A DNA stretch of 64,000 nucleotides. It comes from Halorubrum salinarum (GTDB lineage: Archaea > Halobacteriota > Halobacteria > Halobacteriales > Haloferacaceae). How positions within the stretch are numbered: the first letter of the stretch is position 1; every line of letters begins with the position of its first letter. Made by a program: the position numbers and the translations under genes. The stretch spans positions 2,542,001 to 2,606,000 of the forward strand of contig NZ_CP053941.1 of the NCBI RefSeq assembly GCF_013267195.1. Reading direction: 5' to 3'. The notes below the pieces were generated by a model. The model saw nothing but the letters and a program-made list of their open reading frames with translations, was not told where the DNA came from and did no database searches. Shown piece by piece: positions 1 to 64,000 of this stretch.

Positions 1-866
1 TCGCCGACGAGGTCGCGCAGCGTCCCGGAGACGAAGTCGGCCGCGTCGAGCGCCTCGTCGGGCGCCGCCGACCGGACCGTCGCCGGCTCGACGCCGGTCT
101 CGCGCGCGACGTGGTCGACCGTCGCCGCCTCCAGCGCCTCGAAGTCCCGGAGGCTCCCGTCGCGGACGGTTTCGAGCACGTCGAACGCGGAGTCCGCGAG
201 GTCGCGCGCGGCCGAGAGCTGCTCGCGTAGCCGATCCAGCTCCGCGTCGGCGCCGGCCGCGATCTCGATGTCGTCGCCGTCGAGGTCGCCGGCGGGGTCG
301 ATCGAGCCCCGCACGTCGGCGAGCGCGTCGGCGGCGTCGCGCAGGCGGTCGCCGTCGAGCGCGCCCACGTCCGCGAACGGGCCGTCCGTCAACCCCGCCT
401 CGCGGAGGGCGACGGCGGTCTCGACCGCGGCGAGGTCCGAGCCGTCGGCCTCGTCGTAGGCGGCGAAGGCGTCCGCGACGGCCTCGCGCTCGGCGTCGTC
501 GAGGCCCTCCCACGCGTCGCGGGCGGCGACGACCCGGTCTAACCGCTGCTCGACGGCGTCGCGGTCGAGGAGTGGGGTCAGCACCCTGATCCGGTCGGCC
601 GCGTGCGCGGTCAGCGCCGCGTCGGCCGCGAGCCCGAGGAGGTCGTCGTACACCGAGCGGGCGTCGCCAGTCGCGAGGACGTCCATTCCGGCCTCGCCGT
701 TCGCCCGGCGGAGGATGCGGGTCGCGCGCCCCCGGTGGAGGCCGGCGTCGACGAGCGCGCGGACGTCGGCCGACTCGATCGCCTCGACGGCCCGTTCGGT
801 CCCGAGCGCCTCGGTGAGCCGCTCGCTCGTCTTGGGGCCGATCCCCCAGTAGTCCTCCAGTCGCAT
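1..866 (-). CDS. Helix-hairpin-helix MutS-like protein, N-terminal part (partial)
   Basis: Reading from an ATG at 866 down to the window edge gives 288 codons with no stop, so the C-terminal part lies outside. The protein opens with MRLEDYWGIGPKTSERL, a helix-hairpin-helix DNA-binding signature, followed by a second one around LVDAGLHRGRATRILRR. The rest is acidic and helical. From memory of haloarchaeal proteomes this start resembles the MutS5-type proteins, which carry an HhH module before a MutS-like ATPase. The ATPase part is not visible, so the MutS assignment is inference. It is divergent from the MBL-fold gene, with about 156 bases between the starts. Confidence 0.55.
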   Translation of the reverse strand, partial: MRLEDYWGIGPKTSERLTEALGTERAVEAIESADVRALVDAGLHRGRATRILRRANGEAGMDVLATGDARSVYDDLLGLAADAALTAHAADRIRVLTPLLDRDAVEQRLDRVVAARDAWEGLDDAEREAVADAFAAYDEADGSDLAAVETAVALREAGLTDGPFADVGALDGDRLRDAADALADVRGSIDPAGDLDGDDIEIAAGADAELDRLREQLSAARDLADSAFDVLETVRDGSLRDFEALEAATVDHVARETGVEPATVRSAAPDEALDAADFVSGTLRDLVG

Positions 867-1022
867 ACCTCGTGGTGTCGCCCCGGCGCCTTGGCGTTTT
901 CGTCGCCCGCCCCGGCGGCCCCGCCGTCCCGATGTCTCTCTCGCCGTCCAGATTTCCCCGCGGTCTCGGCGGCGCGATCCGGCACGCGAGCGCTCTTGCC
1001 TCCGGCTCCCGTACGGGAGGCC

Positions 1023-1697
1023 ATGGCAACCGAGATCGCCGAGGGCGTCTGGCGGATCGAGTGTCGCGGTGTCAACGCGTACCTCGTCTTCGACGACGTG
1101 CCGACGCTCGTCGACGCCGGGACTCCGTGGGACGAGGCCGCGATCCGGGACGGGCTCGACGACGCTGGCGTCGCCGTCTCGGAAGTCGGCCGCGTCCTGC
1201 TCACGCACTACGACCTCGACCACGTCGGGACGCTGGCGGCACTCGCGCCCGACCTCGACGCGCCGGTCCGCGCGTACGGCTTCGACGCCCAACTCCTCCG
1301 CGGGGCGCGGTCACCGCCGCTTCGGAACCACAAGGGCCTGATCCAGCGGCTCGGCGGGCTCGTCACCGACCGCACCGACCTCGACGTCGTCGGCGTCCGC
1401 GACGGCGAGCGGATCGGGTCGTTCACGGCGTACCACACGCCCGGCCACACGCCGGGTCACGTCGCGTACGTCAGCGAGGAACTTGGCGTCGGCCTCCTCG
1501 GCGACCTCGTCTCGGCGTCGGACGGCGATCTCGAACCCTCCGGCTGGCTAATCAGCTACGACACGGGAGCGGTGACGACGAGCGTCCGCGGGCTCGCCGA
1601 GCGCGCCCCGGCGTTCGAGGTCGCCTGCGTCGGGCACGGCGACCCGCTCGCGACGGGCGGCGGCGAGGCCCTGCGACGGCTGGCGGCGACCGTCTGA
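1023..1697 (+). CDS. MBL-fold metallo-hydrolase
   Basis: A 224-residue metallo-beta-lactamase fold hydrolase. The metal-binding motif is seen as THYDLDHVG (an HxxxDH-type motif), followed by YHTPGHTPGHVAYV with the third metal histidine, GDLVSASDGDL with the bridging aspartate, and a C-terminal GHGDP histidine. This is the glyoxalase II-like branch of the superfamily; the substrate cannot be told from sequence. An in-frame upstream GTG/ATG extension exists, but the ATG at 1023 starts directly on the conserved N-terminal strand (MATEIAEGVWRIE). It ends 9 bases before the convergent acyl-CoA dehydrogenase stop. Confidence 0.85.
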   Translation: MATEIAEGVWRIECRGVNAYLVFDDVPTLVDAGTPWDEAAIRDGLDDAGVAVSEVGRVLLTHYDLDHVGTLAALAPDLDAPVRAYGFDAQLLRGARSPPLRNHKGLIQRLGGLVTDRTDLDVVGVRDGERIGSFTAYHTPGHTPGHVAYVSEELGVGLLGDLVSASDGDLEPSGWLISYDTGAVTTSVRGLAERAPAFEVACVGHGDPLATGGGEALRRLAATV

Positions 1698-1706
1698 TCT
1701 ACCCGC

Positions 1707-2855
1707 CTACCGCGACTGCCGGTAGATGAGGTTGCGCTGGATGTCGTTTGCGCCCTCGTAGATCACCGGGATGCGCACGTCGCGGTAGACGCGGGCGATC
1801 CGGCGCTCGGTCAGGATCGAGCGGCCGCCGTGGAGCTTCATGCCCTTCTCGGCGCAGTCGGTGGCGACCTCCGTCGACTTGGTCTTCGCCAGCGCGGCCC
1901 AGTAGCCGGCGTCCTCGTTGTTCGCGACCTTCTCGCAGGCGCGCCAGTTGAGCGCCCGCGCCGACTCGAACCCGATCCGCATGTCCGAGATGGTGTGCTG
2001 GACGGCCTGGAAGTCGTCGATGGTGCGGCCGAACGCCTCGCGCTCGTCGATGAACGCCTCCGCCTCCTCGATGGCGGCCGCGGCGAGCCCGAGCCCGTGG
2101 CCCCCGACGATGACGCGGCCGTGGTTGAAGAAGTCCGCGAGCACGTAGAAGCCGCCGCCCTCGCTGCCGACGACGTTCTCCTCGGGCACGAAGCAGTCAT
2201 CGAAGACGATGTGGCCCTGCTTGGACGCGCGCATCCCCATCTTCTCGGGGATGTGCTCGGCCTCGTAGCCGTCGGAGTCGGTCTCGACGATGAACAGCGT
2301 GTAGTTGGAGTAGCGGTCGTCGCTCTCGCCGGTCTTCGCGTAGACGGTCAGCCAGTCGGCCTCGACCGCGTTGCCGACCCAGTACTTCTCGCCGGTCAGC
2401 TCGTACCCGCCCTCGACCTTCTCGGCCTTCGTCGTCATGCCCGCCAGGTCGGAGCCGGTCTGCGGCTCGGAGACCGCGAGCCCGGAGATCTGGTCGTTCT
2501 CGGCGACGGGCCGGAGGTACTTCTCCTTCTGTTCCTCGGTCCCGTAATCCTCGACCATCTCCGCGCCGAAGCTGGCCAGCTGGAGGGTGAGCGCGATGCC
2601 GGCGTCGGCGCGGTAGAACTCCTCCGCGATGGCCAGCACCTGCGCCAGGTCGAACCCCTTGCCGCCGTACTCCTCGCCGATGTCTTGGGCGACCAGTCCG
2701 GCGTCCATTCCCGCTTCGAGCACTTCCCACGGGTACTCGCCGGACTCGTAGTACGCCTCCGCGTTCGGGGCGATGTACTCGTCGGCGAACTCCCGCGCCT
2801 CCTGTTTGACCTCTCGCGCGCGCTCCGGCACGATGCTGTCGTCGAGCAGCTCCAT
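1707..2855 (-). CDS. Acyl-CoA dehydrogenase
   Basis: A 382-residue flavoprotein of normal length for the family. It should oxidise an acyl-CoA thioester to the trans-2-enoyl-CoA and pass electrons to an electron-transfer flavoprotein. Visible signatures are AVSEPQTGSDLAGM (flavin and substrate binding), the middle beta domain with KYWVGNA, and the C-terminal IYEGANDIQRN in which E367 is at the catalytic base position of the short/medium-chain type. The ATG at 2855 (MELLDDSIVPERAREV) is the usual family start; a much longer upstream frame runs through menE and is rejected. It follows menE on the same strand after about 60 bases; co-transcription is possible. Confidence 0.93.
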   Translation of the reverse strand: MELLDDSIVPERAREVKQEAREFADEYIAPNAEAYYESGEYPWEVLEAGMDAGLVAQDIGEEYGGKGFDLAQVLAIAEEFYRADAGIALTLQLASFGAEMVEDYGTEEQKEKYLRPVAENDQISGLAVSEPQTGSDLAGMTTKAEKVEGGYELTGEKYWVGNAVEADWLTVYAKTGESDDRYSNYTLFIVETDSDGYEAEHIPEKMGMRASKQGHIVFDDCFVPEENVVGSEGGGFYVLADFFNHGRVIVGGHGLGLAAAAIEEAEAFIDEREAFGRTIDDFQAVQHTISDMRIGFESARALNWRACEKVANNEDAGYWAALAKTKSTEVATDCAEKGMKLHGGRSILTERRIARVYRDVRIPVIYEGANDIQRNLIYRQSR

Positions 2856-2916
2856 ACGACTCGTCAGAACTCCGCGGGCAAAACGTCGGTGGAACAACGA
2901 AGAACGTCGGGTGAGT

Positions 2917-5016
2917 TTATGTGCCATCGGCCGCGTCCGAGTCGCCCGACCCGTTGGCGTCTGTATCGCCCGACTCCTCGGCGTCCGCGCCGTTCTCTCC
3001 CTCGGTCTCCGCCGGCTCCCTCTCGGGCTCGTCGTCGCTCGTCGGTCCGCCCGCGACCTCCTCGGCGTCGGCGATGTCGACCTCCTCGGGGCGCTCGGCG
3101 TCGGACTCCGAGGCGCTCGCGCCGTCCGGAGGCGTCGCCTCCGCCTGCTCGACCGGCTCGGCGGGATCCGCGGGCTTGAACCCCGCCGTCTCCAGGTCCG
3201 CGTCGGTGTTCTTTCGGGGGTCCGTGCCGCGCTCCCGGAGGAGCGCCCGCGTCGCCTCCCTGTCGACCGTCCCGGAGACGGTCCGGGGGAGCTCCTCGAC
3301 GTACGCGACCGTCTTCGGGATCTTGAAGCCGGCGAGGCGCTCCCGAGCGTGGTCGACGAACGCGCCCTCGTCGATCGGTGCGGGACCGACGCCCTCGCCC
3401 CCGACGACCGGCGTCGCGTCGTCGGGGCCCGTCGCGTCGTCGGGGCCCGTCGCGTCGTCGGATCTCGTCTCCTCGTCGGCCAGGTCGGCCGACTCCTCCT
3501 CCGGTACGCCGGTCTCCGTCGGGTCGGGATCACCGTTCGCGGCGTCTTCCGTGGCACCAGCCCCGTTCGGGAACCGGTCGCCGACGGCGACGAGCGCCGC
3601 CACGCGCTCGCCCCACACCTCGTCGTCGAGGCCGACGACTGCCACGTCCTCGACCTCGGCGTACCCCCGGAGCACGTCTCCGACCTCGCCCGGCTCGACG
3701 TTCTCGCCGCCGGTGATGATCCGGTCGTCGACCCGGTTGAGCACGTGGAGGTACCCCTCCTCGTCGAACCGTCCCACGTCGCCGGTGTGGAGCCCGTAGG
3801 GGCCGAAGTCCGACCGGTCGATGTCCGCGGGGTCGATCCCGTTCAGGTCGACGTCGTCGGGGGCCGCCGCGTCTCCGTTGTCGGGGGGCGCCACGTCGCC
3901 GTCGTCGTCCGCCTCGGACCCGTCGCCGTCGCCCTGCGCGAGGTACCCCGGCGTGATCGTCGGGCCCCTGACGACGACCTCGCCGGTCTCGCCGGGCTCG
4001 ACCGGGTCGCCGTCGTCGCCGACGACCGTTACGTCAGTGCCGAAGAGGGGCCGGCCGACCGTCCCGATCCGGTCCCTGGTCTGTCGCGGCGTCGCGGTAG
4101 TGATCTGCGAGGCCGCCTCGGTCATCCCGTACGTCGGGTAGACCGGGATCGAGTAGTCGCGACACCGCTCCAACAGCTCCGCCGGCGCGGGCGCGCCGCC
4201 GAGCAGGACCACGCGGAGCGAGTCCGACAGCGTCCCGCGTCGGTCGAGCATCCGCTTGAGCATCGTCGGGACGAGCGAGACGCCGGTCACGTCGTAGGCG
4301 TCGATGTCGTCCGCGGTGCCGCCGGCGTCGAACCCCTCGCGCAACACGAGCGTCGCCCCGTACATGACCGACCGATACACCGGCGCGAGCCCGCCCATGT
4401 GGTGGAGCGACAGCGACACGAGCCAGCGGTCGTCCGCCTCGACCCCCAGCCGGAACGCCGAGGCGACCGCCGAGCTGTACACGTTGCCAGCGGTCAGCGG
4501 CACGGGCTTGGGCTCGCCGGTCGTCCCCGAGGTGAACAGCACGCAGAGCGGGTCGTCGAACGACCACGCCGGCGGGTCGAGCGCCGCCGGGTCGACGTCG
4601 TGGATCCCGGTGACCTCGGCGCTCGTCGGGTCGTCGACGGAGTAGACGGGGACCCCTTCGATCTCCGCCGTCGCGTCGGTCGCCGTCGCCTCCGTCGGCT
4701 CCGCGCAGACCACGGCGTCGAGGTCGGTCCGGTCGATCCGCGCGGCGATCTCGCGCGCGGTCAGCTCCTGACCGAGCGGGACGAACGTCGCCCCGATCCG
4801 CATCGTCGCGTGGACGAGGCCGACGGTGCCGACGTACGGTGGGGTCAGCACGCCGATCCGGTCGCCCTCGCCGAGCCCGTGCGCGACGAGCCGACCGGCC
4901 GTCTCGGCGACCAGTCGGTCGAGGTCGGTGTAGCTCCACGCCTCGCCGTCCTCGGCGCGGATCAGGGCGGTGTCGTCCGGCGACGAGACTACCCGGTGGG
5001 AGAGCCAGTCGCGCAT
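2917..5016 (-). CDS. menE: o-Succinylbenzoate--CoA ligase (MenE-type), elongated
   Basis: An adenylate-forming acyl-CoA synthetase, best read as MenE, which activates o-succinylbenzoate with ATP and CoA in menaquinone synthesis. The P-loop FTSGTTGEPKP is at about residue 161-171, the adenine motif appears as YPTYGMTEAASQI, and the hinge region as RVDDRIITGGENVEP. At 699 residues it is far longer than the usual 450-520: acidic low-complexity inserts interrupt the C-terminal domain and an acidic tail of about 80 residues follows. In the A10 motif (TVSGTVDREATR) the usual catalytic lysine position carries threonine. I chose the ATG at 5016 (MRDWLSHR); a GTG three codons upstream is possible. A generic acyl-CoA ligase is the main alternative. 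Confidence 0.75.
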   Translation of the reverse strand: MRDWLSHRVVSSPDDTALIRAEDGEAWSYTDLDRLVAETAGRLVAHGLGEGDRIGVLTPPYVGTVGLVHATMRIGATFVPLGQELTAREIAARIDRTDLDAVVCAEPTEATATDATAEIEGVPVYSVDDPTSAEVTGIHDVDPAALDPPAWSFDDPLCVLFTSGTTGEPKPVPLTAGNVYSSAVASAFRLGVEADDRWLVSLSLHHMGGLAPVYRSVMYGATLVLREGFDAGGTADDIDAYDVTGVSLVPTMLKRMLDRRGTLSDSLRVVLLGGAPAPAELLERCRDYSIPVYPTYGMTEAASQITTATPRQTRDRIGTVGRPLFGTDVTVVGDDGDPVEPGETGEVVVRGPTITPGYLAQGDGDGSEADDDGDVAPPDNGDAAAPDDVDLNGIDPADIDRSDFGPYGLHTGDVGRFDEEGYLHVLNRVDDRIITGGENVEPGEVGDVLRGYAEVEDVAVVGLDDEVWGERVAALVAVGDRFPNGAGATEDAANGDPDPTETGVPEEESADLADEETRSDDATGPDDATGPDDATPVVGGEGVGPAPIDEGAFVDHARERLAGFKIPKTVAYVEELPRTVSGTVDREATRALLRERGTDPRKNTDADLETAGFKPADPAEPVEQAEATPPDGASASESDAERPEEVDIADAEEVAGGPTSDDEPEREPAETEGENGADAEESGDTDANGSGDSDAADGT
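3413..3460 (-). repeat. 18-bp tandem repeat inside menE
   Basis: The unit gtcgcgtcgtcggggccc occurs twice in full (3413-3430, 3431-3448) and a third time in part. On the coding strand it encodes repeated D-D-A-T-G-P residues in an acidic insert of the MenE C-terminal domain. It looks like a replication-slippage expansion in a disordered loop. Confidence 0.9.
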
Positions 5017-5049
5017 CGGTGTCACCCGCGTCCGCCGAGTGCGGTGCGA

Positions 5050-5484
5050 CTACTCATCCGCCGACTGTCGCACGGTCAACACCGGTACGTCCGACGTGCG
5101 GACGACCCGCTCCGTGACGCTCCCGAGCAGGTAGCGGTCGATCCCCTTCCGCCCGTGGGTCCCCATCACCACGACGTCGATGCCGTGGTCGTCGACGTAG
5201 TTGTGGATGGACCGGTAGGCGGTCCCGGACGTGACGCTGGTGACGCACTCGACGCCGGCGTCCGCGGCGGCCTCGGCGACGCGGGTCGTCGCCTCCTCGC
5301 CCTCCGATTCGAGCGCCTCGACGACGACCTCCGCGCCCGCCTCGAGGCTGGAGTACGCCGCGCCGTCGACGACGTACAGCGCGTGGAGGCGAGCGTCGTA
5401 TCGGTCCGCGAGGTCGATCGCGTGTTCGATCGCGGCGTCCGACGCCGGGCTGCCGTCCGTCGGAACAAGGATCTCTGAGTACAT
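5050..5484 (-). CDS. Universal stress protein (UspA family)
   Basis: A 144-residue single-domain UspA protein beginning MYSEILVPTDGSPASDAA. The ATP-binding loop of the family is visible near the C-terminus as GTHGRKGIDRYLLGSVTERV, which fits the G-x2-G-x9-G-S pattern of ATP-binding Usp proteins. The start is supported by a TATA-like tttttaat on the minus strand at 5511-5518, about 29 bases upstream, as for leaderless haloarchaeal genes. It lies just upstream of menE on the same strand (34 bases) but has its own promoter. The cellular role of individual Usp proteins is not predictable from sequence. Confidence 0.92.
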   Translation of the reverse strand: MYSEILVPTDGSPASDAAIEHAIDLADRYDARLHALYVVDGAAYSSLEAGAEVVVEALESEGEEATTRVAEAAADAGVECVTSVTSGTAYRSIHNYVDDHGIDVVVMGTHGRKGIDRYLLGSVTERVVRTSDVPVLTVRQSADE

Positions 5485-5569
5485 CTCACCCCGTGGTTCG
5501 ACGGGTAGCGATTAAAAACCCGATCAACTGTCTCGATCCGCGGCAGCGCCGAGGCGGCGCCGTCCGTCC

Positions 5570-6523
5570 CTACCGGAACCCCATCGCTTCGATCTGCTCT
5601 TGATACCGGTTGCGGATGGTGACCTCGGTGACCTGCGCCACGTCGGCGACCTCCCGCTGGGTCTTCTTCTCGTTACAGAGCAGCGACGCGGCGTAGATGG
5701 CGGCCGCCGCGAAGCCGGTGGGCGACTTCCCGGAGAGGAGGCCCTGCTCCGCGGAGACGTCGATGATCTCGGTCGCCTTCGACTGGACCTCCTCGGAGAG
5801 CTGGAGCGCGGACGCGAACCGCGGGACGAACTGCTTTGGGTCGACCGGCTTCAGTTCCAGGCCGAGCTCCTGGGAGATGTAACGATAGGTGCGGCCGATC
5901 TCCTTTTGCGGGACCCGCGAGACGTCGGCGACCTCGTCGAGGCTGCGGGGGATCCCCTCCTGTCGGCAGGCGGCGTACAGCGCGGCGGTAGAGACGCCCT
6001 CGATGGATCGCCCCCGGATGAGGTCCTCGTTGAGCGCGCGGCGATAGATGACGGAGGCGACCTCGCGTACCGAGCGCGGCACGCCGAGCGCGCTGGCCAT
6101 CCGGTCGATCTCCGAGAGCGCGAACTGGAGGTTGCGCTCGCCCGCGTCTTTGGTCCGAATTCGCTCCTGCCACTTCCGCAGGCGGTGCATCTGCGAGCGC
6201 TTCTCCGAGGAGAGCGACCGCCCGTAGGCGTCCTTGTCCTTCCAGTCGATGGTCGTCGTCAGCCCCTTGTCGTGCATCGTCTCCGTGATGGGGGCGCCGA
6301 CGCGCGACTTGGACTGCCGCTCGTTGTGGTTGAACGCGCGCCACTCCGGGCCGCGGTCGATGTTCCGTTCGTCCAAGACGAGCCCGCAGTCCTCGCAGAC
6401 GAGTTCTTGGTCGGCGTCGGTGACGATGTCCTCCGAGTCACACTCCGGACAGGAGACCGTCGATTCGTCCGTTTCCTGCTCCGTGTCCCGCTCCTGTTGC
6501 CGCTGGCGACTCGGACGTTCCAT
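5570..6523 (-). CDS. tfb: Transcription initiation factor IIB (TFB)
   Basis: A 317-residue archaeal TFB, which recruits RNA polymerase to the TBP-TATA complex. The N-terminal zinc ribbon has C25, C28, C43 and C46 (CPEC and CEDC), followed by the B-finger/linker (GPEWRAFN) and two cyclin-like repeats ending in the HTH that contacts BRE. I chose the ATG at 6523 ([10 protein letters not shown]); a longer in-frame start at 6604 would place the promoter inside the gene. A minus-strand TATA-like tttaaat (6548-6554) lies 28 bases before this ATG. Haloarchaea usually hold several TFB paralogues, so the exact paralogue is not assigned. Confidence 0.95.
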
Positions 6524-6911
6524 TAAAAGGTTTGTGGTCAGTCGCACATTTAAACCTTGTCCACCCCCATCAACGATCCTGATGATCCGTGTGCGCTCGG
6601 TCACCCGGTTAACCGCTCGGAGAGCGCGTTTGCCGACGGATCCGGGAATACGGGATCGGGTCAGCTCGGGTCGCGACTCGTCTCGGTCCGCCGCCGCGAC
6701 GCACGAAACGTGACCGCGGTTCGGGGTCGAATTCCCCGCCGGATTTCAGGGCCCGAGATCGCGGCCCCACTGCGAGCGAATTCCGGCGCTCGGAGACGCT
6801 CGCACGCCCTTCTCGATGCGTTCGTCGCCGTCGGGTCTCGTCTCTTGATCTCTGGTTATTACCACTAAACATCTATAAAGATTTTTGTATAACCAATGCC
6901 AATAGGCGTGT
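6524..6911. other. Divergent intergenic region tfb / 6912 gene
   Basis: About 390 bases between divergent genes. It holds the tfb TATA box near its left end and an AT-rich tract with ctataaag (6873-6880) and ttgtataa (6885-6892) near its right end; the latter is centred 24 bases before the ATG at 6912. The middle is high-GC without a convincing gene; open frames there are basic and arginine-rich, unlike haloarchaeal proteins. Confidence 0.5.
6548..6554 (-). promoter_or_regulatory. TATA-like box of tfb
   Basis: tttaaat on the minus strand, centred 28 bases upstream of the tfb ATG at 6523. This spacing implies a leaderless transcript and decides the start. Confidence 0.6.
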
Positions 6912-7301
6912 ATGAGCACCACCTCCTCGTCCGGCATCGAACGCACGCTACGCGGCTGTCGCCCCGCGGACGTCGACCCGGTCGTCATCGACGCGACCGA
7001 CCTCGACAGCACCGCGCCCGACCACCTCCGCGACCTCAAGCAGGGGCTCGCCGCCCGGGGCTACCAGCCAGCCGCCGTCGCGACCGAGGCGTCGTTCGAC
7101 GCCGAGAGCACGCTCGAACGCCAGCGCGAGGCCGACCGCCTCCGCGAGCTCGTCCGGGCGGCGTCGTTCCTCGGCGCCGGGCGGATCGAGGTCGCCGTCG
7201 AAAACGAGCCGTGCGAGGAGACCCGCACGGCGCTCGCGGCGCTCGCCGAGCGAGCCGACCGCGAGGGCGTCGAGTTCGTCCGCGTCGACGGCGCCGCCTG
7301 A
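6912..7301 (+). CDS. Conserved haloarchaeal hypothetical protein
   Basis: A 129-residue soluble acidic protein that I do not recognise as a named family, though similar haloarchaeal proteins probably exist. It has an N-terminal MSTTSSSGIERTLRGC stretch and alternating helices including RLRELVRAASFLGAGRIEVAVE, which resembles an alpha/beta sandwich. No metal or nucleotide motif is visible. It is followed after 3 bases by the METTL5-type methyltransferase, so the two very likely form an operon and the protein may serve the same process; this is inference from position only. Confidence 0.75.
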   Translation: MSTTSSSGIERTLRGCRPADVDPVVIDATDLDSTAPDHLRDLKQGLAARGYQPAAVATEASFDAESTLERQREADRLRELVRAASFLGAGRIEVAVENEPCEETRTALAALAERADREGVEFVRVDGAA

Positions 7302-7304
7302 CCG

Positions 7305-7928
7305 ATGGCGACGAAGCGGTCGCTCGCGGCCAAGCTCGGCGTCGTCGCCGGCTTCGAGCGCCCGGACGCCGCCCTGGAACAGTACCCGACACCCCCGGAG
7401 CTGGCCGCCCACGTCGTCCACCTCGCCGACCTCCACGGCGACGTCGACGGCCGGACCGTGATCGACCTCGGCGCCGGGACCGGGATGCTCGCGCTGGCCG
7501 CGGCGCTGCGCGGCCCCGCCCGCGTCGTCGGCCTCGAACTCGACGGCGGCGCGCTCGCGACCGCCCGCGCCAACGAGCGTCGCGTCGCCGCCAGCGCGCC
7601 GGTCCACTGGGTCCGCGGCGACGCCACCCGCCCCCCGCTGGCCGTCGCGGAGCCGGCGACGGTCGTGATGAACCCACCGTTCGGCGCGCAGGACGGGAAC
7701 CGCAACGCCGACCGGGAGTTCCTCGCGGTCGCGAGCGACCTCGCCGACGTCTCCTACTCGGTCCACAACGGCGGGAGCCGGGAGTTCGTCGAGGCGTTCG
7801 CCGCCGACGAGGGCGGCGAGGTGACCCACGCGTTCGCGGCCGAGTTCCGGATCGACGCGCAGTTCGACCACCACACGGACGCGGCGCGCGACATCGACAC
7901 CGAAGTGTACCGGATCGAGTGGTCGTAG
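7305..7928 (+). CDS. METTL5-family RNA N6-adenine methyltransferase
   Basis: A 207-residue Rossmann-fold, SAM-dependent methyltransferase. The SAM loop is DLGAGTGML (residues 54-62) and the catalytic motif is NPPFG (123-127), typical of N6-adenine methyltransferases. The N-terminal QYPTPPELAAHVV segment matches the METTL5/YthA type, whose human member methylates an adenosine of the small-subunit rRNA with TRMT112. The archaeal substrate is inferred to be rRNA. No TRMT112-like partner is visible next to it. It is the second gene of a two-gene operon. Confidence 0.85.
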   Translation: MATKRSLAAKLGVVAGFERPDAALEQYPTPPELAAHVVHLADLHGDVDGRTVIDLGAGTGMLALAAALRGPARVVGLELDGGALATARANERRVAASAPVHWVRGDATRPPLAVAEPATVVMNPPFGAQDGNRNADREFLAVASDLADVSYSVHNGGSREFVEAFAADEGGEVTHAFAAEFRIDAQFDHHTDAARDIDTEVYRIEWS

Positions 7929-7964
7929 GCCCCTGACTCGTCGCTCCGGTACCGCCGGTCTCGA

Positions 7965-9875
7965 CTACTGACGCCCTTCGTACCGCTCCCGCTGCGCGAT
8001 CCGGACCCGCGTCTCGTTGCGCTCCGCAAACAGGACATCCCCCTCGCGCACGAGGGTGATCCCCCGGACCGTCACCGACTCGTTCGCCGCCGGGAGCGCC
8101 GCCGTGACGTTGTTGCCGCTGCCGCCGATCACCGACAGCTCGAAGCCTCCGCGCGCGGCCGCGACAACGACGTTACGGCCGTCGATCCGGGGTTCGGCGC
8201 GCGCCGGTTCGCTCGTGAACAGCGTCCGCCGGGTCTCGTTCCGGACCGCGTCGACCCGGTACGTCGGCCCCCCGTTCGCCGCCACCCAGCCGACACGCTG
8301 GACCCACACAGTCTCGCGCCAGCCGGTCCCACCCACGTCGACCGCGCGGTACCCCCAGAACGCGAGGTTCCCCTTCGAGACGGCCGTCGTCCATATCTCG
8401 CGGTCGGGGTTGCTGACGATCACTCCCGAGGTGTTGACCGACGTCGACCGGCCGAACGCCTCGACGTCGACGACGCCCACGAGCCGGTTCTCCACGTCCT
8501 CCGCGTACGTCACCTGATACCCCTCCACCTCGACCGGGTCGCCGGGGAGCTCGCCGTCGTCGACCGCGACGAGGTTCGGGACGACGGCCGGCCCGGCGAC
8601 GACGGCCAGCGCCGCGACGAGCAGCAGGAGGCCGACCGCCGCCGGCGTCGCCGACCGGACCCCGCCCCGGATCGTCTCGGGGTCCGGCACCGCCCGGGCC
8701 GGCCAGAAGGGCTCGTCCCGCGAGACGGCCGCGACGGCGACTATCGCCGCGAGCAGGGCGAGCAGCCCGACGCCGACCGCGCGGTACAGCTCGTAGCGCT
8801 CGTTGCCGAGGTACCAGTACACCGCCCACAGCCGGCGCGACGCGCCGAACAGCAGCAGCGCGCCGAAGACGACGATCGCCGACCGCTCCGTCGCGTCCGT
8901 ACGGGCCCCGCCGCCGTCGGCGGTCGCGACCGGGTGGTGCCGCCACCGCCCCGCGGCCGCGTCCGAGTCGGCGCCGCGATCCCCGCCGTTCCGGACTTGG
9001 CTGCGTCGCCGGAGCAGGACGACCGCGACCAGCGCGCCGCCGATGAGCCCGAGCGCGTGGCCCTGTATCGCGACGTTCGCCCACCCCGGCACGCCGTATG
9101 AGGGCGACGCCTCCGCGAACGCCACCGGGACCCGGACGGCGTCGTAGAGGACGCCGACGAGCGTCGTTCCGGCCATGGCGACGACCGCGGCGACCGGGCG
9201 CGAGACGAGCGCGAACCCCCAGTACGCGAACACGACGACGGAGAAGCCGATCACCGGCCCCAGCGCGAACAGCGCGGAGGCGAGGCCGAACGCGACCGCG
9301 GCGCCGGGCACGATCAGGAACGCCCGGACGTACGGGTTCGCCGCGGGCGACTCGACGGCGGCGATCCGGCCCGGAATCGCTCGGATCCGCTCGGGGAGAC
9401 GCCGCGCTCGGCTCGGGAGCGCGCGCAGGCGACTCGGCAGGCGTCGGAGGCGGACGGCGAGCCGGTCCGCGTCCCCGACCTCGCGGCCGTCGGGGAAGTG
9501 GCCGTACGCGTACTCCGAGAGGCCGCCGGCGACGACCGCGGCCAGGAGGTTGCCGGTGATGTGACCGCGGCTCGCGTGCGCGAAGCTCGACCAGACGAGC
9601 CCCTCCGGGTAGAAGTACGACCACGACCGGAACGGGATGACGACCGGCCGGTTCGGGTTGTCGAGGCCGGACTGGACGAACAGGTACACCCCGACCACGC
9701 CCGCCATCACGACCAGCGTCCCCCACGGGACGCCGAGGAGGAGCCGGGACCGGAGCGCGCGCGTCCAGTCGCCGCTCGGTCGGTCGACGGCGTACACGAC
9801 GGCGAGCGCGACGGCGAGCGCGACGCCCCCTGCGGCGAGGTGAACGGCGTCCGCCGTCAGCGCCTCTGCGACCAT
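7965..9875 (-). CDS. Rhomboid-family intramembrane serine protease, long form
   Basis: A 636-residue polytopic membrane protein. The N-terminal half carries rhomboid features: FAHASRGHITGNL with H100, H105 and N109, a GFSVVVFAYWG helix with S212 as candidate nucleophile, and QGHALGLIGG with H273 as candidate catalytic histidine. The usual GxSG is GFSV here, so the second glycine is missing. An arginine-rich loop (about 140-170) separates the early helices, and a second set of membrane segments plus a beta-rich C-terminal domain of roughly 200 residues follows. The ATG at 9875 (MVAEALTADAV) was chosen over a GTG 8 codons upstream. Activity is uncertain. Confidence 0.78.
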   Translation of the reverse strand: MVAEALTADAVHLAAGGVALAVALAVVYAVDRPSGDWTRALRSRLLLGVPWGTLVVMAGVVGVYLFVQSGLDNPNRPVVIPFRSWSYFYPEGLVWSSFAHASRGHITGNLLAAVVAGGLSEYAYGHFPDGREVGDADRLAVRLRRLPSRLRALPSRARRLPERIRAIPGRIAAVESPAANPYVRAFLIVPGAAVAFGLASALFALGPVIGFSVVVFAYWGFALVSRPVAAVVAMAGTTLVGVLYDAVRVPVAFAEASPSYGVPGWANVAIQGHALGLIGGALVAVVLLRRRSQVRNGGDRGADSDAAAGRWRHHPVATADGGGARTDATERSAIVVFGALLLFGASRRLWAVYWYLGNERYELYRAVGVGLLALLAAIVAVAAVSRDEPFWPARAVPDPETIRGGVRSATPAAVGLLLLVAALAVVAGPAVVPNLVAVDDGELPGDPVEVEGYQVTYAEDVENRLVGVVDVEAFGRSTSVNTSGVIVSNPDREIWTTAVSKGNLAFWGYRAVDVGGTGWRETVWVQRVGWVAANGGPTYRVDAVRNETRRTLFTSEPARAEPRIDGRNVVVAAARGGFELSVIGGSGNNVTAALPAANESVTVRGITLVREGDVLFAERNETRVRIAQRERYEGRQ

Positions 9876-10036
9876 GTCAGGTTCGACGGGGCCGCGCACA
9901 CATCAATACGGGGGTCGGGAGCGGGGATCGGGGGGTCGGCGGCGACGGACGGCGCTCGGAAGCGGCGTCCGGGCGTCGGCGCGGAGGCGGGGAGTCCGGA
10001 ACGGGACTCGTCGGGCCGACGGTCCGGAAACGGTCC

Positions 10037-10315
10037 TCAGATCTTGTTCTCCGCGTCGTCGGCGAGCTCCTCCATCCGCTTGCCGACGCGGCCGGCGGGC
10101 GAGAACTCGTCTTCGCTCATCGCGTTCGCCAGGGCGTTCCCGAGGACGAACACCGCGTGCTTGTGCTCGCTCTTCGACTTGTGGACGTGCGAGGGGTCGA
10201 CGTCGAGCTCGTCGTACGGGTCGAACAGCGATCCGTCGACCGACTCCTGGGCGCGGAAGTGCTCCATGATCGTCACCATCTGTTCGTGGAGTTCGAGCAG
10301 CTCGTCCTTGTGCAT
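10037..10315 (-). CDS. UPF0058 family protein
   Basis: A 92-residue protein starting MHKDELLELHEQMVTIMEHF, the signature of the archaeal UPF0058 family, with histidine-rich segments (HVHKSKSEHKHAVFVLGNA) that look able to bind metal. Function is unknown. The ATG at 10315 is supported by a minus-strand cttata (10341-10346) 29 bases upstream; a GTG two codons further up would break this spacing. Confidence 0.85.
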   Translation of the reverse strand: MHKDELLELHEQMVTIMEHFRAQESVDGSLFDPYDELDVDPSHVHKSKSEHKHAVFVLGNALANAMSEDEFSPAGRVGKRMEELADDAENKI

Positions 10316-10410
10316 ACCCACGGATACGGGATGTGGGCCCTATAAGGGTTGTTGAGGGGGGTACGCACGGTTCCGCGCCGCGGGGACCGCCGTCGAGGAG
10401 AGTCGTTCGC

Positions 10411-10626
10411 TCAGAAGACGTACTCGTCTTCGTGGCCCATCATCCCCTCGTCTTCGAATCCGTTGGAGTCGTCGTCGTCTCGCGGGCCGCTCGTCTTGTA
10501 CGCCTTGATGCCAGTCGACAGCAGCTCCTCGACCGCCTCCTCTCGGTTGAGGAACTCCCCCTCCTCGACCATCTGGGCGATCTGCATCTCCAGATGCTCC
10601 GGCACGGTTATCTTCACTCGTGGCAT
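10411..10626 (-). CDS. Ribbon-helix-helix (CopG/Arc-type) DNA-binding protein
   Basis: A 71-residue protein with an N-terminal RHH fold: strand PRVKITVPEHLEMQI, then helices QMVEEGEFLNREEAVEELLS. Such dimers bind short palindromes and act as transcriptional regulators. The C-terminus is a short acidic tail. The ATG at 10626 is preceded by a minus-strand ttttatata (10654-10662), about 31 bases upstream, which excludes the longer in-frame start at 10707. No toxin partner is adjacent, so this is not an obvious antitoxin. Confidence 0.85.
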   Translation of the reverse strand: MPRVKITVPEHLEMQIAQMVEEGEFLNREEAVEELLSTGIKAYKTSGPRDDDDSNGFEDEGMMGHEDEYVF

Positions 10627-10870
10627 TTGCTGTCCGGCTCTTGTGGGATGGCGTATATAAAATTGGCGTCGCAGATCCGCCGATACGAAAACGCAAAACG
10701 ACGACACAAAAGTTCATTTTCCGTCCTCAAAATTCGCCTTGGAATTGTGCGAACGCCGCGCGGCGTCCACGCCCCTATCGACAGGGGGTCACGTCGAACG
10801 CGCCGCACTCGGCCGCCCGCCCGGCTCCGGGAGCGACATCCATACGTCGGTCCGGGCCGAACCGGGTCCC

Positions 10871-11485
10871 ATGACCGACTCCGGCGTCGAGGCCGTCGAA
10901 GACCTCACCGACCTCTACCGCGAGTACGGCGACGACCGGCTCCCGCCGGGCCAGCGCGAGACCGACGGCTTCCCCGTCCTCTCGAAGAGCGGCACGCCGT
11001 CGTGGGACCCGGACACGTTCGAACTCGAGGTGTGGGGCGCCGTCGAGGAGCCCCGCTCGTTCTCGCTCGACGAGTTCCGCGACCTCCCGGCCGTCACCCA
11101 GCGACAGGACTTCCACTGCGTGACGGGGTGGAGCAAGTTCGACTGCGAGTTCACGGGCGTCGCGTTCGCGGACCTCGCCGACCTCGCGGGCGTCCGCGAC
11201 GACGCCGAACACGTCATGTTCCACTCGCTGGACGGCTACACGACCGACCTCCCGCTCGACGAGTGTACGGAACCGGGGGTCCAGCTGGCGTACGGCTTCG
11301 ACGGCGACGACCTCCCGGCGGACCACGGCGGCCCGATCCGCGTCGTCACGCCGCACAAGTACGCGTACAAGGGCGCGAAGTGGGTCTCGGGCGTGGAGTT
11401 CCTCACGGAGCCCGAGCTCGGCTACTGGGAGAAGCGCGGGTACAGCGACACGGCGAACCCCTGGAACGAGGAGCGCTACAGCTGA
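10871..11485 (+). CDS. Sulfite-oxidase-fold molybdopterin protein
   Basis: A 204-residue protein with the oxidoreductase molybdopterin-binding domain of the sulfite oxidase/YedY (MsrP) superfamily. The molybdenum-ligating cysteine is C83 in FHCVTGWS, and the C-terminal HKYAYKGAKWV is typical of the domain. No Tat or Sec signal is present, so it should be cytoplasmic, unlike MsrP. Length is the bare Moco domain without heme or dimerisation domains. The ATG at 10871 begins just before the conserved region; longer upstream frames lack support. The substrate is unknown. Confidence 0.85.
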   Translation: MTDSGVEAVEDLTDLYREYGDDRLPPGQRETDGFPVLSKSGTPSWDPDTFELEVWGAVEEPRSFSLDEFRDLPAVTQRQDFHCVTGWSKFDCEFTGVAFADLADLAGVRDDAEHVMFHSLDGYTTDLPLDECTEPGVQLAYGFDGDDLPADHGGPIRVVTPHKYAYKGAKWVSGVEFLTEPELGYWEKRGYSDTANPWNEERYS

Positions 11486-11588
11486 TCGCGCGGCGTCCGT
11501 CGCCCCGCTCGCTTCGCCCCTCGGACATCCCCCGTCCGTTCCGCCCCGATAGTCAGGATAAAGGGTCCACGGCCCCGACTCGGTACGT

Positions 11589-12983
11589 ATGAAAGGGGCG
11601 CGCCCACGGTCGTCACCGCCGCTGGTCAGCCGGACCACGGCGATCGACGAACCGGCCTTCGCGGCGGCGTTCGACGCGCTTCCGGCGCCGCGCACGACCT
11701 GGAGCGCGCCCGACGACGCGCTGGTGATCGGCGGCGGATCGGCGGCCACCCTGACCGCCGCCGGCGGCGACCGCTTCGCGGCGATCCGCGACGCGACCAC
11801 CGAGCTGTTCGAGTCCGGCGACGTCCACGCCGGCACCGAGGCGGCCCGCCCCAGAGTCTTCGGCGGGTTCGCCTTCCACGAGGGGGCCTGCGACGGCGAC
11901 CCGTGGACGCCGTTCCCGGAGGCCCGGTTCGTACTCCCCCGCGTCCAACTGACCGTCGCGGACAACGGCGCGTGGCTGACGGTCAACGCGGTCGGCGACG
12001 ACGCCGACGTCTCCGCCGTCGAGGACCGGCTGGCGAGCGAGGTCGACCGGTTCGCCGCCCTCGACGGCGACGGCGAGGCGCCGAGCGGCGGCGGCAACGC
12101 CGACTCCCGGGGCGACCGGCCGCCCCGGCCCGGGATCAGCGAGAGCCGGCGGACCACGAGCCCCGAGGCGTGGCGCGAGAGCGTCGGCGCCGCGGTCGAC
12201 CGGATCCGCGACGGCGACCTCCGGAAGGTGGTGTTGGCCCAGGCGCTGGAGGCCGACCTCGCGGCCGACTTCCCGCGCGCGGCGACGCTCGAACGCCTCG
12301 CGGAGAAGTACCCCGACTGTCACCGCTACTGGTTCGAGCCCGAGGCCGGCGAGAGCGCCTTCTTCGGCGCCACGCCCGAGCGGCTGGTCTCGCTGCGCGG
12401 CCGCACCGTCGAGACCGACGCGCTCGCCGGGACGACCGGCCGCGGCGAGACGCCGAGCGAGGACGAGTGGCTCGCGCGGGAGCTCCTCGACGACGAGAAG
12501 AACGTCCACGAACACGAGCTGGTCGCGGAGACGGTGCGGGACCAGTTGGAGCCGTTCGCGGCGTCCATCTCCGCGGGCGAGCGTCGCGTCCGCCGGCTCG
12601 CGACGGTCCAACACCTCCACACGCCGATCACCGCCGAGCTGGACGCGGACCGCCACGTGCTCGACCTTGTCGAGGCGCTCCACCCGACCCCGGCGGTCGG
12701 CGGGCTGCCGCCGGACCGCGCGCTGGCGACGATCCGCGAGACTGAGCCGTTCGACCGCGGCTGGTACGCCGCCCCGGTCGGCTGGATCGACGCCGCGGGC
12801 AACGGGGCGTTCGCGGTCGCGATCCGCTCGGCGGTCGCGGCCCGCCGGCGCGCCACGCTGTTCGCGGGCGTCGGCATCGTCTCCGACTCCGACCCAGACC
12901 GGGAGTGGGACGAGGTCCAGCTGAAGTACCGGCCGATCCTCGACGAGCTGGAGGGCGACGACGGCGACGCGGGCGGTCGGTAG
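11589..12983 (+). CDS. menF: Isochorismate synthase
   Basis: A 464-residue chorismate-utilising enzyme that converts chorismate to isochorismate, the entry step of menaquinone synthesis. Signatures in order are RDGDLRKVVLAQALE, FFGATPERLVSL, ETDALAGTTGRG, DEKNVHEHELV, VQHLHTPITAEL, HPTPAVGGLP and RGWYAAPVGWI. These fit isochorismate rather than anthranilate or aminodeoxychorismate synthases. An acidic glycine-rich insert near residue 160-180 is haloarchaeal style. It stands alone, about 6.6 kb from menE; the remaining men genes are outside the window. Confidence 0.9.
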   Translation: MKGARPRSSPPLVSRTTAIDEPAFAAAFDALPAPRTTWSAPDDALVIGGGSAATLTAAGGDRFAAIRDATTELFESGDVHAGTEAARPRVFGGFAFHEGACDGDPWTPFPEARFVLPRVQLTVADNGAWLTVNAVGDDADVSAVEDRLASEVDRFAALDGDGEAPSGGGNADSRGDRPPRPGISESRRTTSPEAWRESVGAAVDRIRDGDLRKVVLAQALEADLAADFPRAATLERLAEKYPDCHRYWFEPEAGESAFFGATPERLVSLRGRTVETDALAGTTGRGETPSEDEWLARELLDDEKNVHEHELVAETVRDQLEPFAASISAGERRVRRLATVQHLHTPITAELDADRHVLDLVEALHPTPAVGGLPPDRALATIRETEPFDRGWYAAPVGWIDAAGNGAFAVAIRSAVAARRRATLFAGVGIVSDSDPDREWDEVQLKYRPILDELEGDDGDAGGR

Positions 12984-12999
12984 CCGTCCGATCGAACCC

Positions 13000-13740
13000 C
13001 TACTGGAACATCTTCAGCGGCTCGGCCTGCGAGCTCTCCTCGTTCGCCTGTCGCATCCGCTCGGCGAGCTGTTGTTTCGCGTCCCGGATCTCGGTCGCCT
13101 GTTCGACCAGCCCGTCCGTCGGCGTCTCGATCCCGGCGATGGGGTCGATGCCGTCGGCGATGAGTATCCGCGCCGCCTCCGGGTCGGGGAACTGCGGGTC
13201 GGACTCGACGACGAGGCCGACCGCGTCGCGGCCGTGTTCCAGCGCGGCCGCGAGCATCGCCCCCGTGGGGCCGGAGACGAGCCCGGACTCCGACGGCTCC
13301 GACACCTCGGCCCGAGCCAGCGCCTCGCCGCCGTCGCCGGTGGCGATCCCGTACAGCTCCGGCGGCGCCTCGTCCTTCTCGCGGCCGAGCCCCGACAGGA
13401 ACACCGGGAACAGGTCGACCTCGTCGAACCACGAGCCGAGACACGCCGCGACCTCCGTCGCCGCGTTCGGGTTCACGGGCACGTCGCTGCGGAGCGCGAC
13501 GAGGTCGTTATCAGGGTCCGCGTACAGCCGCACCGGCGTCGTCGCGGCCGTCTCGGACTCGTGGTAGACGGCCACCGGCGGGAGCCCGTCGCAGTGGACG
13601 TTCGCGTAGTGGGTCATCCCGTGGACGTCGATCAGGTGGTCGGTCGCTATCTTGCCGACGAGGCCGACGCCGGGGAACCCCTCGATCAGGGTGGGCGCGT
13701 CCAGCGAGACGCCGTCGTCGAGGACGGAGATGCGTGCCAT
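13000..13740 (-). CDS. PAC2-family proteasome assembly chaperone-like protein
   Basis: A 246-residue PAC2 protein: LIEGFPGVGLVGKIATDHL at the N-terminus, LSGLGREKDEAPPELYGIATG in the middle, and LVSGPTGAMLAAAL, all typical of the archaeal family related to proteasome assembly chaperone 2. The C-terminus is ...EPLKMFQ, close to the HbYX (hydrophobic-Tyr-any) motif that docks proteasome activators on the 20S core; phenylalanine replaces tyrosine. Archaeal PbaA/PbaB proteins of this family interact with proteasomes, so a proteasome role is plausible but inferred. It is convergent with menF, 16 bases apart. Confidence 0.88.
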   Translation of the reverse strand: MARISVLDDGVSLDAPTLIEGFPGVGLVGKIATDHLIDVHGMTHYANVHCDGLPPVAVYHESETAATTPVRLYADPDNDLVALRSDVPVNPNAATEVAACLGSWFDEVDLFPVFLSGLGREKDEAPPELYGIATGDGGEALARAEVSEPSESGLVSGPTGAMLAAALEHGRDAVGLVVESDPQFPDPEAARILIADGIDPIAGIETPTDGLVEQATEIRDAKQQLAERMRQANEESSQAEPLKMFQ

Positions 13741-13852
13741 GGCCGGCTCTACGCCCGGGGCGGACCTAAAGGTGCGGCGCGAGGCGGGTCCCGCAGGAGT
13801 CTCCGCGCCCGAGTCCCGAAACCGTCTAACGCCCCGACGCGAAAGAGGGGCT

Positions 13853-14809
13853 ATGAATCCGCTCGACCGTTACGAGCCGCTCGTCGACGACGTCGACGCG
13901 TTCCGGGCGGCGTGCGACCGGCCCCTCCCCTCGGTCGTGCGCACGAACGGCATCGCGGCGACGCCGGCCCGCGTCCGCGAGGCGTTCGACGAGGCGGGCG
14001 TCGCCTACGAGCCGGTCGACTGGCACGACGGCCTGTTCCGGCTGCCGGACGGGAACCCCGGCGGCAACTGGCCGTACGTCCACGGCTGGACGCACGGCCA
14101 GGAGGAGGTGTCCGTGCTGCCCGGACTCGCGCTCGACCCGCAGCCCGGCGAGCGCGTCTGGGACGCCTGCGCGGCGCCCGGCAGCAAGACGACGCAGATC
14201 GCGGACGCCATGGACGACGAGGGCACCGTCGTCGCCAACGACAACAACCTCGGGCGGCTCTCCGCGCTCCGGCACAACGCCGAGCGCCTCGGGATCACGA
14301 ACGCGGTCGTCACGAACCAGGACGCCCGGAACTTCTCGACGAAGCCGCTGGCGTTCGACGAGTTCGACCGCGCGCTGGTCGACGCCCCCTGCTCCTGTGA
14401 GGGCACCTGCCGGAAGAACCCGGACGTGCTCGACCAGTGGACGCTCGACCACGTCCACGCGGTCGCGGGGATCCAGAAGGGCGTCCTGGCGCGGGCGGTC
14501 CAGGCGACCCGCCCCGGCGGGGTCGTCGTCTACTCCACGTGTACGTTTGCGCCCGAGGAGAACGAGGCCGTCCTCGACCATGTCCTCGCGAGCGAGGACT
14601 GCGAGCTGGTCGACTTCGACCTCCCGCTCGACACCGACCCCGGCGTGACCGAGTGGGACGGCGAGACGTACGACGAGTCGGTCACGCGCGCGAAGCGCAT
14701 CTACCCCCACCGCAACGACACGGGCGGGTTCTTCTGCGCGAAGCTGCGCGTGGGCGGAGCGGCCGGCGACGGGGGCGGAGTCGCCGACGGCGGGGAGGTG
14801 GACGCATGA
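13853..14809 (+). CDS. RNA cytosine-C5 methyltransferase (NSUN/RsmB-type)
   Basis: A 318-residue SAM-dependent RNA m5C methyltransferase of the Nol1/Nop2/Sun family. The SAM site is DACAAPGSKTTQIA (104-117), the motif IV cysteine is C180 in DAPCSCEGTC, and the motif VI catalytic cysteine is C230 in YSTCTFAPEENEAV. The C-terminal part ends with GGFFCAKLR, followed by a glycine-rich acidic tail. There is no PUA domain in this protein, but the next gene overlaps its stop by ATGA and looks like that missing domain. Target (tRNA or rRNA) not resolved. Confidence 0.9.
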   Translation: MNPLDRYEPLVDDVDAFRAACDRPLPSVVRTNGIAATPARVREAFDEAGVAYEPVDWHDGLFRLPDGNPGGNWPYVHGWTHGQEEVSVLPGLALDPQPGERVWDACAAPGSKTTQIADAMDDEGTVVANDNNLGRLSALRHNAERLGITNAVVTNQDARNFSTKPLAFDEFDRALVDAPCSCEGTCRKNPDVLDQWTLDHVHAVAGIQKGVLARAVQATRPGGVVVYSTCTFAPEENEAVLDHVLASEDCELVDFDLPLDTDPGVTEWDGETYDESVTRAKRIYPHRNDTGGFFCAKLRVGGAAGDGGGVADGGEVDA

Positions 14810-15336
14810 GCGACGACGCGCCCACCAACGACGGACAGCAGTTCGACCGGCTCCCGGAGACCCCCGCCGACCGCGCGGTCGAGGGCCGCGCGAGCCGCGA
14901 GGAGGTCCTCGACTGGTGGGAAGAGCGGTTCGGGATCGGTCGGGACACCTTCGCCGAGTACTCCTTCTGGGAGAAGGGGGCCGGGAAGATCTGGATCTTC
15001 AACGGCGAGGCGAGCGACCCCAGCGAGGTCGAGGCGGTCGGCATGACGTTCCTCCGGACGCGACAGGAGCACTGGAAGCCGACCGGGCGGGCGGTCTCGC
15101 GGTTCGGATCGCGCGCGACGAAGAACGTGATCGAACTCGGCCCGGAGCGGGCGGCCGCCTTCGCCGCCGGGGACGACCAGGACCTCCCCGAGTGGGACGG
15201 CGACTGGGGCTACCTGATCGCGACCCACGAGGTCGCGGGCGAGAGCGTGCCCATCGGCGTCGGGCTGTACCTCTACGACGAACTGCGTTCGGTGGTGCCG
15301 AAGGGGAGCCGCGCGGACCTGCCGGTCGTGGAGTAG
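14806..15336 (+). CDS. PUA-like RNA-binding partner of the m5C methyltransferase
   Basis: A 176-residue protein whose ATG overlaps the methyltransferase stop codon (ATGA), so the two are translationally coupled. It contains FWEKGAGKIWIF and later GVGLYLYDELRSVVPKGSRADLPVV, which resembles the C-terminal PUA-like domain that is fused to the catalytic domain in RsmF-type Nol1/Nop2/Sun enzymes. I therefore read it as a split-off RNA-binding subunit. This is an inference from motif likeness plus overlap; family naming (a haloarchaeal DUF) cannot be confirmed here. Confidence 0.75.
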   Translation: MSDDAPTNDGQQFDRLPETPADRAVEGRASREEVLDWWEERFGIGRDTFAEYSFWEKGAGKIWIFNGEASDPSEVEAVGMTFLRTRQEHWKPTGRAVSRFGSRATKNVIELGPERAAAFAAGDDQDLPEWDGDWGYLIATHEVAGESVPIGVGLYLYDELRSVVPKGSRADLPVVE

Positions 15337-15438
15337 CGGGACCGTCGCCGGGCCCTCCGGTGGGCCGTCTGCCGGGGAATCCGTTACCCGCGTCGGGGGC
15401 CCGCGGGACGGTCGCAGTCGCTGCGAGTCCGGTACAGG

Positions 15439-15445
15439 ATTAATA
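15439..15445 (+). promoter_or_regulatory. TATA-like box of the HTH gene
   Basis: attaata centred 27 bases before the GTG at 15469. It lies only a few bases before an alternative GTG at 15448, which makes the downstream GTG the better start. Confidence 0.5.
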
Positions 15446-15468
15446 CCGTGGCCCGTCAGACGCCGGTA

Positions 15469-15810
15469 GTGAGCGAGGACACGGACGCGGCCGCCGTCGC
15501 CGCCCTGCTGGAGGACGACACGGCGCGCCGGATCCTGCTCGAAACACGCACTCAACCCATGTCCGCAGAGACACTGAGCGACCGCTGCGGCGTCTCGCCG
15601 AGCACGGTGTATCGGCGCATCGAGGACCTCCGGGAGCACGACCTCGTCGAGTCCCGGACCCGCCTGGAGGAGGACGGCCACCACTACGAGGTGTTCTCGG
15701 CGACGCTCGAACGGATCGTGATCGACGCGACCGACGACGGGTTCGACGTCGAGGTGACCCGCGAAGAGAGCATGGCGGACCGGTTCACCCGGCTCGTGGA
15801 GGAGATGTAG
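15469..15810 (+). CDS. Winged helix-turn-helix regulator (ArsR-like)
   Basis: A 113-residue DNA-binding protein with a winged HTH: LLEDDTARRILLETRTQPMSAETLSDRCGVSPSTVYRRIEDL includes the recognition helix (SPSTVYRRI). The remainder is short and acidic, with no cysteine metal site or ligand domain. The GTG at 15469 is preferred because of the TATA-like box 27 bases upstream; a GTG at 15448 would add seven residues. A single base separates its stop from the next gene, a small membrane protein, so the two are one operon. Such regulator plus small three-helix membrane protein pairs recur in haloarchaea; the function is unknown. Confidence 0.85.
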   Translation: MSEDTDAAAVAALLEDDTARRILLETRTQPMSAETLSDRCGVSPSTVYRRIEDLREHDLVESRTRLEEDGHHYEVFSATLERIVIDATDDGFDVEVTREESMADRFTRLVEEM

Positions 15811-15811
15811 C

Positions 15812-16114
15812 GTGTTCGAGCGATTGCGCTGGCTCTCGACGCTCGACCTCGCCCTCCTCCTGACCGACTACGTCACCATCGCCCTCGGTCTGGCGATCGG
15901 CTACATCGCCTACCGGGGGTACCGGAACAACCGACACACGCCGATGCTGTTCGTCGCGGTCGGGTTCGTTCTCCTCATGGGCGTCCCGGGGGTGCTCGGC
16001 GTGCTCTACTTCGCCCTGCCGGGCGGCCAGACGGTCCTCGCCGTCCTCACGCAGGCCAGCGAGGTCGCCGGGATGTGTAGCATCCTCTACGGCCTGTGGG
16101 TCGACCCCGAGTGA
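15812..16114 (+). CDS. Small three-helix membrane protein (DUF7521-like)
   Basis: A 100-residue protein with a GTG start one base after the HTH gene. Three hydrophobic stretches are visible: LTDYVTIALGLAIGYIAY, MLFVAVGFVLLMGVPGVLG and TVLAVLTQASEVAGMCSILY. A basic GYRNNRHTP loop follows the first. It resembles the haloarchaeal DUF7521 family as I remember it. No catalytic motif is seen. Tight coupling to the HTH gene suggests a membrane sensor or anti-regulator that controls that protein, which is a hypothesis only. Confidence 0.75.
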   Translation: MFERLRWLSTLDLALLLTDYVTIALGLAIGYIAYRGYRNNRHTPMLFVAVGFVLLMGVPGVLGVLYFALPGGQTVLAVLTQASEVAGMCSILYGLWVDPE

Positions 16115-16186
16115 ACCGCGGTCGCAGCGGCTGCGACCGTGGCCGGCCTTTTGTGTGTCCCGCCCGCGAACGACGAGCCGAGACAG

Positions 16187-16633
16187 ATGAACGACGGAAC
16201 GCAGACGACGCTGACGCGACGCGGCGTCCTCGCGGTCAGTGTCGCCGGCGCGACGGCGTTGGCCGGCTGTAGCGGGCTCGGACTCGGCGGCGACTTCGAG
16301 TTCCCCGACGGCGACCCCAGCGACGCGCAGAAGCAGACGACACGGACGTTCGTCACCCGCGTCCACGACGGCGAGTACGAGGCGGCGAGCGAGCCGTTCA
16401 CCGAGGAGCTGGCCGGCTCGCTCCCGCCCGACCGCATCGAGAGCGTCTGGGCCGAGAACGTCGGCGACCTCGGCGCGTACGAGCGGATCGGCGCGTGGGG
16501 GATCGAGTCGCGCGACGGGAACGACGCCGTCTTCGCCCGCGTCGAGTGCGCGAACGGTCACTACGCGCTCCAGTTGACCCTCGCGGGCGAGCGGATCGGC
16601 GGCGTGTTCATCCGTAACGTCGCGCCGGAGTAA
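16187..16633 (+). CDS. Tat-exported lipoprotein with DUF3887-like domain
   Basis: A 148-residue exported protein. The N-terminus has a twin-arginine region (LTRRGVLAVSVAG) and a lipobox ALAGC with C28 as the lipidated residue. The mature part (FVTRVHDGEYEAASEPFTEEL) resembles the DUF3887 fold, a small cystatin/NTF2-like domain often fused to hydrolases. It is alone here. The start at 16187 is chosen because it places the signal at the very N-terminus. It lies about 70 bases after the small membrane protein on the same strand and may share regulation. Confidence 0.8.
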   Translation: MNDGTQTTLTRRGVLAVSVAGATALAGCSGLGLGGDFEFPDGDPSDAQKQTTRTFVTRVHDGEYEAASEPFTEELAGSLPPDRIESVWAENVGDLGAYERIGAWGIESRDGNDAVFARVECANGHYALQLTLAGERIGGVFIRNVAPE

Positions 16634-16703
16634 CGTCGTGAGCGTCGGCGCCGAGGGCGGTCGATCGGTCCACCGGTGCCGCCCGCGCCGCCGCCACGGC
16701 CCC

Positions 16704-18221
16704 TCACGCGTCCTTCTCGCGCACGGTCCCCCCGCCGAGGCCCTCCCACTCGACCCGGTAGCCGAGCCGCGAGAGCGCGGCGCTCGCGTCGTCGACGCCG
16801 TACTCGTCGAGGACCGACTCGGCCTCGGAGAGCGCCATCCCGGCGCCGATTTCTCTCCCGATCGCCTCCAGCACCGCCGGCCGCACGAGCGTCCGCCCGA
16901 TCCGCTCGTGGTCGGGGAACGACTTGCCCTCGATCGCGCCGACGCTCACCCCGCGTTCGTCCGCGAGGTCGTCGAGCCCGACCACGTCCGCGTCGGGCGA
17001 CAGCGCGTCGGGGAGGTCCGCGGCCGCGTCCGCGGCGAAGTCGGCCTCGTACTCGCGGAGCACGTCGACGACGTCCTTCACCCGCACCATCCCGGAGTAG
17101 GTGACGACGCGGTGGTCGCGCGCGGCCACCTCCTCGCCGACGCCGAGGCTCTCGTCGACGGCGACCAGCAGGTCCACGTCCTCCACGTCCGCGAGCTGTC
17201 CGAGCTTCTTCTCCACGTACTCCGGGGTCCAGAAGCCCATCACCTCGAAGAACAGCCGGAAGTCGGCGTGGGCGTAGTCGAACGCGAAGTCGGGGATCAT
17301 GACGCTCGCGCCCGTCTCCAGCGGCTCCGGCTCGCGGACGAGCGTCCAGTCGAGGTCGAGCCCGCGGAACCGGCCGGCGAAGTCCGCCTCGACCCCGCTG
17401 TCGAAGTCGGGCTCCGCGACGGGCTCGACGTCCGGCACCGTCACGTCGCCGTCCGAGAGGCGCATCGTGCGCTCGCGCCCGCGGTCGTCTATCGTTGCCT
17501 CCAGCGACCACTCCGCAGACTCCGCGACCGTCCGGAGGAGCCGCGCGAAGGCGGTCCCGTACCGCCTCGTCCGCGAGAACAGCGCGTCGGGGCCGGTGAC
17601 GACCAGTTCGCGGCCCTGGGGCGTCCGCTCTACCTCGTACATCAGCCGCAGGCGCTTCACCGCCGAGACCAACCGCTTCGGGTCGTTCGACCGCACCCGA
17701 ACCTCGGTGGCGTCGAACAGCGCCGTCTGGGCCAAGGAGAGATCGTACTGCTCCAGCAGGGCGTCCGGGTCCCAGCGCACGTCGGCGTCGACGAGGACCT
17801 GCTCCACGTCGCGGTCGGCGTACAGCGACGCCGCCACGTCGGCCGGCTCGATCCCCAGCGCGTCCGCGGCGCGGTCGACCGCGACCTCCCGGTCCGTCTC
17901 GCTCGCGACGCCGACCGCCTCGGCCGCCTCGAACGCCGCTCGCCGGACCCGGCGCGGGGGGACCGGCGCGCGCGTCTCGAACTCGCACTCGCGCTTGACG
18001 AGCGCCGCGAGCCCGCGAACGAGCTTGAAGTTGCCGTTCCGCGCGGCCGCGTCGGCCTCCAGGTCCGCCAGCGCGTCGTCGAGGTCGCCGCGGCGCTCGC
18101 CGACGTGCGACTCGAACGTCCCGAGCACGCGGGCCGCGAGCGGGCGGTGTTCGCGCCCCGTGAACTGCGGGCGGTAGCCGCCGCCAGCCCGGGAGACGCG
18201 CAGGAGGTCCTTCCGTAGCAC
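16704..18221 (-). CDS. DUF790 family nuclease (Bax1-like)
   Basis: A 505-residue protein starting with GTG (MLRKDLLRVSRAGGGYRPQF), the signature opening of DUF790. In other archaea DUF790 is Bax1, a nuclease that binds the XPB helicase in nucleotide excision repair. The C-terminal half contains a restriction-endonuclease-like segment: VMIPDFAFDYAHADFRLFFEVMGFWTPEY followed by KK, consistent with a D-(E)xK type active site. No XPB helicase lies next to it within the window, unlike in many archaea. Function is taken from family knowledge. Confidence 0.85.
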   Translation of the reverse strand: MLRKDLLRVSRAGGGYRPQFTGREHRPLAARVLGTFESHVGERRGDLDDALADLEADAAARNGNFKLVRGLAALVKRECEFETRAPVPPRRVRRAAFEAAEAVGVASETDREVAVDRAADALGIEPADVAASLYADRDVEQVLVDADVRWDPDALLEQYDLSLAQTALFDATEVRVRSNDPKRLVSAVKRLRLMYEVERTPQGRELVVTGPDALFSRTRRYGTAFARLLRTVAESAEWSLEATIDDRGRERTMRLSDGDVTVPDVEPVAEPDFDSGVEADFAGRFRGLDLDWTLVREPEPLETGASVMIPDFAFDYAHADFRLFFEVMGFWTPEYVEKKLGQLADVEDVDLLVAVDESLGVGEEVAARDHRVVTYSGMVRVKDVVDVLREYEADFAADAAADLPDALSPDADVVGLDDLADERGVSVGAIEGKSFPDHERIGRTLVRPAVLEAIGREIGAGMALSEAESVLDEYGVDDASAALSRLGYRVEWEGLGGGTVREKDA

Positions 18222-18326
18222 GGCCGCGGCTACGCGGGTGGCGGCCTAAAACCGGTCGGGTTCCGGTCACCGGTCCGAGTCGGGCTTCCGTCCGCGGGCC
18301 GCCCGACTGTCGGGCGTCCGACCGCG

Positions 18327-19781
18327 TCAGTCGTCGTCGCCGGGGGCTTCCGAAGGGAACGCCACTCCGTCGACCTCGGTTCGGTCCGGGACGCGGCTCG
18401 TGTCGTGGGTGCCGACCGGCGGACGGTTCGCGCTCGCGGCCGCCGACGCGTCGAGGTCCGTCCCCTCCGACTCCGTTATCGACGACATCTCGCCGTCCGC
18501 GTCGCGCGCGTCCTGATCGATCCGCATCGAGCAGAACTCCGCGCCGCACATCGAGCAGAAGCGCGCCTCCTTGTAGTTGTCCTCGGGGAGCGTCTGGTCG
18601 TGGTACGACCGCGCGCGGTCGGGGTCGAGCGCGAGCTCGAACTGCCGCCGCCAGTCGAACTCGTACCGCGCCTCCGAGAGCGCGTCGTCCCAGTCGCGCG
18701 CGCCGGGTCGGCCGTTCGCCACGTCGGCCGCGTGCGCCGCGATCCGATACGCGGCGAGCCCGTCCCGCACGTCGTCCGCGTCCGGCAGGCCGAGGTGCTC
18801 TTTCGGCGTCACGTAACACAGCATCGCCGCGCCGGCCCGCGCGGCCTCGGTCGCGCCGATCGCGCTCGTGATGTGGTCGTACCCCGGCGCAACGTCCGTC
18901 ACCAGCGGGCCCAAGACGTAGAACGGGGCACCGTCGCACACCGCCTGCTGCCGCTCGACGTTCTCGGTGATTTCGTCCAACGGGACGTGACCGGGACCTT
19001 CGACCATTACCTGAACGCCGCGCTCCCGCGCGGTCCCCGTGAGCTCTCCGAGGGTGTCGAGCTCGGCGAACTGCGCCTCGTCGCTCGCGTCCGCGAGACA
19101 CCCCGGCCGGAGGCCGTCCCCGAGCGAGGCGGTCACGTCGTGTTCGGCGAGGATCTCACAGATCGCCTCGAACTTCGTGTACAACGGGTTCTGCATCCCG
19201 TTCTCCTCCATCCACTCCGCGAGGATCGACCCACCTCGCGAGACGATCCCGGTCTTCCGGCCGTCAGTCAGGGGCAGGTGTTCCATCAGTATCCCCGCGT
19301 GGATCGTCATGTAGTCGACGCCCTGCTCGGCCTGTTTCTCGATGACGTCGAGGAGGAGTTCGTGAGTGATCGCGTCGGCGGACTCGGCCCGCTTGACCGC
19401 CTCGTAGATCGGGACCGTCCCGATCGGCACCGGCGAGTGCGCGACGTTCGCCTCGCGGGTCGTGTCGAGCTTCCCGCCCGTCGAGAGGTCCATGACAGTG
19501 TCGGCGCCGTAGTGGACCGCCGCGTGGAGCTTCTCCAGCTCCTCCTCGACGCCGCTGGTCGTCTCGCTGTTCCCGATGTTCGCGTTGACCTTCGTGGCGA
19601 ACGCCCGCCCGATGACCATCGGGTCGAGCGAGTCGTGCGCGTGGTTGTTCGGGATCACCGCGCGCCCCTCGGCGACCTCCCGGCGGACGAACTCCGGCTC
19701 GTGGTTCTCCCGCGCTGCCAAGCGCTCCATGGCGGGCGTGACCTCGCCGTTCCGCGCCCGTTCGATCTGTGTCGCTGGCAT
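18327..19781 (-). CDS. thiC: Phosphomethylpyrimidine synthase
   Basis: A 484-residue radical SAM-type enzyme that rearranges aminoimidazole ribotide into hydroxymethylpyrimidine phosphate for thiamine. Hallmarks are [37 protein letters not shown] and the C-terminal 4Fe-4S motif CSMCGAEFC. An acidic tail of about 60 residues follows. The ATG at 19781 ([14 protein letters not shown]) is preferred; a TATA-like attaatta (19801-19808) sits about 24 bases upstream. No TPP riboswitch is recognisable in the leader, which appears too short. The remaining thiamine genes are not in this window. Confidence 0.96.
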
Positions 19782-19892
19782 GATTACCAAGTAATACCAC
19801 TAATTAATATACTCTGCGGTGAGCGCCCCCTGACGCCGAGTCGGCGCACGGGTGCGACACGCTTAACCCCGAAACCCGTCGATCGAGGGGTA

Positions 19893-21617
19893 ATGAGTAC
19901 CGACGCGGCGGGCGACGCCGACGACGCCGCTTCCGGGGACGGTACCGACTCGGAGGCGTTCGTCCGCACCTGCGAACACCTCGTCGACCGCATCCTCGCG
20001 GGCGAGATCGAGCGCGACGACCTCGAACGCGCCAAGCTCGATGCCTGCTCGGAGTTCGGCTCCCCGAAGGTGCCGAAGAACACCGAGATACTGGACCACG
20101 CCCCCGCCGAGGCGCGCGACGACGTGATCGAGGTGGTCCAGCGCAAGCCCGTCCGCACCGCCTCCGGCGTCTCCCCGGTCGCGATCATGACCTCGCCGAA
20201 GCTGTGCCCGCACGGGAAGTGCCTCTACTGTCCGGGCGGCCCGGCCTCCGAGTTCTCCTCGGCGCAGTCGTACACCGGCCACGAGCCCGCTGCGGCCCGC
20301 GGCGAACAGAACGACTACGACCCGTACGGACAGGTCACGCTCCGGCTCGAACAGCTCCGGAAGATCGGCCACCCCGTCGACAAGGTTGAGCTCATCCTGA
20401 TGGGCGGGACGATGACGGCGCGCTCGCACGACTACCAGGAGTGGTTCGTGAAGCGCGCGCTCCAGGCGATGAACGACTACGACCTCGATAAGGAGCCGGA
20501 GCCCGCCGAGGGCGAGTCGTTCGCGCCCGCACCCGAGGACGCCGAGTTCGAGTACCTCGAAGACGTGATCGCCGAGAACGAGACGAACGCGATCCGCAAC
20601 ATCGGGACCACGTTCGAGACGAAGCCGGACTGGTGCGACCCTGAGCAGATCGACCGCATGCTCGACCTGGGCGGCACGAAGGTCGAGGTCGGCGTCCAGA
20701 CCACCTACGAGCGGATCAACCGCGAGATGCACCGCGGGCACGGCAACGAGGCCTCCCGCAACGCGAACCGGCGCCTCCGCGACGCGGCGTTCAAGGTGGG
20801 GTTCCACATGATGCCCGGCCAGCCGGGGATGACCCGCGAGATGTGCCTGGAGGACTTCCGGCAGCTGTTCGAGAACCCCGACTGGCGGCCCGACTACCTG
20901 AAGATCTACCCCACCCTCGTCGTCGAGGGGACCCGCGTGTACGACCGCTGGCGCCGCGACGACTTCGACCCGCTCACCAGCGAGGAGGCGGCCGACCTGG
21001 TCGCCGACGTGATGGACCAGATCCCGAAGTACACGCGGCTCCAGCGCGTCCAGCGCGACATCCCCGCGGACTTCATCGACGCCGGCGTCCAGAAGTCGAA
21101 CCTCCGACAGCTCGCGGCGCAGCGCGCCGAGGAGAAGGGGATCGTCCAGCGGGACATCCGCGCCCGCGAGGTCGGCCACAACGACGCCGACCCGGACCCG
21201 GACGACGTGGAACTCGACGTGCTCACCTACGAGGCCGGCGGCGGCACGGAGCACTTCATCTCCTTCGAGGACCCGGTCCGCGACCTCCTCGTCGGCTTCT
21301 GCCGGCTGCGGTTCCCCTCGTTCGCGCCCGACCAGCCCGGCGCGCCGGGGACCGAGAGCGACCCGATCCGCCCGGAACTCGAAGACGCCGCCCTGGTCCG
21401 CGAGCTCCACGTCTACGGCAACGAGGTCGGCATCGGCGGTGACGGCGACTGGCAGCATCAGGGGTACGGCACGCGGCTCCTCGAACGCGCCGAGGAACTC
21501 GCCCGCGAGGCCGGCTACGACAAGGTCGCGGTCATCTCCGGCATCGGCGCCCGCGAGTACTATCGCAATAAGCTCGGCTACCGGCAGGACGGCCCGTACG
21601 TGTCGAAGCAGCTCTGA
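19893..21617 (+). CDS. elp3: tRNA uridine-34 modification enzyme Elp3
   Basis: A 574-residue archaeal Elp3 combining a radical SAM domain (C105, C110, C113 in CPHGKCLYC, a CxxxxCxxC arrangement) with a C-terminal GNAT acetyltransferase domain (GYGTRLLERAEELAREAG and SGIGAREYYRNKLGY). It forms 5-carboxymethyl-type modifications at wobble uridine of tRNA from acetyl-CoA. Archaeal Elp3 works without the other Elongator subunits, and none is present here. The start at 19893 gives a normal length with an acidic leader. It is divergent from thiC with about 110 bases between starts. Confidence 0.95.
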   Translation: MSTDAAGDADDAASGDGTDSEAFVRTCEHLVDRILAGEIERDDLERAKLDACSEFGSPKVPKNTEILDHAPAEARDDVIEVVQRKPVRTASGVSPVAIMTSPKLCPHGKCLYCPGGPASEFSSAQSYTGHEPAAARGEQNDYDPYGQVTLRLEQLRKIGHPVDKVELILMGGTMTARSHDYQEWFVKRALQAMNDYDLDKEPEPAEGESFAPAPEDAEFEYLEDVIAENETNAIRNIGTTFETKPDWCDPEQIDRMLDLGGTKVEVGVQTTYERINREMHRGHGNEASRNANRRLRDAAFKVGFHMMPGQPGMTREMCLEDFRQLFENPDWRPDYLKIYPTLVVEGTRVYDRWRRDDFDPLTSEEAADLVADVMDQIPKYTRLQRVQRDIPADFIDAGVQKSNLRQLAAQRAEEKGIVQRDIRAREVGHNDADPDPDDVELDVLTYEAGGGTEHFISFEDPVRDLLVGFCRLRFPSFAPDQPGAPGTESDPIRPELEDAALVRELHVYGNEVGIGGDGDWQHQGYGTRLLERAEELAREAGYDKVAVISGIGAREYYRNKLGYRQDGPYVSKQL

Positions 21618-21773
21618 CCGGCCACGCGACGACAGCGCCCCCGAGGATAACGACCACCCGCCAATAGCCACGATCGATCTGTTTCGCCCGAGAAACGGTC
21701 TGGAACTTCGTAGAATACGACAACCAGTCAAACCATTTCATTCTACAACTTTTATTATTGGTTAGCCATACTG

Positions 21774-21795
21774 AGTAATACCTCGTTTCGCGAGG
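21774..21795 (+). promoter_or_regulatory. Putative promoter of the subtilase gene
   Basis: A TATA-like agtaata (21774-21780) is centred 28 bases before the ATG at 21805. Directly after it lies a small inverted repeat cctcg-tttcg-cgagg (21781-21795) with perfect 5-base arms. A second AT-rich stretch, tttattatt, is at 21751-21759. Confidence 0.4.
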
Positions 21796-21804
21796 AATGT
21801 TACC

Positions 21805-23142
21805 ATGAATTTTGGACGACGGACGTTCATCAAAGGCGCAGCGGGAATCGGCGTCACGGCGACGATCACGGGCACGGCGTCGGCCGCCGCCGGAGACGCG
21901 CAGTATATCGTTCGCGCGACTGGGAACGGCACACGCGACGCGGTCGTGGACGCGGGCTTCTCGGTGCGCCACGAGCTCGCCGAGGGGTCGGTCCTCGTCG
22001 TCACCGGGCCAGCGGACGCGTCCGCCGACCTCGAGTCGATCGGCGGCGTCTCGGCGGCGAACCCGGACGTGACGGTTGAACTCGACCAGCCGGATGTCGA
22101 CGCCGAGGTCGAGTCGGATGACCTTCCGAGTGACGACGCCGCGTTCACAGACCTCCAGTGGGACAAGCAAACGACGGACGTGTTCGAGGCCCACGAATAC
22201 GCGACCGGCGAGGGGACACGGGTCGCGATCGTCGACACGGGGATCGATCTCAACCATCCGGACCTCGGCAACGTGAACGAGGATCTCGGCCGCGCGTTCG
22301 TCACCAACGACGACGTGCCAGAAATTGGCCCCGACGACTCTGGCTACCATGGCACCCACGTCGCGGGGACCGTCGGCGCGACCGGCGAGGTCGGCTTCGT
22401 CGGGACCGCGCCCGACACCGAGCTAATCCCGGTCCGCGTCTTCCCCGCCGAAGGCGGCGCGACGTTCGGCGACATCCTCGCCGGGATCGACTACGCGGCC
22501 GAGATCGGCGCGGACGCCGCGAATTTCAGTCTCGGCATTCCGGGCGTCCAAGAGCCCGGGTCGGCCCTGAACAAGCTGAAGGCGGAGGTTCAGACGGTGT
22601 TCCAGAGTGCGGTCCGCCGCGGTACGGTAATCACCGGGAGCGCGGGCAACGACTCGGGGAGTCTTCAGGGAAGCGGCTTCACCCTCCCGAACAGCGTTCC
22701 GGCGGCGTTCACGGTCAGCGCCACGTCCCCCGCCGACACGCTCTCGTTCTACTCCAACTTCGGCACCAGCGACATCGACATCGCCGCGCCGGGCGGCTAC
22801 TACGAGACAGTCGAACGGACGCTGGGTGTAACCGGGGAGCCCGATGACATCCCCTTCCCATTGAACGCCGTCGTTTCGACGTGGCCGACCGATCTGAAAT
22901 CGGAGATCGGCTTGCCCGGTTACGATGCCATCGCCGGCACCTCCATGGCCGCGCCGCAGGTCGCCGGACTGGCCGCGCTCGTCCGCGAACTCGAACCGAA
23001 CGCGAACGCGAGCCGCATCGAGCAGGCCATCCAGAAGGGAGCCGAAGGCGCGAACGGCAAGAGCAGCTCCGAGTTCGGCGCTGGGATCATCAATGCCCTG
23101 AACACGGTCGAGCGACTGGCGACGAAGAACGGCAAGAAGTAG
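21805..23142 (+). CDS. Secreted subtilisin-like serine protease (S8)
   Basis: A 445-residue exported protease. The Tat signal is GRRTFIKGAAGIGVTATI with a likely cleavage after ASA near residue 27. A propeptide of about 90 residues (inhibitor I9-like) precedes the catalytic domain. The triad is D144 (VDTGID), H182 (YHGTHVAG) and S380 (GTSMAAPQ), with oxyanion N282 (SAGND). There is no C-terminal PPC or extension domain, unlike classic halolysins. The protein is expected outside the cell, degrading peptides. GC content is somewhat lower than in its neighbours. Confidence 0.95.
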   Translation: MNFGRRTFIKGAAGIGVTATITGTASAAAGDAQYIVRATGNGTRDAVVDAGFSVRHELAEGSVLVVTGPADASADLESIGGVSAANPDVTVELDQPDVDAEVESDDLPSDDAAFTDLQWDKQTTDVFEAHEYATGEGTRVAIVDTGIDLNHPDLGNVNEDLGRAFVTNDDVPEIGPDDSGYHGTHVAGTVGATGEVGFVGTAPDTELIPVRVFPAEGGATFGDILAGIDYAAEIGADAANFSLGIPGVQEPGSALNKLKAEVQTVFQSAVRRGTVITGSAGNDSGSLQGSGFTLPNSVPAAFTVSATSPADTLSFYSNFGTSDIDIAAPGGYYETVERTLGVTGEPDDIPFPLNAVVSTWPTDLKSEIGLPGYDAIAGTSMAAPQVAGLAALVRELEPNANASRIEQAIQKGAEGANGKSSSEFGAGIINALNTVERLATKNGKK

Positions 23143-23224
23143 CGACGACGCGACGCCGTCGAGCGCGTCGCGGGCCGTCCCCACAACGACACGCCTTTTT
23201 CCGGCCCGCCGGTCTGTCTTGGGT

Positions 23225-25411
23225 ATGGACCAGAAGCGGGAGCTGTCGAGCATCGACCTCGCCGCGCTCGTCACCGAGCTCAATCGGTACGAGGGCGCGA
23301 AGGTCGACAAGGCGTACCTCTACGACGACGACCTGCTCCGGCTGAAGCTGCGCGACTTCGACCGCGGCCGCGTCGAGCTCATGATCGAGGTGGGCGACGT
23401 GAAGCGCGCGCACGCCGCCGACCCGAACCACGTCGCGGACGCGCCGGGCCGTCCGCCGAACTTCGCGAAGATGCTGCGGAACCGCATGTCCGGCGCGGAC
23501 TTCGCGGGCGTCGAGCAGTACGAGTTCGACCGCATCCTCACCTTCGAGTTCGAGCGCGAGGACCAGAACACCACCCTCGTCGCGGAGCTGTTCGGCCAGG
23601 GGAACGTCGCCGCGCTCGACGAGACGGGCGAGGTGATTGGGGCGCTGTCGACGGTGCGGCTCAAGTCTCGCACCGTCGCGCCCGGCTCGCAGTACGAGTA
23701 CCCCGCCTCCCGGCTGAACCCGCTCGACGTGAGCTACGGCGGGTTCGAGCGCCACATGCGCGAGTCGGACAGCGACGTGGTGCGCACGCTCGCCACGCAG
23801 CTCAACCTCGGCGGCCTGTACGCCGAGGAGGTGTGTACGCGGGCCGGCGTGCCGAAGGAGACGCCGATCGAGGAGGCGACCGACGACCAGCTCCGCGCGC
23901 TCCACGACGCGCTCGCACGGATCGACGAGCGGCTCCGATCCGGCGACGTCGACCCGCGCGTGTACGAGGAATCGGTCGAGGGCGACGGGACCGACGGCGA
24001 CGGCGGCGAGCCCCGGGTCGTCGACGTGACGCCGTTCCCGCTGGCCGAACACGAGGACCTCCCGAGCGTCGGCTTCGACTCGTTCAACGACGCCGTCGAC
24101 GAGTACTTCCACCGGCTGGGGAGCGAGGCGACCGACGACGGCGAGGCGCCCGCCGACGCCGGCAGCTCCCGCCCGGACTTCGAGGAGGAGATCGCCAAAC
24201 AGGAGCGGATCATCGAACAGCAGAAGGGGGCGATCGAGGGGTTCGAGGAGCAGGCGCAGGCCGAGCGCGAGCGCGCCGAGCTGCTGTACGCGAACTACGA
24301 CCTCGTCGACGAGGTGATCTCGACCGTGCGCGAGGCCCGCGAGAACGAGGTGCCGTGGGACGAGATCGAGGCGACGCTCGACGCCGGCGCCGAGCGCGGG
24401 ATCGAGGCCGCGCAGGCCGTCGTCGGCGTCGACGGCGGCGAGGGGACCGTGACGGTCGAGCTCGACGAGGAGGGCGACGACGGCGGGACGACCCATGTCG
24501 AACTCGACGCCAGCGAGGGCGTCGAGGTCAACGCCGACCGGCTCTACCGGGAGGCGAAGCGCGTCGAGGAGAAGAAGGCGGGCGCGAAGGAGGCGATCGA
24601 GTCGACCCGCGAGGAGCTGGAGGCCGTCAAGGAGCGGAAGCGGGAGTGGGGGGAACAGCAGGCCGCCGACGAGGGAGACAACGCTGACGACGAGGGCGAC
24701 GCCGACGAGGAGGAGTACGAGACCGACTGGCTCTCGCGGTCGTCGATCCCGATCCGAAGCCCGGACGACTGGTTCGAGCGGTTCCGCTGGTTCCGCACCT
24801 CCACGGGGTACCTCGTCATCGGCGGCCGGAACGCCGACCAGAACGAGGAGCTGGTGAAGAAGTATATGAGCAAGCACGACCGGTTCTTCCACACCCAGGC
24901 GCACGGGGGACCGGTGACGATCCTGAAGGCGTCGGGGCCGTCAGAGTCGGCCGACCCCGTCGACTTCTCCGAGGAGACCCTGCGCGAGGCCGCGCAGTTC
25001 GCCGTCTCCTACTCGTCGGACTGGAAGGACGGTCGCGGCGCGGGCGACGCGTACATGGTCGAGCCGGACCAGGTGTCGAAGACGCCCGAGAGCGGCGAGT
25101 ACATCGAGAAGGGGAGCTTCGTGATCCGCGGCGACCGCACCTACTTCGAGGATGTCCCCTGCCGGATCGCGGTCGGCGTCCAGTGCGAGCCGGTCACCCG
25201 CGCCATCGGCGGGCCGCCGTCGGCGATCGTCGACCGCGCGGCCGCGCACGTCACCTTCGAGCCGGGGATGTACGCGCAAAACGACGCCGCGATGATGGCC
25301 TACCGGAACCTGAAAGAGCGGTTCGCGGACCAGTCGTTCGTGCGGAAGGTCGCGAGCGCCGACCAGCTACAGGAGTTCCTGCCGCCGGGCGGGTCGGACA
25401 TCGTCGACTGA
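23225..25411 (+). CDS. rqcH: Ribosome quality control protein RqcH (NEMF/Rqc2 family)
   Basis: A 728-residue NFACT protein. The N-terminal domain is recognised by ELNRYEGAKVDKAYLY and PPNFAKMLRNRM, the central part has coiled-coil-like, glutamate-rich helices (about 320-490), and the C-terminal NFACT-R domain reads WFRTSTGYLVIGGRNADQNE, HTQAHGGP and FEPGMYAQND. The family binds obstructed large ribosomal subunits with peptidyl-tRNA and, in bacteria, adds C-terminal alanine tails. An acidic insert in the coiled coil is typical for a halophile. The ATG at 23225 was chosen over a GTG-type start two codons earlier. Confidence 0.93.
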   Translation: MDQKRELSSIDLAALVTELNRYEGAKVDKAYLYDDDLLRLKLRDFDRGRVELMIEVGDVKRAHAADPNHVADAPGRPPNFAKMLRNRMSGADFAGVEQYEFDRILTFEFEREDQNTTLVAELFGQGNVAALDETGEVIGALSTVRLKSRTVAPGSQYEYPASRLNPLDVSYGGFERHMRESDSDVVRTLATQLNLGGLYAEEVCTRAGVPKETPIEEATDDQLRALHDALARIDERLRSGDVDPRVYEESVEGDGTDGDGGEPRVVDVTPFPLAEHEDLPSVGFDSFNDAVDEYFHRLGSEATDDGEAPADAGSSRPDFEEEIAKQERIIEQQKGAIEGFEEQAQAERERAELLYANYDLVDEVISTVREARENEVPWDEIEATLDAGAERGIEAAQAVVGVDGGEGTVTVELDEEGDDGGTTHVELDASEGVEVNADRLYREAKRVEEKKAGAKEAIESTREELEAVKERKREWGEQQAADEGDNADDEGDADEEEYETDWLSRSSIPIRSPDDWFERFRWFRTSTGYLVIGGRNADQNEELVKKYMSKHDRFFHTQAHGGPVTILKASGPSESADPVDFSEETLREAAQFAVSYSSDWKDGRGAGDAYMVEPDQVSKTPESGEYIEKGSFVIRGDRTYFEDVPCRIAVGVQCEPVTRAIGGPPSAIVDRAAAHVTFEPGMYAQNDAAMMAYRNLKERFADQSFVRKVASADQLQEFLPPGGSDIVD

Positions 25412-25502
25412 GGCCAGTCGTCGACCCGACCCCGTCGCCGACGGAGCGGCACCGCGTCGGCCCGAGCGCGACGTTTTCAAGCCTCCGCGACCGAGGGGGC
25501 GC

Positions 25503-25895
25503 ATGGCCTTCGAATCGCTGCCGGACGGCTGGCGGCTGTGGAACGAGGAGCCCAGCGGGCGGGCGATCCTCGTCTACCGCCCCGACGTTTTCGGGAGCGG
25601 CGACCTCCCCGACGAGTGTCTCCCGACGATCTACCTGACGAACGGCGCCCGGAACGCCCGGCCCGGGTCGGGCCAGTACGCGACCGACGAGTGGCACGTC
25701 GTCCTCTTCTTGGAGCCCGAGATCGAGGCGGTCACGCAGACCCACGAGAGCCGGGAGGCGGGCGCGGCCGGCGCGGTCGACGTCGCGGAGCGGTTCGTCT
25801 CCGGCGACGTGGACTACCGGGGGGCGTACCAGGTGCCCAGAGAGGAGTACTTCGCGCGCCTCGACGAGTTCGTCGGGAGCAGCGAGACGGCGTGA
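25503..25895 (+). CDS. DUF5820-like haloarchaeal protein
   Basis: A 130-residue soluble protein that begins MAFESLPDGWRLWNEEPSGR. It resembles the haloarchaeal DUF5820 family as I recall it: PTIYLTNG and WHVVLFLEPEIE are the conserved cores. No catalytic motif is apparent and the function is unknown. It follows rqcH by about 90 bases in the same direction and has its own start context. Confidence 0.75.
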   Translation: MAFESLPDGWRLWNEEPSGRAILVYRPDVFGSGDLPDECLPTIYLTNGARNARPGSGQYATDEWHVVLFLEPEIEAVTQTHESREAGAAGAVDVAERFVSGDVDYRGAYQVPREEYFARLDEFVGSSETA

Positions 25896-25933
25896 GTCCC
25901 GTCGGTCGGACTGCCCGACCGCGGGGGACCGCT

Positions 25934-25970
25934 CACCGAAATTATCCATAATTGTGTATAAATATCGGTG
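25934..25970. promoter_or_regulatory. Nested palindromes upstream of purF
   Basis: An outer inverted repeat caccgaaat (25934-25942) / atatcggtg (25962-25970), 8 of 9 positions paired, encloses a perfect inner one aattat-cc-ataatt (25940-25953) and an AT-rich gtgtataaata. It lies 65-100 bases before purF and looks like a regulator-binding site with a possible second promoter. Confidence 0.45.
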
Positions 25971-26001
25971 AGAAGCGGGGGGATACGCCACGAACACGAG
26001 G

Positions 26002-26009
26002 ATTTTTAT
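26002..26009 (+). promoter_or_regulatory. TATA-like box of purF
   Basis: atttttat centred 29 bases before the purF ATG at 26035, consistent with a leaderless mRNA. Confidence 0.55.
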
Positions 26010-26034
26010 CGCCGCCCGCCTCACCCTCGCGTAC

Positions 26035-27534
26035 ATGAACGCCGGTGGGGACTACGGCGGCGACGAACCGCGGGAGAAGTGCGGCGTCGTCGGCGTCTCG
26101 CTCGAGGACCGGGAGGCCGCGCGACCGCTGTACTACGCGCTGTACGCGCTCCAGCACCGCGGGCAGGAGTCGGCGGGGATCGTCACGCACGACGGGTTCC
26201 AACAGCACAGCCACGTCGAGCGCGGCCTCGTCGGCGACGCCTTCGAGGAGGGTGACCTCGCGTCGCTGTCGGGCGGCACCGGTATCGGCCACGTGCGCTA
26301 CCCGACCGCCGGCAGCCTCGACAAGAGCTGCGCGCAGCCGTTCTCGGTCTCGTTCAAGTCCGGCTCGCTCGGGCTCTCGCACAACGGCAACCTCGTCAAC
26401 GCCGACGAGGTGCGCGAGGAACTCGCGGAGGCCGGTCATGCGTTCACCTCCGACGGCGACACCGAGGTGATCGCCCACGACCTCGCGCGGAACCTCCTCG
26501 AAGAGGACCTCGTGCGGGCGGTCAAGCACACGATGAACCGCATCCACGGCTCCTACTCGCTGGCGATCACCCACGACGACACCGTGCTCGGCGTCCGCGA
26601 CCCGCTCGGGAACCGGCCGCTGTGCCTGGGTAAGATCGACGGCGGCTACGTTCTCGCCAGCGAGTCCGCCGCCATCGACACCCTCGACGGCGAGCTGATC
26701 CGCGACGTGCGCCCCGGCGAACTCGTCGTCCTCGACCCCGACGGCACCGGCTACGACACGTACCAGCTGGTCGAACGCGAGTCGACCGCCCACTGCTTCT
26801 TCGAACACGTCTACTTCGCCCGCCCCGACTCCGTCATCGACGAGAGCCTCGTGTACGAGGTGCGCCGGAAGCTCGGCCGGAAGCTCTGGGAGGAGTCCGC
26901 GGTCGAGTCCGACGTGGTGATGCCCGTGCCCGACTCCGGGCGCGCGTTCGCCTCCGGCTACGCGGACGCCGCGGCCGAGACGACCGCCGACGGCGAGCCC
27001 AGGGCGGCCGACGACGGCGGCGTCGAGTTCGCCGAGGGCCTGATGAAGAACCGGTACGTGGGCCGGACGTTCATCATGCCCACGCAGGACGAGCGCGAGC
27101 GCGCGGTCCGCCTGAAGCTGAACCCGATCCGCTCGACGGTGGAGGGGAAGTCGGTCACCATCATCGACGACTCCATCGTCCGCGGGACGACCTCGACCCA
27201 GCTCGTCGAGCTGGTCCGCGAGGCGGGCGCCGAGGAGGTTCACCTCCGGATCGGCGCGCCGCCGATCCTCGCGCCCTGCTACTTCGGCATCGACATGGCG
27301 ACCCGGGAGGAGCTGATCGCGGCCGACGCCTCGACCGAGGAGATCCGCGAGGAGGTCGGCGCCGACTCGCTGTCGTACCTCTCCATCGACGCGGTCGCGG
27401 AGGCGCTCGGCGAGAGCCGCGCCGACCTGTGTCTCGGCTGCGTCACCGGCGAGTACCCCTTCGACGTGGAGGGCGAAGCGACCGACCGCGACGTCGACGC
27501 GCCAGTCTCGGACCCGACGCCGGCCGACGATTAG
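26035..27534 (+). CDS. purF: Amidophosphoribosyltransferase
   Basis: A 499-residue enzyme of purine synthesis that makes 5-phosphoribosylamine from PRPP and glutamine. The Ntn glutaminase nucleophile is C16 (EKCGVVG), preceded by a 15-residue segment that should be removed as a propeptide. Further marks are LQHRGQESAGI, SHNGNLVN, and the PRPP loop TIIDDSIVRGTTS. The C-terminal cysteines in DLCLGCVTG may belong to an Fe-S cluster as in Bacillus PurF. A 20-residue acidic insert precedes the FAEGLMKNRY helix. Palindromes and two AT-rich boxes upstream suggest control. Confidence 0.96.
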   Translation: MNAGGDYGGDEPREKCGVVGVSLEDREAARPLYYALYALQHRGQESAGIVTHDGFQQHSHVERGLVGDAFEEGDLASLSGGTGIGHVRYPTAGSLDKSCAQPFSVSFKSGSLGLSHNGNLVNADEVREELAEAGHAFTSDGDTEVIAHDLARNLLEEDLVRAVKHTMNRIHGSYSLAITHDDTVLGVRDPLGNRPLCLGKIDGGYVLASESAAIDTLDGELIRDVRPGELVVLDPDGTGYDTYQLVERESTAHCFFEHVYFARPDSVIDESLVYEVRRKLGRKLWEESAVESDVVMPVPDSGRAFASGYADAAAETTADGEPRAADDGGVEFAEGLMKNRYVGRTFIMPTQDERERAVRLKLNPIRSTVEGKSVTIIDDSIVRGTTSTQLVELVREAGAEEVHLRIGAPPILAPCYFGIDMATREELIAADASTEEIREEVGADSLSYLSIDAVAEALGESRADLCLGCVTGEYPFDVEGEATDRDVDAPVSDPTPADD

Positions 27535-27660
27535 CGACTCCGGACGGCCGAACTCGACGACCGAATCACGCCTCGAACGCTCGGTCGCGAGCCGCGCCTT
27601 TTCGAACGCGACCCCGCACACGTTCGGCGGCGGTCCGACCGCTCGGGACGTATCGGGGGC

Positions 27661-27667
27661 TTAAATA
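27661..27667 (+). promoter_or_regulatory. TATA-like box of the halocyanin gene
   Basis: ttaaata centred 27 bases before the ATG at 27691, supporting that start. Confidence 0.5.
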
Positions 27668-27690
27668 CGCTCACGGTTAGACGTGCGAGT

Positions 27691-28395
27691 ATGACACCGA
27701 ACGCCGACGTTGCCGAGGGCGACGCCGCGTCGATGAGCCGCCGCGGGTTCTTCCGCGCCGGGGCCGCCGGGGCGGCGGTCGCCGCGGGCGTCGCGGCCGG
27801 AAGCGGCACCGCGGCCGCCCAGTACGACGGCTGGCTCGACGACGTGAGCAACTACGACGGGACCCACGACTACCGCGGGCAGAGCGAGGTCACCGTCTCG
27901 GTCGGCGCGGGCGAGAACGGTCTCCTGTTCGGTCCCGCCGCCATCCTGATCGACCCGGGCACGACGGTCGTCTGGGAGTGGACCGGTCGGGGCGGCGGCC
28001 ACAACGTCGTCGCGGACGACGGCACCTTCGACAGCGGGTCGGCGGTCGCTGAGGAAGGGACCACCTTCGAGTACACCTTCGACGACGCCGGCGACGGCGA
28101 CGTGTTCAACTACTACTGCGGCCCGCACCAGTCCATCGGGATGAAGGGGGCCGTCGCGGTCGGCTCCGTCGACGACGACCTCGTCGACCCGCAGGCCGAG
28201 GGGGGCGACGGGGGCGACGGCGGCTCCGGAAGCGGCGACTCCGAAAGCGGCGGTTCCGGAAGCGGTGGCTCCGGCGGCGGGAGCGGACTCTCCGCGAGCG
28301 ACATCGGGACGCTGGCGCTCGGCTTCGGCTTCGCCGGCGCGCTGCTCGTCCCGCTGTTCTACGCCGCCCACCGGAAGGCCGAGCGGAACACGTAG
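27691..28395 (+). CDS. Halocyanin-type blue copper protein with C-terminal anchor
   Basis: A 234-residue exported plastocyanin-like electron carrier. The Tat signal is MSRRGFFRAGAAGAAV. The type I copper ligands are visible: H104 (GGGHNVV), C143, H146 and M151 (YYCGPHQSIGMKG). A glycine/serine/acid linker (about 170-200) leads to a C-terminal transmembrane helix (LALGFGFAGALLVPLFY) and a basic end, so the copper domain should sit outside the membrane. It is convergent with a DUF420 membrane protein linked in other organisms to cytochrome oxidase, consistent with a respiratory role. Confidence 0.93.
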   Translation: MTPNADVAEGDAASMSRRGFFRAGAAGAAVAAGVAAGSGTAAAQYDGWLDDVSNYDGTHDYRGQSEVTVSVGAGENGLLFGPAAILIDPGTTVVWEWTGRGGGHNVVADDGTFDSGSAVAEEGTTFEYTFDDAGDGDVFNYYCGPHQSIGMKGAVAVGSVDDDLVDPQAEGGDGGDGGSGSGDSESGGSGSGGSGGGSGLSASDIGTLALGFGFAGALLVPLFYAAHRKAERNT

Positions 28396-28424
28396 CCGCC
28401 CCGATATTCCCGTCGCGCTTTCGG

Positions 28425-28985
28425 TCAGTAGACGTGGTACAGCAGCAGGTACACGCCGATTCCCATCGTGAACGAGATCAGCCAGAGGACGGCGCCGACG
28501 AACCCGACCTGCGAGTGTCTCGTCTGGTAGAGGTCCGCGTACGGACGGGTCGCGGCCAGGAAGAGCGCGTGGAAGACGAACGGGACGCAGACGATGGCCA
28601 ACAGGATGTGGACCGCGAGGAACGGGAGGTAGACGTACGAGTAGACGAGCTCCGGCCCGGGGAACTCGGTGGTGCTGACGTGGATCAGCCGGTAGAGGTA
28701 CGCGCCGAGGAACGCGGCGAACAGCGCGAAGGAGGTCACCATGAAGTTCCGGTGCCGCTCGACGTTCCCCCGGGAAATCGCCCGCCAGCCGAGCAGGATC
28801 GTCGCGATGGCGGTGAGGGAGACGGCGGCGTTGAAGTGCGGGATCGCGGCGAGGGCGGCGTCGCTCGCGCGCGGCAGCAGCGAACTCGGGATCACGCCGC
28901 CCACCGCGCCGAACACGAGCGCGAGCGCGACGACGGAGGCGACGGCGGTCAGGACGGAAACGTTCTCGCGGGCCCAATCGGTCAT
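28425..28985 (-). CDS. DUF420 family membrane protein
   Basis: A 186-residue protein with about five membrane helices, recognised as DUF420 by NAAVSLTAIATILLGW, RHRNFMVTSFALFAAFLGAYL and VHILLAIVCVPFVFHAL with conserved histidines. In Gram-positive bacteria a DUF420 protein (CtaM) is needed for activity of a quinol oxidase, so a role in heme-copper oxidase assembly is plausible. The ATG at 28985 is chosen over an in-frame GTG 9 codons earlier. It is 29 bases from the convergent halocyanin gene. Confidence 0.88.
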   Translation of the reverse strand: MTDWARENVSVLTAVASVVALALVFGAVGGVIPSSLLPRASDAALAAIPHFNAAVSLTAIATILLGWRAISRGNVERHRNFMVTSFALFAAFLGAYLYRLIHVSTTEFPGPELVYSYVYLPFLAVHILLAIVCVPFVFHALFLAATRPYADLYQTRHSQVGFVGAVLWLISFTMGIGVYLLLYHVY

Positions 28986-29146
28986 GTCCGTGCGGTGGGA
29001 CGCGACCCCCAAACCCGTGCCGGTTGCGGTCGCCCCGTCGAGTCGGGGGGCCGCCCGACAGTCTGCGAAACTCCGGCACGGCTCCCTCGAATGGAAGGGC
29101 TTTTAATCAGGGGAAAGGTAGGTGGAGACGCGACAGAACACCGCGA

Positions 29147-29231
29147 GCGTGGGTAGCCAAGCCAGGCCAACGGCGCAGCGTTGAGGGCGCTGTCCTGTAG
29201 AGGTCCGCCGGTTCAAATCCGGTCCCACGCA
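29147..29231 (+). tRNA. tRNA-Leu (anticodon GAG)
   Basis: An 85-base class II tRNA. The acceptor arm gcgtggg (29147-29153) pairs with tcccacgc before discriminator A29231. The anticodon stem cagcg/cgctg encloses loop ttgaggg, giving anticodon GAG at 29183-29185. A long variable arm (tcctgtagagg) and a canonical T-loop (gttcaaatc) follow. No CCA is encoded. A TATA-like cttttaat at 29100-29107 lies about 43 bases upstream. Confidence 0.95.
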
Positions 29232-29467
29232 TCGCTCGGGGCACACCCCCAACGATGCCGGTGTTGTCTCTACGACAGCACCCACGCACAATTCCTTTCG
29301 GACGTTACGTGACGAGCAACGGCTATGCTCGTTTGCGACCTGACCTAACGGCTTCTGTTACAGCCTCAAAGCCTCAGTTGCCTCCTTACGGATGGCTGAT
29401 TTGCTTCTACTACAGCATGTCCGAACCCCGGATATTGTGAAAAATAGGCACAAAATATTTTCCCGGT

Positions 29468-30022
29468 ATGTCACATGTTCCGGATATGCCCTCCCGCCGG
29501 AATTTCCTCGCAGGAGTGAGCGTCGTGGGTGCTGTCGGGGTGGCAGGCTGCGTTAGTTCGGTCGACACAACGACAGGACGTGTCTTCGTGAAATCAATCA
29601 ATGTGGAGGCGACCGCTTCCGATGGGAACGCGACCAGAATTGACCTACTCACCGTGCTGTTCGAACGCTTGGAGAATATTCTCCACGGGCAATATGACCC
29701 CGAGTACGTCGGGTCTGCTCTTGATGACCGAACCGTTACCGTCTCCGACAGCCTCCATGAGGAGCTGAAAAATCAGTTCGGGGACGTTCGGTATCTCGTT
29801 AACGTAGCTCCGGTTGGCGGAAATGAGAACCCGGTCAATGTGGCGGTCACACAGGCCGACTTCAACGAACTTACCCTCGGCGGTCGTGCCACGGTCAGTA
29901 CGAGATCCGGGGAGGACGAGTTCCGCTATCTGCGAGTTCACAACACCGAACCACGAAATCAAGCGATATCTGAAAGTAATATTAGATCCTTCGATCTCGA
30001 GTCAGCAATCAATTCCAACTGA
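29468..30022 (+). CDS. Tat lipoprotein of unknown function, low GC
   Basis: A 184-residue exported protein with SRRNFLAGVSVVGAVG and lipobox GVAGC, so it should be anchored to the outer face of the membrane. The mature part is not recognised; it is beta-rich and has no obvious catalytic motif. Codon use is clearly less GC-rich than the neighbours, and the gene sits in an AT-richer stretch right after tRNA-Leu, which suggests acquisition by transfer. Two starts are possible: 29468, or 29486 (MPSRRNFLA), the latter about 30 bases after an AT-rich aaaatattt. Confidence 0.7.
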   Translation: MSHVPDMPSRRNFLAGVSVVGAVGVAGCVSSVDTTTGRVFVKSINVEATASDGNATRIDLLTVLFERLENILHGQYDPEYVGSALDDRTVTVSDSLHEELKNQFGDVRYLVNVAPVGGNENPVNVAVTQADFNELTLGGRATVSTRSGEDEFRYLRVHNTEPRNQAISESNIRSFDLESAINSN

Positions 30023-30169
30023 GTAGTTGCTGCCTGCGTTGACTACTCGTCACCTTTCGCTGACTTCGCACTACGTGCTGACTATGCGCTCCGTAGTCTC
30101 CCGGGCGCTGAGGCCACGTCGTCGTTTGAGGATCTCAACGGAGTCGTCGGTCTCAGATCGATCGCTGGT

Positions 30170-30472
30170 TCCTCCAAAGCCCCAGCCGCGAGGACTCGCG
30201 CGACTCGCTGTGCTCCTCAGTCGGTCGCTCCGCTCGCTCCTTGCGGTGCTGGCGTCGTCGTGCTTCGCCCCCGCGACTGCCCCTTTGAGTCCCGCCCAGC
30301 ACCGCACCTCGCGCCACACCAGCCTCGTCAGTCGCCCTCGCTCCGCTTCGGGCGACTGACTCCCTCGCGCGTGCTGTCGCCGGCGCGAAGCGCCGGCTTC
30401 CAGAGGGACCTTCGGTCCCTCGCGGCTCGGCCGCGAGGCGGCCTCGCAGGCACGCGCCACCGCTCGTTCAGT
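30170..30472 (-). repeat. Dispersed hairpin-rich repeat, copy B (inverted relative to copy A)
   Basis: Read on the minus strand, this stretch matches 49677-49926 from gcggtggcgcgtgcct through gagggagtcagtcgcccgaa, gcgggactcaaaggggcag, cggagcga and ctcgcggctggggctttgg. Long identical blocks are interrupted by small differences and indels. It carries a 34-base hairpin at 30327-30360 (arms gtcagtcgccc and gggcgactgac) that is conserved in copy A, plus extra hairpins at 30379-30438. No open frame is shared. Confidence 0.85.
30379..30438. repeat. Three consecutive perfect hairpins in repeat copy B
   Basis: 30379-30397: gccggcgc-gaa-gcgccggc (8-base arms). 30404-30420: agggacc-ttc-ggtccct (7-base arms). 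30418-30438: cctcgcggc-tcg-gccgcgagg (9-base arms). All arms are perfect with 3-base loops; the second and third share three bases, so they compete. A further palindrome gcgaggc-g-gcctcgc is at 30433-30447. Confidence 0.8.
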
Positions 30473-30555
30473 TATAAACACCGGCAGCGGTCTCGACTCT
30501 CGTCGCTCGCGCGAACTGCCACCCTTTTAGTCGCGCGCCGTCGGAGTGAGGCGTA

Positions 30556-32439
30556 ATGAGTAAGGACGCGACCCCCGAGTACGACTACGAGGAACTGGGG
30601 CTCGTCGCCGGGCTGGAGATCCACCAGCAGCTCGACACGGAGACGAAGCTGTTCTGTGACTCCCCGACCGTCGAGCGCGACCCGGACGAGGCCGACCGGT
30701 CGATCACCCGGCAGCTCCACCCGACGAAGAGCGAACTGGGCGAACTCGACGACGCGGCGATGGAGGAGAGCCGCGTCGACCGCGAGTTCACGTACCTCGC
30801 GTACGACACCACCTGCCTCGTCGAGGAGGACGACGAGCCGCCCCGGCGCGTCGACGGCGAGGCGCTCTCGGTGGCGCTCCAGATCGCCGACCTGCTCGAC
30901 CTCTCCGTCGTCGACCAGGCGCACGTCATGCGGAAGCTCGTCATCGACGGCTCGAACACCTCCGGATTCCAGCGCTCCATTCTCCTGGGCCAGGACGGCG
31001 AGATCGAGACCGAGTCCGGCTCCGTGTCGGTCGTCGACCTCATGCTCGAAGAGGAGTCGGCGAAGCGCGTCGAGGAGACCGACGACGGCGTCGTCTACTC
31101 GCTCGACCGCCTCGGCGTCCCCCTCGTCGAGATCGGGACGGGCCCGGACATCCGCAGCCCCGAGGGCGCCCGGCAGGCCGCCGAGCGCATCGGCATGCTG
31201 CTCCGCTCGACGGGCGCGGTCAAGCGCGGGCTCGGCACGATCCGCCAGGACGTGAACGTCTCCATCGCGGACGGCGCCCGCGTCGAGGTGAAGGGGGTTC
31301 AGGACCTCCAGGGGATCGAGGACATCGTCCGCGGCGAGGTCGGGCGGCAGGCGGAGCTGCTCGAAATCCGCGACGAGCTTCGCGAGCGCGACGCGAGCGT
31401 CGGCGACGTCTCGGACGTGACCGACGTCTTCGCCGACACGGAGTCCGGGGTCATCCGCGGCGCGCTCGACTCGGGCGGGAAGGTGACCGCGGTCCCGCTG
31501 TTCGGCTTCGACGGCCTCGTCGGCCGCGAGATCCAGACGGACCGCCGGCTCGGCACGGAGCTGTCCGACCACGCGAAGCACCACGGCGCCGGCGGCATCT
31601 TCCACACCGACGAGCTGCCCGCGTACGGCGTCACCGAGGCGGAGGTCGACGCGCTCCGCGACGCCGTGGGCGCGGGCGAGGGCGACGCGGTCGCCATCGT
31701 CGCGGCCGACCCGGAGGCCGCCGACCTCGCGATCGAGGCGGCCGCGGACCGCGCCGAGACCGCGATCGAGGGCGTCCCGGAGGAGACCCGCGGCGCGAAC
31801 GACGACGGCACGACCCGGTACCTCCGCCCGCTGCCGGGCGCCGCGCGCATGTACCCCGAGACGGACGTGCCCCCGGTCGAGCCGGACCCCTCCGACGTGG
31901 AGACCCCCGAACTGCTCGACGAGAAGGCCGAGCGGTACGAGGCGGAGTTCGGCCTCGACGCCGGCCTCGCCGAGCAGGTCGCGTTCGGCCAGCGGTTCCC
32001 GCTGTTCGAGGCGGCCGTGGAGCGCGGCGTCGACCCGACCTTCGCGGCGTCGACGCTTGAGTCGACGACGACGGAGATCCGGCGCGACGGCGCGCCCGTG
32101 GAGAACCTCACCGACGACCACTTCCTCGCGCTGTTCGACCTCGTCGAGGACGGCGACCTCGCGAAGGAGGGCGTCCCCGAGGTGCTGACGACGCTCGCCG
32201 AGGACCCCGACCTGACGGCGAGCGAGGCGGTCGAGGAGGCCGGGCTCTCCGGCGTGAGCGAGGCGGAGGTGCGCGAGGCCGTCGTCGAGGTCGTCGAGCG
32301 CAACGCCGACCAGGTCGAGGCCGAGGGGATGGGCGCGTTCTCCGGGCTGATGGGCGAGGCCATGGGCGCGCTCCGCGGGAAGGCGGACGGCGAGGTCGTC
32401 TCCGACGTGCTCCGCGAAGAGATCGGCAAGCGCACGTAG
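30556..32439 (+). CDS. gatE: Glu-tRNA(Gln) amidotransferase subunit E
   Basis: A 627-residue GatE, the archaeal GatB homologue that with GatD converts Glu-tRNA(Gln) to Gln-tRNA(Gln). Seen: GLEIHQQLDTETKLFC, RQLHPTKSELGELD, KLVIDGSNTSGFQRSILL, RLGVPLVEIGTGPDI, GTIRQDVNVSI, the GAD-domain insert absent from bacterial GatB (about 270-420) and the C-terminal tail domain ending GEAMGALRGKADGEVVSDVL. GatD is not in the window. The gene begins about 84 bases after the dispersed repeat. Confidence 0.97.
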   Translation: MSKDATPEYDYEELGLVAGLEIHQQLDTETKLFCDSPTVERDPDEADRSITRQLHPTKSELGELDDAAMEESRVDREFTYLAYDTTCLVEEDDEPPRRVDGEALSVALQIADLLDLSVVDQAHVMRKLVIDGSNTSGFQRSILLGQDGEIETESGSVSVVDLMLEEESAKRVEETDDGVVYSLDRLGVPLVEIGTGPDIRSPEGARQAAERIGMLLRSTGAVKRGLGTIRQDVNVSIADGARVEVKGVQDLQGIEDIVRGEVGRQAELLEIRDELRERDASVGDVSDVTDVFADTESGVIRGALDSGGKVTAVPLFGFDGLVGREIQTDRRLGTELSDHAKHHGAGGIFHTDELPAYGVTEAEVDALRDAVGAGEGDAVAIVAADPEAADLAIEAAADRAETAIEGVPEETRGANDDGTTRYLRPLPGAARMYPETDVPPVEPDPSDVETPELLDEKAERYEAEFGLDAGLAEQVAFGQRFPLFEAAVERGVDPTFAASTLESTTTEIRRDGAPVENLTDDHFLALFDLVEDGDLAKEGVPEVLTTLAEDPDLTASEAVEEAGLSGVSEAEVREAVVEVVERNADQVEAEGMGAFSGLMGEAMGALRGKADGEVVSDVLREEIGKRT

Positions 32440-32507
32440 CGCGCTCGCCGCCGGTTAGGCCCGTTCTTTACGTGGCGGGAGTGCCTGTTTCCGTCCGAGA
32501 ACTACAG

Positions 32508-33032
32508 ATGGCTGACTCGTCTGCGGCCGACCCGTCCGACGACTCGCCCGAGCCGGGGAGCACGCCCGACCCGGCCGCCGCGAAGACACGCGGCGACCGC
32601 GTCTCGGACGTGACGAACTGGTTCATTCACGGCGTCGAACTGGCCGCGGCGGCGCTTTTCGCCCTGCTGTTCGGTATCGGCGTGATCGACCTCGCGATCC
32701 AGATCGCCGAGTCGGTCCCCACCGGCGCGATCACCGACCCGAACACGGTCATCGGCTTCATCGAGACCGGACTGCTGCTCCTCATCATCGTCGAGGTGTA
32801 CGAGACGGTCGTCGCCTACATCGAGCAGAGCGACACGCGCCGGATCGTCAGGCTGGTGATCTACACCGGCGTCATCGCGATGGTCCGGAAGGTGATCATC
32901 TTCCGCACCACGGAGTACTCGACGACGCAGGACGCGCTGTTCGCGGCGGTGTCGTACACGATCATCATCGGCGGCCTCGTGGCGCTGCTATTCGTCGAGC
33001 GCTCGGTCGGCAACTCGATTCTGTCCGAGTGA
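32508..33032 (+). CDS. PsiE-family membrane protein
   Basis: A 174-residue protein with an acidic N-terminus and four membrane helices: AAAALFALLFGIGVIDLAIQ, IETGLLLLIIVEVYETVVAY, RLVIYTGVIAMVRKVIIF and VSYTIIIGGLVALLFVERS. The pattern ETVVAYIE and RKVII matches the phosphate-starvation-inducible PsiE family, of unknown function. The ATG at 32508 is preferred to an upstream in-frame GTG at 32472. It lies about 70 bases downstream of gatE. Confidence 0.82.
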   Translation: MADSSAADPSDDSPEPGSTPDPAAAKTRGDRVSDVTNWFIHGVELAAAALFALLFGIGVIDLAIQIAESVPTGAITDPNTVIGFIETGLLLLIIVEVYETVVAYIEQSDTRRIVRLVIYTGVIAMVRKVIIFRTTEYSTTQDALFAAVSYTIIIGGLVALLFVERSVGNSILSE

Positions 33033-33072
33033 GCGCTGGTAGGGGGACCGCTGTCGCCGTCCGAGTGGGCCG

Positions 33073-33555
33073 TCAGTCCGTCAGCTCCTCGATCAGCGTG
33101 TCGAGGTCGTACGTCGCCGGCGCGCGCGACTCGTCGCGGAGCGTCGCGATGGTGAACGTCGAGTTCGTCCGCTCGACCTGCGGGATCGCCTCGAAGTCGC
33201 TGATCAGCCGCTCGACCGTGTCCGACGAGGAGAGCCGAGCGAGGACGACGAAGTCCGTCTCGCCCATCGTGAAGAACGCCTCCGTGACGCCCTCGACCGC
33301 CAGCAGCTCCTCGGCGAACTCCTCGTAGGGGCCCTCGTAGCTCGCGAGCACCTCGACGATGACGGTGACGCCGAGCCCGAGCGCCTCGTGGTCGAGGTCG
33401 TACAGGTCGTTCTCGATGACTCCGTCCTCGCGCAGGTTGTTCAGCCGGTAGTGGATCGTCGACACCGGGATCCCGGTCTCCTCGTGGAGCCGCTCGGGGC
33501 TCCCGGTGCCGAGATCGGAGATGGCCTTCAGCAGCCGCACGTCGCGCTCGTCCAT
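33073..33555 (-). CDS. Lrp/AsnC family transcriptional regulator
   Basis: A 160-residue regulator. The N-terminal HTH reads MDERDVRLLKAISDLGTGSP and ETGIPVSTIHYRLNNL; the C-terminal half is the RAM ligand domain (VTVIVEVLASYEG, VEGVTEAFFTMGETDFVVLA). Such proteins act as octamers sensing amino acids. The ATG at 33555 has a TATA-like box catataca (33581-33588) 29 bases upstream, with an inverted repeat between box and start, consistent with autorepression. It is divergent from a DMT exporter, a likely target. Confidence 0.93.
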   Translation of the reverse strand: MDERDVRLLKAISDLGTGSPERLHEETGIPVSTIHYRLNNLREDGVIENDLYDLDHEALGLGVTVIVEVLASYEGPYEEFAEELLAVEGVTEAFFTMGETDFVVLARLSSSDTVERLISDFEAIPQVERTNSTFTIATLRDESRAPATYDLDTLIEELTD

Positions 33556-33562
33556 ACACCCG

Positions 33563-33588
33563 GATCGACCCCCGATCGGTTGTATATG
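33563..33588 (-). promoter_or_regulatory. Lrp promoter with operator-like inverted repeat
   Basis: Inverted repeat gatcg (33563-33567) acccc cgatc (33573-33577), with an overlapping palindrome ccgatcgg (33572-33579), lies between the minus-strand TATA-like box (33581-33588) and the regulator's ATG. Binding here would block initiation. Confidence 0.5.
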
Positions 33589-33700
33589 TCGCCCGACAGG
33601 GTTGGAGTCTGCTCTAAGATACGGTGGCGGCTCGGGCGAGGAATCGAATCTGATTCGTATGTCTGATTCTTCATCCTAGATATCGGCTGTTTCGAGAGTA

Positions 33701-33713
33701 TAGTTTAACTATG
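33701..33713. promoter_or_regulatory. Palindrome before the DMT exporter
   Basis: atagtttaactat is a perfect 13-base palindrome with one central base. It contains a TATA-like tttaac centred about 32 bases before the GTG at 33739, so it could be both promoter and operator. Confidence 0.45.
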
Positions 33714-33738
33714 ACCGCGTATTTCGAACGGATAGTCA

Positions 33739-34674
33739 GTGAATCTCAGAAACTTCCTCTCTACTCCGGAAGCGATCGTGGCCGCGTTCCTCCTCCTCGC
33801 GACGCTGTGGGGCACCTCCTTCGTCGCCATCGAGGCCGGCCTCCACTACTTCCCGCCGCTGCTGTTCGCGGGGGTCAGGTACGCCGTCGCGGGCGCGGTC
33901 GTGCTCGGCTACGCCGCGGTCGCCGCGGACCGGTGGACGCCGCGGGGCCGCGACGAGTGGCTCGGCGTCGCCGTCGCGGGCACCTTCGTGATCGCGGCGT
34001 ATCACGGGCTCCTCTACCTCGGCGAGATCCGGATCTCCGGCGCGGTCGCCGCGGTCGTCGTGAGCCTCTCTCCGGTCCTGACGGCCGTCTTCGCGGCCGC
34101 ACTCCTCCCGAACGAACGCCTCGGCCCGGTCGAGATAGGCGGGTTCGCGCTCGGCGTCCTCGGGGTGGTCGTGGTCGCCGACCCGGCGGCGGCCGGGCTC
34201 GGCAGCGCGGCGGTCGTCGGCGTCGGCCTCGCGCTCGCGGGCGCGGTGGCCTTCTCGCTCGGCGCCGTCCTGCTGCGACCCCTCCGCACCGACCTGCCGA
34301 TCGCCGCGCTTCAGGGGTGGGCGATGGTCATCGGGGCGGGCCAGCTCCTCGTCGCCGCCGCCGCGATCGGGGAGTCGCCCGCCGCGATCGTCTGGAACCA
34401 GACGTCGATCGCGTCGCTCGCGTACCTGACGGTGCTGTCCGGCGTGGTCGCGTTTCTCCTGTACTTCGCGCTGCTCGACGCGGTCGGCCCGTCGCAGCTC
34501 CACCTCGTCGGCTACGCGGAGCCCGTCGTCGCCGCGGTCGGCAGCTGGCTCCTGCTCGGCCACCTCGTCGACGCCGAAGCCCTTGTCGGGTTCGTCGCGA
34601 TCCTCGCCGGCTTCCTCGTCTTGGAGCGCCGGGAGATCGCCGACTACGTCGGCGGCGACCGCCTGACGGGATAG
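33739..34674 (+). CDS. EamA/DMT-superfamily transporter
   Basis: A 311-residue permease with ten hydrophobic segments arranged as two EamA repeats. The first repeat begins LLLATLWGTSFVAIEAGL and contains the PVLTAVFAAALLPNE(R)LGPVE signature; the second contains AVLLRPLRTDLP and YAEPVVAAVGSWLLLGH. Members export amino acids or other metabolites. The start is a GTG; an ATG at 33711 is out of frame. Divergent orientation with an Lrp/AsnC regulator suggests amino acid export under its control, which is inference. Confidence 0.9.
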   Translation: MNLRNFLSTPEAIVAAFLLLATLWGTSFVAIEAGLHYFPPLLFAGVRYAVAGAVVLGYAAVAADRWTPRGRDEWLGVAVAGTFVIAAYHGLLYLGEIRISGAVAAVVVSLSPVLTAVFAAALLPNERLGPVEIGGFALGVLGVVVVADPAAAGLGSAAVVGVGLALAGAVAFSLGAVLLRPLRTDLPIAALQGWAMVIGAGQLLVAAAAIGESPAAIVWNQTSIASLAYLTVLSGVVAFLLYFALLDAVGPSQLHLVGYAEPVVAAVGSWLLLGHLVDAEALVGFVAILAGFLVLERREIADYVGGDRLTG

Positions 34675-34710
34675 CGACCAGCGAAACAGTTCCGCGTCCT
34701 CAGCGGGGAT

Positions 34711-35277
34711 TCACCCCTCGATCTCTCGGCTCAGCCCCGCGCGGAGGTCGCGGCCGAAGTAGTGCCCGAGCAGCGCGAGTGCCAGCCCGACTCCCCCGCC
34801 GACCGCGACCAGCGGGAGCCCCCACTGCGAGAGGTAGTCGATCCCGATGGGCAGGAAGCCGACGCCGAGGACGCTCGTCACCGCGCTGACCGCGCCCGCC
34901 GCGCCGCCGGCGATCCCCGTCTCGACGTAGCGGCGCGTCGACAGCACGAGGCCGAGGAGGAACGCGGCAAGGAAGACGCCGCCCGCGGTCCCGATCGTCC
35001 CCCCGATCAGGGGTATCAGCCCGCCGACGAACACGCCGACCGCGACGGTGACGAGCGCGAGCCCGAACGCCCTCGCCGAGAACCACCGGCCCGAGACGCC
35101 GACTCGGCCGGACCCCCCGGCGCTGCCGGCGGTCCCCGCGCTCGGTTCGGCGCTCGCGGCGCCGCCGGAATCGGCGTCGGACGCCCCCTCGCCGCCGGCG
35201 AGGTCGTCGTCGAGGAGGTCGTCGAGGTCGTCCATCGGGTCGTCGTCGGACGACTCGCGCTCCTTGGAGGGTTGCAT
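34711..35277 (-). CDS. Membrane protein with acidic N-terminus, unknown function
   Basis: A 188-residue protein. Residues 1-60 are a disordered acidic and glycine/alanine-rich region (DDLDDLLDDDLAGG). Four hydrophobic stretches follow, including LALVTVAVGVFVGGLIPLIGG and GGVFLAAFLLGLVLS with many glycines. The C-terminus GHYFGRDLRAGLSREIEG is charged. I do not recognise a named family. It lies between the convergent DMT exporter gene and a ferredoxin gene on its own strand. Confidence 0.75.
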   Translation of the reverse strand: MQPSKERESSDDDPMDDLDDLLDDDLAGGEGASDADSGGAASAEPSAGTAGSAGGSGRVGVSGRWFSARAFGLALVTVAVGVFVGGLIPLIGGTIGTAGGVFLAAFLLGLVLSTRRYVETGIAGGAAGAVSAVTSVLGVGFLPIGIDYLSQWGLPLVAVGGGVGLALALLGHYFGRDLRAGLSREIEG

Positions 35278-35449
35278 ACCCGACCGTTCGGGCCAGCGGA
35301 CTTGGCTTTTGTGCCGCGACGGCCGTCCGGAACGTCCCCGACGACCGGGCGGAACGCCCGCGACGGCCCGCGGGAACCCCTCGACCGGCGGCCCGTGCGA
35401 CGCGGTACCGTTCGCCGTTTCACCGGAAACGAGGTGTGGGGCCCGGGCG

Positions 35450-35845
35450 TCAGTTCCCGTCCGACCCTCCGTCGCCCGCCTCGGACCGCCGCCCGCCCCA
35501 GACGCGCTTGTCGACGAGCGAGACCGTCATCGGCCGGTCGACCGCGATCTGACAGGAGAGCCGGGGGTAGCCGAACCGGTCGGCGAGCCGGTCGTGCCAG
35601 TGGTCGGCGGGCGGTCCCTCCCGGGCGCGGACGCCGCAGGTGGCGCACAGCCCCCGCCCGCCGCAGTTGAGGCGCCGGGTCGCGGCCGCGTACGGCGACA
35701 GCCCGGCGTCGAGCAGGACCCGGCGGAGGTTCCGCCCCCGCTCCACGTCGAGGTTGACGCGCTCGTCGCCGTCGACGACGACGAGCGACACGGTCTCCGT
35801 CCCGGCTTCCGTTCGGTCGTCGCCGTCGCGGTCGCCGTCGGTCAT
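35450..35845 (-). CDS. 2Fe-2S ferredoxin
   Basis: A 131-residue plant-type ferredoxin domain protein. The cluster ligands are C61, C67, C70 (LNCGGRGLCATCGV) and C98 (PRLSCQ). It has an acidic N-terminal leader and a segment TDGDRDGDDRTEAG typical of halophilic surface charge. The spacing C-x5-C-x2-C differs from the classic C-x4-C-x2-C, as in the more divergent members. It should act in cytoplasmic electron transfer; the partner is unknown. The divergent neighbour is birA. Confidence 0.88.
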   Translation of the reverse strand: MTDGDRDGDDRTEAGTETVSLVVVDGDERVNLDVERGRNLRRVLLDAGLSPYAAATRRLNCGGRGLCATCGVRAREGPPADHWHDRLADRFGYPRLSCQIAVDRPMTVSLVDKRVWGGRRSEAGDGGSDGN

Positions 35846-35941
35846 CGGAGGGTCTTCGCGCGCCGGACACAAAGCGTCGGGGACCCGACGGGGCGTTCGA
35901 GACCCGGAACGGCTTTCGGCGCGGCCACCGGATCGGGGGGT

Positions 35942-36931
35942 ATGGACACGCGGCGCGCGCTGCTCGACGCCCTGGCGGCGGACGACGGCCCGGTCTCCGG
36001 GCCCGCCCTCGCCGAGTCGCTCGACGTCTCCCGGGCGGCCGTCTGGAAGGCGGTCGAGGGGCTCCGGGAGGAGGGGTTCGCGGTGGAGTCGACGCCGGAC
36101 GGCTACGTCGCGCCCGACGACCCGGGCTACTCCGGGGCGGGCATCGCGTTCGGGCTCGACGCTCCTTACTCGGTGGAGTACCACGACCGGGTCGGGTCGA
36201 CGAACGAGCGGGCCCGCGAGCTCGCGGGAGAGGGCGCCGCGGACGTCGCGGTGGTCGCCGACGAGCAGACGGGGAGCCGGGGGCGCCTCGACCGCGAGTG
36301 GGTGGCGCCGAGCGGCGGCGTCTGGCTGTCGGTCCTGACCCGCCCCGACGTGCCGACCGCGCGGGCGCCGCTCTTCACGCTCGCGGCCGCGGTCGCGACG
36401 ACCGACGCCGCCCGCCAGGCCGGCGTCGACGCGCGGATCAAGTGGCCGAACGACGTGCTGGTCGCGGGCGACGGGAACGGCGAGGGCGGGGGCGATCCGG
36501 ACCCGACCGGCCGCGGCGGCCGGAAGCTGGCGGGGATACTCACGGAGATGGAGGGGGAGGCCGACCGCGTGGGCTGGCTCGTCGTCGGCGTCGGCGTCAA
36601 CGCCAACCTCGACCCCGAGACGCTGCCCGCGGGCGCGACGTCGCTGTCGGCCGAGCGCGGCGCCCCGGTCGACCGGCGGCGGTTCGCCGCGACGCTGCTC
36701 GAACGCTACGCGGAACTCACCGCGTCGCCCGAGGCCCTCGACGGCGTCCTCCCGGCGTGGCGCGAGCGGGCGAGCACGCTCGGGCGGCGGGTCCGCGTCG
36801 AGGCCGCCGACGGCGTCGTGGAGGGCACCGCCGTCGACGTCGCCGAGCCGGGCGCGCTCGTGATCGATACCGACGAGGGGCGGCGGCGCGTCCACGCGGG
36901 CGACTGCGAACACCTCCGCGACGCGGAGTGA
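35942..36931 (+). CDS. birA: Biotin--protein ligase with N-terminal HTH
   Basis: A 329-residue bifunctional BirA. Residues 1-60 form a winged HTH (SGPALAESLDVSRAAVWKAVEGL) for DNA binding. The catalytic domain has GSTN (85-88), the biotinyl-AMP loop GSRGRLDREW (111-120) and KWPNDVL (167-173), followed by the C-terminal SH3-like domain (RRVRVEAADGVVEGTAVDV). It biotinylates acyl-CoA carboxylase and may repress biotin genes. A glycine-rich acidic insert follows KWPNDVL. Confidence 0.95.
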   Translation: MDTRRALLDALAADDGPVSGPALAESLDVSRAAVWKAVEGLREEGFAVESTPDGYVAPDDPGYSGAGIAFGLDAPYSVEYHDRVGSTNERARELAGEGAADVAVVADEQTGSRGRLDREWVAPSGGVWLSVLTRPDVPTARAPLFTLAAAVATTDAARQAGVDARIKWPNDVLVAGDGNGEGGGDPDPTGRGGRKLAGILTEMEGEADRVGWLVVGVGVNANLDPETLPAGATSLSAERGAPVDRRRFAATLLERYAELTASPEALDGVLPAWRERASTLGRRVRVEAADGVVEGTAVDVAEPGALVIDTDEGRRRVHAGDCEHLRDAE

Positions 36932-36959
36932 GGTGGGCGGCGGGGCCCGAGCCTCCTCT

Positions 36960-37496
36960 TTATCCGGTCTCCGTCGCGTCCGAGACCGGCCCCTCGGCGT
37001 CGGTCCCGGCCGCCTCGCCCGCCGTCGCCGACTCGGCGGCGCTCGGCGGCTCCTCGCCGTCGCCGATCCGCACCGTCAACACCGGAACCGACGAGCCCCG
37101 CACGACCTTCTCCGCGACGCTGCCGAGGAGCAGCCGGTCGATGCCGCCGCGGCCGTGGGTCCCCATCACGACGAGGTCGCAGCCCGCCTCCTCGGCGTGG
37201 GTGATGATCTCGCGGCTGGGCGACCCCTCGACGACGGCCGTCTCCACGTCCACGTCGCGGTCGGCGGCCAGTTCGCGGACCGTTTCGAGCGCCGCCTCCC
37301 CGTCGTCGTACAGCAGGTCGCCGACGCCCTCCCAGGTCGTCTCCATCGGCATCCCGGCGTACCGCGCGGTGTCGACCACGTAGATGGCGCGGACCGAGGC
37401 CCCGTGGACCGCGGCGAGATCGAGCGCGTGGCACACCGCCAGCTCCCCCTCCGAGGAGCCGTCGGTCGGGACCAGAATCCGGTCATATAGGGGCAT
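36960..37496 (-). CDS. Universal stress protein (UspA family)
   Basis: A 178-residue Usp domain protein beginning MPLYDRILVPTDGSSEGE. The ATP loop is visible as GTHGRGGIDRLLLGSVAEKV. A disordered acidic alanine-rich tail of about 35 residues follows. The ATG at 37496 fits a minus-strand ggttatcc (37524-37531) 31 bases upstream; an ATG at 37511 would sit too close. It is a paralogue of the Usp at 5050-5484. It ends 28 bases from birA, convergent. Confidence 0.92.
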   Translation of the reverse strand: MPLYDRILVPTDGSSEGELAVCHALDLAAVHGASVRAIYVVDTARYAGMPMETTWEGVGDLLYDDGEAALETVRELAADRDVDVETAVVEGSPSREIITHAEEAGCDLVVMGTHGRGGIDRLLLGSVAEKVVRGSSVPVLTVRIGDGEEPPSAAESATAGEAAGTDAEGPVSDATETG

Positions 37497-37620
37497 GTTC
37501 ACATGACTCATATCACCGACGACGGATAACCCTTTGCGGTTCTTGCCGGTTTCTCGCCGTCGCCCCCGCCCCGGCCGCGACGGGGCGCGCGTTTATGCTC
37601 CGTCCCGTCGAGGGGACGGT

Positions 37621-37878
37621 ATGTCCGACGAGATCACCCTCTCCCGGCTCGAACCGACGCTCGAAGACCACGCGTACCCCGCGGATCGAGACGCCCTCGC
37701 CGAAGCGTTCGCCGGGACCACGGTGCTGTTCGCCGACGGCGACGCCGACCTCGGCGACCTCCTCGCCGACGTCGACCAGGAGACGTTCGAGAGCGCCGAC
37801 GACGCGCACGCCGCGCTCCAGAACGTCCTCCCCATCGAGGCGCTCGGGGAACCGGGCCAGTCCGACGGCGACGCCTGA
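37621..37878 (+). CDS. DUF5789-like small protein
   Basis: An 85-residue very acidic protein (MSDEITLSRLEPTLEDHAYP; ESADDAHAALQNVLPIEALGEPGQSDGDA). It resembles the haloarchaeal DUF5789 family as I remember it, of unknown function. A TATA-like gtttatgc at 37591-37598 lies 27 bases before the ATG. Confidence 0.8.
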   Translation: MSDEITLSRLEPTLEDHAYPADRDALAEAFAGTTVLFADGDADLGDLLADVDQETFESADDAHAALQNVLPIEALGEPGQSDGDA

Positions 37879-37899
37879 CGGGGCCCGCTTTGCCGCTCG

Positions 37900-37955
37900 C
37901 TCCTCACCGCTTCGCACGCCGCGGCCACTCCTCACCGCTTCGCACGCCGCGGCCC
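37900..37955. repeat. 28-bp direct tandem repeat
   Basis: ctcctcaccgcttcgcacgc plus cgcggcc(a/c) occurs twice in a row (37900-37927, 37928-37955), followed by a decayed third copy. It lies between the DUF5789-like gene and the YchF-like gene. Confidence 0.85.
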
Positions 37956-38024
37956 CTCGTCATCGCGTCCCACGCCACGGCGCGTCTCGCATCGCTTTTC
38001 ACCGCGGATCGCGGACTGGCGGTA

Positions 38025-39227
38025 ATGAGTTACCGGATCGGTCTCGTCGGCAAGCCCTCGGTGGGGAAGTCGACGTTCTTCAACGCCGCGACCATGAACG
38101 ACGTGCCGGAGGGCGCGTACCCGTTCACCACCATCGACCCGACCGTCGGCGAGGCGTACGTCCGCGTCGACTGCGCCGCCCCCGAGTTCGACGAGACGTG
38201 TACGCCGAGCGTCGGCGTCTGCCGCGAGGGGACGCGGTTCGTCCCCGTCAAGCTCGTGGACGTGGCCGGGCTCGTCCCGGGCGCCCACGAGGGGCGCGGG
38301 CTCGGCAACCAGTTCCTCACCGACCTCAACGAGACCGACGTGCTGATCCACGTCGTCGACTTCTCGGGGAAGACCGACATCGAGGGCGAGGCGACGGAGG
38401 GCCACGACCCCCGCGAGGACATCGACTTCTTGGAGGAGGAGCTCGACGCCTGGTACCTCGACGTGTTAGAGAAGGGCCTCGAGAAGTACGAGACGCGGTA
38501 CCAGGGCGCCGACGCCGCCGTCGAGGAGGAGCTCGCCGAGCAGATGTCCGCGTTCGGCACGGACAAAGACCGGATGAAGCGGACCATCCTCGCGCAGGGG
38601 CTCGAACTCGATCCGGAGACGTGGGACGAGACGGACCGGATCGAACTGGCCCGCGAGATCCGCAAGCGGACGAAGCCGATGGTGATCGCCGCCAACAAGA
38701 TGGACACGCCCGAGGCGCAGGCGAACTGGGAGGAGATCACTTCGGACCCCGACTACGACCACCTCTCCTTCGTCCCCGCGAGCGCCCACGCCGAGAAGGC
38801 GCTGAAGAACGCCGACGAGGCGGGCGTCGTCGACTACACGCCGGGCGAGGACGAGTTCGAGGTCGTCGGCGACGTCTCCGGCGAGCAGGCGGCCGGGCTC
38901 GATCAGATCGCGGAGTTCGTCGGCGAGTACAACGGCACGGGCGTCCAGGGCGCGCTCGAAGCGGCCGTCTTCGACGTGCTGGGCTGTATCGCGGTCTTCC
39001 CCGGCTCCGCCAACGGGAGCAAAGACGAGAAGGGGGTCTTCCGCGACTGCTTCATCCTCCCCGAGGGCGCCACGACCGAGGACTTCGCGTACCACATCCA
39101 CTCCGACATCGGCGAGGGGCTGCTCCACGGCACCGACTGCCGGAGCGGCCGGCAGGTCGGGGCCGACCGCGAGCTCTCCCACCGCGACGTGATCGAACTG
39201 GTCTCGACGAAGCAGGCGGCGCCGTAG
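38025..39227 (+). CDS. YchF/OLA1-type P-loop NTPase
   Basis: A 400-residue GTPase-superfamily protein of the Obg-related YchF group. G1 is GKPSVGKST (9-17), the switch region FTTIDPTVGEAYV, G3 DVAGLVPGAHEGRGLGN, and the NKMD motif (AANKMDTPEAQ). The C-terminal TGS domain (PEGATTEDFAYHIHSDIGEGLLH) is clear. Archaeal members associate with translation. The ATG at 38025 starts directly on the first beta strand; the longer frame upstream runs through a tandem repeat. Confidence 0.94.
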   Translation: MSYRIGLVGKPSVGKSTFFNAATMNDVPEGAYPFTTIDPTVGEAYVRVDCAAPEFDETCTPSVGVCREGTRFVPVKLVDVAGLVPGAHEGRGLGNQFLTDLNETDVLIHVVDFSGKTDIEGEATEGHDPREDIDFLEEELDAWYLDVLEKGLEKYETRYQGADAAVEEELAEQMSAFGTDKDRMKRTILAQGLELDPETWDETDRIELAREIRKRTKPMVIAANKMDTPEAQANWEEITSDPDYDHLSFVPASAHAEKALKNADEAGVVDYTPGEDEFEVVGDVSGEQAAGLDQIAEFVGEYNGTGVQGALEAAVFDVLGCIAVFPGSANGSKDEKGVFRDCFILPEGATTEDFAYHIHSDIGEGLLHGTDCRSGRQVGADRELSHRDVIELVSTKQAAP

Positions 39228-39296
39228 TCGCCCCGCGCTGCCCGGGCCCTCGACGCCCCCGATCAGCTATTACCCGCCGGGGTCCAACCGGACCCC

Positions 39297-39614
39297 ATGG
39301 AACGGACCGTCACGGTCGAACCCGAGGCCGGCCTTCACGCGCGACCCGCCTCGAAGCTGGTACAGACGGCGAACCGATTCGACGCCGACGTGTCGATCGG
39401 TCGCGCCGACGACGGCGACGACGGCCTCGTCCGCGCCGACAGCATGCTCTCTGTCAGCGGTCTGAACGTCGAACACGGCGAGTCGGTCCGCGTGGTCGCC
39501 GAGGGGCCCGACGCGGAGGCGGCGCTGGACGCCGTCTGCGACCTGCTCACGAGTCCAGTCGAGGAGGCGGACGAGGAGGAGACGGACGGCGGTGACGCGG
39601 AGGACGCCCCGTGA
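39297..39614 (+). CDS. ptsH: PTS phosphocarrier protein HPr
   Basis: A 105-residue HPr. The phosphorylated histidine is H14 in EAGLHARPASKLVQ. There is no seryl-phosphorylation site region with the bacterial regulatory look (the segment reads RADSMLSVSGLNVEHGE), though a serine is present at SML. A C-terminal acidic tail of about 20 residues is unusual compared with bacterial HPr (85-90 residues). Its TGA overlaps the GTG of the next gene (EI). It passes phosphate from EI to DhaM encoded in the convergent operon. Confidence 0.94.
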   Translation: MERTVTVEPEAGLHARPASKLVQTANRFDADVSIGRADDGDDGLVRADSMLSVSGLNVEHGESVRVVAEGPDAEAALDAVCDLLTSPVEEADEEETDGGDAEDAP

Positions 39615-41323
39615 GGACGCTCGCCGGCGTCGGAAGCACGCCGCGTGCGGGCGTCGGGACGGCGCGCTGGTACCGGCCCGAGGCCGATCTGTCGCTCCCC
39701 GACCGCCCGGACGCCGTCGACGCCGACGCCGAACTGGACCGGTACGAGGCGGCCCGCGACGCCGCGCGGGAAGCCCTCCGCGACGCCCGCGACCGGACGG
39801 CCGAGCGCGTGGGCGAGAAGGAGGCCGCGGTGTTCGAGGCCCACGAGGGCTTCCTCGACGACCCGACGATAGTCGAGGACGTCGCGGCCGCGATCCGGGA
39901 GGGGACGCCGGCGGAACACGCGGTCGCGGACCGGTTCGACGAGGCCGTCGCGCAGTTCGAGGGCATGGAGGGGCGGATGGCCGAGCGCGCCGACGACCTG
40001 CGCGACGTCCGCGACCGGCTGCTCCGCGCGCTCCTCGCCGGAGACGGGGAGGCGTCGACCGCGACCGATCTCGCGGCCCTCCCGGACGGGACGATCCTGC
40101 TGGCTGAGCGGCTCACCCCGAGCGACACCGCCGCGCTCGACCCCGACGCTGTCGCCGGGATCACGACCGTCGAGGGCGGTCGGACCTCCCACGCCGCGAT
40201 CATCGCGCGGTCGCTCGCGGTCCCCGCGGTCGTCGGCGTCGGCGACGCCCTCGAATCGATCGGAGACGGGGAGACGGTCCTCGTCGACGGCGAGGCCGGC
40301 GAGGTCGTCGTCGACCCCGACGAGGCGCGCCGCGAATCGGTGCGGGAATCGGGCCATGAGGTGATCCCCGAGCGCGTCGAGACGGTCGACGGCCGGTCGG
40401 TCGAGGTCGCCGCGAACGTTGGCGGCGAGGCCGAACTGGCGCCGGCCGCCGAGCGCGGCGCGGACGGGATCGGCCTGTTCCGGACCGAGTTCCTCTTCGT
40501 CGACCGCGAGGCGCCGCCGAGCGAGGACGAGCAGTACGCGGCCGTGACCACCGCGCTGTCGGCGTTCCCCGACGACCGCGTCGTCGTCCGGACGCTCGAC
40601 GTCGGCGGCGACAAGCCGGTTCCGTACCTCGACCTCCCCGAGGAGCCGAACCCGTTCCTCGGGCGGCGCGGGATCCGGCTGTCGCTCGACGAGCACGCCG
40701 ACCTCTTCGAGACGCAGCTCCGCGCGCTGCTCCGCGCCGCGGCGACCGAGGACGGCGACGGGCTCGCCGTTATGTTCCCGCTCGTCACGCGGGTCGAGGA
40801 GGTCGAGCGCGCGGTCGACGCCGTCGAGTCGGTCGCCGACGACCTCGCGGCCGAGGGCGTCGACCACGCCGTCCCGGAACTGGGGGCGATGGTCGAGACG
40901 CCCGCGGCGGCGTTCCTCGCGGACGCGCTCGCCGAGCGCCTCGACTTCCTGAGCGTCGGGACGAACGACCTCGCGGGGTACGTGATGGCGGCCGACCGCG
41001 GCAACGACGCCGTCGCCGACTATCACGACCCGCTCCACCCGGCGGTGATGCGCGCGCTCGACCGCACGACCGCGGCCGCCGAGGGGAGCGACGCCTGGGT
41101 CGGGATGTGCGGCGAGATGGCCGGCGACCCGGCGCTGACGGAACTGCTCGTCGGACTCGGCTTCGACGAGCTCAGCATGAGCGCGGTGACGGTGCCCGAG
41201 GTGAAGGCGCGCGTCCGCGAGGTGGACGCCGACGCCGCGGCGTCGCTCGCGAACGAGGCGCTCGCCTGCGAGACGCGCGGCGAGGTGCTGGACGTGCTGG
41301 AGATCGGCGAGCGCGACGCGTAG
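39611..41323 (+). CDS. ptsI: PTS enzyme I (phosphoenolpyruvate-protein phosphotransferase)
   Basis: A 570-residue enzyme I with GTG start overlapping the HPr stop. The phospho-histidine is H194 in GGRTSHAAIIAR. The PEP-binding barrel is marked by GIGLFRTEFLFVDRE, RTLDVGGDKPVPYL, FLGRRGIRLSL, GAMVETPAAAFLAD, FLSVGTNDLAGYVMA and VGMCGEMAGD. It autophosphorylates from PEP and donates to HPr. Its 3' end meets the convergent dhaM with about 30 bases between, so all components of the DHA phosphorelay lie together. Confidence 0.96.
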   Translation: MRTLAGVGSTPRAGVGTARWYRPEADLSLPDRPDAVDADAELDRYEAARDAAREALRDARDRTAERVGEKEAAVFEAHEGFLDDPTIVEDVAAAIREGTPAEHAVADRFDEAVAQFEGMEGRMAERADDLRDVRDRLLRALLAGDGEASTATDLAALPDGTILLAERLTPSDTAALDPDAVAGITTVEGGRTSHAAIIARSLAVPAVVGVGDALESIGDGETVLVDGEAGEVVVDPDEARRESVRESGHEVIPERVETVDGRSVEVAANVGGEAELAPAAERGADGIGLFRTEFLFVDREAPPSEDEQYAAVTTALSAFPDDRVVVRTLDVGGDKPVPYLDLPEEPNPFLGRRGIRLSLDEHADLFETQLRALLRAAATEDGDGLAVMFPLVTRVEEVERAVDAVESVADDLAAEGVDHAVPELGAMVETPAAAFLADALAERLDFLSVGTNDLAGYVMAADRGNDAVADYHDPLHPAVMRALDRTTAAAEGSDAWVGMCGEMAGDPALTELLVGLGFDELSMSAVTVPEVKARVREVDADAAASLANEALACETRGEVLDVLEIGERDA

Positions 41324-41353
41324 CCGACTCCGGAAACCAGGGCGGCGCCGCTC

Positions 41354-41785
41354 CTACAGCTTCTCGATGTCCCGGGCTGCCTCCGCCTGCTCGCGCACGG
41401 ACTCGACCGTGGCCGACGGGTCGGTGGCCGCGACCGCGGCGTTGACCGCGCCTTCGAGGACCGGCGCGTCCGCGATGACCGCCTCCGCGTCGCTCAGCTC
41501 GACCGCGACGTCCGCGTTCATCACCGCGCTGCCGAGGTCGACGAGGACGACGACGCCGTCCGCGTCGCCCTCGTCTTCCTCGCCCCCATCCGCGTCACTC
41601 TCCTCCTCTTCGCCCCCGGCTGCGGCGTCGATCGCCGCCTCGATCGCGTCGGGGACGGTGCCGATCCCACCCTTCCCGTCGCCGCCGACCGGTTCGATCC
41701 GGGTGTCGCCAGCCATCTCGGCCGCGATCTCCGCGATCCCCTCGGCGGCGCGCTCGCTGTGCGAGACGACGACGATCCCGACCAT
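41354..41785 (-). CDS. dhaM: Dihydroxyacetone kinase phosphotransfer subunit DhaM
   Basis: A 143-residue EIIA(Man)-like domain protein: MVGIVVVSHSERAAEGIAE with active-site H9, then VVVLVDLGSAVMNADVAVEL and APVLEGAVNAAVAA. It receives phosphate from HPr and rephosphorylates ADP bound to DhaL. It holds only the EIIA domain; the HPr and EI-like domains fused in E. coli DhaM are absent, in keeping with separate ptsH and ptsI nearby. Its ATG overlaps the dhaL stop (ATGA). Confidence 0.94.
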   Translation of the reverse strand: MVGIVVVSHSERAAEGIAEIAAEMAGDTRIEPVGGDGKGGIGTVPDAIEAAIDAAAGGEEEESDADGGEEDEGDADGVVVLVDLGSAVMNADVAVELSDAEAVIADAPVLEGAVNAAVAATDPSATVESVREQAEAARDIEKL

Positions 41786-42504
41786 CAGTCGTCCTCCGAG
41801 CCCCCCGCGTCGTCGGGGTCCTCGTCCGGGATCGTCGGCGAGGCGGCGTCCGTCTCTGGAACGTCGACGCCGAGCCGCTCGGCGGCGACCGCGAGCAGCT
41901 CTTCGAGGATGAACAGGGTGCTCGTCGCGCCCGGGTCTTGGTGCCCGACCGAGCGCCAGCCGAGGTAGGAGGCGCGCCCCTTCCGCGCCCGGATCGGGAC
42001 GGTGAACGCGACGCCGCGCTCGGCGGCGTCGACCGCCTTCGCGAGCGCCTCGATCGGCGGCAGGTTGTCGACCTCGATCGACTTCTTGAACGTGTGGACC
42101 GCGGGCGTCAGCGCGTCCACCATCGTCTGGTCGCCGACGCGCGCGTCGCCGCGGTCCTCGACCTTCTCCAGGTACGTCTCGGCGAACGCGACCGCCGTTT
42201 CGGGGGTGATCCCGCCGTCGAGCTCGCCCGCCGCGAACACGAGCGACCCGCCGAACAGCGGCCCGGAGGCGCCGCCGACCTCGCTCATCAGCGTCTTGCC
42301 GACTGTCTTCGCGACGGTCTCCGGGTCCGGGTCGTCGAGGTCGCGCGCGGCGTCGGCCGCCTCGGCCCACCCGCGCGCCATGTTTCCGCCGTGGTCGGCG
42401 TCGCCGATGGCGGAGTCCAGCTGGGTGAGGTGGTCGCGCTCGGCTTCGATGCGCTCGGCGACGGCCTCGACGGCCGCGACGACCGCCGCCCCGTCGTCGC
42501 TCAT
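41785..42504 (-). CDS. dhaL: Dihydroxyacetone kinase ADP-binding subunit DhaL
   Basis: A 239-residue DhaL. The magnesium/ADP site is IGDADHGGNMARG, followed by MSEVGGASGPLFGG and RARKGRASYLGWRSVGHQDPGA. In PTS-dependent kinases ADP is a permanent cofactor rephosphorylated by DhaM, and the presence of dhaM fits this. An acidic tail of about 30 residues makes it longer than bacterial DhaL. It overlaps dhaK by a few bases, and dhaM by ATGA. Confidence 0.95.
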   Translation of the reverse strand: MSDDGAAVVAAVEAVAERIEAERDHLTQLDSAIGDADHGGNMARGWAEAADAARDLDDPDPETVAKTVGKTLMSEVGGASGPLFGGSLVFAAGELDGGITPETAVAFAETYLEKVEDRGDARVGDQTMVDALTPAVHTFKKSIEVDNLPPIEALAKAVDAAERGVAFTVPIRARKGRASYLGWRSVGHQDPGATSTLFILEELLAVAAERLGVDVPETDAASPTIPDEDPDDAGGSEDD

Positions 42505-43499
42505 TTCTTCGTCAGCGCCGGGGTGTCGGCCGGCGCGTCGAACAGCTCCTTCAGTTCGTCGTCGACCGCGCACACCGTGATCGACGCGCCCGCCATGTCC
42601 AGCGAGGTCATGTAGTCGCCGACCCACGCGTCGTACGTCTCCAGGCCCCGCTCACCGAGCAGCTCTTGGAGCCGGCGGTTGACGACGAACAGCTCCATCT
42701 GCGGGGTGGCGCCCATCCCGTTGACGATCGTGAGCACTTCCTGTCCCTCGTCGAGGTCGAGGTCGTCGAGGACCGCCTCGGTCAGGTGCTCGGTGATCTC
42801 GTCGGCCGACATCACGTCCGTGCGCTCCGTCCCCGGCTCGCCGTGGATCCCGATGCCGAGTTCGATCTCGTCGTCGCCAAGATCGAAGGTGGGCTCGCCC
42901 TTCTCGGGGGTGACACAGGAGGTGAGCGCGGTGCCCATCGTGCCGACGTTGTCGATCACCTTCTCGGCGACGCGCTTCACCTCGCTCAGATCGGCGCCCT
43001 GCGCGGCCTTCGCGCCGGCGGCCTTGTGGACGAGGATCGTCCCGCAGACGCCGCGGCGCCCGGAGGTGTACAGCGAGTCCTCGACGGCCACGTCGTCGTT
43101 CACCACGACGCTTTCCACCTCGATCCCCTCCATCTCCGCAAGTTCGATGGCGGTCTCGAAGTTCATTACGTCGCCCTCGTAGTTCTTGATGATCGCGAGG
43201 ACGCCGTCGCCAGCGTCGCAGGCGCCGATCAGTTCCTCGAACTCGTCCGCCGTCGGCGAGGAGAACACGTCGCCCGCGGCCGCCCCGTCGAGCATGCCGT
43301 CGCCGACGTATCCCGCGTGGGTCGGCTCGTGGCCGCTGCCGCCCCCGGTCACCAGCGCTACCTTCCCCTCGACCGGCCCGTCGTCGCGGACGAGCACCTG
43401 CGTGTCCGGCAGGCGTCGCAGGCGGTCGGGATACGCCGCCGTCATCCCGTCCAGCATCTCGTCGACGACGTCGTCCGGGTCGTTGATCAGCTTCTTCAT
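42501..43499 (-). CDS. dhaK: Dihydroxyacetone kinase substrate-binding subunit DhaK
   Basis: A 332-residue DhaK. The substrate histidine that forms a hemiaminal with dihydroxyacetone is H219 in GIGIHGEPGTER. The glycine-rich GGGSGHEPTHAGYVG (52-66) and IIKNYEGDVMNF are typical. It is the first gene of dhaKLM. The product dihydroxyacetone phosphate enters central metabolism; haloarchaea meet dihydroxyacetone as an overflow product of other halophiles such as Salinibacter. No dedicated regulator (DhaR/DhaS) is adjacent. Confidence 0.96.
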   Translation of the reverse strand: MKKLINDPDDVVDEMLDGMTAAYPDRLRRLPDTQVLVRDDGPVEGKVALVTGGGSGHEPTHAGYVGDGMLDGAAAGDVFSSPTADEFEELIGACDAGDGVLAIIKNYEGDVMNFETAIELAEMEGIEVESVVVNDDVAVEDSLYTSGRRGVCGTILVHKAAGAKAAQGADLSEVKRVAEKVIDNVGTMGTALTSCVTPEKGEPTFDLGDDEIELGIGIHGEPGTERTDVMSADEITEHLTEAVLDDLDLDEGQEVLTIVNGMGATPQMELFVVNRRLQELLGERGLETYDAWVGDYMTSLDMAGASITVCAVDDELKELFDAPADTPALTKK

Positions 43500-43573
43500 G
43501 ATCGTTGGTACCGACTCACTCGGTTCGCATAAGCGTAGTGGCCCTCAGCCCCGCCGTGCCCCCCGTCGAGCGG

Positions 43574-43936
43574 TCAGTTGGGTTCCAGTTCGCGGGTGCC
43601 GCACTCGCGACACCGGGCGACCCCGGCGTCGGTCCGGTCGGGCACGCGGAACTCGTGGCCGTTCTCGCAGACGCCGCCGTCGTCGAACGGGTCGGTCGCC
43701 GGCTCGATGTCGGTCGACTCGCAGGCCGGGCAGCCGAACGCGCCGTGGCCCAACTGTGTCGGCTCTTCGAAGTAGTGGCCCCTCCGGCAGCGCCCGCCGT
43801 CCTCGACGCCGTCCGTGCCAGGCGCGACGTTCTTGACGTTACACTTCGGGCAGTAGTACGTCCCGTCACCGGCCTGCTTCGGCGACGCGAAGTAGTGGCC
43901 GTTCGCACAGCTGCCCCCGCGGTCGAACGGATTCAT
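43574..43936 (-). CDS. Triple zinc-ribbon protein, unknown function
   Basis: A 120-residue protein built of three tandem modules with the pattern C-x-x-GH-x-F followed by C-x2-C: CANGHYF/CPKC, CRRGHYF/CPAC and CENGHEF/CREC. Each module is about 38-40 residues. Twelve or so cysteine/histidine positions suggest three metal sites. I do not recognise a named family. The gene follows dhaK by about 70 bases but in reverse orientation relative to nothing else; it has its own ATG at 43936. Confidence 0.82.
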   Translation of the reverse strand: MNPFDRGGSCANGHYFASPKQAGDGTYYCPKCNVKNVAPGTDGVEDGGRCRRGHYFEEPTQLGHGAFGCPACESTDIEPATDPFDDGGVCENGHEFRVPDRTDAGVARCRECGTRELEPN

Positions 43937-44202
43937 GCCTCGGCCGACGGAGAACTGCGTGTAAACCCCTGTGGTCGGGATCGTTCCGGGATTCCGAAAA
44001 GAGAGCCGCGGCGTGGGCCCGACCTCCTGCCGTGGCTTTCACCGGCCATCCACGGCTCGCGCCTGTTACGCGCTCTCCGTCGTCGACGTCGCGGTCACTA
44101 TGACCTAACGCTGCTGCTCGACCGCGCGTACTCAGAGGTGGCAGGGACCTCGCCGACACTACCGACGAGACGCCGGCGAGGAGGAGACCGATACCCGACG
44201 AG

Positions 44203-45387
44203 TTACGACACTGCGTCGCGGACAGCGCCCGGGACGTCCGCTCGGTCGACCTCCCGAACCGACGAGATGTCGGGGTCGCTCTCCCCGTACTTGTACCCCG
44301 ACCCGGTCATTATCACGGCGATGTCGTCGTCGGGACCGAACTCGCCGGCCGCGGCGAGGTCCCGCACGGCGGCCGTGGCCACGGCACACGACGGCTCGAC
44401 CGAGACGCCGGCGTCGGCCGCGAGGCGGTCCGTCTCGGCGAGCATCGCCTCCTCTGGGACGGAGACGACGCCGCCGTCCGTCTCCGCGACGGCGGCCAGC
44501 GCCCGGTTCCCGCTCGGCGGATCTGCGTTGTTGATCGAGACGGCCGCCGTCGGCTCGCCGGTGACCGGCTCGACGTGCGACGCCCCGCGCCGGTACGCCT
44601 GCGCGATCGGGTCGCAGCGCGCGGCCTGCGCGAGGTAGATCCGCGGCGTCGTCGCGAGTAGCCCCGCCGCGTCCAGTTCCCTGAGCGCCTTCCAGACCCC
44701 GCTCGCCTGCCCGCCGCTGCTTACCGGTAGGACGATCGCGTCCGGGGCGTCGGGGGCGAAGGCCTCGCAGATCTCGTACGCGACGGTCTTCTGTCCGGCC
44801 ACTCGGAGCGGGGCGTCCGAGTTGAGGAACGCGGCGCCGAGGTCGTGTTCGAGGGTGTCGTGGTAGAGCCGTCCGTACTCCCCGTGGACCCGGAACAGGT
44901 GCGGGTCGTGTTGGGCGATCATCGCGAGCCGGGAGTCGGGGGTGTCCTCGGCCACGAGGATGACCGCCTCCCGGTCAGCCGCGGCGGCGTGGGCGGCGAC
45001 GCTCAGCGCCATGTTGCCGTGCGACACCGTCCCGACCGGCCCGTCGATCCGACTGATACCGACGGCCGTGCCGCGGTCCTTGAAGCTCCCCGTCGGATTG
45101 ACGCCCTCCACCTTGAGGTGGATCCGAGGGCCGCCCGTCGATTCGATCGACGGCGCACGGAACAGCGGCGTCCCGCCCGCGGCGGCGGCGAGCCCGGTCG
45201 GCGTCGTCGCGGGGAGCACTGACTCGTACCGCCAGAGGGTGTCTCGGCCGAGCGAACCGTCGCCCGTGTCGGGCCAGTCGAACGCCGCCGCGTCGGTCTC
45301 GAACCAGAGTGGTTCGCCGCAGCGACAGCGGGTCGCGTCTCCGAACGGGTACGTCTCCCCGCAGTCGTAACACGTCAACTGCTCCAT
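44203..45387 (-). CDS. Threonine synthase-like PLP enzyme
   Basis: A 394-residue PLP-dependent enzyme of fold type II. An N-terminal zinc-knuckle (C6, C9, C21, C23: CYDC and CRC) precedes the catalytic core. The PLP lysine is K103 in NPTGSFKDRG; GTVSHGNMALSVAAHA and LPVSSGGQASGVWKAL (phosphate loop) follow. Threonine synthase is the most likely family, but haloarchaea carry several paralogues and this one is divergent, so a different amino acid lyase is possible. No homoserine kinase or dehydrogenase gene is near. Confidence 0.8.
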   Translation of the reverse strand: MEQLTCYDCGETYPFGDATRCRCGEPLWFETDAAAFDWPDTGDGSLGRDTLWRYESVLPATTPTGLAAAAGGTPLFRAPSIESTGGPRIHLKVEGVNPTGSFKDRGTAVGISRIDGPVGTVSHGNMALSVAAHAAAADREAVILVAEDTPDSRLAMIAQHDPHLFRVHGEYGRLYHDTLEHDLGAAFLNSDAPLRVAGQKTVAYEICEAFAPDAPDAIVLPVSSGGQASGVWKALRELDAAGLLATTPRIYLAQAARCDPIAQAYRRGASHVEPVTGEPTAAVSINNADPPSGNRALAAVAETDGGVVSVPEEAMLAETDRLAADAGVSVEPSCAVATAAVRDLAAAGEFGPDDDIAVIMTGSGYKYGESDPDISSVREVDRADVPGAVRDAVS

Positions 45388-45751
45388 ACCCCTCTCTCAC
45401 GGGCGGTGTACAAATGATTGGTTACGAGACCCGACCGCTGATCTCGGTCGGCTACTCGCGGATGCGACGCCAATCGTGGACCTTCGATATGAGTCCGAAT
45501 ACACGAAATCGCGGTAGGTCCGTAGGAGCGATTTAGACGTGGATTCCGTTTGTCGTGTATCTGAATCGACTACTTCCAGCCTATTCATCTAATTTTCTGC
45601 CCTGATATTCGTGCCAGTAAGTACATAAGGCAGGTCCGTCTCATCTACGGTAACCAGCAACCGATCTGAACGAAAACGGGGTCTAGTAAGCGTCGTCAAC
45701 GGCGCTTACGTCCCGGAGATTTCGTTCGTCGGTGGCCGCTGGGTTCAAACT
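45388..45751. other. Intergenic region before the pilin gene
   Basis: About 360 bases, lower in GC than the flanks, with no credible gene. The right end has an inverted repeat (gtaagcg at 45686-45692 and cgcttac at 45703-45709) 43-66 bases before the pilin ATG. No clear TATA box was located. Confidence 0.5.
45686..45709. promoter_or_regulatory. Inverted repeat upstream of the pilin gene
   Basis: Perfect 7-base arms gtaagcg / cgcttac separated by 10 bases, located 43-66 bases upstream of the pilin start. Candidate operator; a transcript hairpin is an alternative. Confidence 0.4.
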
Positions 45752-46177
45752 ATGAAACCAAGCAACCAATCCAACGCGGACGACAGGGCAGTGAGTCCCG
45801 TCATCGGCGTCATCCTCATGGTCGCGATTACTGTCATCCTGGCGGCGGTCATCGGGACGTTCGTTCTCGGACTCGGCGACCAGTTGGGTGACACCGCGCC
45901 GCAGGCCAGTTTCGATATCGACAGTTCGAATGACACAGCGGTTAACATCACCAAAACCGGTGGTCAGGCGATTCCGATCGACGACCTCGTTATCTCTATC
46001 GATGGAACGAGGTACGATGATGCCAACACAAGTATCTCGGGCGATTGGCAAACCGGGGTAACGGTGACCTACAGCGAAAACACCGCGTTCCCGGATAATA
46101 CGGATGCGACGGTCCAACTCATCCACGATCCGAGCGGGAACGTGATCTTTGAGGGAACGGCGGACCTCTCAGCCTAA
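45752..46177 (+). CDS. Type IV pilin (archaeal PilA-like)
   Basis: A 141-residue pilin with a class III signal peptide: [20 protein letters not shown], cleaved by the prepilin peptidase before the hydrophobic helix. The mature N-terminus forms the pilus core helix, and the rest (about 95 residues) is a beta-rich, acidic head with several N-x-S/T sequons (NITK, NTSI) that might be glycosylated. It matches the archaeal type IV pilin N-terminal family. No pilus ATPase or membrane platform gene is nearby, so it must use machinery encoded elsewhere. GC content is low for the region. Confidence 0.9.
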
Positions 46178-46296
46178 TCGGAACCCCGCCATCTCTAACG
46201 AGATTCTTTTTTCTATCTGCCCGAGCACATCTATTTGAACTGCTGGGCCGCAGCTAGATCCAACTCAACATTAGCTCTGCGGAAATTTTTGTTTGA

Positions 46297-46413
46297 CTAA
46301 GTAAGATCACCGAGCGCAGCGTCGATCGTCACACTCCTCGCTTGGTCGTCATCAGAACCGCTCGCCTTTCGAACTGGCACACCCACTCGCCGTTCGAGCC
46401 AATTCGGGTACAT
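46297..46413 (-). pseudogene. Short ORF or C-terminal remnant (38 codons)
   Basis: From an ATG at 46413 the frame reads MYPNWLERRVGVPVRKASGS and continues acidic (DDDQARSVTIDAALGDLT) to a stop. Its composition is more protein-like than other frames here, and it remains open some codons upstream of the ATG. I do not recognise it. It could be a small gene or the tail of a lost one. Confidence 0.3.
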
Positions 46414-46555
46414 CTGTCGTGGATCATGAATCTATCTACGCCGGACCACAAGGTGCGCCGAGAACCCCATACAAAGCTCTCAACCTTGCCTTACGAATTC
46501 CAACAGCGTCGGCACTAGACCGTCTACCGGGAAGTGTACCAGATACGTTCGCTTC

Positions 46556-46666
46556 CTAGAAGATTGGTGCTCCCGAATCGCAATCGAGACATCGGTGTGT
46601 ACGGCCGTCCTCGTCGCCGTAAACGCGGCGGAAGTTCGCGGCCACGTGCGCGTCGTACTGAAGACA
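46556..46666 (-). pseudogene. Remnant of a small zinc-finger protein
   Basis: In one minus-strand frame the segment reads CLQYDAHVAANFRRVYGDED then HRCLDCDSGAPIF and a stop. It resembles small haloarchaeal CxxC...CxxC proteins (type: CxxCGAHV...F.RV..D..G...C..C), but the second cysteine is replaced by tyrosine and no in-frame ATG or GTG precedes it. I read it as decayed. Confidence 0.3.
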
Positions 46667-46780
46667 TGCTTCGGCTATCCCGAGATTGGCGCAACATCAT
46701 GCCGACACCACTTCGGCTAACGCGGATCGGGGGACAGTGAGGACTACCGGCTTAATTCTTGCCTAGACAAGACACGCTAG

Positions 46781-46891
46781 CGGGTTGCTGGTGATCTAAG
46801 ACAACGAAATTGGGTGGCTGGGGAGTCCCAGCCCACCAATCCCGAGCGGCCAATGACCGCCCGTGAAGCAGGTGGGCCAACACGGATTTGA
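46781..46891 (+). pseudogene. Coding-like C-terminal remnant running into tRNA-Ile
   Basis: After a stop at 46778-46780 the plus frame reads RVAGDLRQRNWVAGESQPTN then PERPMTAREAGGPTRI and stops at 46889-46891, inside the antisense strand of the tRNA gene. The sequence looks like the C-terminus of a mobile-element protein whose upstream part is lost. Family not identified. Confidence 0.25.
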
Positions 46892-46946
46892 ACCGTGGAC
46901 CTCCCGGTTATCAGCCGAGCGCTCAACCTGACTGAGCTATTGGCCC
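46873..46946 (-). tRNA. tRNA-Ile (anticodon GAT)
   Basis: A 74-base tRNA on the minus strand. The acceptor gggccaa pairs with ttggccc, with discriminator A at 46873. The anticodon loop ctgataa gives GAT (46910-46912), and the T-loop is gttcaaatc. No CCA is encoded. The sequence on the 3' side is the decayed low-GC stretch. Confidence 0.96.
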
Positions 46947-47049
46947 AGGTGAGCGCATTCAGTCGTTGCGCGGGTAGGATTTTAAGGGTTTCCTTTCGGG
47001 AGCCGCCCGCCGTGTGGCGGTTTCACGGTGCGTCTCGACGCCGGCGCCG

Positions 47050-47661
47050 TCAGTCGGTTCCCGTCCGCTCCTCCTCTTCGACGGTGAAATCCACGTCGAC
47101 GACGTCGTCATCGTCCGCCGACGCGCCGCCGCGGTCCGCGCTCGCCCCGACATCTCCGTTGCCAGCGTCACCGCCGTCGAACCCGTCCGGACCGCCGCCG
47201 GAGAATCCGCCGCCCATCGTGAAGCCCCCCTCGCCGTCGTCGGGGAAGCCGCCGATGTAGACGTTGCCCGAGAGGAAGCCGTCCGTCTCGCGTTCGATGT
47301 ACGGGACGACGACGTACTTCTTCAGGGCCACGCGGATCGGCACCCGGGAGAGCGGGAGCGCGAGCAGGAAGCCGACCGCGTCGGTAACGAGCCCCGGTGT
47401 GAGCAGGAACGCGCCCGCGGCGATGAGCAGTCCGCCGTCGAGCAGTTCGTCGGTCGGCGGCTTCCCCTGCGCGACCTTCCGTTGGAGGCGCGCGAGGGTC
47501 GCGCGCCCTTCGGCGCGCAGCAGGAGCATCCCGAGGACGGCCGTCAACACGACTAGGGCGACCGTCACCGGCCACCCGAGCCGCGTCGCCACCACGATCA
47601 GGAACAGCGCGTCCACGAGGGGGACGACGAGGAGCAGCGCGAGCAGCGTTCGCGGGCGCAT
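47050..47661 (-). CDS. FxsA family membrane protein
   Basis: A 203-residue protein with three to four hydrophobic segments: LLALLLVVPLVDALFLIVVA, VTVALVVLTAVLGMLLLRAEG and GGLLIAAGAFLLTPGLVTDAVG. The E-G-R and TPG(L/F)xTD signatures are those of FxsA, a membrane protein known in E. coli for relieving phage T7 exclusion by F. A long glycine/acid tail (GGGFSGGGPDGFDGGDAGN...) replaces the short bacterial end. The ATG at 47661 is chosen at the start of the first helix. Cellular role unknown. Confidence 0.88.
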   Translation of the reverse strand: MRPRTLLALLLVVPLVDALFLIVVATRLGWPVTVALVVLTAVLGMLLLRAEGRATLARLQRKVAQGKPPTDELLDGGLLIAAGAFLLTPGLVTDAVGFLLALPLSRVPIRVALKKYVVVPYIERETDGFLSGNVYIGGFPDDGEGGFTMGGGFSGGGPDGFDGGDAGNGDVGASADRGGASADDDDVVDVDFTVEEEERTGTD

Positions 47662-47802
47662 ACCCCCGCCTTCCCGCCGGGCGCCCATAGCCCTTTTCGT
47701 CGCGGGCGGGGTCCGTCGGGGGCTCGCGGCCCGCTCGCGGTCCGAGTCGATCGCGTCCGCCGCGACCGCCACGGCTTTGCCCGCCCGGTCCGAGCCGGCG
47801 GT

Positions 47803-48519
47803 ATGGACATCGTCGGCGCGCTCGGCCGCGACCCGCCGGACCGCGAGTCGCTCCCGCGGTGGGTCGCGCCGCTCCCGAAACGGCTGGAGGACGTCGCCTT
47901 CCGGTTCGCGTGGGTCATCGTCGCCATCAACCTCGTCGGCACCGCGTTCGGCTTCTGGTACTACCGGTTTCAGTTCCGGGCCCTCCCGACCGAGATGTGG
48001 CTATTCATCCCGGACAGCCCCGGCGCGACGCTGCTCATCGCGCTCGCGCTCGGCGCGTGGGCGCTCGGCCGGTCAAGCGACACGCTCGCCGCGCTGGCGT
48101 TCTTCGGGAACGTCAAGCTCGGCCTGTGGACCCCGTACGTCCTCGTCGTCTTCTGGCCGGAGTTCCTCGCGGTCAACGGCCCGGCGCTGTACGCCTTCCT
48201 GTTCTTCAGCCACCTCGCGATGGTGGTCCAGGCGTTCGTCCTCCACCGGATCACCGACTTCCCGCTGAAGGCGGTCGCGGTCGCGACCGCGTGGTACACC
48301 GTCGACCTGTTGATGGACTACTTCGTGCCCGTGATCGGCGAGGTGACCCACACCTCGCTGCCGTACGCCGACAGCGCGCCGTGGTTCACGACGACCGTCC
48401 TCCAGGTCGCGGCCGCCGGCGCGGTCGCTCTCACCGTGATCCCGCTGTTCTGGACGCTCGGAACGCGGATCGCGACGCTGCGAGGCCGCGAAAGCGACGC
48501 CGGGTCGTCGTCGCAGTAG
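47803..48519 (+). CDS. DUF1405 family membrane protein
   Basis: A 238-residue integral membrane protein with six or so helices: FAWVIVAINLVGTAFGFWYY, ATLLIALALGAWALG, LWTPYVLVVFWPEFL, ALYAFLFFSHLAMVVQAFVL, AVAVATAWYTVDLLMDYFVP and VLQVAAAGAVALTVIPLFW. The GFWYYRFQF and LxxSxHLxMVxQAxxL patterns match DUF1405. Function is unknown. It diverges from the fxsA-like gene (141 bases between starts) and precedes the enolase-superfamily gene by 60 bases. Confidence 0.85.
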   Translation: MDIVGALGRDPPDRESLPRWVAPLPKRLEDVAFRFAWVIVAINLVGTAFGFWYYRFQFRALPTEMWLFIPDSPGATLLIALALGAWALGRSSDTLAALAFFGNVKLGLWTPYVLVVFWPEFLAVNGPALYAFLFFSHLAMVVQAFVLHRITDFPLKAVAVATAWYTVDLLMDYFVPVIGEVTHTSLPYADSAPWFTTTVLQVAAAGAVALTVIPLFWTLGTRIATLRGRESDAGSSSQ

Positions 48520-48579
48520 GAGAGCGTCGAGCCCGCCCGCGCTCACCGATTTAAGTGGACGGCCGACCTCCACCAGGGT

Positions 48580-49626
48580 ATGAGCCACTACGAGCGGATC
48601 GCGGACCTGACGGTCACGATCGAGTCGGTCTCGCGGCGACGCCACGCGGCGAACACGACGAGCGGCTTCGAGCGGACGACGACGGAGTACCGGCTCGCGG
48701 GCGACGGCGTCGTCGGCAGGGGAGAGGACGTGACCTACGAGACGGCCGACCACGACGCCCTCGCCGGCACCGACCCGATCGACATCGAGGGCGAGTGGAC
48801 CATCGACGAGCTGTCGGACCGGCTCGACGAGATCGACCTCTTCCACGGCCACGAGCCCGCAAACGAGACGTCCCGCAACTACCGCCGGTGGGCGGTCGAG
48901 AGCGCGGCGCTCGACTTGGCCCTCCGACAGCGCGGGGAGTCGCTCGGCGAACGCCTCGGCGTGGACCCCGAACCGGTCCGCTTCGTCGTCTCGACGCGGC
49001 TCGGCGACCCGCCGTCGACCGACCGCGTGGAGGCGCTGCTCGCCCGAGACCCGGAGTTAGAGTTCAAGCTCGACCCCACACCGGAGTGGCCGGAGGCGGC
49101 CTTCGAGACGCTGCGCGAGACCGACGCCGTGCGCGTCCTCGACCTGAAGGGGTGGTACAAGGGGACGGAGGTGGACGTCGAGCCCGACCCGGAGCTGTAC
49201 CGCGACGTGTTCGCGGCGTTCCCGGCCGCGGTCGTGGAGGATCCGGCGTTCACGCCCGCGACGAGCGCGCTCGTCCAGCCGCAGGCGGACCGGCTCTCGT
49301 TCGACTACCCGATCGACGGCGTCGAGAGCCTCGAATCCCTCCCGGTCGAGCCCGGCTGGTGTAACATTAAGCCCTCTCGGTTCGGCACGCTCGAATCGCT
49401 GTTCGAGACGATCGCCTACTGCGAGGAGGAGGGGATCCAGCCGTACGGCGGCGGGCAGTTCGAACTCGCGAGCGGCCGCACCGCGATCCAGACGCTCGCC
49501 GCGCTGTGTTACCCCGACGCCCCGAACGACGTGGCGCCGCGGGCCTACAACGACCCCGACGCCGAGCCGCCGTATCCGAAGAGCCCGCTCCGACCGAGCG
49601 ACGACGCGGTCGGCTTCGAGTTCTGA
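48580..49626 (+). CDS. Enolase-superfamily protein (MR/MLE-like)
   Basis: A 348-residue protein with the two-domain enolase-superfamily layout: an N-terminal capping domain (to about residue 110) and a barrel. Barrel marks include ELEFKLDPTPEW, AVRVLDLKGWYKG, AAVVEDPAF (metal glutamate/aspartate) and WCNIKPSRFGTLESL, where the NIKPS lysine is typical. The usual KxK motif at the end of strand 2 and the DAN motif at strand 3 are altered (FKLD and LDLK). Substrate unknown; o-succinylbenzoate synthase is a possibility but not supported by context. Confidence 0.75.
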   Translation: MSHYERIADLTVTIESVSRRRHAANTTSGFERTTTEYRLAGDGVVGRGEDVTYETADHDALAGTDPIDIEGEWTIDELSDRLDEIDLFHGHEPANETSRNYRRWAVESAALDLALRQRGESLGERLGVDPEPVRFVVSTRLGDPPSTDRVEALLARDPELEFKLDPTPEWPEAAFETLRETDAVRVLDLKGWYKGTEVDVEPDPELYRDVFAAFPAAVVEDPAFTPATSALVQPQADRLSFDYPIDGVESLESLPVEPGWCNIKPSRFGTLESLFETIAYCEEEGIQPYGGGQFELASGRTAIQTLAALCYPDAPNDVAPRAYNDPDAEPPYPKSPLRPSDDAVGFEF

Positions 49627-50125
49627 AACGACGGGATTCCAATCGGTTACTGGGTCAACTATTCACAAATGGCTCTGCGGTGGCGCGTGCCTCCGAGTGG
49701 CCGCCGTTGGCGGCCGCGAGGAGCACGCGCGAGGGAGTCAGTCGCCCGAAGCGAAGCGAGGGCGGCTGACGAGGCTGGGGAGGTGTGAGGCGCTGTGCGG
49801 GGCGGGACTCAAAGGGGCAGCCGCGAGGACGACGGCGCGTGACGTAAGCACCGGAGTGAGTGAGCGGAGCGAACGAACGAGGAGCGCAGCGAGCGCACCG
49901 AGTCCTCGCGGCTGGGGCTTTGGCGGTGTCCACCGTTGATTGGGCGTCACCCACGTACGGCCGAGAAGCTAGGGCTTTGGCGGTGTACGTCGTCAGTCCG
50001 TCAGCAGCCATTTATAAACAAGTAACTGGGATTGTGGCGCTCTCCGACGTTGACTCGCACACGTTCGCTTATAAATAAACGGCCGAACCCACGGAGCAAC
50101 CGATCCCGCCGCACCACACCACTAC
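49627..50125. other. Intergenic region with repeat copy A
   Basis: About 500 bases between convergent genes. Copy A of the dispersed repeat fills 49677-49926. Beyond it gggctttggcggtgt is echoed once more (around 49971-49985), and two AT-rich boxes tttataaac (about 50010) and cttataaataaac (about 50079) occur. No gene. Confidence 0.6.
49677..49926 (+). repeat. Dispersed hairpin-rich repeat, copy A
   Basis: Matches the reverse complement of 30170-30472 from gcggtggcgcgtgcct to gcggctggggctttgg. It contains the conserved 34-base hairpin at 49737-49770 (gtcagtcgccc...gggcggctgac), in which one arm base differs from copy B but still forms a G-U pair in RNA, and one extra hairpin at 49699-49715 (ggccgcc-gtt-ggcggcc). 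Lies between two convergent genes. Confidence 0.85.
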
Positions 50126-50746
50126 TTAAGAGACGAACTTCAGCAGGTCGTCGCGGTTGTGGTCGTGGAAACGCGTCCGGAGGCACTCCTCTAACGCCTC
50201 GATGTCGCCGCGCTTCGCGCAGATGGGCGCCACGCGGTCGGACCACTGCTGCCACGGCGGGAACAGCCCGAGCCGGTCGCAGATCTCGTCGAGCCGCTCG
50301 TCGAGGTCGTCGATCTTGTCGGTCTTGTTGACGGCGACGATGGGCTCGACGCCCACGTCCTCCAGGAAGCCGTACATCTCCACGTCGTGGGGGACGTTCC
50401 CGCGCTCGGCGTGCCGGTCGATGATGTCGACCGCCGCCTTGCCGTCCATCACGACGACCCCCGCGAGGATCGAGTCGGCGTTGTCCTCCAGGTAGCGGAC
50501 GATGTCCGTCTTGATCTGCTCGCGGTGTTCCTCCTCCACGCCGGACATGAAGCCGAAGCCGGGGAGGTCCGTGAACATGAAGCTCTCGCTGGCCCAGTCG
50601 AAGTGGTTCGGCTGGCGGGTGACGCCCGGCTTGCCGCCGGTCGAGAAGTCGTGGCCCGTCAGCTCGCGCATCAGCGTGGACTTGCCGACGTTCGAGCGCC
50701 CAACGAGGACGACCTCGGCGTCGCGGTCCGGCCGGTCTTCGAACAT
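50126..50746 (-). CDS. engB: EngB-type ribosome/GTP-binding protein
   Basis: A 206-residue TRAFAC GTPase of the EngB/YihA family: G1 GRSNVGKS (16-23), switch region [12 protein letters not shown]3 [11 protein letters not shown]4 NKTDK and a G5-like CAKRGD. Bacterial EngB helps large-subunit assembly; the archaeal role is inferred to be similar. The ATG at 50746 has a minus-strand TATA-like ttttaac (50771-50777) 28 bases upstream. An in-frame ATG at 50920 would add a basic leader and cover this promoter, so it is rejected. Confidence 0.93.
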
Positions 50747-50917
50747 ACCCGACGATGCGCGCCTGAACGGGTTAAAAGGCGCGTCGTCGGTCTCTGACGC
50801 GTCGCGACTGAGAGCGAACGGGCGCCGCCGGCCCGAGAGGAATCGTCTTTCGGGAGACACGCCCGCGGCCGTCTCGTCGTTCGAGAAGCGAAACAGTCGG
50901 AACGGGGATTGAATGTC

Positions 50918-50948
50918 CATATTTCGAAAACTTACAGTACGAAATATG
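50918..50948. promoter_or_regulatory. Operator-like inverted repeat upstream of nhaC
   Basis: catatttcg (50918-50926) and cgaaatatg (50940-50948) are perfect 9-base inverted arms with a 13-base spacer. It lies just upstream of the TATA-like gttttatata at 50961-50970, in the BRE/activator zone. Confidence 0.6.
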
Positions 50949-50960
50949 AAACTACCATGG

Positions 50961-50970
50961 GTTTTATATA
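50961..50970 (+). promoter_or_regulatory. TATA-like box of the nhaC transcript
   Basis: gttttatata, a strong archaeal TATA match. The predicted start of transcription near 50993 leaves a 5' leader of about 160 bases, unusual for this window. Confidence 0.55.
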
Positions 50971-50998
50971 CCTTTGGCCAGTGTGAGTGTGTGTAACA

Positions 50999-51159
50999 TG
51001 GTGTTCCAAACGAGGGCTCGTGACCGTCGCATCGGTTCGACGAATCCGGTGAACGCCTGTACCGGCGCCTCCGAGCGCGTGCGACGAGGATTCCGGTCGT
51101 CCGCGGTGGGCCGCTCGTCCCCCTCGTCAGGCCGGGATCGGTCGGGGGGAGGCGTATGA
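50999..51159 (+). other. Short upstream open frame overlapping the nhaC start
   Basis: An ATG at 50999 opens a 53-codon frame ([20 protein letters not shown]...) whose TGA overlaps the nhaC ATG as ATGA. The peptide is strongly basic, unlike haloarchaeal proteins, so if translated it is more likely a leader than a functional protein. Confidence 0.25.
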
Positions 51160-52781
51160 CGGGAGCCGAGACGTTCGGCGCCGTCTCCCTCGTGCCGCCG
51201 CTGTTAGCGATCGTGCTCGCGATGGTGACGCGGAAACCGGTCCTCTCGCTGTTCTTAGGGATCTGGTCCGGGGCCGCGATCTACACGACGAACCACGGCG
51301 TGGTCCAGACGCTGGACTGGCTCGTCTCCTCGATCGGCGAGAGCACGTTCAACGCGAAGATCATGCTGATCGTGCTGTTCCTCGGGGCCGGCGTCGCGCT
51401 CATCTGGCGGCTCGGCGGGGCGAACGCCCTCGCGAACGCGGTGACCTCCAGGCTCGACTCCCAACGGAAGGTCGGCGCGGCGACGTGGATCTTCGGCATG
51501 ATCTGGTTCTTCGACGACTACTCGAACACGGCGATCGTCGGCACCACGATGCGGGAGATATCCGACGAGGTGAGCATCTCTCGGGAGAAGCTCGCGTACA
51601 TGATCGACTCGACCGCCGCGCCGGTCGCGACGTTCGGTATCTCGAGCTGGGTCGCGTACCAGCTGAGCATGATCCGCGACGGCTACGAGGCGGCGGGCGT
51701 CTCCGTCGACGCCGGTCAGGTCCCCAGCGCCTTCGCGCTGTTCCTCCAGAGCGTCCCGTTCAACATGTACTGCCTGTTAGCGGTCGTGATGGTCGGGATA
51801 ATCGTCTTTTCCAAGCGGGACTTTGGCGAGATGCTCGACGCCGAACACCGCTCGGCGACGGAGGGGAAGGTCCTGCGCGACGGGGCCATCCCGATGCAAA
51901 GCGCCGAGGACAGCCTCGGCGACGTGCTGACCGACTCGCCGCAGCTCCGGTACTTCGTGCTCCCGACCCTCACCCTGATGGTGACTGTGGTCGGCGGCGG
52001 GTTCTACACCGGACTCGAGGCGTCAGAGCCCGGCGCGGGGCCGTTCGAGATCGCCGGCAACGCCGCGTTCGTCGACGCGCTCCTCTGGGGGACGTTCATG
52101 ATGGTGGCCGTCGCGCTCGTCATCGGCATCGCGAGCGGGGTCGCCGACCTCGACGAGGCGATGGAGACCGTGATCGACGGCTTCGGAATGATGCTGACCG
52201 CGCTCACGATCCTCGTGATGGCTTGGACGATCGGGACCGTCACCACCGCGCTGGGCACCGGCGTCTTCGTCACCAACATCGCGGAGGAGTTCGTCTCGCC
52301 CACGCTGCTCCCGGTCGTCGTGTTACTGGCGTCCGCGTTCATCGCGTTCTCGACCGGCACTTCGTGGGGGACGATGGCGATAGTCACCCCGATCGCGGTC
52401 CCGCTGGCGTGGAGCGTCGGCGGCGCGACGCCGGCGCTGCTCCCCGTCGCGATCGGGACCGTGTTCAGCGGTGCCATCTTCGGCGACCACTGCTCGCCCA
52501 TCTCTGACACGACGATCCTCTCGTCGACGTTCACCGGCGCCGACCACATCGATCACGTCCGCACCCAGATCTACTACGCCACGACGGTGCTGATCGTGGC
52601 CGCGGTGCTGCTGACGGTGTGGGGCGCAACCCGGATCACGCCGCTGGTGCTGCTCCCGATCGGCGTGGTGACGCTCGCTGGCCTGGTGTACGTGCTCTCC
52701 GAGTTCGACGCGAACCGGAAGGGCGTGGCGGCGACCCGCACGGTTCGGGCCGGCAACCGGTCGCCCGCCGACGACGACTGA
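51156..52781 (+). CDS. nhaC: NhaC-type Na+/H+ antiporter
   Basis: A 541-residue polytopic antiporter. About twelve hydrophobic segments are visible; hallmarks are [56 protein letters not shown] and [19 protein letters not shown], which are typical of the NhaC family. It exchanges cytoplasmic sodium for protons, important in a high-salt habitat. The start at 51156 is preceded by a long leader with a palindrome and a short open frame, hinting at regulation. Confidence 0.93.
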
Positions 52782-52905
52782 CCCCCGCTCCGCCAGGGCT
52801 GGGCGCTCCCCGCCTCCCGGTCCGACGGACCCGACCCCGGTCGTCGGTACCGACAGTTCGGTCGGCGTTCGGGGCTTACTTGTCGCGGCCGAGCGTCCTT
52901 CGGGC

Positions 52906-53646
52906 ATGGACAAACAGGCCGTCCGCGAGGCGGTGTGGGACGCCTTCGACGCAGGCGACCACGCGCGCTTCCCGTTCCCGCCGCACGACCGGATCCCGAA
53001 CTTCGCCGGCGCCGACGCCGCGGCTGAGCGGCTCGCGGAAACCGAGGTGTGGGAGGCGGCCGCGACGCTGAAGGCCAACCCCGACGCGCCGCAGCTCCCG
53101 GTCCGCCGAGCCGCGCTCTGCGCCGGCAAGACCGTCTACGTCGCGCAGCCCCGGCTCCGCGACCCGGACCCGTTCCTCCGGCTCGACCCCGCCGAGATCC
53201 CGCCGGCGGAGATCGACGACGCGACCACCGTCTCCGGGATCGGCGAGTACGGGACGCCGACCGCGCCCGAGGCCGTCGCGCACGTCGACCTGATCGTCGC
53301 CGGCTCCGTCGGCGTCACCGCCGACGGCGCTCGGATCGGCAAGGGCGAGGGGTACAGCGACTTGGAGTGGGCGGTCCTCCGCGAACTCGGCGCGGCCGAC
53401 GCCGACACGACGGTGGCGACGACCGTTCACGAGTGCTCCGTGCTCGACGGCCCCGAGTCGGCCGTGGGCCCGGATGCCGACCTCCCGAAACCCGACGCGC
53501 ACGACGTACCGCTCGACCTCGTCGTGACGCCCGAGCGGACGGTCCGGACCGACACGCCGTACGCGCGCCCGGACGGCATCGACTGGGACGCGCTCGACGC
53601 GGAGCGGCTGTCCGAGATTCCCGTCCTCGCCGATCGAGCGCCCTGA
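52906..53646 (+). CDS. 5-Formyltetrahydrofolate cyclo-ligase family protein
   Basis: A 246-residue member of the 5-FCL family. The N-terminus (VREAVWDAFDAG) and HDRIPNFAGA are those of the archaeal/MTHFSD-like type, and the C-terminal half has the phosphate loop GARIGKGEGYSDLEWAVL. Classical members convert 5-formyl-THF to 5,10-methenyl-THF using ATP; in haloarchaea, which use folates, this is plausible, but the distant type may have another role. It follows nhaC by about 125 bases. Confidence 0.85.
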   Translation: MDKQAVREAVWDAFDAGDHARFPFPPHDRIPNFAGADAAAERLAETEVWEAAATLKANPDAPQLPVRRAALCAGKTVYVAQPRLRDPDPFLRLDPAEIPPAEIDDATTVSGIGEYGTPTAPEAVAHVDLIVAGSVGVTADGARIGKGEGYSDLEWAVLRELGAADADTTVATTVHECSVLDGPESAVGPDADLPKPDAHDVPLDLVVTPERTVRTDTPYARPDGIDWDALDAERLSEIPVLADRAP

Positions 53647-53705
53647 CGAGAGAAAATCGCGATCGGAAGAAGAACTACGGGGTTCGGTCCGCGCGTGGGA
53701 TGCCC

Positions 53706-53909
53706 TCAGTCCGCGTGCTGCGGCGTCGGCGCGGCCCGCTCCGCCCGGTGGTCGGCCACGTGGCCGCACTCCGGACAGACGATCGTGCGCTCGTCGCCGT
53801 CGCTGACGACGAGCCACCCCTCTGACAGGGGACTCTCGAAGCGACACTCCGGACAGAAGAGGACCGACTTCCCGCGGGAGGGCGGGGAACCGCTGGCGTC
53901 TGCGTTCAT
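53706..53909 (-). CDS. Small zinc-ribbon protein
   Basis: A 67-residue protein with two CPEC motifs: LFCPECRFESPLSEGW and TIVCPECGHVADHR, forming one zinc ribbon. It resembles a haloarchaeal DUF of small zinc-finger proteins (DUF8106-like, from memory). The ATG at 53909 is set by a TATA-like box (53931-53936 on plus) 25 bases upstream; the longer frame to 53993 is rejected. The TATA box sits in the loop of a perfect inverted repeat, so expression is probably controlled. Confidence 0.78.
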   Translation of the reverse strand: MNADASGSPPSRGKSVLFCPECRFESPLSEGWLVVSDGDERTIVCPECGHVADHRAERAAPTPQHAD

Positions 53910-53919
53910 GGTGTCCGGT

Positions 53920-53943
53920 AAGACCCGGAGATATAAGGGTCTT
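53920..53943. promoter_or_regulatory. Inverted repeat enclosing the TATA box of the zinc-ribbon gene
   Basis: aagaccc (53920-53926) and gggtctt (53937-53943) are perfect 7-base inverted arms. The 10-base spacer holds atataa, the minus-strand TATA region. A dimeric repressor bound here would exclude TBP. Confidence 0.6.
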
Positions 53944-54084
53944 GTTCGACCTGATCGTTCAGTATGATCGGGAGTGACAAACGTGACTGTCACGCACTTT
54001 CAGAGATAATAGATCGTTCATTTCACCGATTAGAAAATAACTGATCGGCGACTGTCATCATCGTTCCGGGGCGTTTCGTCGCCC

Positions 54085-54129
54085 GCCTCGGAGGTACGCC
54101 TCGGAGGTACGCCTCGGGGGTACGCCTCG
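54085..54129. repeat. 13-bp tandem repeat
   Basis: gcctcggaggtac occurs three times in a row (54085-54097, 54098-54110, 54111-54123 with one or two changes) and begins a fourth time. Each unit is itself partly palindromic (gcctcggaggt). It lies 26 bases past the stop of the RaSEA gene. Confidence 0.85.
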
Positions 54130-54154
54130 CCCCGGACCGCGTTTCCGTCGAAGG

Positions 54155-55249
54155 CTATCGCGCCAAGGGCATGTTGTAGCTCGTCTCCTCGGCCATCACG
54201 TACTCCCACGTGGCCTCGCACTCACAGGACACCTGCTCGAAGACGCTCGGATCCTGCCGCTTGTCGAAGTCCTTGATCGCGGTCTGGACGCGGTCGTCGC
54301 ACTCGCCGCAGTTGTGCGCGCCGCGCTCGGAGCCGTGGCCGACCGGGTCGGAGACGACGATGGCGTCGACGTCCGCGGTCGCTTCGAGCACGTGCGCGAC
54401 CGACCAGAGCCACGGCGGCCGGTAGCCGCCCTCGAAGAACAGTTCGTCGACCATCGTGTAGCGCTGGACGTTCGTCGGGTTCATCGAGACGGTGTGACAG
54501 CCGTCCACGTCGGCGCACCGCCGGATCGAGTCGATCATGTCGGCGGCCGCCTCGGGCTCCGCGAGGAAGGGCGGCTTCATGAGGAGGTACGCCTTGATCC
54601 CCACGTCGGCGTCGAACTCGTCGTCGGCCGCGGCCGCCTCGGCGCAGGCGGCCTCGAAGTCGGCGAAGTCGAAGTACTTGTTCACGCAGTCGTGGCGGAC
54701 GCGGTCGGTCGCGGTCTCCAGGCCGACCGCCACGTCGGTCGCGATGCCGTGGTCCGCGAAGTCGGCGATCTTTTCGCGCTCGACGAAGTCCGGCAGCGAC
54801 TCGACGACGATCCGGTCACGGTCCGCGAACGTCTCGGCGATGGCTCCGCGGGTCTCGGCCGGCACCTCGCGCTCGTCGAGGAAGGAGCCGGAGGTGTAGA
54901 TCTTGATCAGCTCCGCCGGCTCCTCGGCCTCCTCGGCCTCGTGGTCGAGGCAGGCGTCGATCTGGGTCATCAGGTCCTCGTGGGCGACGCTGCCGCCCTC
55001 CACCGACTCGGCGACGTAGCCGCACATCGTACAGCCGCCGGCGCGGGCCCACCGGCAGCCGCCGGTGTTCAGGATGATCGTGAGGGAGTTCACCACGCCG
55101 TCGGGCGTGTTGTCCTCGTCGATCCACACGCGGGTCGGCTCCGTCGGGTCGTACGTCTCCGAGCGCTCGGCGCGGATGTCGCGCATCACGGCGTTGTGCG
55201 CGTCCATCCCGCGCCCCTGCTCGTACGCGTCGGGGCTCGGCTGGCTCAT
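54155..55249 (-). CDS. Archaeosine synthase radical SAM subunit RaSEA
   Basis: A 364-residue radical SAM protein. The cluster cysteines are C65, C73 and C76 (CRWARAGGCTMCGY; C-x7-C-x2-C), unusual spacing that marks the RaSEA family. It works with ArcS to turn a lysine adduct of preQ0-modified G15 into archaeosine in tRNA. Other marks: IKIYTSGSFLDEREVP, VVESLPDFV, VGLETATDRVRHDCVNKYF and MNPTNVQRYTMVDELF. The C-terminal CxxC-type residues (NCGECDD, CECE) may form a metal site. ArcS is not in the window. Start at 55249 (MSQPSPDAYEQ). Confidence 0.92.
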   Translation of the reverse strand: MSQPSPDAYEQGRGMDAHNAVMRDIRAERSETYDPTEPTRVWIDEDNTPDGVVNSLTIILNTGGCRWARAGGCTMCGYVAESVEGGSVAHEDLMTQIDACLDHEAEEAEEPAELIKIYTSGSFLDEREVPAETRGAIAETFADRDRIVVESLPDFVEREKIADFADHGIATDVAVGLETATDRVRHDCVNKYFDFADFEAACAEAAAADDEFDADVGIKAYLLMKPPFLAEPEAAADMIDSIRRCADVDGCHTVSMNPTNVQRYTMVDELFFEGGYRPPWLWSVAHVLEATADVDAIVVSDPVGHGSERGAHNCGECDDRVQTAIKDFDKRQDPSVFEQVSCECEATWEYVMAEETSYNMPLAR

Positions 55250-55481
55250 TGCCGGGAGAAGCGGTCGCGCGCGTAAAGCGGTGTCGTCATCGCGGGCCAC
55301 GTCGCGCCCGCATCGCAGCCCATGTCGCGCTCTCGTCGGAATCAGTCACGTCGCCGGGGGCCCGGCCGCCCGCGAGTCCGACACCGTGGTTCGACTCCGC
55401 GTCCGCCGGTCGGAGACGACCGTTTGCGAAGAATTCTCAAACATGACGGACTGATAAATATATATTATTTCATAGAAAGAT

Positions 55482-55489
55482 TTTATAAA
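55482..55489 (+). promoter_or_regulatory. TATA-like box of the 5'-nucleotidase-like gene
   Basis: tttataaa centred 27 bases before the ATG at 55512; further AT-rich tracts lie at 55453-55470. Confidence 0.6.
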
Positions 55490-55511
55490 CATCCCAAAGT
55501 GGAAGAAACCG

Positions 55512-57434
55512 ATGTCACGGGACCGTGACTACGGACGGCGTGACGTACTGCGAGCGGGTGGAATCGTACTCGGCGGGTCGCTCGTCTCCGGCTCGGCGGC
55601 GGCCGCGGACGGCGAGGGAGCGACGACGCTCACCGTCCTGTCGTACAACGACATCCAGACGGCGGCGGCGCAGGACGAGAACTTCCCGCGGCTGGTGACG
55701 CTCATCGAGCAGCGGCGGGCGGCGGCCGACGGCCCCGTCGTCGTGGTCGGCGGCGGCGACGAGGTGGGACCGCACGCGCTGAGCCCGGTCTCGCAGTGGC
55801 GCGCGCCGGTGGACGTGCTCAACGAGGTCGGCCCGGACGCGGACGTGATCGGCAACCACGAGTTCGACTACGGGCTCGACCCCATCTCGGACGTGACGGC
55901 CGACTCCGAGTTCCCGTGGCTCGCGACGAACCTCGTCGACAGCGAGACCGGCGAAGCGTTCGACGGGACGGAGTCCGTCCGAATCGTCGAGCGAGGCGGT
56001 GTCAAGGTCGGCCTGATCGGACTCGTCGACGAGGGCGCGACGTTCGGAAAGACGAACATCAAATTCAACGAAGAAGGGTTGACACTCGAAGACTACACCG
56101 AAACCGGCCCCGCCGAAGCGAAGCGGCTCAAGGAAGAGGAGGGCGTCGACGCCGTCGTCGCCCTCGCGCACACGGGCATCAGTGACGCCGAGGACCTCGC
56201 GGAGGCCGACGCGGACGACGACATCGACGTGATCGTCGTCGGCGACGACGAGCAGTTCTATCCGCCCGAGGAGGTCGACGGGTCGATCGTCTCAGAGGCT
56301 CGGGCCCGCGCCCGCTACCTCAGCGAGATCGAGCTGACGGTCGAGGGCGGCGAGGTCACCTCGTTCGACGGGCAGCTGATCGAGGTCACCGACGACATCG
56401 AGAAGGACCCGACCGCGTCCGACATCATCAACGAGTACCGCGGAGAGGTGAGCCTGGACTCGACGGTCGTGGAGACGGAGACGCCGCTCAACGCCACGTT
56501 CGGGGCGAACTACCACCGCGAAACCGGCTACGGTAACCTGATCACCGACGCGATGCGCGAGCGCGTCGACGCCGACGCCGCGATCACGAACGCGGGCGGT
56601 ATCCGCTCGGACTCGGTGTACGGGCCCGGCGAGATCACCGGCGGTGACATCTTCAACACGTTGCCGTTCCCGAACACGGTCATCTCGCTTGAGCTCACCG
56701 GCGAGGAGCTCGTCGAGACCTTAGAGAGCCAGGTCGTCACGCTGGAAAGCGAAACTGGGCAGAACTTCGGCGAGGAGATATCCCAGCAGACCAGCGGCCT
56801 GCGCTTCGAGTGGGTCCCCCACGACGACGCCGACGAACTGATCCGCGACGTGTACGTTGACGGCGAGCCGCTCGACCTCGAGGAGACGTACGAAGTGGCA
56901 GTCAACAGCTTCATCGCAAACGGCGGGAGCGGCTACCCGCTGGCGGACAAACCCGTAGCCGAGGAAACGGGAGAGCTCCAGGCGGAGACCGTGGTCAACT
57001 ACCTACAGGAGCGGGAGACGATCGCTCCGACCGTCGAAGGCCGGATGCAGCGCGTCGACCGCGACCTCCCCGACGCGTCGGTCACCGTCGACGGGAACGG
57101 CAAGGTGGTCACGCAGTTCGACGCGCCCGACGACGTCGACTCCGTCGCCGAGGACGCCGTCGCCGTGTGGACGCCGGACGGCGAGCACCTCGACGCGGAG
57201 ACGGTCGTCTTCGCGGCGGGCGGTGACAACCTGATGGTCCGCGTCGACGACGGCGACTTGGCGGACGCGGTCGAGGACGCGGACGACGGCGACGAGGTTC
57301 CGCTCGACCTCTACGCCGAGTACGAGTCGAGCGAGTTCGACCAGATCTACTTCGAGCGCTCGCGGCTGAACGCCGACGTGGCGGCGACCGTGCGCCGCCG
57401 CGGTCGCGGCCGCGCCGGCCCCCCGGGACGCTGA
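55512..57434 (+). CDS. Exported 5'-nucleotidase/UshA-like protein with altered metal site
   Basis: A 640-residue exported protein with a Tat signal (YGRRDVLRAGGIVLGG). It has the two domains of the UshA/CpdB family: an N-terminal calcineurin-like phosphoesterase and a C-terminal nucleotide-binding domain (YHRETGYGNLITDAMRE, ITNAGGIRSD, IANGGSGYPL), then an extra beta domain of about 130 residues. GNHEFDYG (114-121) and AHTG (H220) are kept, but the DxH motif reads D47-I-Q49 and the GHxH motif reads GDDE (244-247), so several metal histidines are missing. Catalysis is therefore doubtful or altered. The extreme C-terminus is arginine-rich. Confidence 0.88.
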   Translation: MSRDRDYGRRDVLRAGGIVLGGSLVSGSAAAADGEGATTLTVLSYNDIQTAAAQDENFPRLVTLIEQRRAAADGPVVVVGGGDEVGPHALSPVSQWRAPVDVLNEVGPDADVIGNHEFDYGLDPISDVTADSEFPWLATNLVDSETGEAFDGTESVRIVERGGVKVGLIGLVDEGATFGKTNIKFNEEGLTLEDYTETGPAEAKRLKEEEGVDAVVALAHTGISDAEDLAEADADDDIDVIVVGDDEQFYPPEEVDGSIVSEARARARYLSEIELTVEGGEVTSFDGQLIEVTDDIEKDPTASDIINEYRGEVSLDSTVVETETPLNATFGANYHRETGYGNLITDAMRERVDADAAITNAGGIRSDSVYGPGEITGGDIFNTLPFPNTVISLELTGEELVETLESQVVTLESETGQNFGEEISQQTSGLRFEWVPHDDADELIRDVYVDGEPLDLEETYEVAVNSFIANGGSGYPLADKPVAEETGELQAETVVNYLQERETIAPTVEGRMQRVDRDLPDASVTVDGNGKVVTQFDAPDDVDSVAEDAVAVWTPDGEHLDAETVVFAAGGDNLMVRVDDGDLADAVEDADDGDEVPLDLYAEYESSEFDQIYFERSRLNADVAATVRRRGRGRAGPPGR

Positions 57435-57446
57435 ACGCGGGCGGGC

Positions 57447-57923
57447 TCAGCGCCCGCCGTCGCGGTCGCTCGTCAATCTCGACACGCGGGCTCGACCCGC
57501 CGCGATAGCCGCCCCGACGGCCGCGCCGACCGCGTTGACCGCGGCGTCTCGCAACGCGAACGACCGCCACGGGATCGGCGCCTGGACGAGTTCGATCCCC
57601 AACCCGAACGCGACCGCGCCGCCGGCAGCGAGGAGCGGTCCAAATCGATTTCCCCGCGTCACCGGTACGAGCAGCGCGGCGAGGACCGCGTAGCCGACGA
57701 GGTGAAACTGGTCGGTGAGGCCGACCCCGGCGGGGAGGACGTCGAGGACGCCGCCGAGCGCGCTCCCTCCACCGCCCGACGACCCCGGGACCGGAACCAC
57801 GGACGCGACGAGCACGACGAGCGCGAACGCGAGCGCCCCTCCTCGGTCGCGCCCGATCGCTCTCAGACGGCTCGCGACCCCTCCCGGACGGCGTCCGGTC
57901 GTCTCTCCCCCTCGGTCGGTCAC
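57447..57923 (-). CDS. VanZ family membrane protein
   Basis: A 158-residue protein with four hydrophobic segments: LAFALVVLVASVVPVPG, HLVGYAVLAALLVPV, LLAAGGAVAFGLGIELVQ and AAVNAVGAAVGAAIAAG. The pattern F-H-xxxY and GIELVQ...P-x-R-x2-x-DxxxNxxGxxxG is the VanZ-like signature (WRSFALRDAAVNAVGA). Function in archaea is unknown. The GTG at 57923 is chosen; a TTG at 57947 would add eight residues. It ends 12 bases past the convergent nucleotidase-like gene. Confidence 0.8.
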   Translation of the reverse strand: MTDRGGETTGRRPGGVASRLRAIGRDRGGALAFALVVLVASVVPVPGSSGGGGSALGGVLDVLPAGVGLTDQFHLVGYAVLAALLVPVTRGNRFGPLLAAGGAVAFGLGIELVQAPIPWRSFALRDAAVNAVGAAVGAAIAAGRARVSRLTSDRDGGR

Positions 57924-58180
57924 GCTCGCGCTTCGTCTCGCCGGCAATTATGCCCTGCGGCATCGCGATATTCGGCGTCTGACGCGGGGTACCGACCGAA
58001 ACCGGTCGTTCGCACTACCCGGTCGCGGCAACGTGAGAACCGTTCGCATCCCGCCGCAGTCCGCGAGTATTCACGCGGGGAACGCTCGATCCATTCATAA
58101 GCGCCGTGCCGCCGCCGCCTCCCGTTTGGTAACCGGTTCCGGTTGCGTCCCGAGGTGAACACCTAACACGCTGTGGTCCG

Positions 58181-58188
58181 TCTATAAT
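58181..58188 (+). promoter_or_regulatory. TATA-like box of the AOR gene
   Basis: tctataat centred 26 bases before the ATG at 58211. It overlaps the first possible ATG (58187), which argues for 58211. Confidence 0.5.
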
Positions 58189-58210
58189 GAACGAGCATTA
58201 CATGACTGAA

Positions 58211-60133
58211 ATGGGCGGCTACAGAGACCGTGTGGCACAGGTCGATCTCGGCGGTGGCGAGGTCAGCTACCGCGGGATCGACGACGACGACGCGGAGAAG
58301 TACATCGGCGCGCGCGGGCTCGGCGTCAAGTACGTCTTCGACAAGGGGCCCGACGTGGACCCGCTGGGACCGGAGAACCGACTGGCGTTCATGACCGGCC
58401 CGCTGACGGGCACCCAGACCGTGATGAGCGGCCGGATCGCGCTGGTGACGAAGTCCCCGCTGACGGGGACGGTCACCGACTCGCACCACGGCGGCTGGTC
58501 CGGGGCGCGGCTCAAGTGGGCCGGGCTCGACGGCATCCTGCTCGACGGCGAGAGCGACGAGCCCGTCTACCTGTTCGTCGAGGACGGCGACGTGGAGGTA
58601 CGCGACGCCTCGCACCTCTGGGGGCAGGGCGTCCACGACACGATCGACCAGCTCGGCGAGGAGGTCGAGGGCAAGGTCGGCCGCGACGTCTCGGTGATGG
58701 CGATCGGCCAGGGCGGCGAGAACCAGGTGCGCTACGGCTGCGTCATCAACGAGGACGACCGCGCCTCGGGCCGCGGCGGCACCGGCGCCGTGATGGGCGC
58801 GAAGAAGGTGAAGGCGGTCGTCGTGAAGTCGGGCACGGACATGCCCAAGCCCGCCGACCCCGAGACGTTCCAGGAGGGGTACCAGCAGGCGATGGAGGTC
58901 ATCCGCGAGTCCGACGTGACCGCGCCCAACGAGGGCGGGCTCTCGATGTACGGGACCAACGTCCTGATGAACGCGACCGAGGAGATGGACGGGCTCCCGT
59001 CGAAGAACGCGAAGTACACCTCGACCGAGGCGTACCACGACGCGGAGGGCGTCGACATCGAGGCGGAGCGCGTCTCCGGCGAGAACGTCCGCGAGAACAT
59101 CCTCGTCGACGAGCCGACTTGTCACTCCTGCCCGGTCGCGTGTAAGAAGGAGGTCGAGGTCAACGTCACGCACAAGGGCCAGGACATGAACGTCCGCACG
59201 GAGTCGTACGAGTACGAGTCCGCGTGGGCGCTCGGTCCGAACTCGGGGCACTCCGACCGCGACGAGATCGCGGTCATGCTCCAGCGCTGTAACGACCTCG
59301 GCATCGACACCATCGAGGCCGGCAACATGATGGCGATGGCGATGGAGATGAGCGAGGAGGGCAAACTCGACGGCGTCGGTCACCTCGACTGGGGCGACTC
59401 CGAGACGATGATCGACCTCATCGACGAGATCGGCCACCGCTCGTCGGACCTCGGCGACCTCCTCGCGGAGGGCCCCGAGCGCGTCGCCGACGCGAAGGAC
59501 GCGCACGGCAACAAGCTCTCCGTCAAGGGGCAGACGATGGCCGCCTACGACCCGCGCTGTATGAAGGGCATGGGGATCGCGTACGCGACCTCCAACCGCG
59601 GCGCCTGCCACCTGCGCGGCTACACGCCGGCCGCCGAGATCCTCGGGATCCCGGAGAAGGTCGACCCGTACGAGTGGGAGGGCAAAGGCGAGCTCACCGC
59701 CACCTTCCAGGACCTCCACGCGGTGTCAGACTCGTTCGACATCTGTAAGTTCAGCGCGTTCGCGGAGGGAATCGAGGAGTACGTCCTCCAGTACAACGGC
59801 GTCACCGGCCGCGACGTCACGGAGGACGAGCTGTTCGAGGCCGGCGAGCGCGTCTACAACCTCGAACGCTACTACAACAACCTCGCCGGCTTCGACGGCG
59901 CGGACGACACGCTGCCGAACCGGTTCATCGAGGGCCACCCGGACGCCGTTCCCGGCACCGGCGCCAGCGAGGGCGAACTCGTCGAACTCGACCAGCTGAA
60001 GGCCGAGTACTACGAGACCCGCGACTGGGTCGACGGGGTCGTCCCCGACGAGAAGTTGGAGGAACTCGGCATCGACATCGGCCCCGGCACCGGCGTCTCC
60101 GCCGGCGACTCCGCGGCCCCGGCCGACGACTGA
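58211..60133 (+). CDS. aor: Aldehyde ferredoxin oxidoreductase (tungsten AOR family)
   Basis: A 640-residue tungstopterin enzyme that oxidises aldehydes to acids with ferredoxin as acceptor. The 4Fe-4S ligands are C304, C307, C311 (CHSCPVACK) and C512 (DICKF), matching the spacing in hyperthermophile AOR. The N-terminal GGYRDRVAQVDL and SPLTGTVTDSHHGGWSG, GRGGTGAVMGAKKVKAV and ATSNRGACHLRGY are family marks. Three in-frame ATGs exist (58187, 58202, 58211); the TATA-like box supports 58211, which also gives the canonical start. The MoaD-like small protein often next to AOR genes is absent. Confidence 0.94.
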   Translation: MGGYRDRVAQVDLGGGEVSYRGIDDDDAEKYIGARGLGVKYVFDKGPDVDPLGPENRLAFMTGPLTGTQTVMSGRIALVTKSPLTGTVTDSHHGGWSGARLKWAGLDGILLDGESDEPVYLFVEDGDVEVRDASHLWGQGVHDTIDQLGEEVEGKVGRDVSVMAIGQGGENQVRYGCVINEDDRASGRGGTGAVMGAKKVKAVVVKSGTDMPKPADPETFQEGYQQAMEVIRESDVTAPNEGGLSMYGTNVLMNATEEMDGLPSKNAKYTSTEAYHDAEGVDIEAERVSGENVRENILVDEPTCHSCPVACKKEVEVNVTHKGQDMNVRTESYEYESAWALGPNSGHSDRDEIAVMLQRCNDLGIDTIEAGNMMAMAMEMSEEGKLDGVGHLDWGDSETMIDLIDEIGHRSSDLGDLLAEGPERVADAKDAHGNKLSVKGQTMAAYDPRCMKGMGIAYATSNRGACHLRGYTPAAEILGIPEKVDPYEWEGKGELTATFQDLHAVSDSFDICKFSAFAEGIEEYVLQYNGVTGRDVTEDELFEAGERVYNLERYYNNLAGFDGADDTLPNRFIEGHPDAVPGTGASEGELVELDQLKAEYYETRDWVDGVVPDEKLEELGIDIGPGTGVSAGDSAAPADD

Positions 60134-60194
60134 TCGACGCCGCGTCCGCCGACCCGCGTTCATTTTTAAGTGTCTCACGCCGGTAGCCCCGGCC

Positions 60195-60530
60195 ATGTCG
60201 CATGACCCGCTCTCGCCGTCCGAGGCCCTCCGCACCCGTGCCGGCACGGTTCTGGGCGCCGTGAGCCTGTTCGTGTTCGTCTACTCTCTGTTGATCGTCG
60301 GACAGATCCTGCTCGGGATCATCGCCGTCGCGGTGCTCTCGGTCGGCCCGTACCTCTCGTACCGGGTGTTCGCGGCGCTCGACTCGCTCGCCGACGCCGC
60401 CCAGCGTATCGCCGCCGCCCGCGAGCGGGAGGCCGACGCCGGCGGCTCGCGGTTCGACCGCCCCGTCGACCGCGGCGACGCGACCTCTCGGGATCCCTCC
60501 GCGGAGCGAGCGACGGAGCGCGAGCGCTGA
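60195..60530 (+). CDS. Small membrane protein, unknown function
   Basis: A 111-residue protein with two hydrophobic helices (LGAVSLFVFVYSLLIVGQIL and LGIIAVAVLSVGPYLSYRVF) followed by a charged helix and a disordered acidic/arginine tail. No recognised family. It follows the AOR gene by about 60 bases in the same direction; a functional link is unproven. Confidence 0.65.
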   Translation: MSHDPLSPSEALRTRAGTVLGAVSLFVFVYSLLIVGQILLGIIAVAVLSVGPYLSYRVFAALDSLADAAQRIAAAREREADAGGSRFDRPVDRGDATSRDPSAERATERER

Positions 60531-60614
60531 CGGAACCGTCGTTCCGGTCGGCGATAGTGGCCGGTCACGCCGTCGCGACGCCGACACGGCCGCGCCGAGC
60601 GCGCCTCGCGAGCC

Positions 60615-60971
60615 TCAGCCGAACACGACGAACCGGAACAGCCACAGCGTCCCCATCCCGGTCGCGATGGTCGCGAAGACGTTCTCGGTCCGCCACGCGA
60701 CGGCGCCGGCGACGGCGCCGGCGATCAGCCGCTCGTCGAGGAGGGTCGCGGCCACCGACGGGCGCAGCGTCACCAGGTCTGGGAGGACGAGCGCCGCGAG
60801 GACCGCGGGCGGGACGTACCGAAGCGGCCGCTGAACGCGCGTCGGGACCCCGTCGATCCGGCCGAACAGGTAGATGAACGAGAGGCGGATCCCGTAGGTC
60901 AGCACGCCGATGACGAGGATGGCGACCCACGCTCTCGGCGAGGCGACGAGCCCGCCGACCCCGCCGGTCAC
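60615..60971 (-). CDS. azlD: AzlD-like branched-chain amino acid exporter subunit
   Basis: A 118-residue protein with four hydrophobic segments: WVAILVIGVLTYGIRLSFIYL, LRYVPPAVLAALVLPDLVTL, LIAGAVAGAVAWRTENVFATI and GMGTLWLFRFV. The YGIRLSF and LRYVPPAVLAALVLP patterns match AzlD. It starts at a GTG overlapping the azlC stop (GTGA) and ends a likely four-gene operon. Confidence 0.9.
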   Translation of the reverse strand: MTGGVGGLVASPRAWVAILVIGVLTYGIRLSFIYLFGRIDGVPTRVQRPLRYVPPAVLAALVLPDLVTLRPSVAATLLDERLIAGAVAGAVAWRTENVFATIATGMGTLWLFRFVVFG

Positions 60972-61657
60972 TGGCCCGCGACCTCCGTTGCGAGCCCCGC
61001 GCCGATCCCGCACAGCGCGCCGACGAGCAGCCCGAGGTTGAGCGGGAGCCCGGCCGCGACGACCGCGACCGCGCCGCCGGCGACGCCCGCGACGGTGGTC
61101 GGGCGGTCCTTCATCGCCGGGACGAGGAGCGCCAGGAACACGAGCGGCACCGCGAAGGTTAGCCCCCACGCGTCGGGGACGCCGGCGCCGAGGACGACGC
61201 CCGCGACGGTGCCGATCTGCCAGACGATCCACAGCGAGGCGGCCGCGCCGAGGTAGTAGCGCCACCGGCTCCGGTCGGGGTTCTCGCCGAACTCGGCCAC
61301 CGAGAGCGCGTACGCCTGGTCGGTGAGGAGGTACGCGAGCCCCGCCCGGAGGCGGCGCCCGTAGTCGGCGAAGTGCGGCGCGATGGATGCCGAGTACATC
61401 AGCATCCGGAGGTTGATCACGACGGCCGTCCCGACGACGACCGCGAGCGGCGCGTTCTCGCCGAGCAGGTCTAGCGCCGCCAGCTGGGAGGCGCCGGCGA
61501 ACACGATCACCGACATCCCGACCGCCTCGGCGAGGCCGAGCCCCGCGTCGACGGCGGCGATGCCGGCCACGAGCGCGAACGGCGCGACCCCGAGGATGAG
61601 CGGCGACACGTCGCGGACGCCGGCCAGCAGGTCCTCGTCGAGGACGGAGTCGGACAC
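60968..61657 (-). CDS. azlC: AzlC-like branched-chain amino acid exporter subunit
   Basis: A 229-residue permease component with GTG start. Seen are LILGVAPFALVAGIAAVDAG, FAGASQLAALDLLGENAPL (the AzlC signature ...AGASQ), NLRMLMYSASIAPHF and LTDQAYALSVAEF. With AzlD it forms a two-subunit exporter of branched-chain amino acids, including 4-azaleucine. It lies 2 bases after the trmJ stop and overlaps azlD. Putting an amino acid exporter behind a tRNA methyltransferase is odd but is likely transcriptional convenience. Confidence 0.92.
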   Translation of the reverse strand: MSDSVLDEDLLAGVRDVSPLILGVAPFALVAGIAAVDAGLGLAEAVGMSVIVFAGASQLAALDLLGENAPLAVVVGTAVVINLRMLMYSASIAPHFADYGRRLRAGLAYLLTDQAYALSVAEFGENPDRSRWRYYLGAAASLWIVWQIGTVAGVVLGAGVPDAWGLTFAVPLVFLALLVPAMKDRPTTVAGVAGGAVAVVAAGLPLNLGLLVGALCGIGAGLATEVAGQ

Positions 61658-61659
61658 GG

Positions 61660-62529
61660 CTACTTCTCCCGCGGGTACGGCGGCTCGTCGTACTTCGCCG
61701 CGAGGTGGTCCGCGTGCTCCAGCTTCGTGTTCGCCTTGCGGAAGGTGCCGAGCAGGGTGTGGATCTCGCGTTCCGTCGGGTGCGCGCGGCCGAGCAGCCG
61801 CCGCATCAGCAGCGCGTTCTTCTCGCGGACGTGGTCGCGCTGCCCCGTCGCCGCGAGGAAGTCCTCGAAGAACCCGTGGAAGCGCTCCACGTCGGCCTCG
61901 GGCGCGCGGGTGACCTCGGTGTCGGGCAGCTGGGTCTCGCCGACCGTGAGGTCGCGCAGCTCGTACAGCAGGACGGTCGCGGCCTGCCCGAGGTTGAGGA
62001 CGGGGTAGTCGTCGTCGGCCGGGATCGAACACACCTCGTCGAGCCGCGAGAGCTCCTCGTTGTTGAGCCCGCGCCCCTCGCGGCCGAAGACGATGGCGGT
62101 GGGCGCGTCGACCGTCTTCAGGGACTCGCGGAGCTCGACGGGCGTCTTGAACGGGAAGCGCTCGTGGCTGCGGTCGTCCTCGCCGGTGATCGCGGTCGTG
62201 CCGACCGTGTGGTAGTTCGCGACGACCTCGTCGAAGGTGACCTCGTCCGCGTTCGGCAGCACGTCCTCCCGGGCGTGGCCGGCGAAGCCGTACGCCTCGC
62301 CGTCCTCCCGCAGCTCCGGCGGGTCGACCAGCTTGAGGTCGGTGAGGCCGAAGTTCTTCATCGCCCGCGCGATGGTCCCGACGTTGCCCGGCGTCTCGGG
62401 CTCGACGACGACGACCACGGGCTTCCGCCGAGCCGCCGCGCCGTCCGCCGAGTCGGATGCCTCGGCGTCAGTCGGGTCCGCCGCCCCCTCGTCTTCTTCC
62501 GTGGCCGGCGCTCGCTCGTCGCCGCTCAT
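61660..62529 (-). CDS. trmJ: tRNA (cytidine-32) 2'-O-methyltransferase, TrmJ-like (SPOUT)
   Basis: A 289-residue SPOUT methyltransferase. After an acidic leader of about 35 residues the knot fold begins: VVVEPETPGNVGTIARAMKNFG, AIVFGREGRGLNNEELS and IPADDDYPVLNLGQAATVLLYEL, matching TrmJ. The C-terminal helical extension (VREKNALLMRRLLGRAHPTE) is the dimer/tRNA-binding part. Archaeal TrmJ methylates C32. The ATG overlaps the stop of the upstream zinc protein (ATGA), and azlC follows after 2 bases. Confidence 0.9.
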   Translation of the reverse strand: MSGDERAPATEEDEGAADPTDAEASDSADGAAARRKPVVVVVEPETPGNVGTIARAMKNFGLTDLKLVDPPELREDGEAYGFAGHAREDVLPNADEVTFDEVVANYHTVGTTAITGEDDRSHERFPFKTPVELRESLKTVDAPTAIVFGREGRGLNNEELSRLDEVCSIPADDDYPVLNLGQAATVLLYELRDLTVGETQLPDTEVTRAPEADVERFHGFFEDFLAATGQRDHVREKNALLMRRLLGRAHPTEREIHTLLGTFRKANTKLEHADHLAAKYDEPPYPREK

Positions 62530-63116
62530 CGGTCCGACGGGTAGTCGGTGGAGAGGTCGAGGTCGGACTCCGCCAGCTCCTCCTCGGTCAGTTCCTCGCG
62601 GTCGGTCTCCTCGCCGCGGGCGAGTTCGAGGATGTCGATCCGCTCGCCCTCGAACCCCTCCTCGATCCGCTCTTGGACCTCCTGCTGGTCGGGCAGGTCC
62701 GGGAGCCCGTCGGGGTCCTCCTCGACGTGCTCGACGGAGCCGTACCCCTCGGGGGCCTCGTTGCCGGCGGCGACCCACTCGTGGAAGCGGTCGGCGAACT
62801 CGACGGACCCCTTGTGCTCGCTGCCGCCCTCCTCGCGGAACCAGTAGAGCAGGTCGGGCTCGTGTTCGGGACAGAGCAGGACCTCGCCCTCCGGCTCGCC
62901 GTACACGATCTCCGCCTCGTTACAGCGGTGGACCTCCGCCTCGCCGTAGTCGAGGTAGCAGACGTCGCAGGGCTCCTCGACGAGGCTGACGAGCCGCAGG
63001 AGCCGCTCTCGCGGGTCCTCCGGGATCTCGTCGAGGGGCTTCAGCTCCTCGTCGTCGCTGAATATCTCGTCCTCCTCGAAGCGCCACCCGCGGAGGCCGA
63101 TGCTCACTTTCGCCAT
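62526..63116 (-). CDS. Conserved haloarchaeal protein with cysteine/histidine metal site
   Basis: A 196-residue acidic protein I cannot name. It begins MAKVSIGLRGWRFEEDEIFS and contains EEPCDVCYLDYGEAEVHRC and VLLCPEHEPDLLYWFREEGG, so C-x2-C, H-R-C and C-P-E-H residues could bind zinc. The remaining half is a disordered acidic tail. It is the first gene of a tight operon with trmJ, azlC and azlD (ATGA overlap with trmJ), so it may assist in tRNA handling. That is positional inference. Confidence 0.75.
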   Translation of the reverse strand: MAKVSIGLRGWRFEEDEIFSDDEELKPLDEIPEDPRERLLRLVSLVEEPCDVCYLDYGEAEVHRCNEAEIVYGEPEGEVLLCPEHEPDLLYWFREEGGSEHKGSVEFADRFHEWVAAGNEAPEGYGSVEHVEEDPDGLPDLPDQQEVQERIEEGFEGERIDILELARGEETDREELTEEELAESDLDLSTDYPSDR

Positions 63117-63257
63117 GTTCACGCTACGCTCCGGCGGCGATAAAAGCGCGTCCTTCCCGGCACGCGGACGGTCGCTGCGCCGCGCCGGGGCCGCGGCGTC
63201 CGCACGCGCTCGCCGCCGACGCGGTCGCTTATATCCCCGGCCGCCCTCGTTCAGGGC

Positions 63258-63866
63258 ATGAGACGGCGGCGACTCCTCGGACTGACCGCGGCCGGAACTC
63301 TCGGCGCCGCGGCGGGCTGTCTGAGCGGGGGCGACGCGGCGGACGACGGCGACGCAGCAGCTGATAGCGACGGAGCGAGCGGCGGCGACGCGGACGGGGA
63401 GAGCGAGTCGACCGGCGACGGCGGAAGCGGAGACGGGGAAGACGGGTCCGCGTGGCCCACCGGCACCTACGCCGACTACGAGACGACGACCGTGACCGTC
63501 GAGGGGACCGACGGGGCGGAGCACGGGTCGGTGACCGCCGCGCTCGCTGACACTCGCGACAAGCGCTTCCTCGGGCTCAGCGACGCCGAGTCGCTCCCCG
63601 AGGACGGCGGCATGCTGTTCGTCTACGACGCCCCCAAAGACTCTCTCACCTACGTGATGCGCGAGATGGACTTCGGCATCGACATCGTCTACGTCGACGG
63701 CGACCGGAAAATCGTCGCGATCCACAACGCGCCGGAGCCGGGTCCGAACGAGGACGGCGAGGAACAGCGGTATCCCGGCTCCGGGCAGTACGTGCTCGAA
63801 GTCCCCTACGAGTGGACCGACCGGCACGGCGTGTCAGTGGGGGACTCGCTGGCGTTCGACCTGTGA
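63258..63866 (+). CDS. DUF192-domain lipoprotein
   Basis: A 202-residue exported protein. The N-terminus is MRRRRLLGLTAAGTLGAAAGC, an arginine-rich Tat-like signal with a lipobox (AAAGC). A disordered acidic-glycine-serine spacer of about 45 residues follows, then a DUF192 domain (TRDKRFLGLSDAESLPEDGGMLFVYDAP, MREMDFGIDIVYVDGDRKIVAIH, YVLEVP). DUF192 is a small conserved fold of unknown function, commonly exported. It stands alone. Confidence 0.9.
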   Translation: MRRRRLLGLTAAGTLGAAAGCLSGGDAADDGDAAADSDGASGGDADGESESTGDGGSGDGEDGSAWPTGTYADYETTTVTVEGTDGAEHGSVTAALADTRDKRFLGLSDAESLPEDGGMLFVYDAPKDSLTYVMREMDFGIDIVYVDGDRKIVAIHNAPEPGPNEDGEEQRYPGSGQYVLEVPYEWTDRHGVSVGDSLAFDL

Positions 63867-63873
63867 GGGCGTC

Positions 63874-64000
63874 TCAGCGGGGTCGGTCGGCCGCCGCCGC
63901 GTCGAGCATGTTCAGGTCCGTGGTCCGGGCGACGGCCACCGCGAGCACGACGCTCATGACCGCGAAAAGCGCCGCGACGGCGAGGGCGAAGACACCCACG
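63874..64000 (-). CDS. Membrane protein, C-terminal end (partial)
   Basis: The minus strand from the window edge reads VGVFALAVAALFAVMSVVLA then VAVARTTDLNMLDAAAADRP and R before a TGA at 63874-63876. It is the C-terminus of a protein with a hydrophobic helix; the start lies outside the window. Only 7 bases separate it from the DUF192 gene, convergent. Confidence 0.6.
   Translation of the reverse strand, partial: VGVFALAVAALFAVMSVVLAVAVARTTDLNMLDAAAADRPR

Follow-up and report, generated by a model that had tools for sequence, protein, structure and literature searches.

The question raised by this locus is whether a protein that carries the fold of the 5'-nucleotidases, and in which several of the histidines of the metal site are replaced, may still be an enzyme. 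In the window, that is, the whole stretch of 64,000 nucleotides analysed, the open reading frame at 55512-57434 on the forward strand, to which all the features below also belong, is a complete gene for a 640-residue 5'-nucleotidase-fold protein with a signal peptide. This peptide (GRRDVLRAGG..., residues 1 to ~32, 55512..55607) is presumably of the twin-arginine (Tat) type, judging by its sequence pattern, and the protein would accordingly be exported. A Pfam search of the protein gave PF00149 (metallophosphoesterase, residues 42-245, 55635..56246; 27.9 bits against a cut-off of 21.5) followed by PF02872 (5_nucleotid_C, residues 327-478 from Pfam and the alignment, 56490..56945; 137.9 bits against 23.6), the succession of domains of the 5'-nucleotidase superfamily, each above its curated cut-off. 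The C-terminal beta-rich region of about 115 residues (57057..57407), for which the predicted structure is of low confidence (pLDDT 63.7), gave no Pfam match at E 0.001 and is kept in 10 aligned relatives at 38-86% identity.

The AlphaFold2 model, built from a 40-row alignment (pLDDT 83.7, pTM 0.79; residues 1-34 below 50), predicts the two-domain fold of UshA and CD73. It superposes on UshA entry 1ho5_A with a Z of 35.5 and an rmsd of 4.4 over 460 aligned residues, covering residues 34-515, and on entry 4wwl with a Z of 35.7 and an rmsd of 7.3, a spread that probably reflects the orientation of the two domains. The comparison with UshA, which the preliminary description had proposed as a check, is thus in agreement with the predicted two-domain fold (Z ~35.5).

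The metal site departs from this ordinary picture. An alignment of 169 rows, comprising the protein, UshA of E. coli K-12 (L176) and 167 relatives, places UshA D41, H43, D84, N116, H117, D120, H217, H252 and Q254 at D47, Q49, D83, N115, H116, D119, H220, D245 and E247, respectively. Motif I, D47-I48-Q49 (GAC ATC CAG, 55650-55658), stands in the place of the canonical D-x-H, and motif V, D245-D246-E247 (GAC GAC GAG, 56244-56252), in that of H-x-H/Q, such that the canonical dimetal motifs D-x-H and G-H-x-H/Q are here D-I-Q and G-D-D-E. The remainder of the site is present: D83 (55758..55760), the counterpart of UshA D84 and the expected bridging ligand; the GNH[ED]xxD motif as GNHEFDYG (N115-H116-E-F-D119, 55854-55868), with N115 as the expected metal-binding Asn and H116/D119 as the expected catalytic His/Asp pair; and H220 of AHTG (56169-56171), the counterpart of UshA H217 in AHxG and, from the alignment, expected to be the sole histidine remaining among the metal ligands. 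The GNHEFDYG, AHTG, D-I-Q and GDDE motifs reported in the preliminary description are confirmed by the codons in the DNA and by the alignment. Its statement that several metal-site histidines are missing holds for H43, replaced by Gln, and H252, replaced by Asp, but less so for position 254, which is already Gln in UshA; the protein lacks two histidines compared with UshA and three compared with the common bacterial D-x-H/G-H-x-H arrangement. Wherever a ligand is lost, the alignment shows a residue that could bind metal in its stead; the roles described for Efn1 were assigned to the protein by motif.

This substitution pattern recurs widely in haloarchaea. A family-level search found a match in 144 of 170 genomes and a class-level search in 301 of 391, and from among the matches listed we drew 145 haloarchaeal rows (including 4 fragments), a sample biased by recruitment through similarity to the protein itself, and 72 bacterial rows including UshA. 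Open reading frames shorter than 250 residues, identical proteins (L036-L042 are in part duplicate loci) and matches below 60 bits had been dropped before the 169-row alignment, and the later, enlarged set took one open reading frame per locus; of the entries listed, G034 and G036 and fragments of G112, G120, G053 and G294 were left out. Sixty-seven full-length haloarchaeal proteins, including the one under study and 65 of them distinct, start the nine-column site with D and Q, and the same 67 rows are obtained when E at the last column is also required; the four fragments, namely two pieces of L021 and the loci L022 and L023, are outside this count. Their pairwise identity ranges from 0.34 to 1.0, with a median of 0.47, and they span seven family codes (f1, f2, f3, f4, f6, f7 and f8). 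Among 79 named loci, those with at least 49% identity belong to the haloarchaeal genera Halorubrum, Halolamina, Halorussus and Halomarina, and all others are bacterial and reach no more than 34%.

The site reads D-Q-D-N-H-D-H-D-E in 63 of these proteins and D-Q-D-N-H-D-H-H-E in four, so that eight of nine columns are invariant, the invariance of D47 and Q49 being partly by construction as both were used to pick the proteins, and only position 245 varies, with Asp in 63 and His in 4; positions 246 and 247 are Asp and Glu in 67/67. Only 52 of 572 well-filled columns are invariant, and none of 200,000 random sets of nine columns was as conserved as the metal site. Further residues specific to the group are Y45, P87 (a place held by Gly in 67/67 canonical rows), W96, D246, Y250 and E262 (56295..56297; Glu in 67/67, Gln in 60/67 canonical rows). 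A tree from which the nine site columns were omitted, with 9 outgroup rows, was obtained by a quick search in which the program flagged long branches. In it, the 67 proteins lie on one side of a branch with a support of 90, which is not decisive; together with eight proteins of a D-G type they form a clade with a support of 99, and the eight alone form one with a support of 100. Another comparison took 13 of 38 rows with D-x-E and 12 of the 72 bacterial rows. The four GHDE proteins, L025 and L181 among those with His at this place, are nested within the GDDE clade (forks 82-98), and Asp and His therefore exchange at position 245 in nature. The alignment with other haloarchaeal copies, likewise proposed beforehand, has accordingly revealed substitutions shared by 67 full-length proteins, and on this evidence the protein is no lone decayed copy. 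It represents a form of a known enzyme family that is conserved in haloarchaea and whose metal site departs from the standard one, but its fold and general role are ordinary.

One account of D-I-Q and GDDE would be recent decay, sequencing error or an overall drift towards acidic residues in a halophile, and the 22% of Asp plus Glu in the protein, together with a G-D-N-H motif in another protein of the same genome, could be taken in its favour. As judged from the alignment, chance or sequencing error is excluded as the cause, because the same residues recur in the 67 full-length proteins. The gene is moreover under purifying constraint in its coding frame, with a dN/dS of 0.20-0.39 in all seven pairs with Halorubrum loci. 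As a control, the eight proteins of the same genome that match PF00149 or PF12850 outside the 5'-nucleotidase family were inspected: D-x-H is kept in 8/8 and G-H-x-H in 7/8, from which it follows that the motif change is not genome-wide; the eighth protein, L257, which we take to be Mre11-like, is the one with G-D-N-H. Decay, error or drift is consequently regarded as very improbable. The idea that exported members of the family lose their histidines was also considered and dropped, as haloarchaeal groups with H-x-H and signal-like N-termini keep more of them, and export alone does not explain the changed site since such signal-bearing groups exist.

We turn to the reading that we favour with some reserve, namely that the protein is an exported dinuclear metallophosphohydrolase of 5'-nucleotidase fold, still catalytic with a rebuilt metal site. 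It is favoured because the substitutes are possible ligands, are kept down to 34% identity, and position 245 is only Asp or His. From the sequence, the predicted fold, the conservation and the phylogeny given above, we infer the following roles. One metal would be held by D47, Q49, D83 and E247, and the second by D83, as the bridging ligand, with N115, H220 and D245. N115, H116 (with D119) and R365 would hold the phosphate and ease the departure of the leaving group in the manner reported for related enzymes, and F386 and F467 would sandwich the base. A site of this kind, in which a single histidine is accompanied only by amide and carboxylate groups, may prefer Mn2+, Mg2+ or Ca2+ to Zn2+. This preference is put forward with caution: Mg, Mn, Co and Ca have been tried in assays as activators of UshA, which has the histidines (PMC8071527), and these metals hence need no changed ligand set. 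The protein would probably serve to free phosphate from nucleotides, or from esters akin to them, outside the cell.

The preliminary description had left the choice between a nucleotide-binding protein and an enzyme with another metal arrangement, and had considered the nucleotide-binding domain intact. The latter statement stands for R365, F386, N388 and F467, which align with UshA R410, F429, N431 and F498, but it does not extend to F330, Y334 and S473, which replace R375, R379 and D504, three residues that line the UshA pocket. Across the 67 proteins the R410, F429 and N431 places are invariant, and the expected phosphate contacts N115, H116 and R365 are present in 67/67. The R375 place is F in 54, A in 6, S in 3, G in 3 and R in 1, and the D504 place is S in 28, G in 15, D in 10 and Y in 5, with 9 gaps. 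It can be surmised from the changed R375, R379 and D504 equivalents that AMP may not be the substrate.

This distribution bears directly on the proposal that the protein is a pseudoenzyme, in which the C-terminal domain still binds a nucleotide or nucleoside and metal catalysis has been lost. The absence of the DxH and GHxH histidines speaks for it, as does the fate of the sister branch of eight proteins, which indicates that catalysis can be lost in this lineage. A pseudoenzyme, however, should keep its pocket and let its metal site drift. Here the columns of the metal site vary less than some of those in the pocket (the R375 and D504 places), H116 and D119 are present in 67/67, and all the substitutes are possible ligands. 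For this reason the active enzyme is favoured over the binder, which we consider unlikely, albeit deserving serious attention. The suggestion of an enzyme with another metal arrangement is thereby the better sustained of the two, with ligand-capable substitutes kept through the clade, while that of a nucleotide-binding protein appears to fit the sister branch better.

The eight proteins of that branch (L032-L035, L115, L116, L117 and L218) are read in open frames of 727-1211 residues and have Gly at the Q49 place, Pro at the H220 place and Gln, Asp or His at the E247 place. L117 has gone further: D83, N115 and H116 are lost as well, the catalytic His being replaced by Ser. All eight nevertheless keep the residues at the R410 and F429 places, and a dN/dS of 0.05-0.30 (two domains, four pairs) indicates purifying selection. 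These proteins look like candidate secreted pseudoenzymes, and better candidates than the clade under study; L032 and L035 end in what we take to be a dockerin-like repeat. Since this site-depleted branch is itself under purifying selection, constraint alone is not proof of catalysis.

It can also be asked whether a different chemistry, or a single metal, would suit the altered site, for instance in a phosphodiesterase or in a pyrophosphate or UDP-sugar hydrolase. The fold serves varied substrates, SoxB structures match the model nearly as well as UshA does (Z 32-33 versus 35-36), and the pocket residues differ from those of UshA; yet both half-sites retain a full set of possible ligands, and such a change is, in our estimation, rather improbable beside a rebuilt dinuclear site.

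The other members of the family in haloarchaea also depart from D-x-H. The common bacterial pattern D-H-D-N-H-D-H-H-H occurs in 65 of the 72 bacterial rows and in none of the 145 haloarchaeal rows; the seven other bacterial rows comprise two with Asn at the D120 column, two without an N-terminus, UshA (Q254), L111 (E254) and the divergent L114. A search with a bacterial protein as query (391 genomes, 310 matched) gave no haloarchaeal canonical pattern among the 30 loci listed, which were 26 proteins already read and four others: one extended read of the gene under study, one read of the L198 gene with other boundaries, and two proteins from the groups whose D41 column holds His. Outside the 67, the haloarchaeal rows fall into D-E-D-N-H-D-H-H-H (38), D-G...P (8), His at the D41 column (28) and the fragments (4). 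The D-x-E group shares with the protein a departure from D-x-H but keeps G-H-x-H, and His at the 252 column is retained in 24 of the 28 rows whose D41 column holds His (H-x-H, H-x-Q or H-x-G). In the latter (L118-L137 and L219-L224, e.g. H-D-T-H-x-H) an Asp two residues before H-x-H is a candidate for the role of D41; the C-termini of L119 and L121 are presumably PGF-CTERM-like. The genome itself holds three family members, the protein under study, L001 (550 residues, on another contig) and L003 (485 residues). The paralogue L001/L005 resembles a lipoprotein, and its metal motifs read H-x-G and G-D-D-A. L003/L006 and 37 further rows have D-x-E for D-x-H and a pocket mostly of Glu and His, and the copies L003 and L150 have no apparent signal; the D-x-E group perhaps acts on another substrate.

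The surroundings of the gene were also inspected. In 7/7 Halorubrum loci with both flanks (L036-L041 and L043) its neighbours are a divergent gene for archaeosine RaSEA on one side and one for aldehyde ferredoxin oxidoreductase on the other; RaSEA is likewise present at L046, where the contig ends within the gene, and neither neighbour is found at L042 (Halolamina, downstream flank only), L044 or L045 (Halomarina). In the window the aldehyde ferredoxin oxidoreductase gene (AFOR_N/AFOR_C, 58187-60133) is 93-97% identical across the 7/7 Halorubrum loci. No functional link emerged from Pfam matches of the eight open reading frames beside L044 and L045, the neighbours examined included no gene of phosphate metabolism, and the neighbourhood was set aside as a clue to function. 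Across nine aligned regions (the window and eight Halorubrum loci), the best conserved upstream stretch besides the gene start is the block at 55472..55489, some 23-40 bases before the ATG, which we take to be a BRE/TATA-like element. Phosphate regulation through an upstream element was discarded, as this block alone is conserved and the available part of PMC6560208 gives no box sequence. A link to the polyphosphate-degrading activity of Haloferax was likewise not retained: in the accessible text of PMC13318637, SurE is the sole 5'-nucleotidase named, and the words metallophos and calcineurin are absent.

At the evolutionary level, we tentatively advance as a possibility that haloarchaea evolved, on a single occasion, a widespread family of exported phosphohydrolases with a single-histidine dimetal site using the alkaline-earth or Mn ions of brine instead of zinc, and that the site then disappeared in a related lineage, which turned into a binding protein, so that a natural series of canonical, re-plated and dead sites resulted. 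This proposition is weakened by UshA, which, histidines notwithstanding, also responds to Mg, Mn and Ca as activators. If the preferred reading of a working enzyme with a rebuilt site is right, a binuclear phosphatase can work after most of its metal-binding histidines have given way to carboxylate or amide ligands, the natural Asp/His variants at one ligand allow a comparison, the metal choice of secreted enzymes and the chemistry of brine become a testable link, and the labels of ordinary 5'-nucleotidase and of dead enzyme may both mislead for these proteins. Among the matches listed in the open-licence literature, no paper on a haloarchaeal metal-site variant was apparent from title or abstract opening, and PMC8475336, in the part available, has nothing on these metal ligands.

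Among known systems, UshA, the 5'-nucleotidase/UDP-sugar hydrolase, is the closest reference, with 22-26% identity in structural alignments. The likeness lies in the two-domain fold and in the equivalents of D41, D84, N116, H117, D120, H217, R410, F429, N431 and F498, and the difference in H43 to Gln, H252 to Asp, Q254 to Glu, R375 to Phe, R379 to Tyr and D504 to Ser; the UshA equivalog NF007109 scored 156.2 bits, under its curated cut-off of 600. Phrog_19584, of unknown function, matches residues 39-476 with 160 bits. The fold of human CD73 also matches the model, and CD73 is reconstituted by Zn or, less well, by Co, and not by Mn or Mg (PMC11708047). The same paper describes a family site made up of two Asp, three His and one Asn, while the AlphaFold 3 model of fission yeast Efn1 lists four His, with one metal held by Asp, Asn, His and His and the other by Asp, His, Asp and His, and with Asn, His and Arg in contact with the phosphate (PMC11708047). 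These three phosphate contacts have counterparts in the protein, matched by motif and not through an alignment with Efn1. It is in the metal ligands that the systems diverge: the site of CD73, Efn1 and Efn2, as described there, holds several histidines (PMC11708047), whereas one is kept in the haloarchaeal protein.
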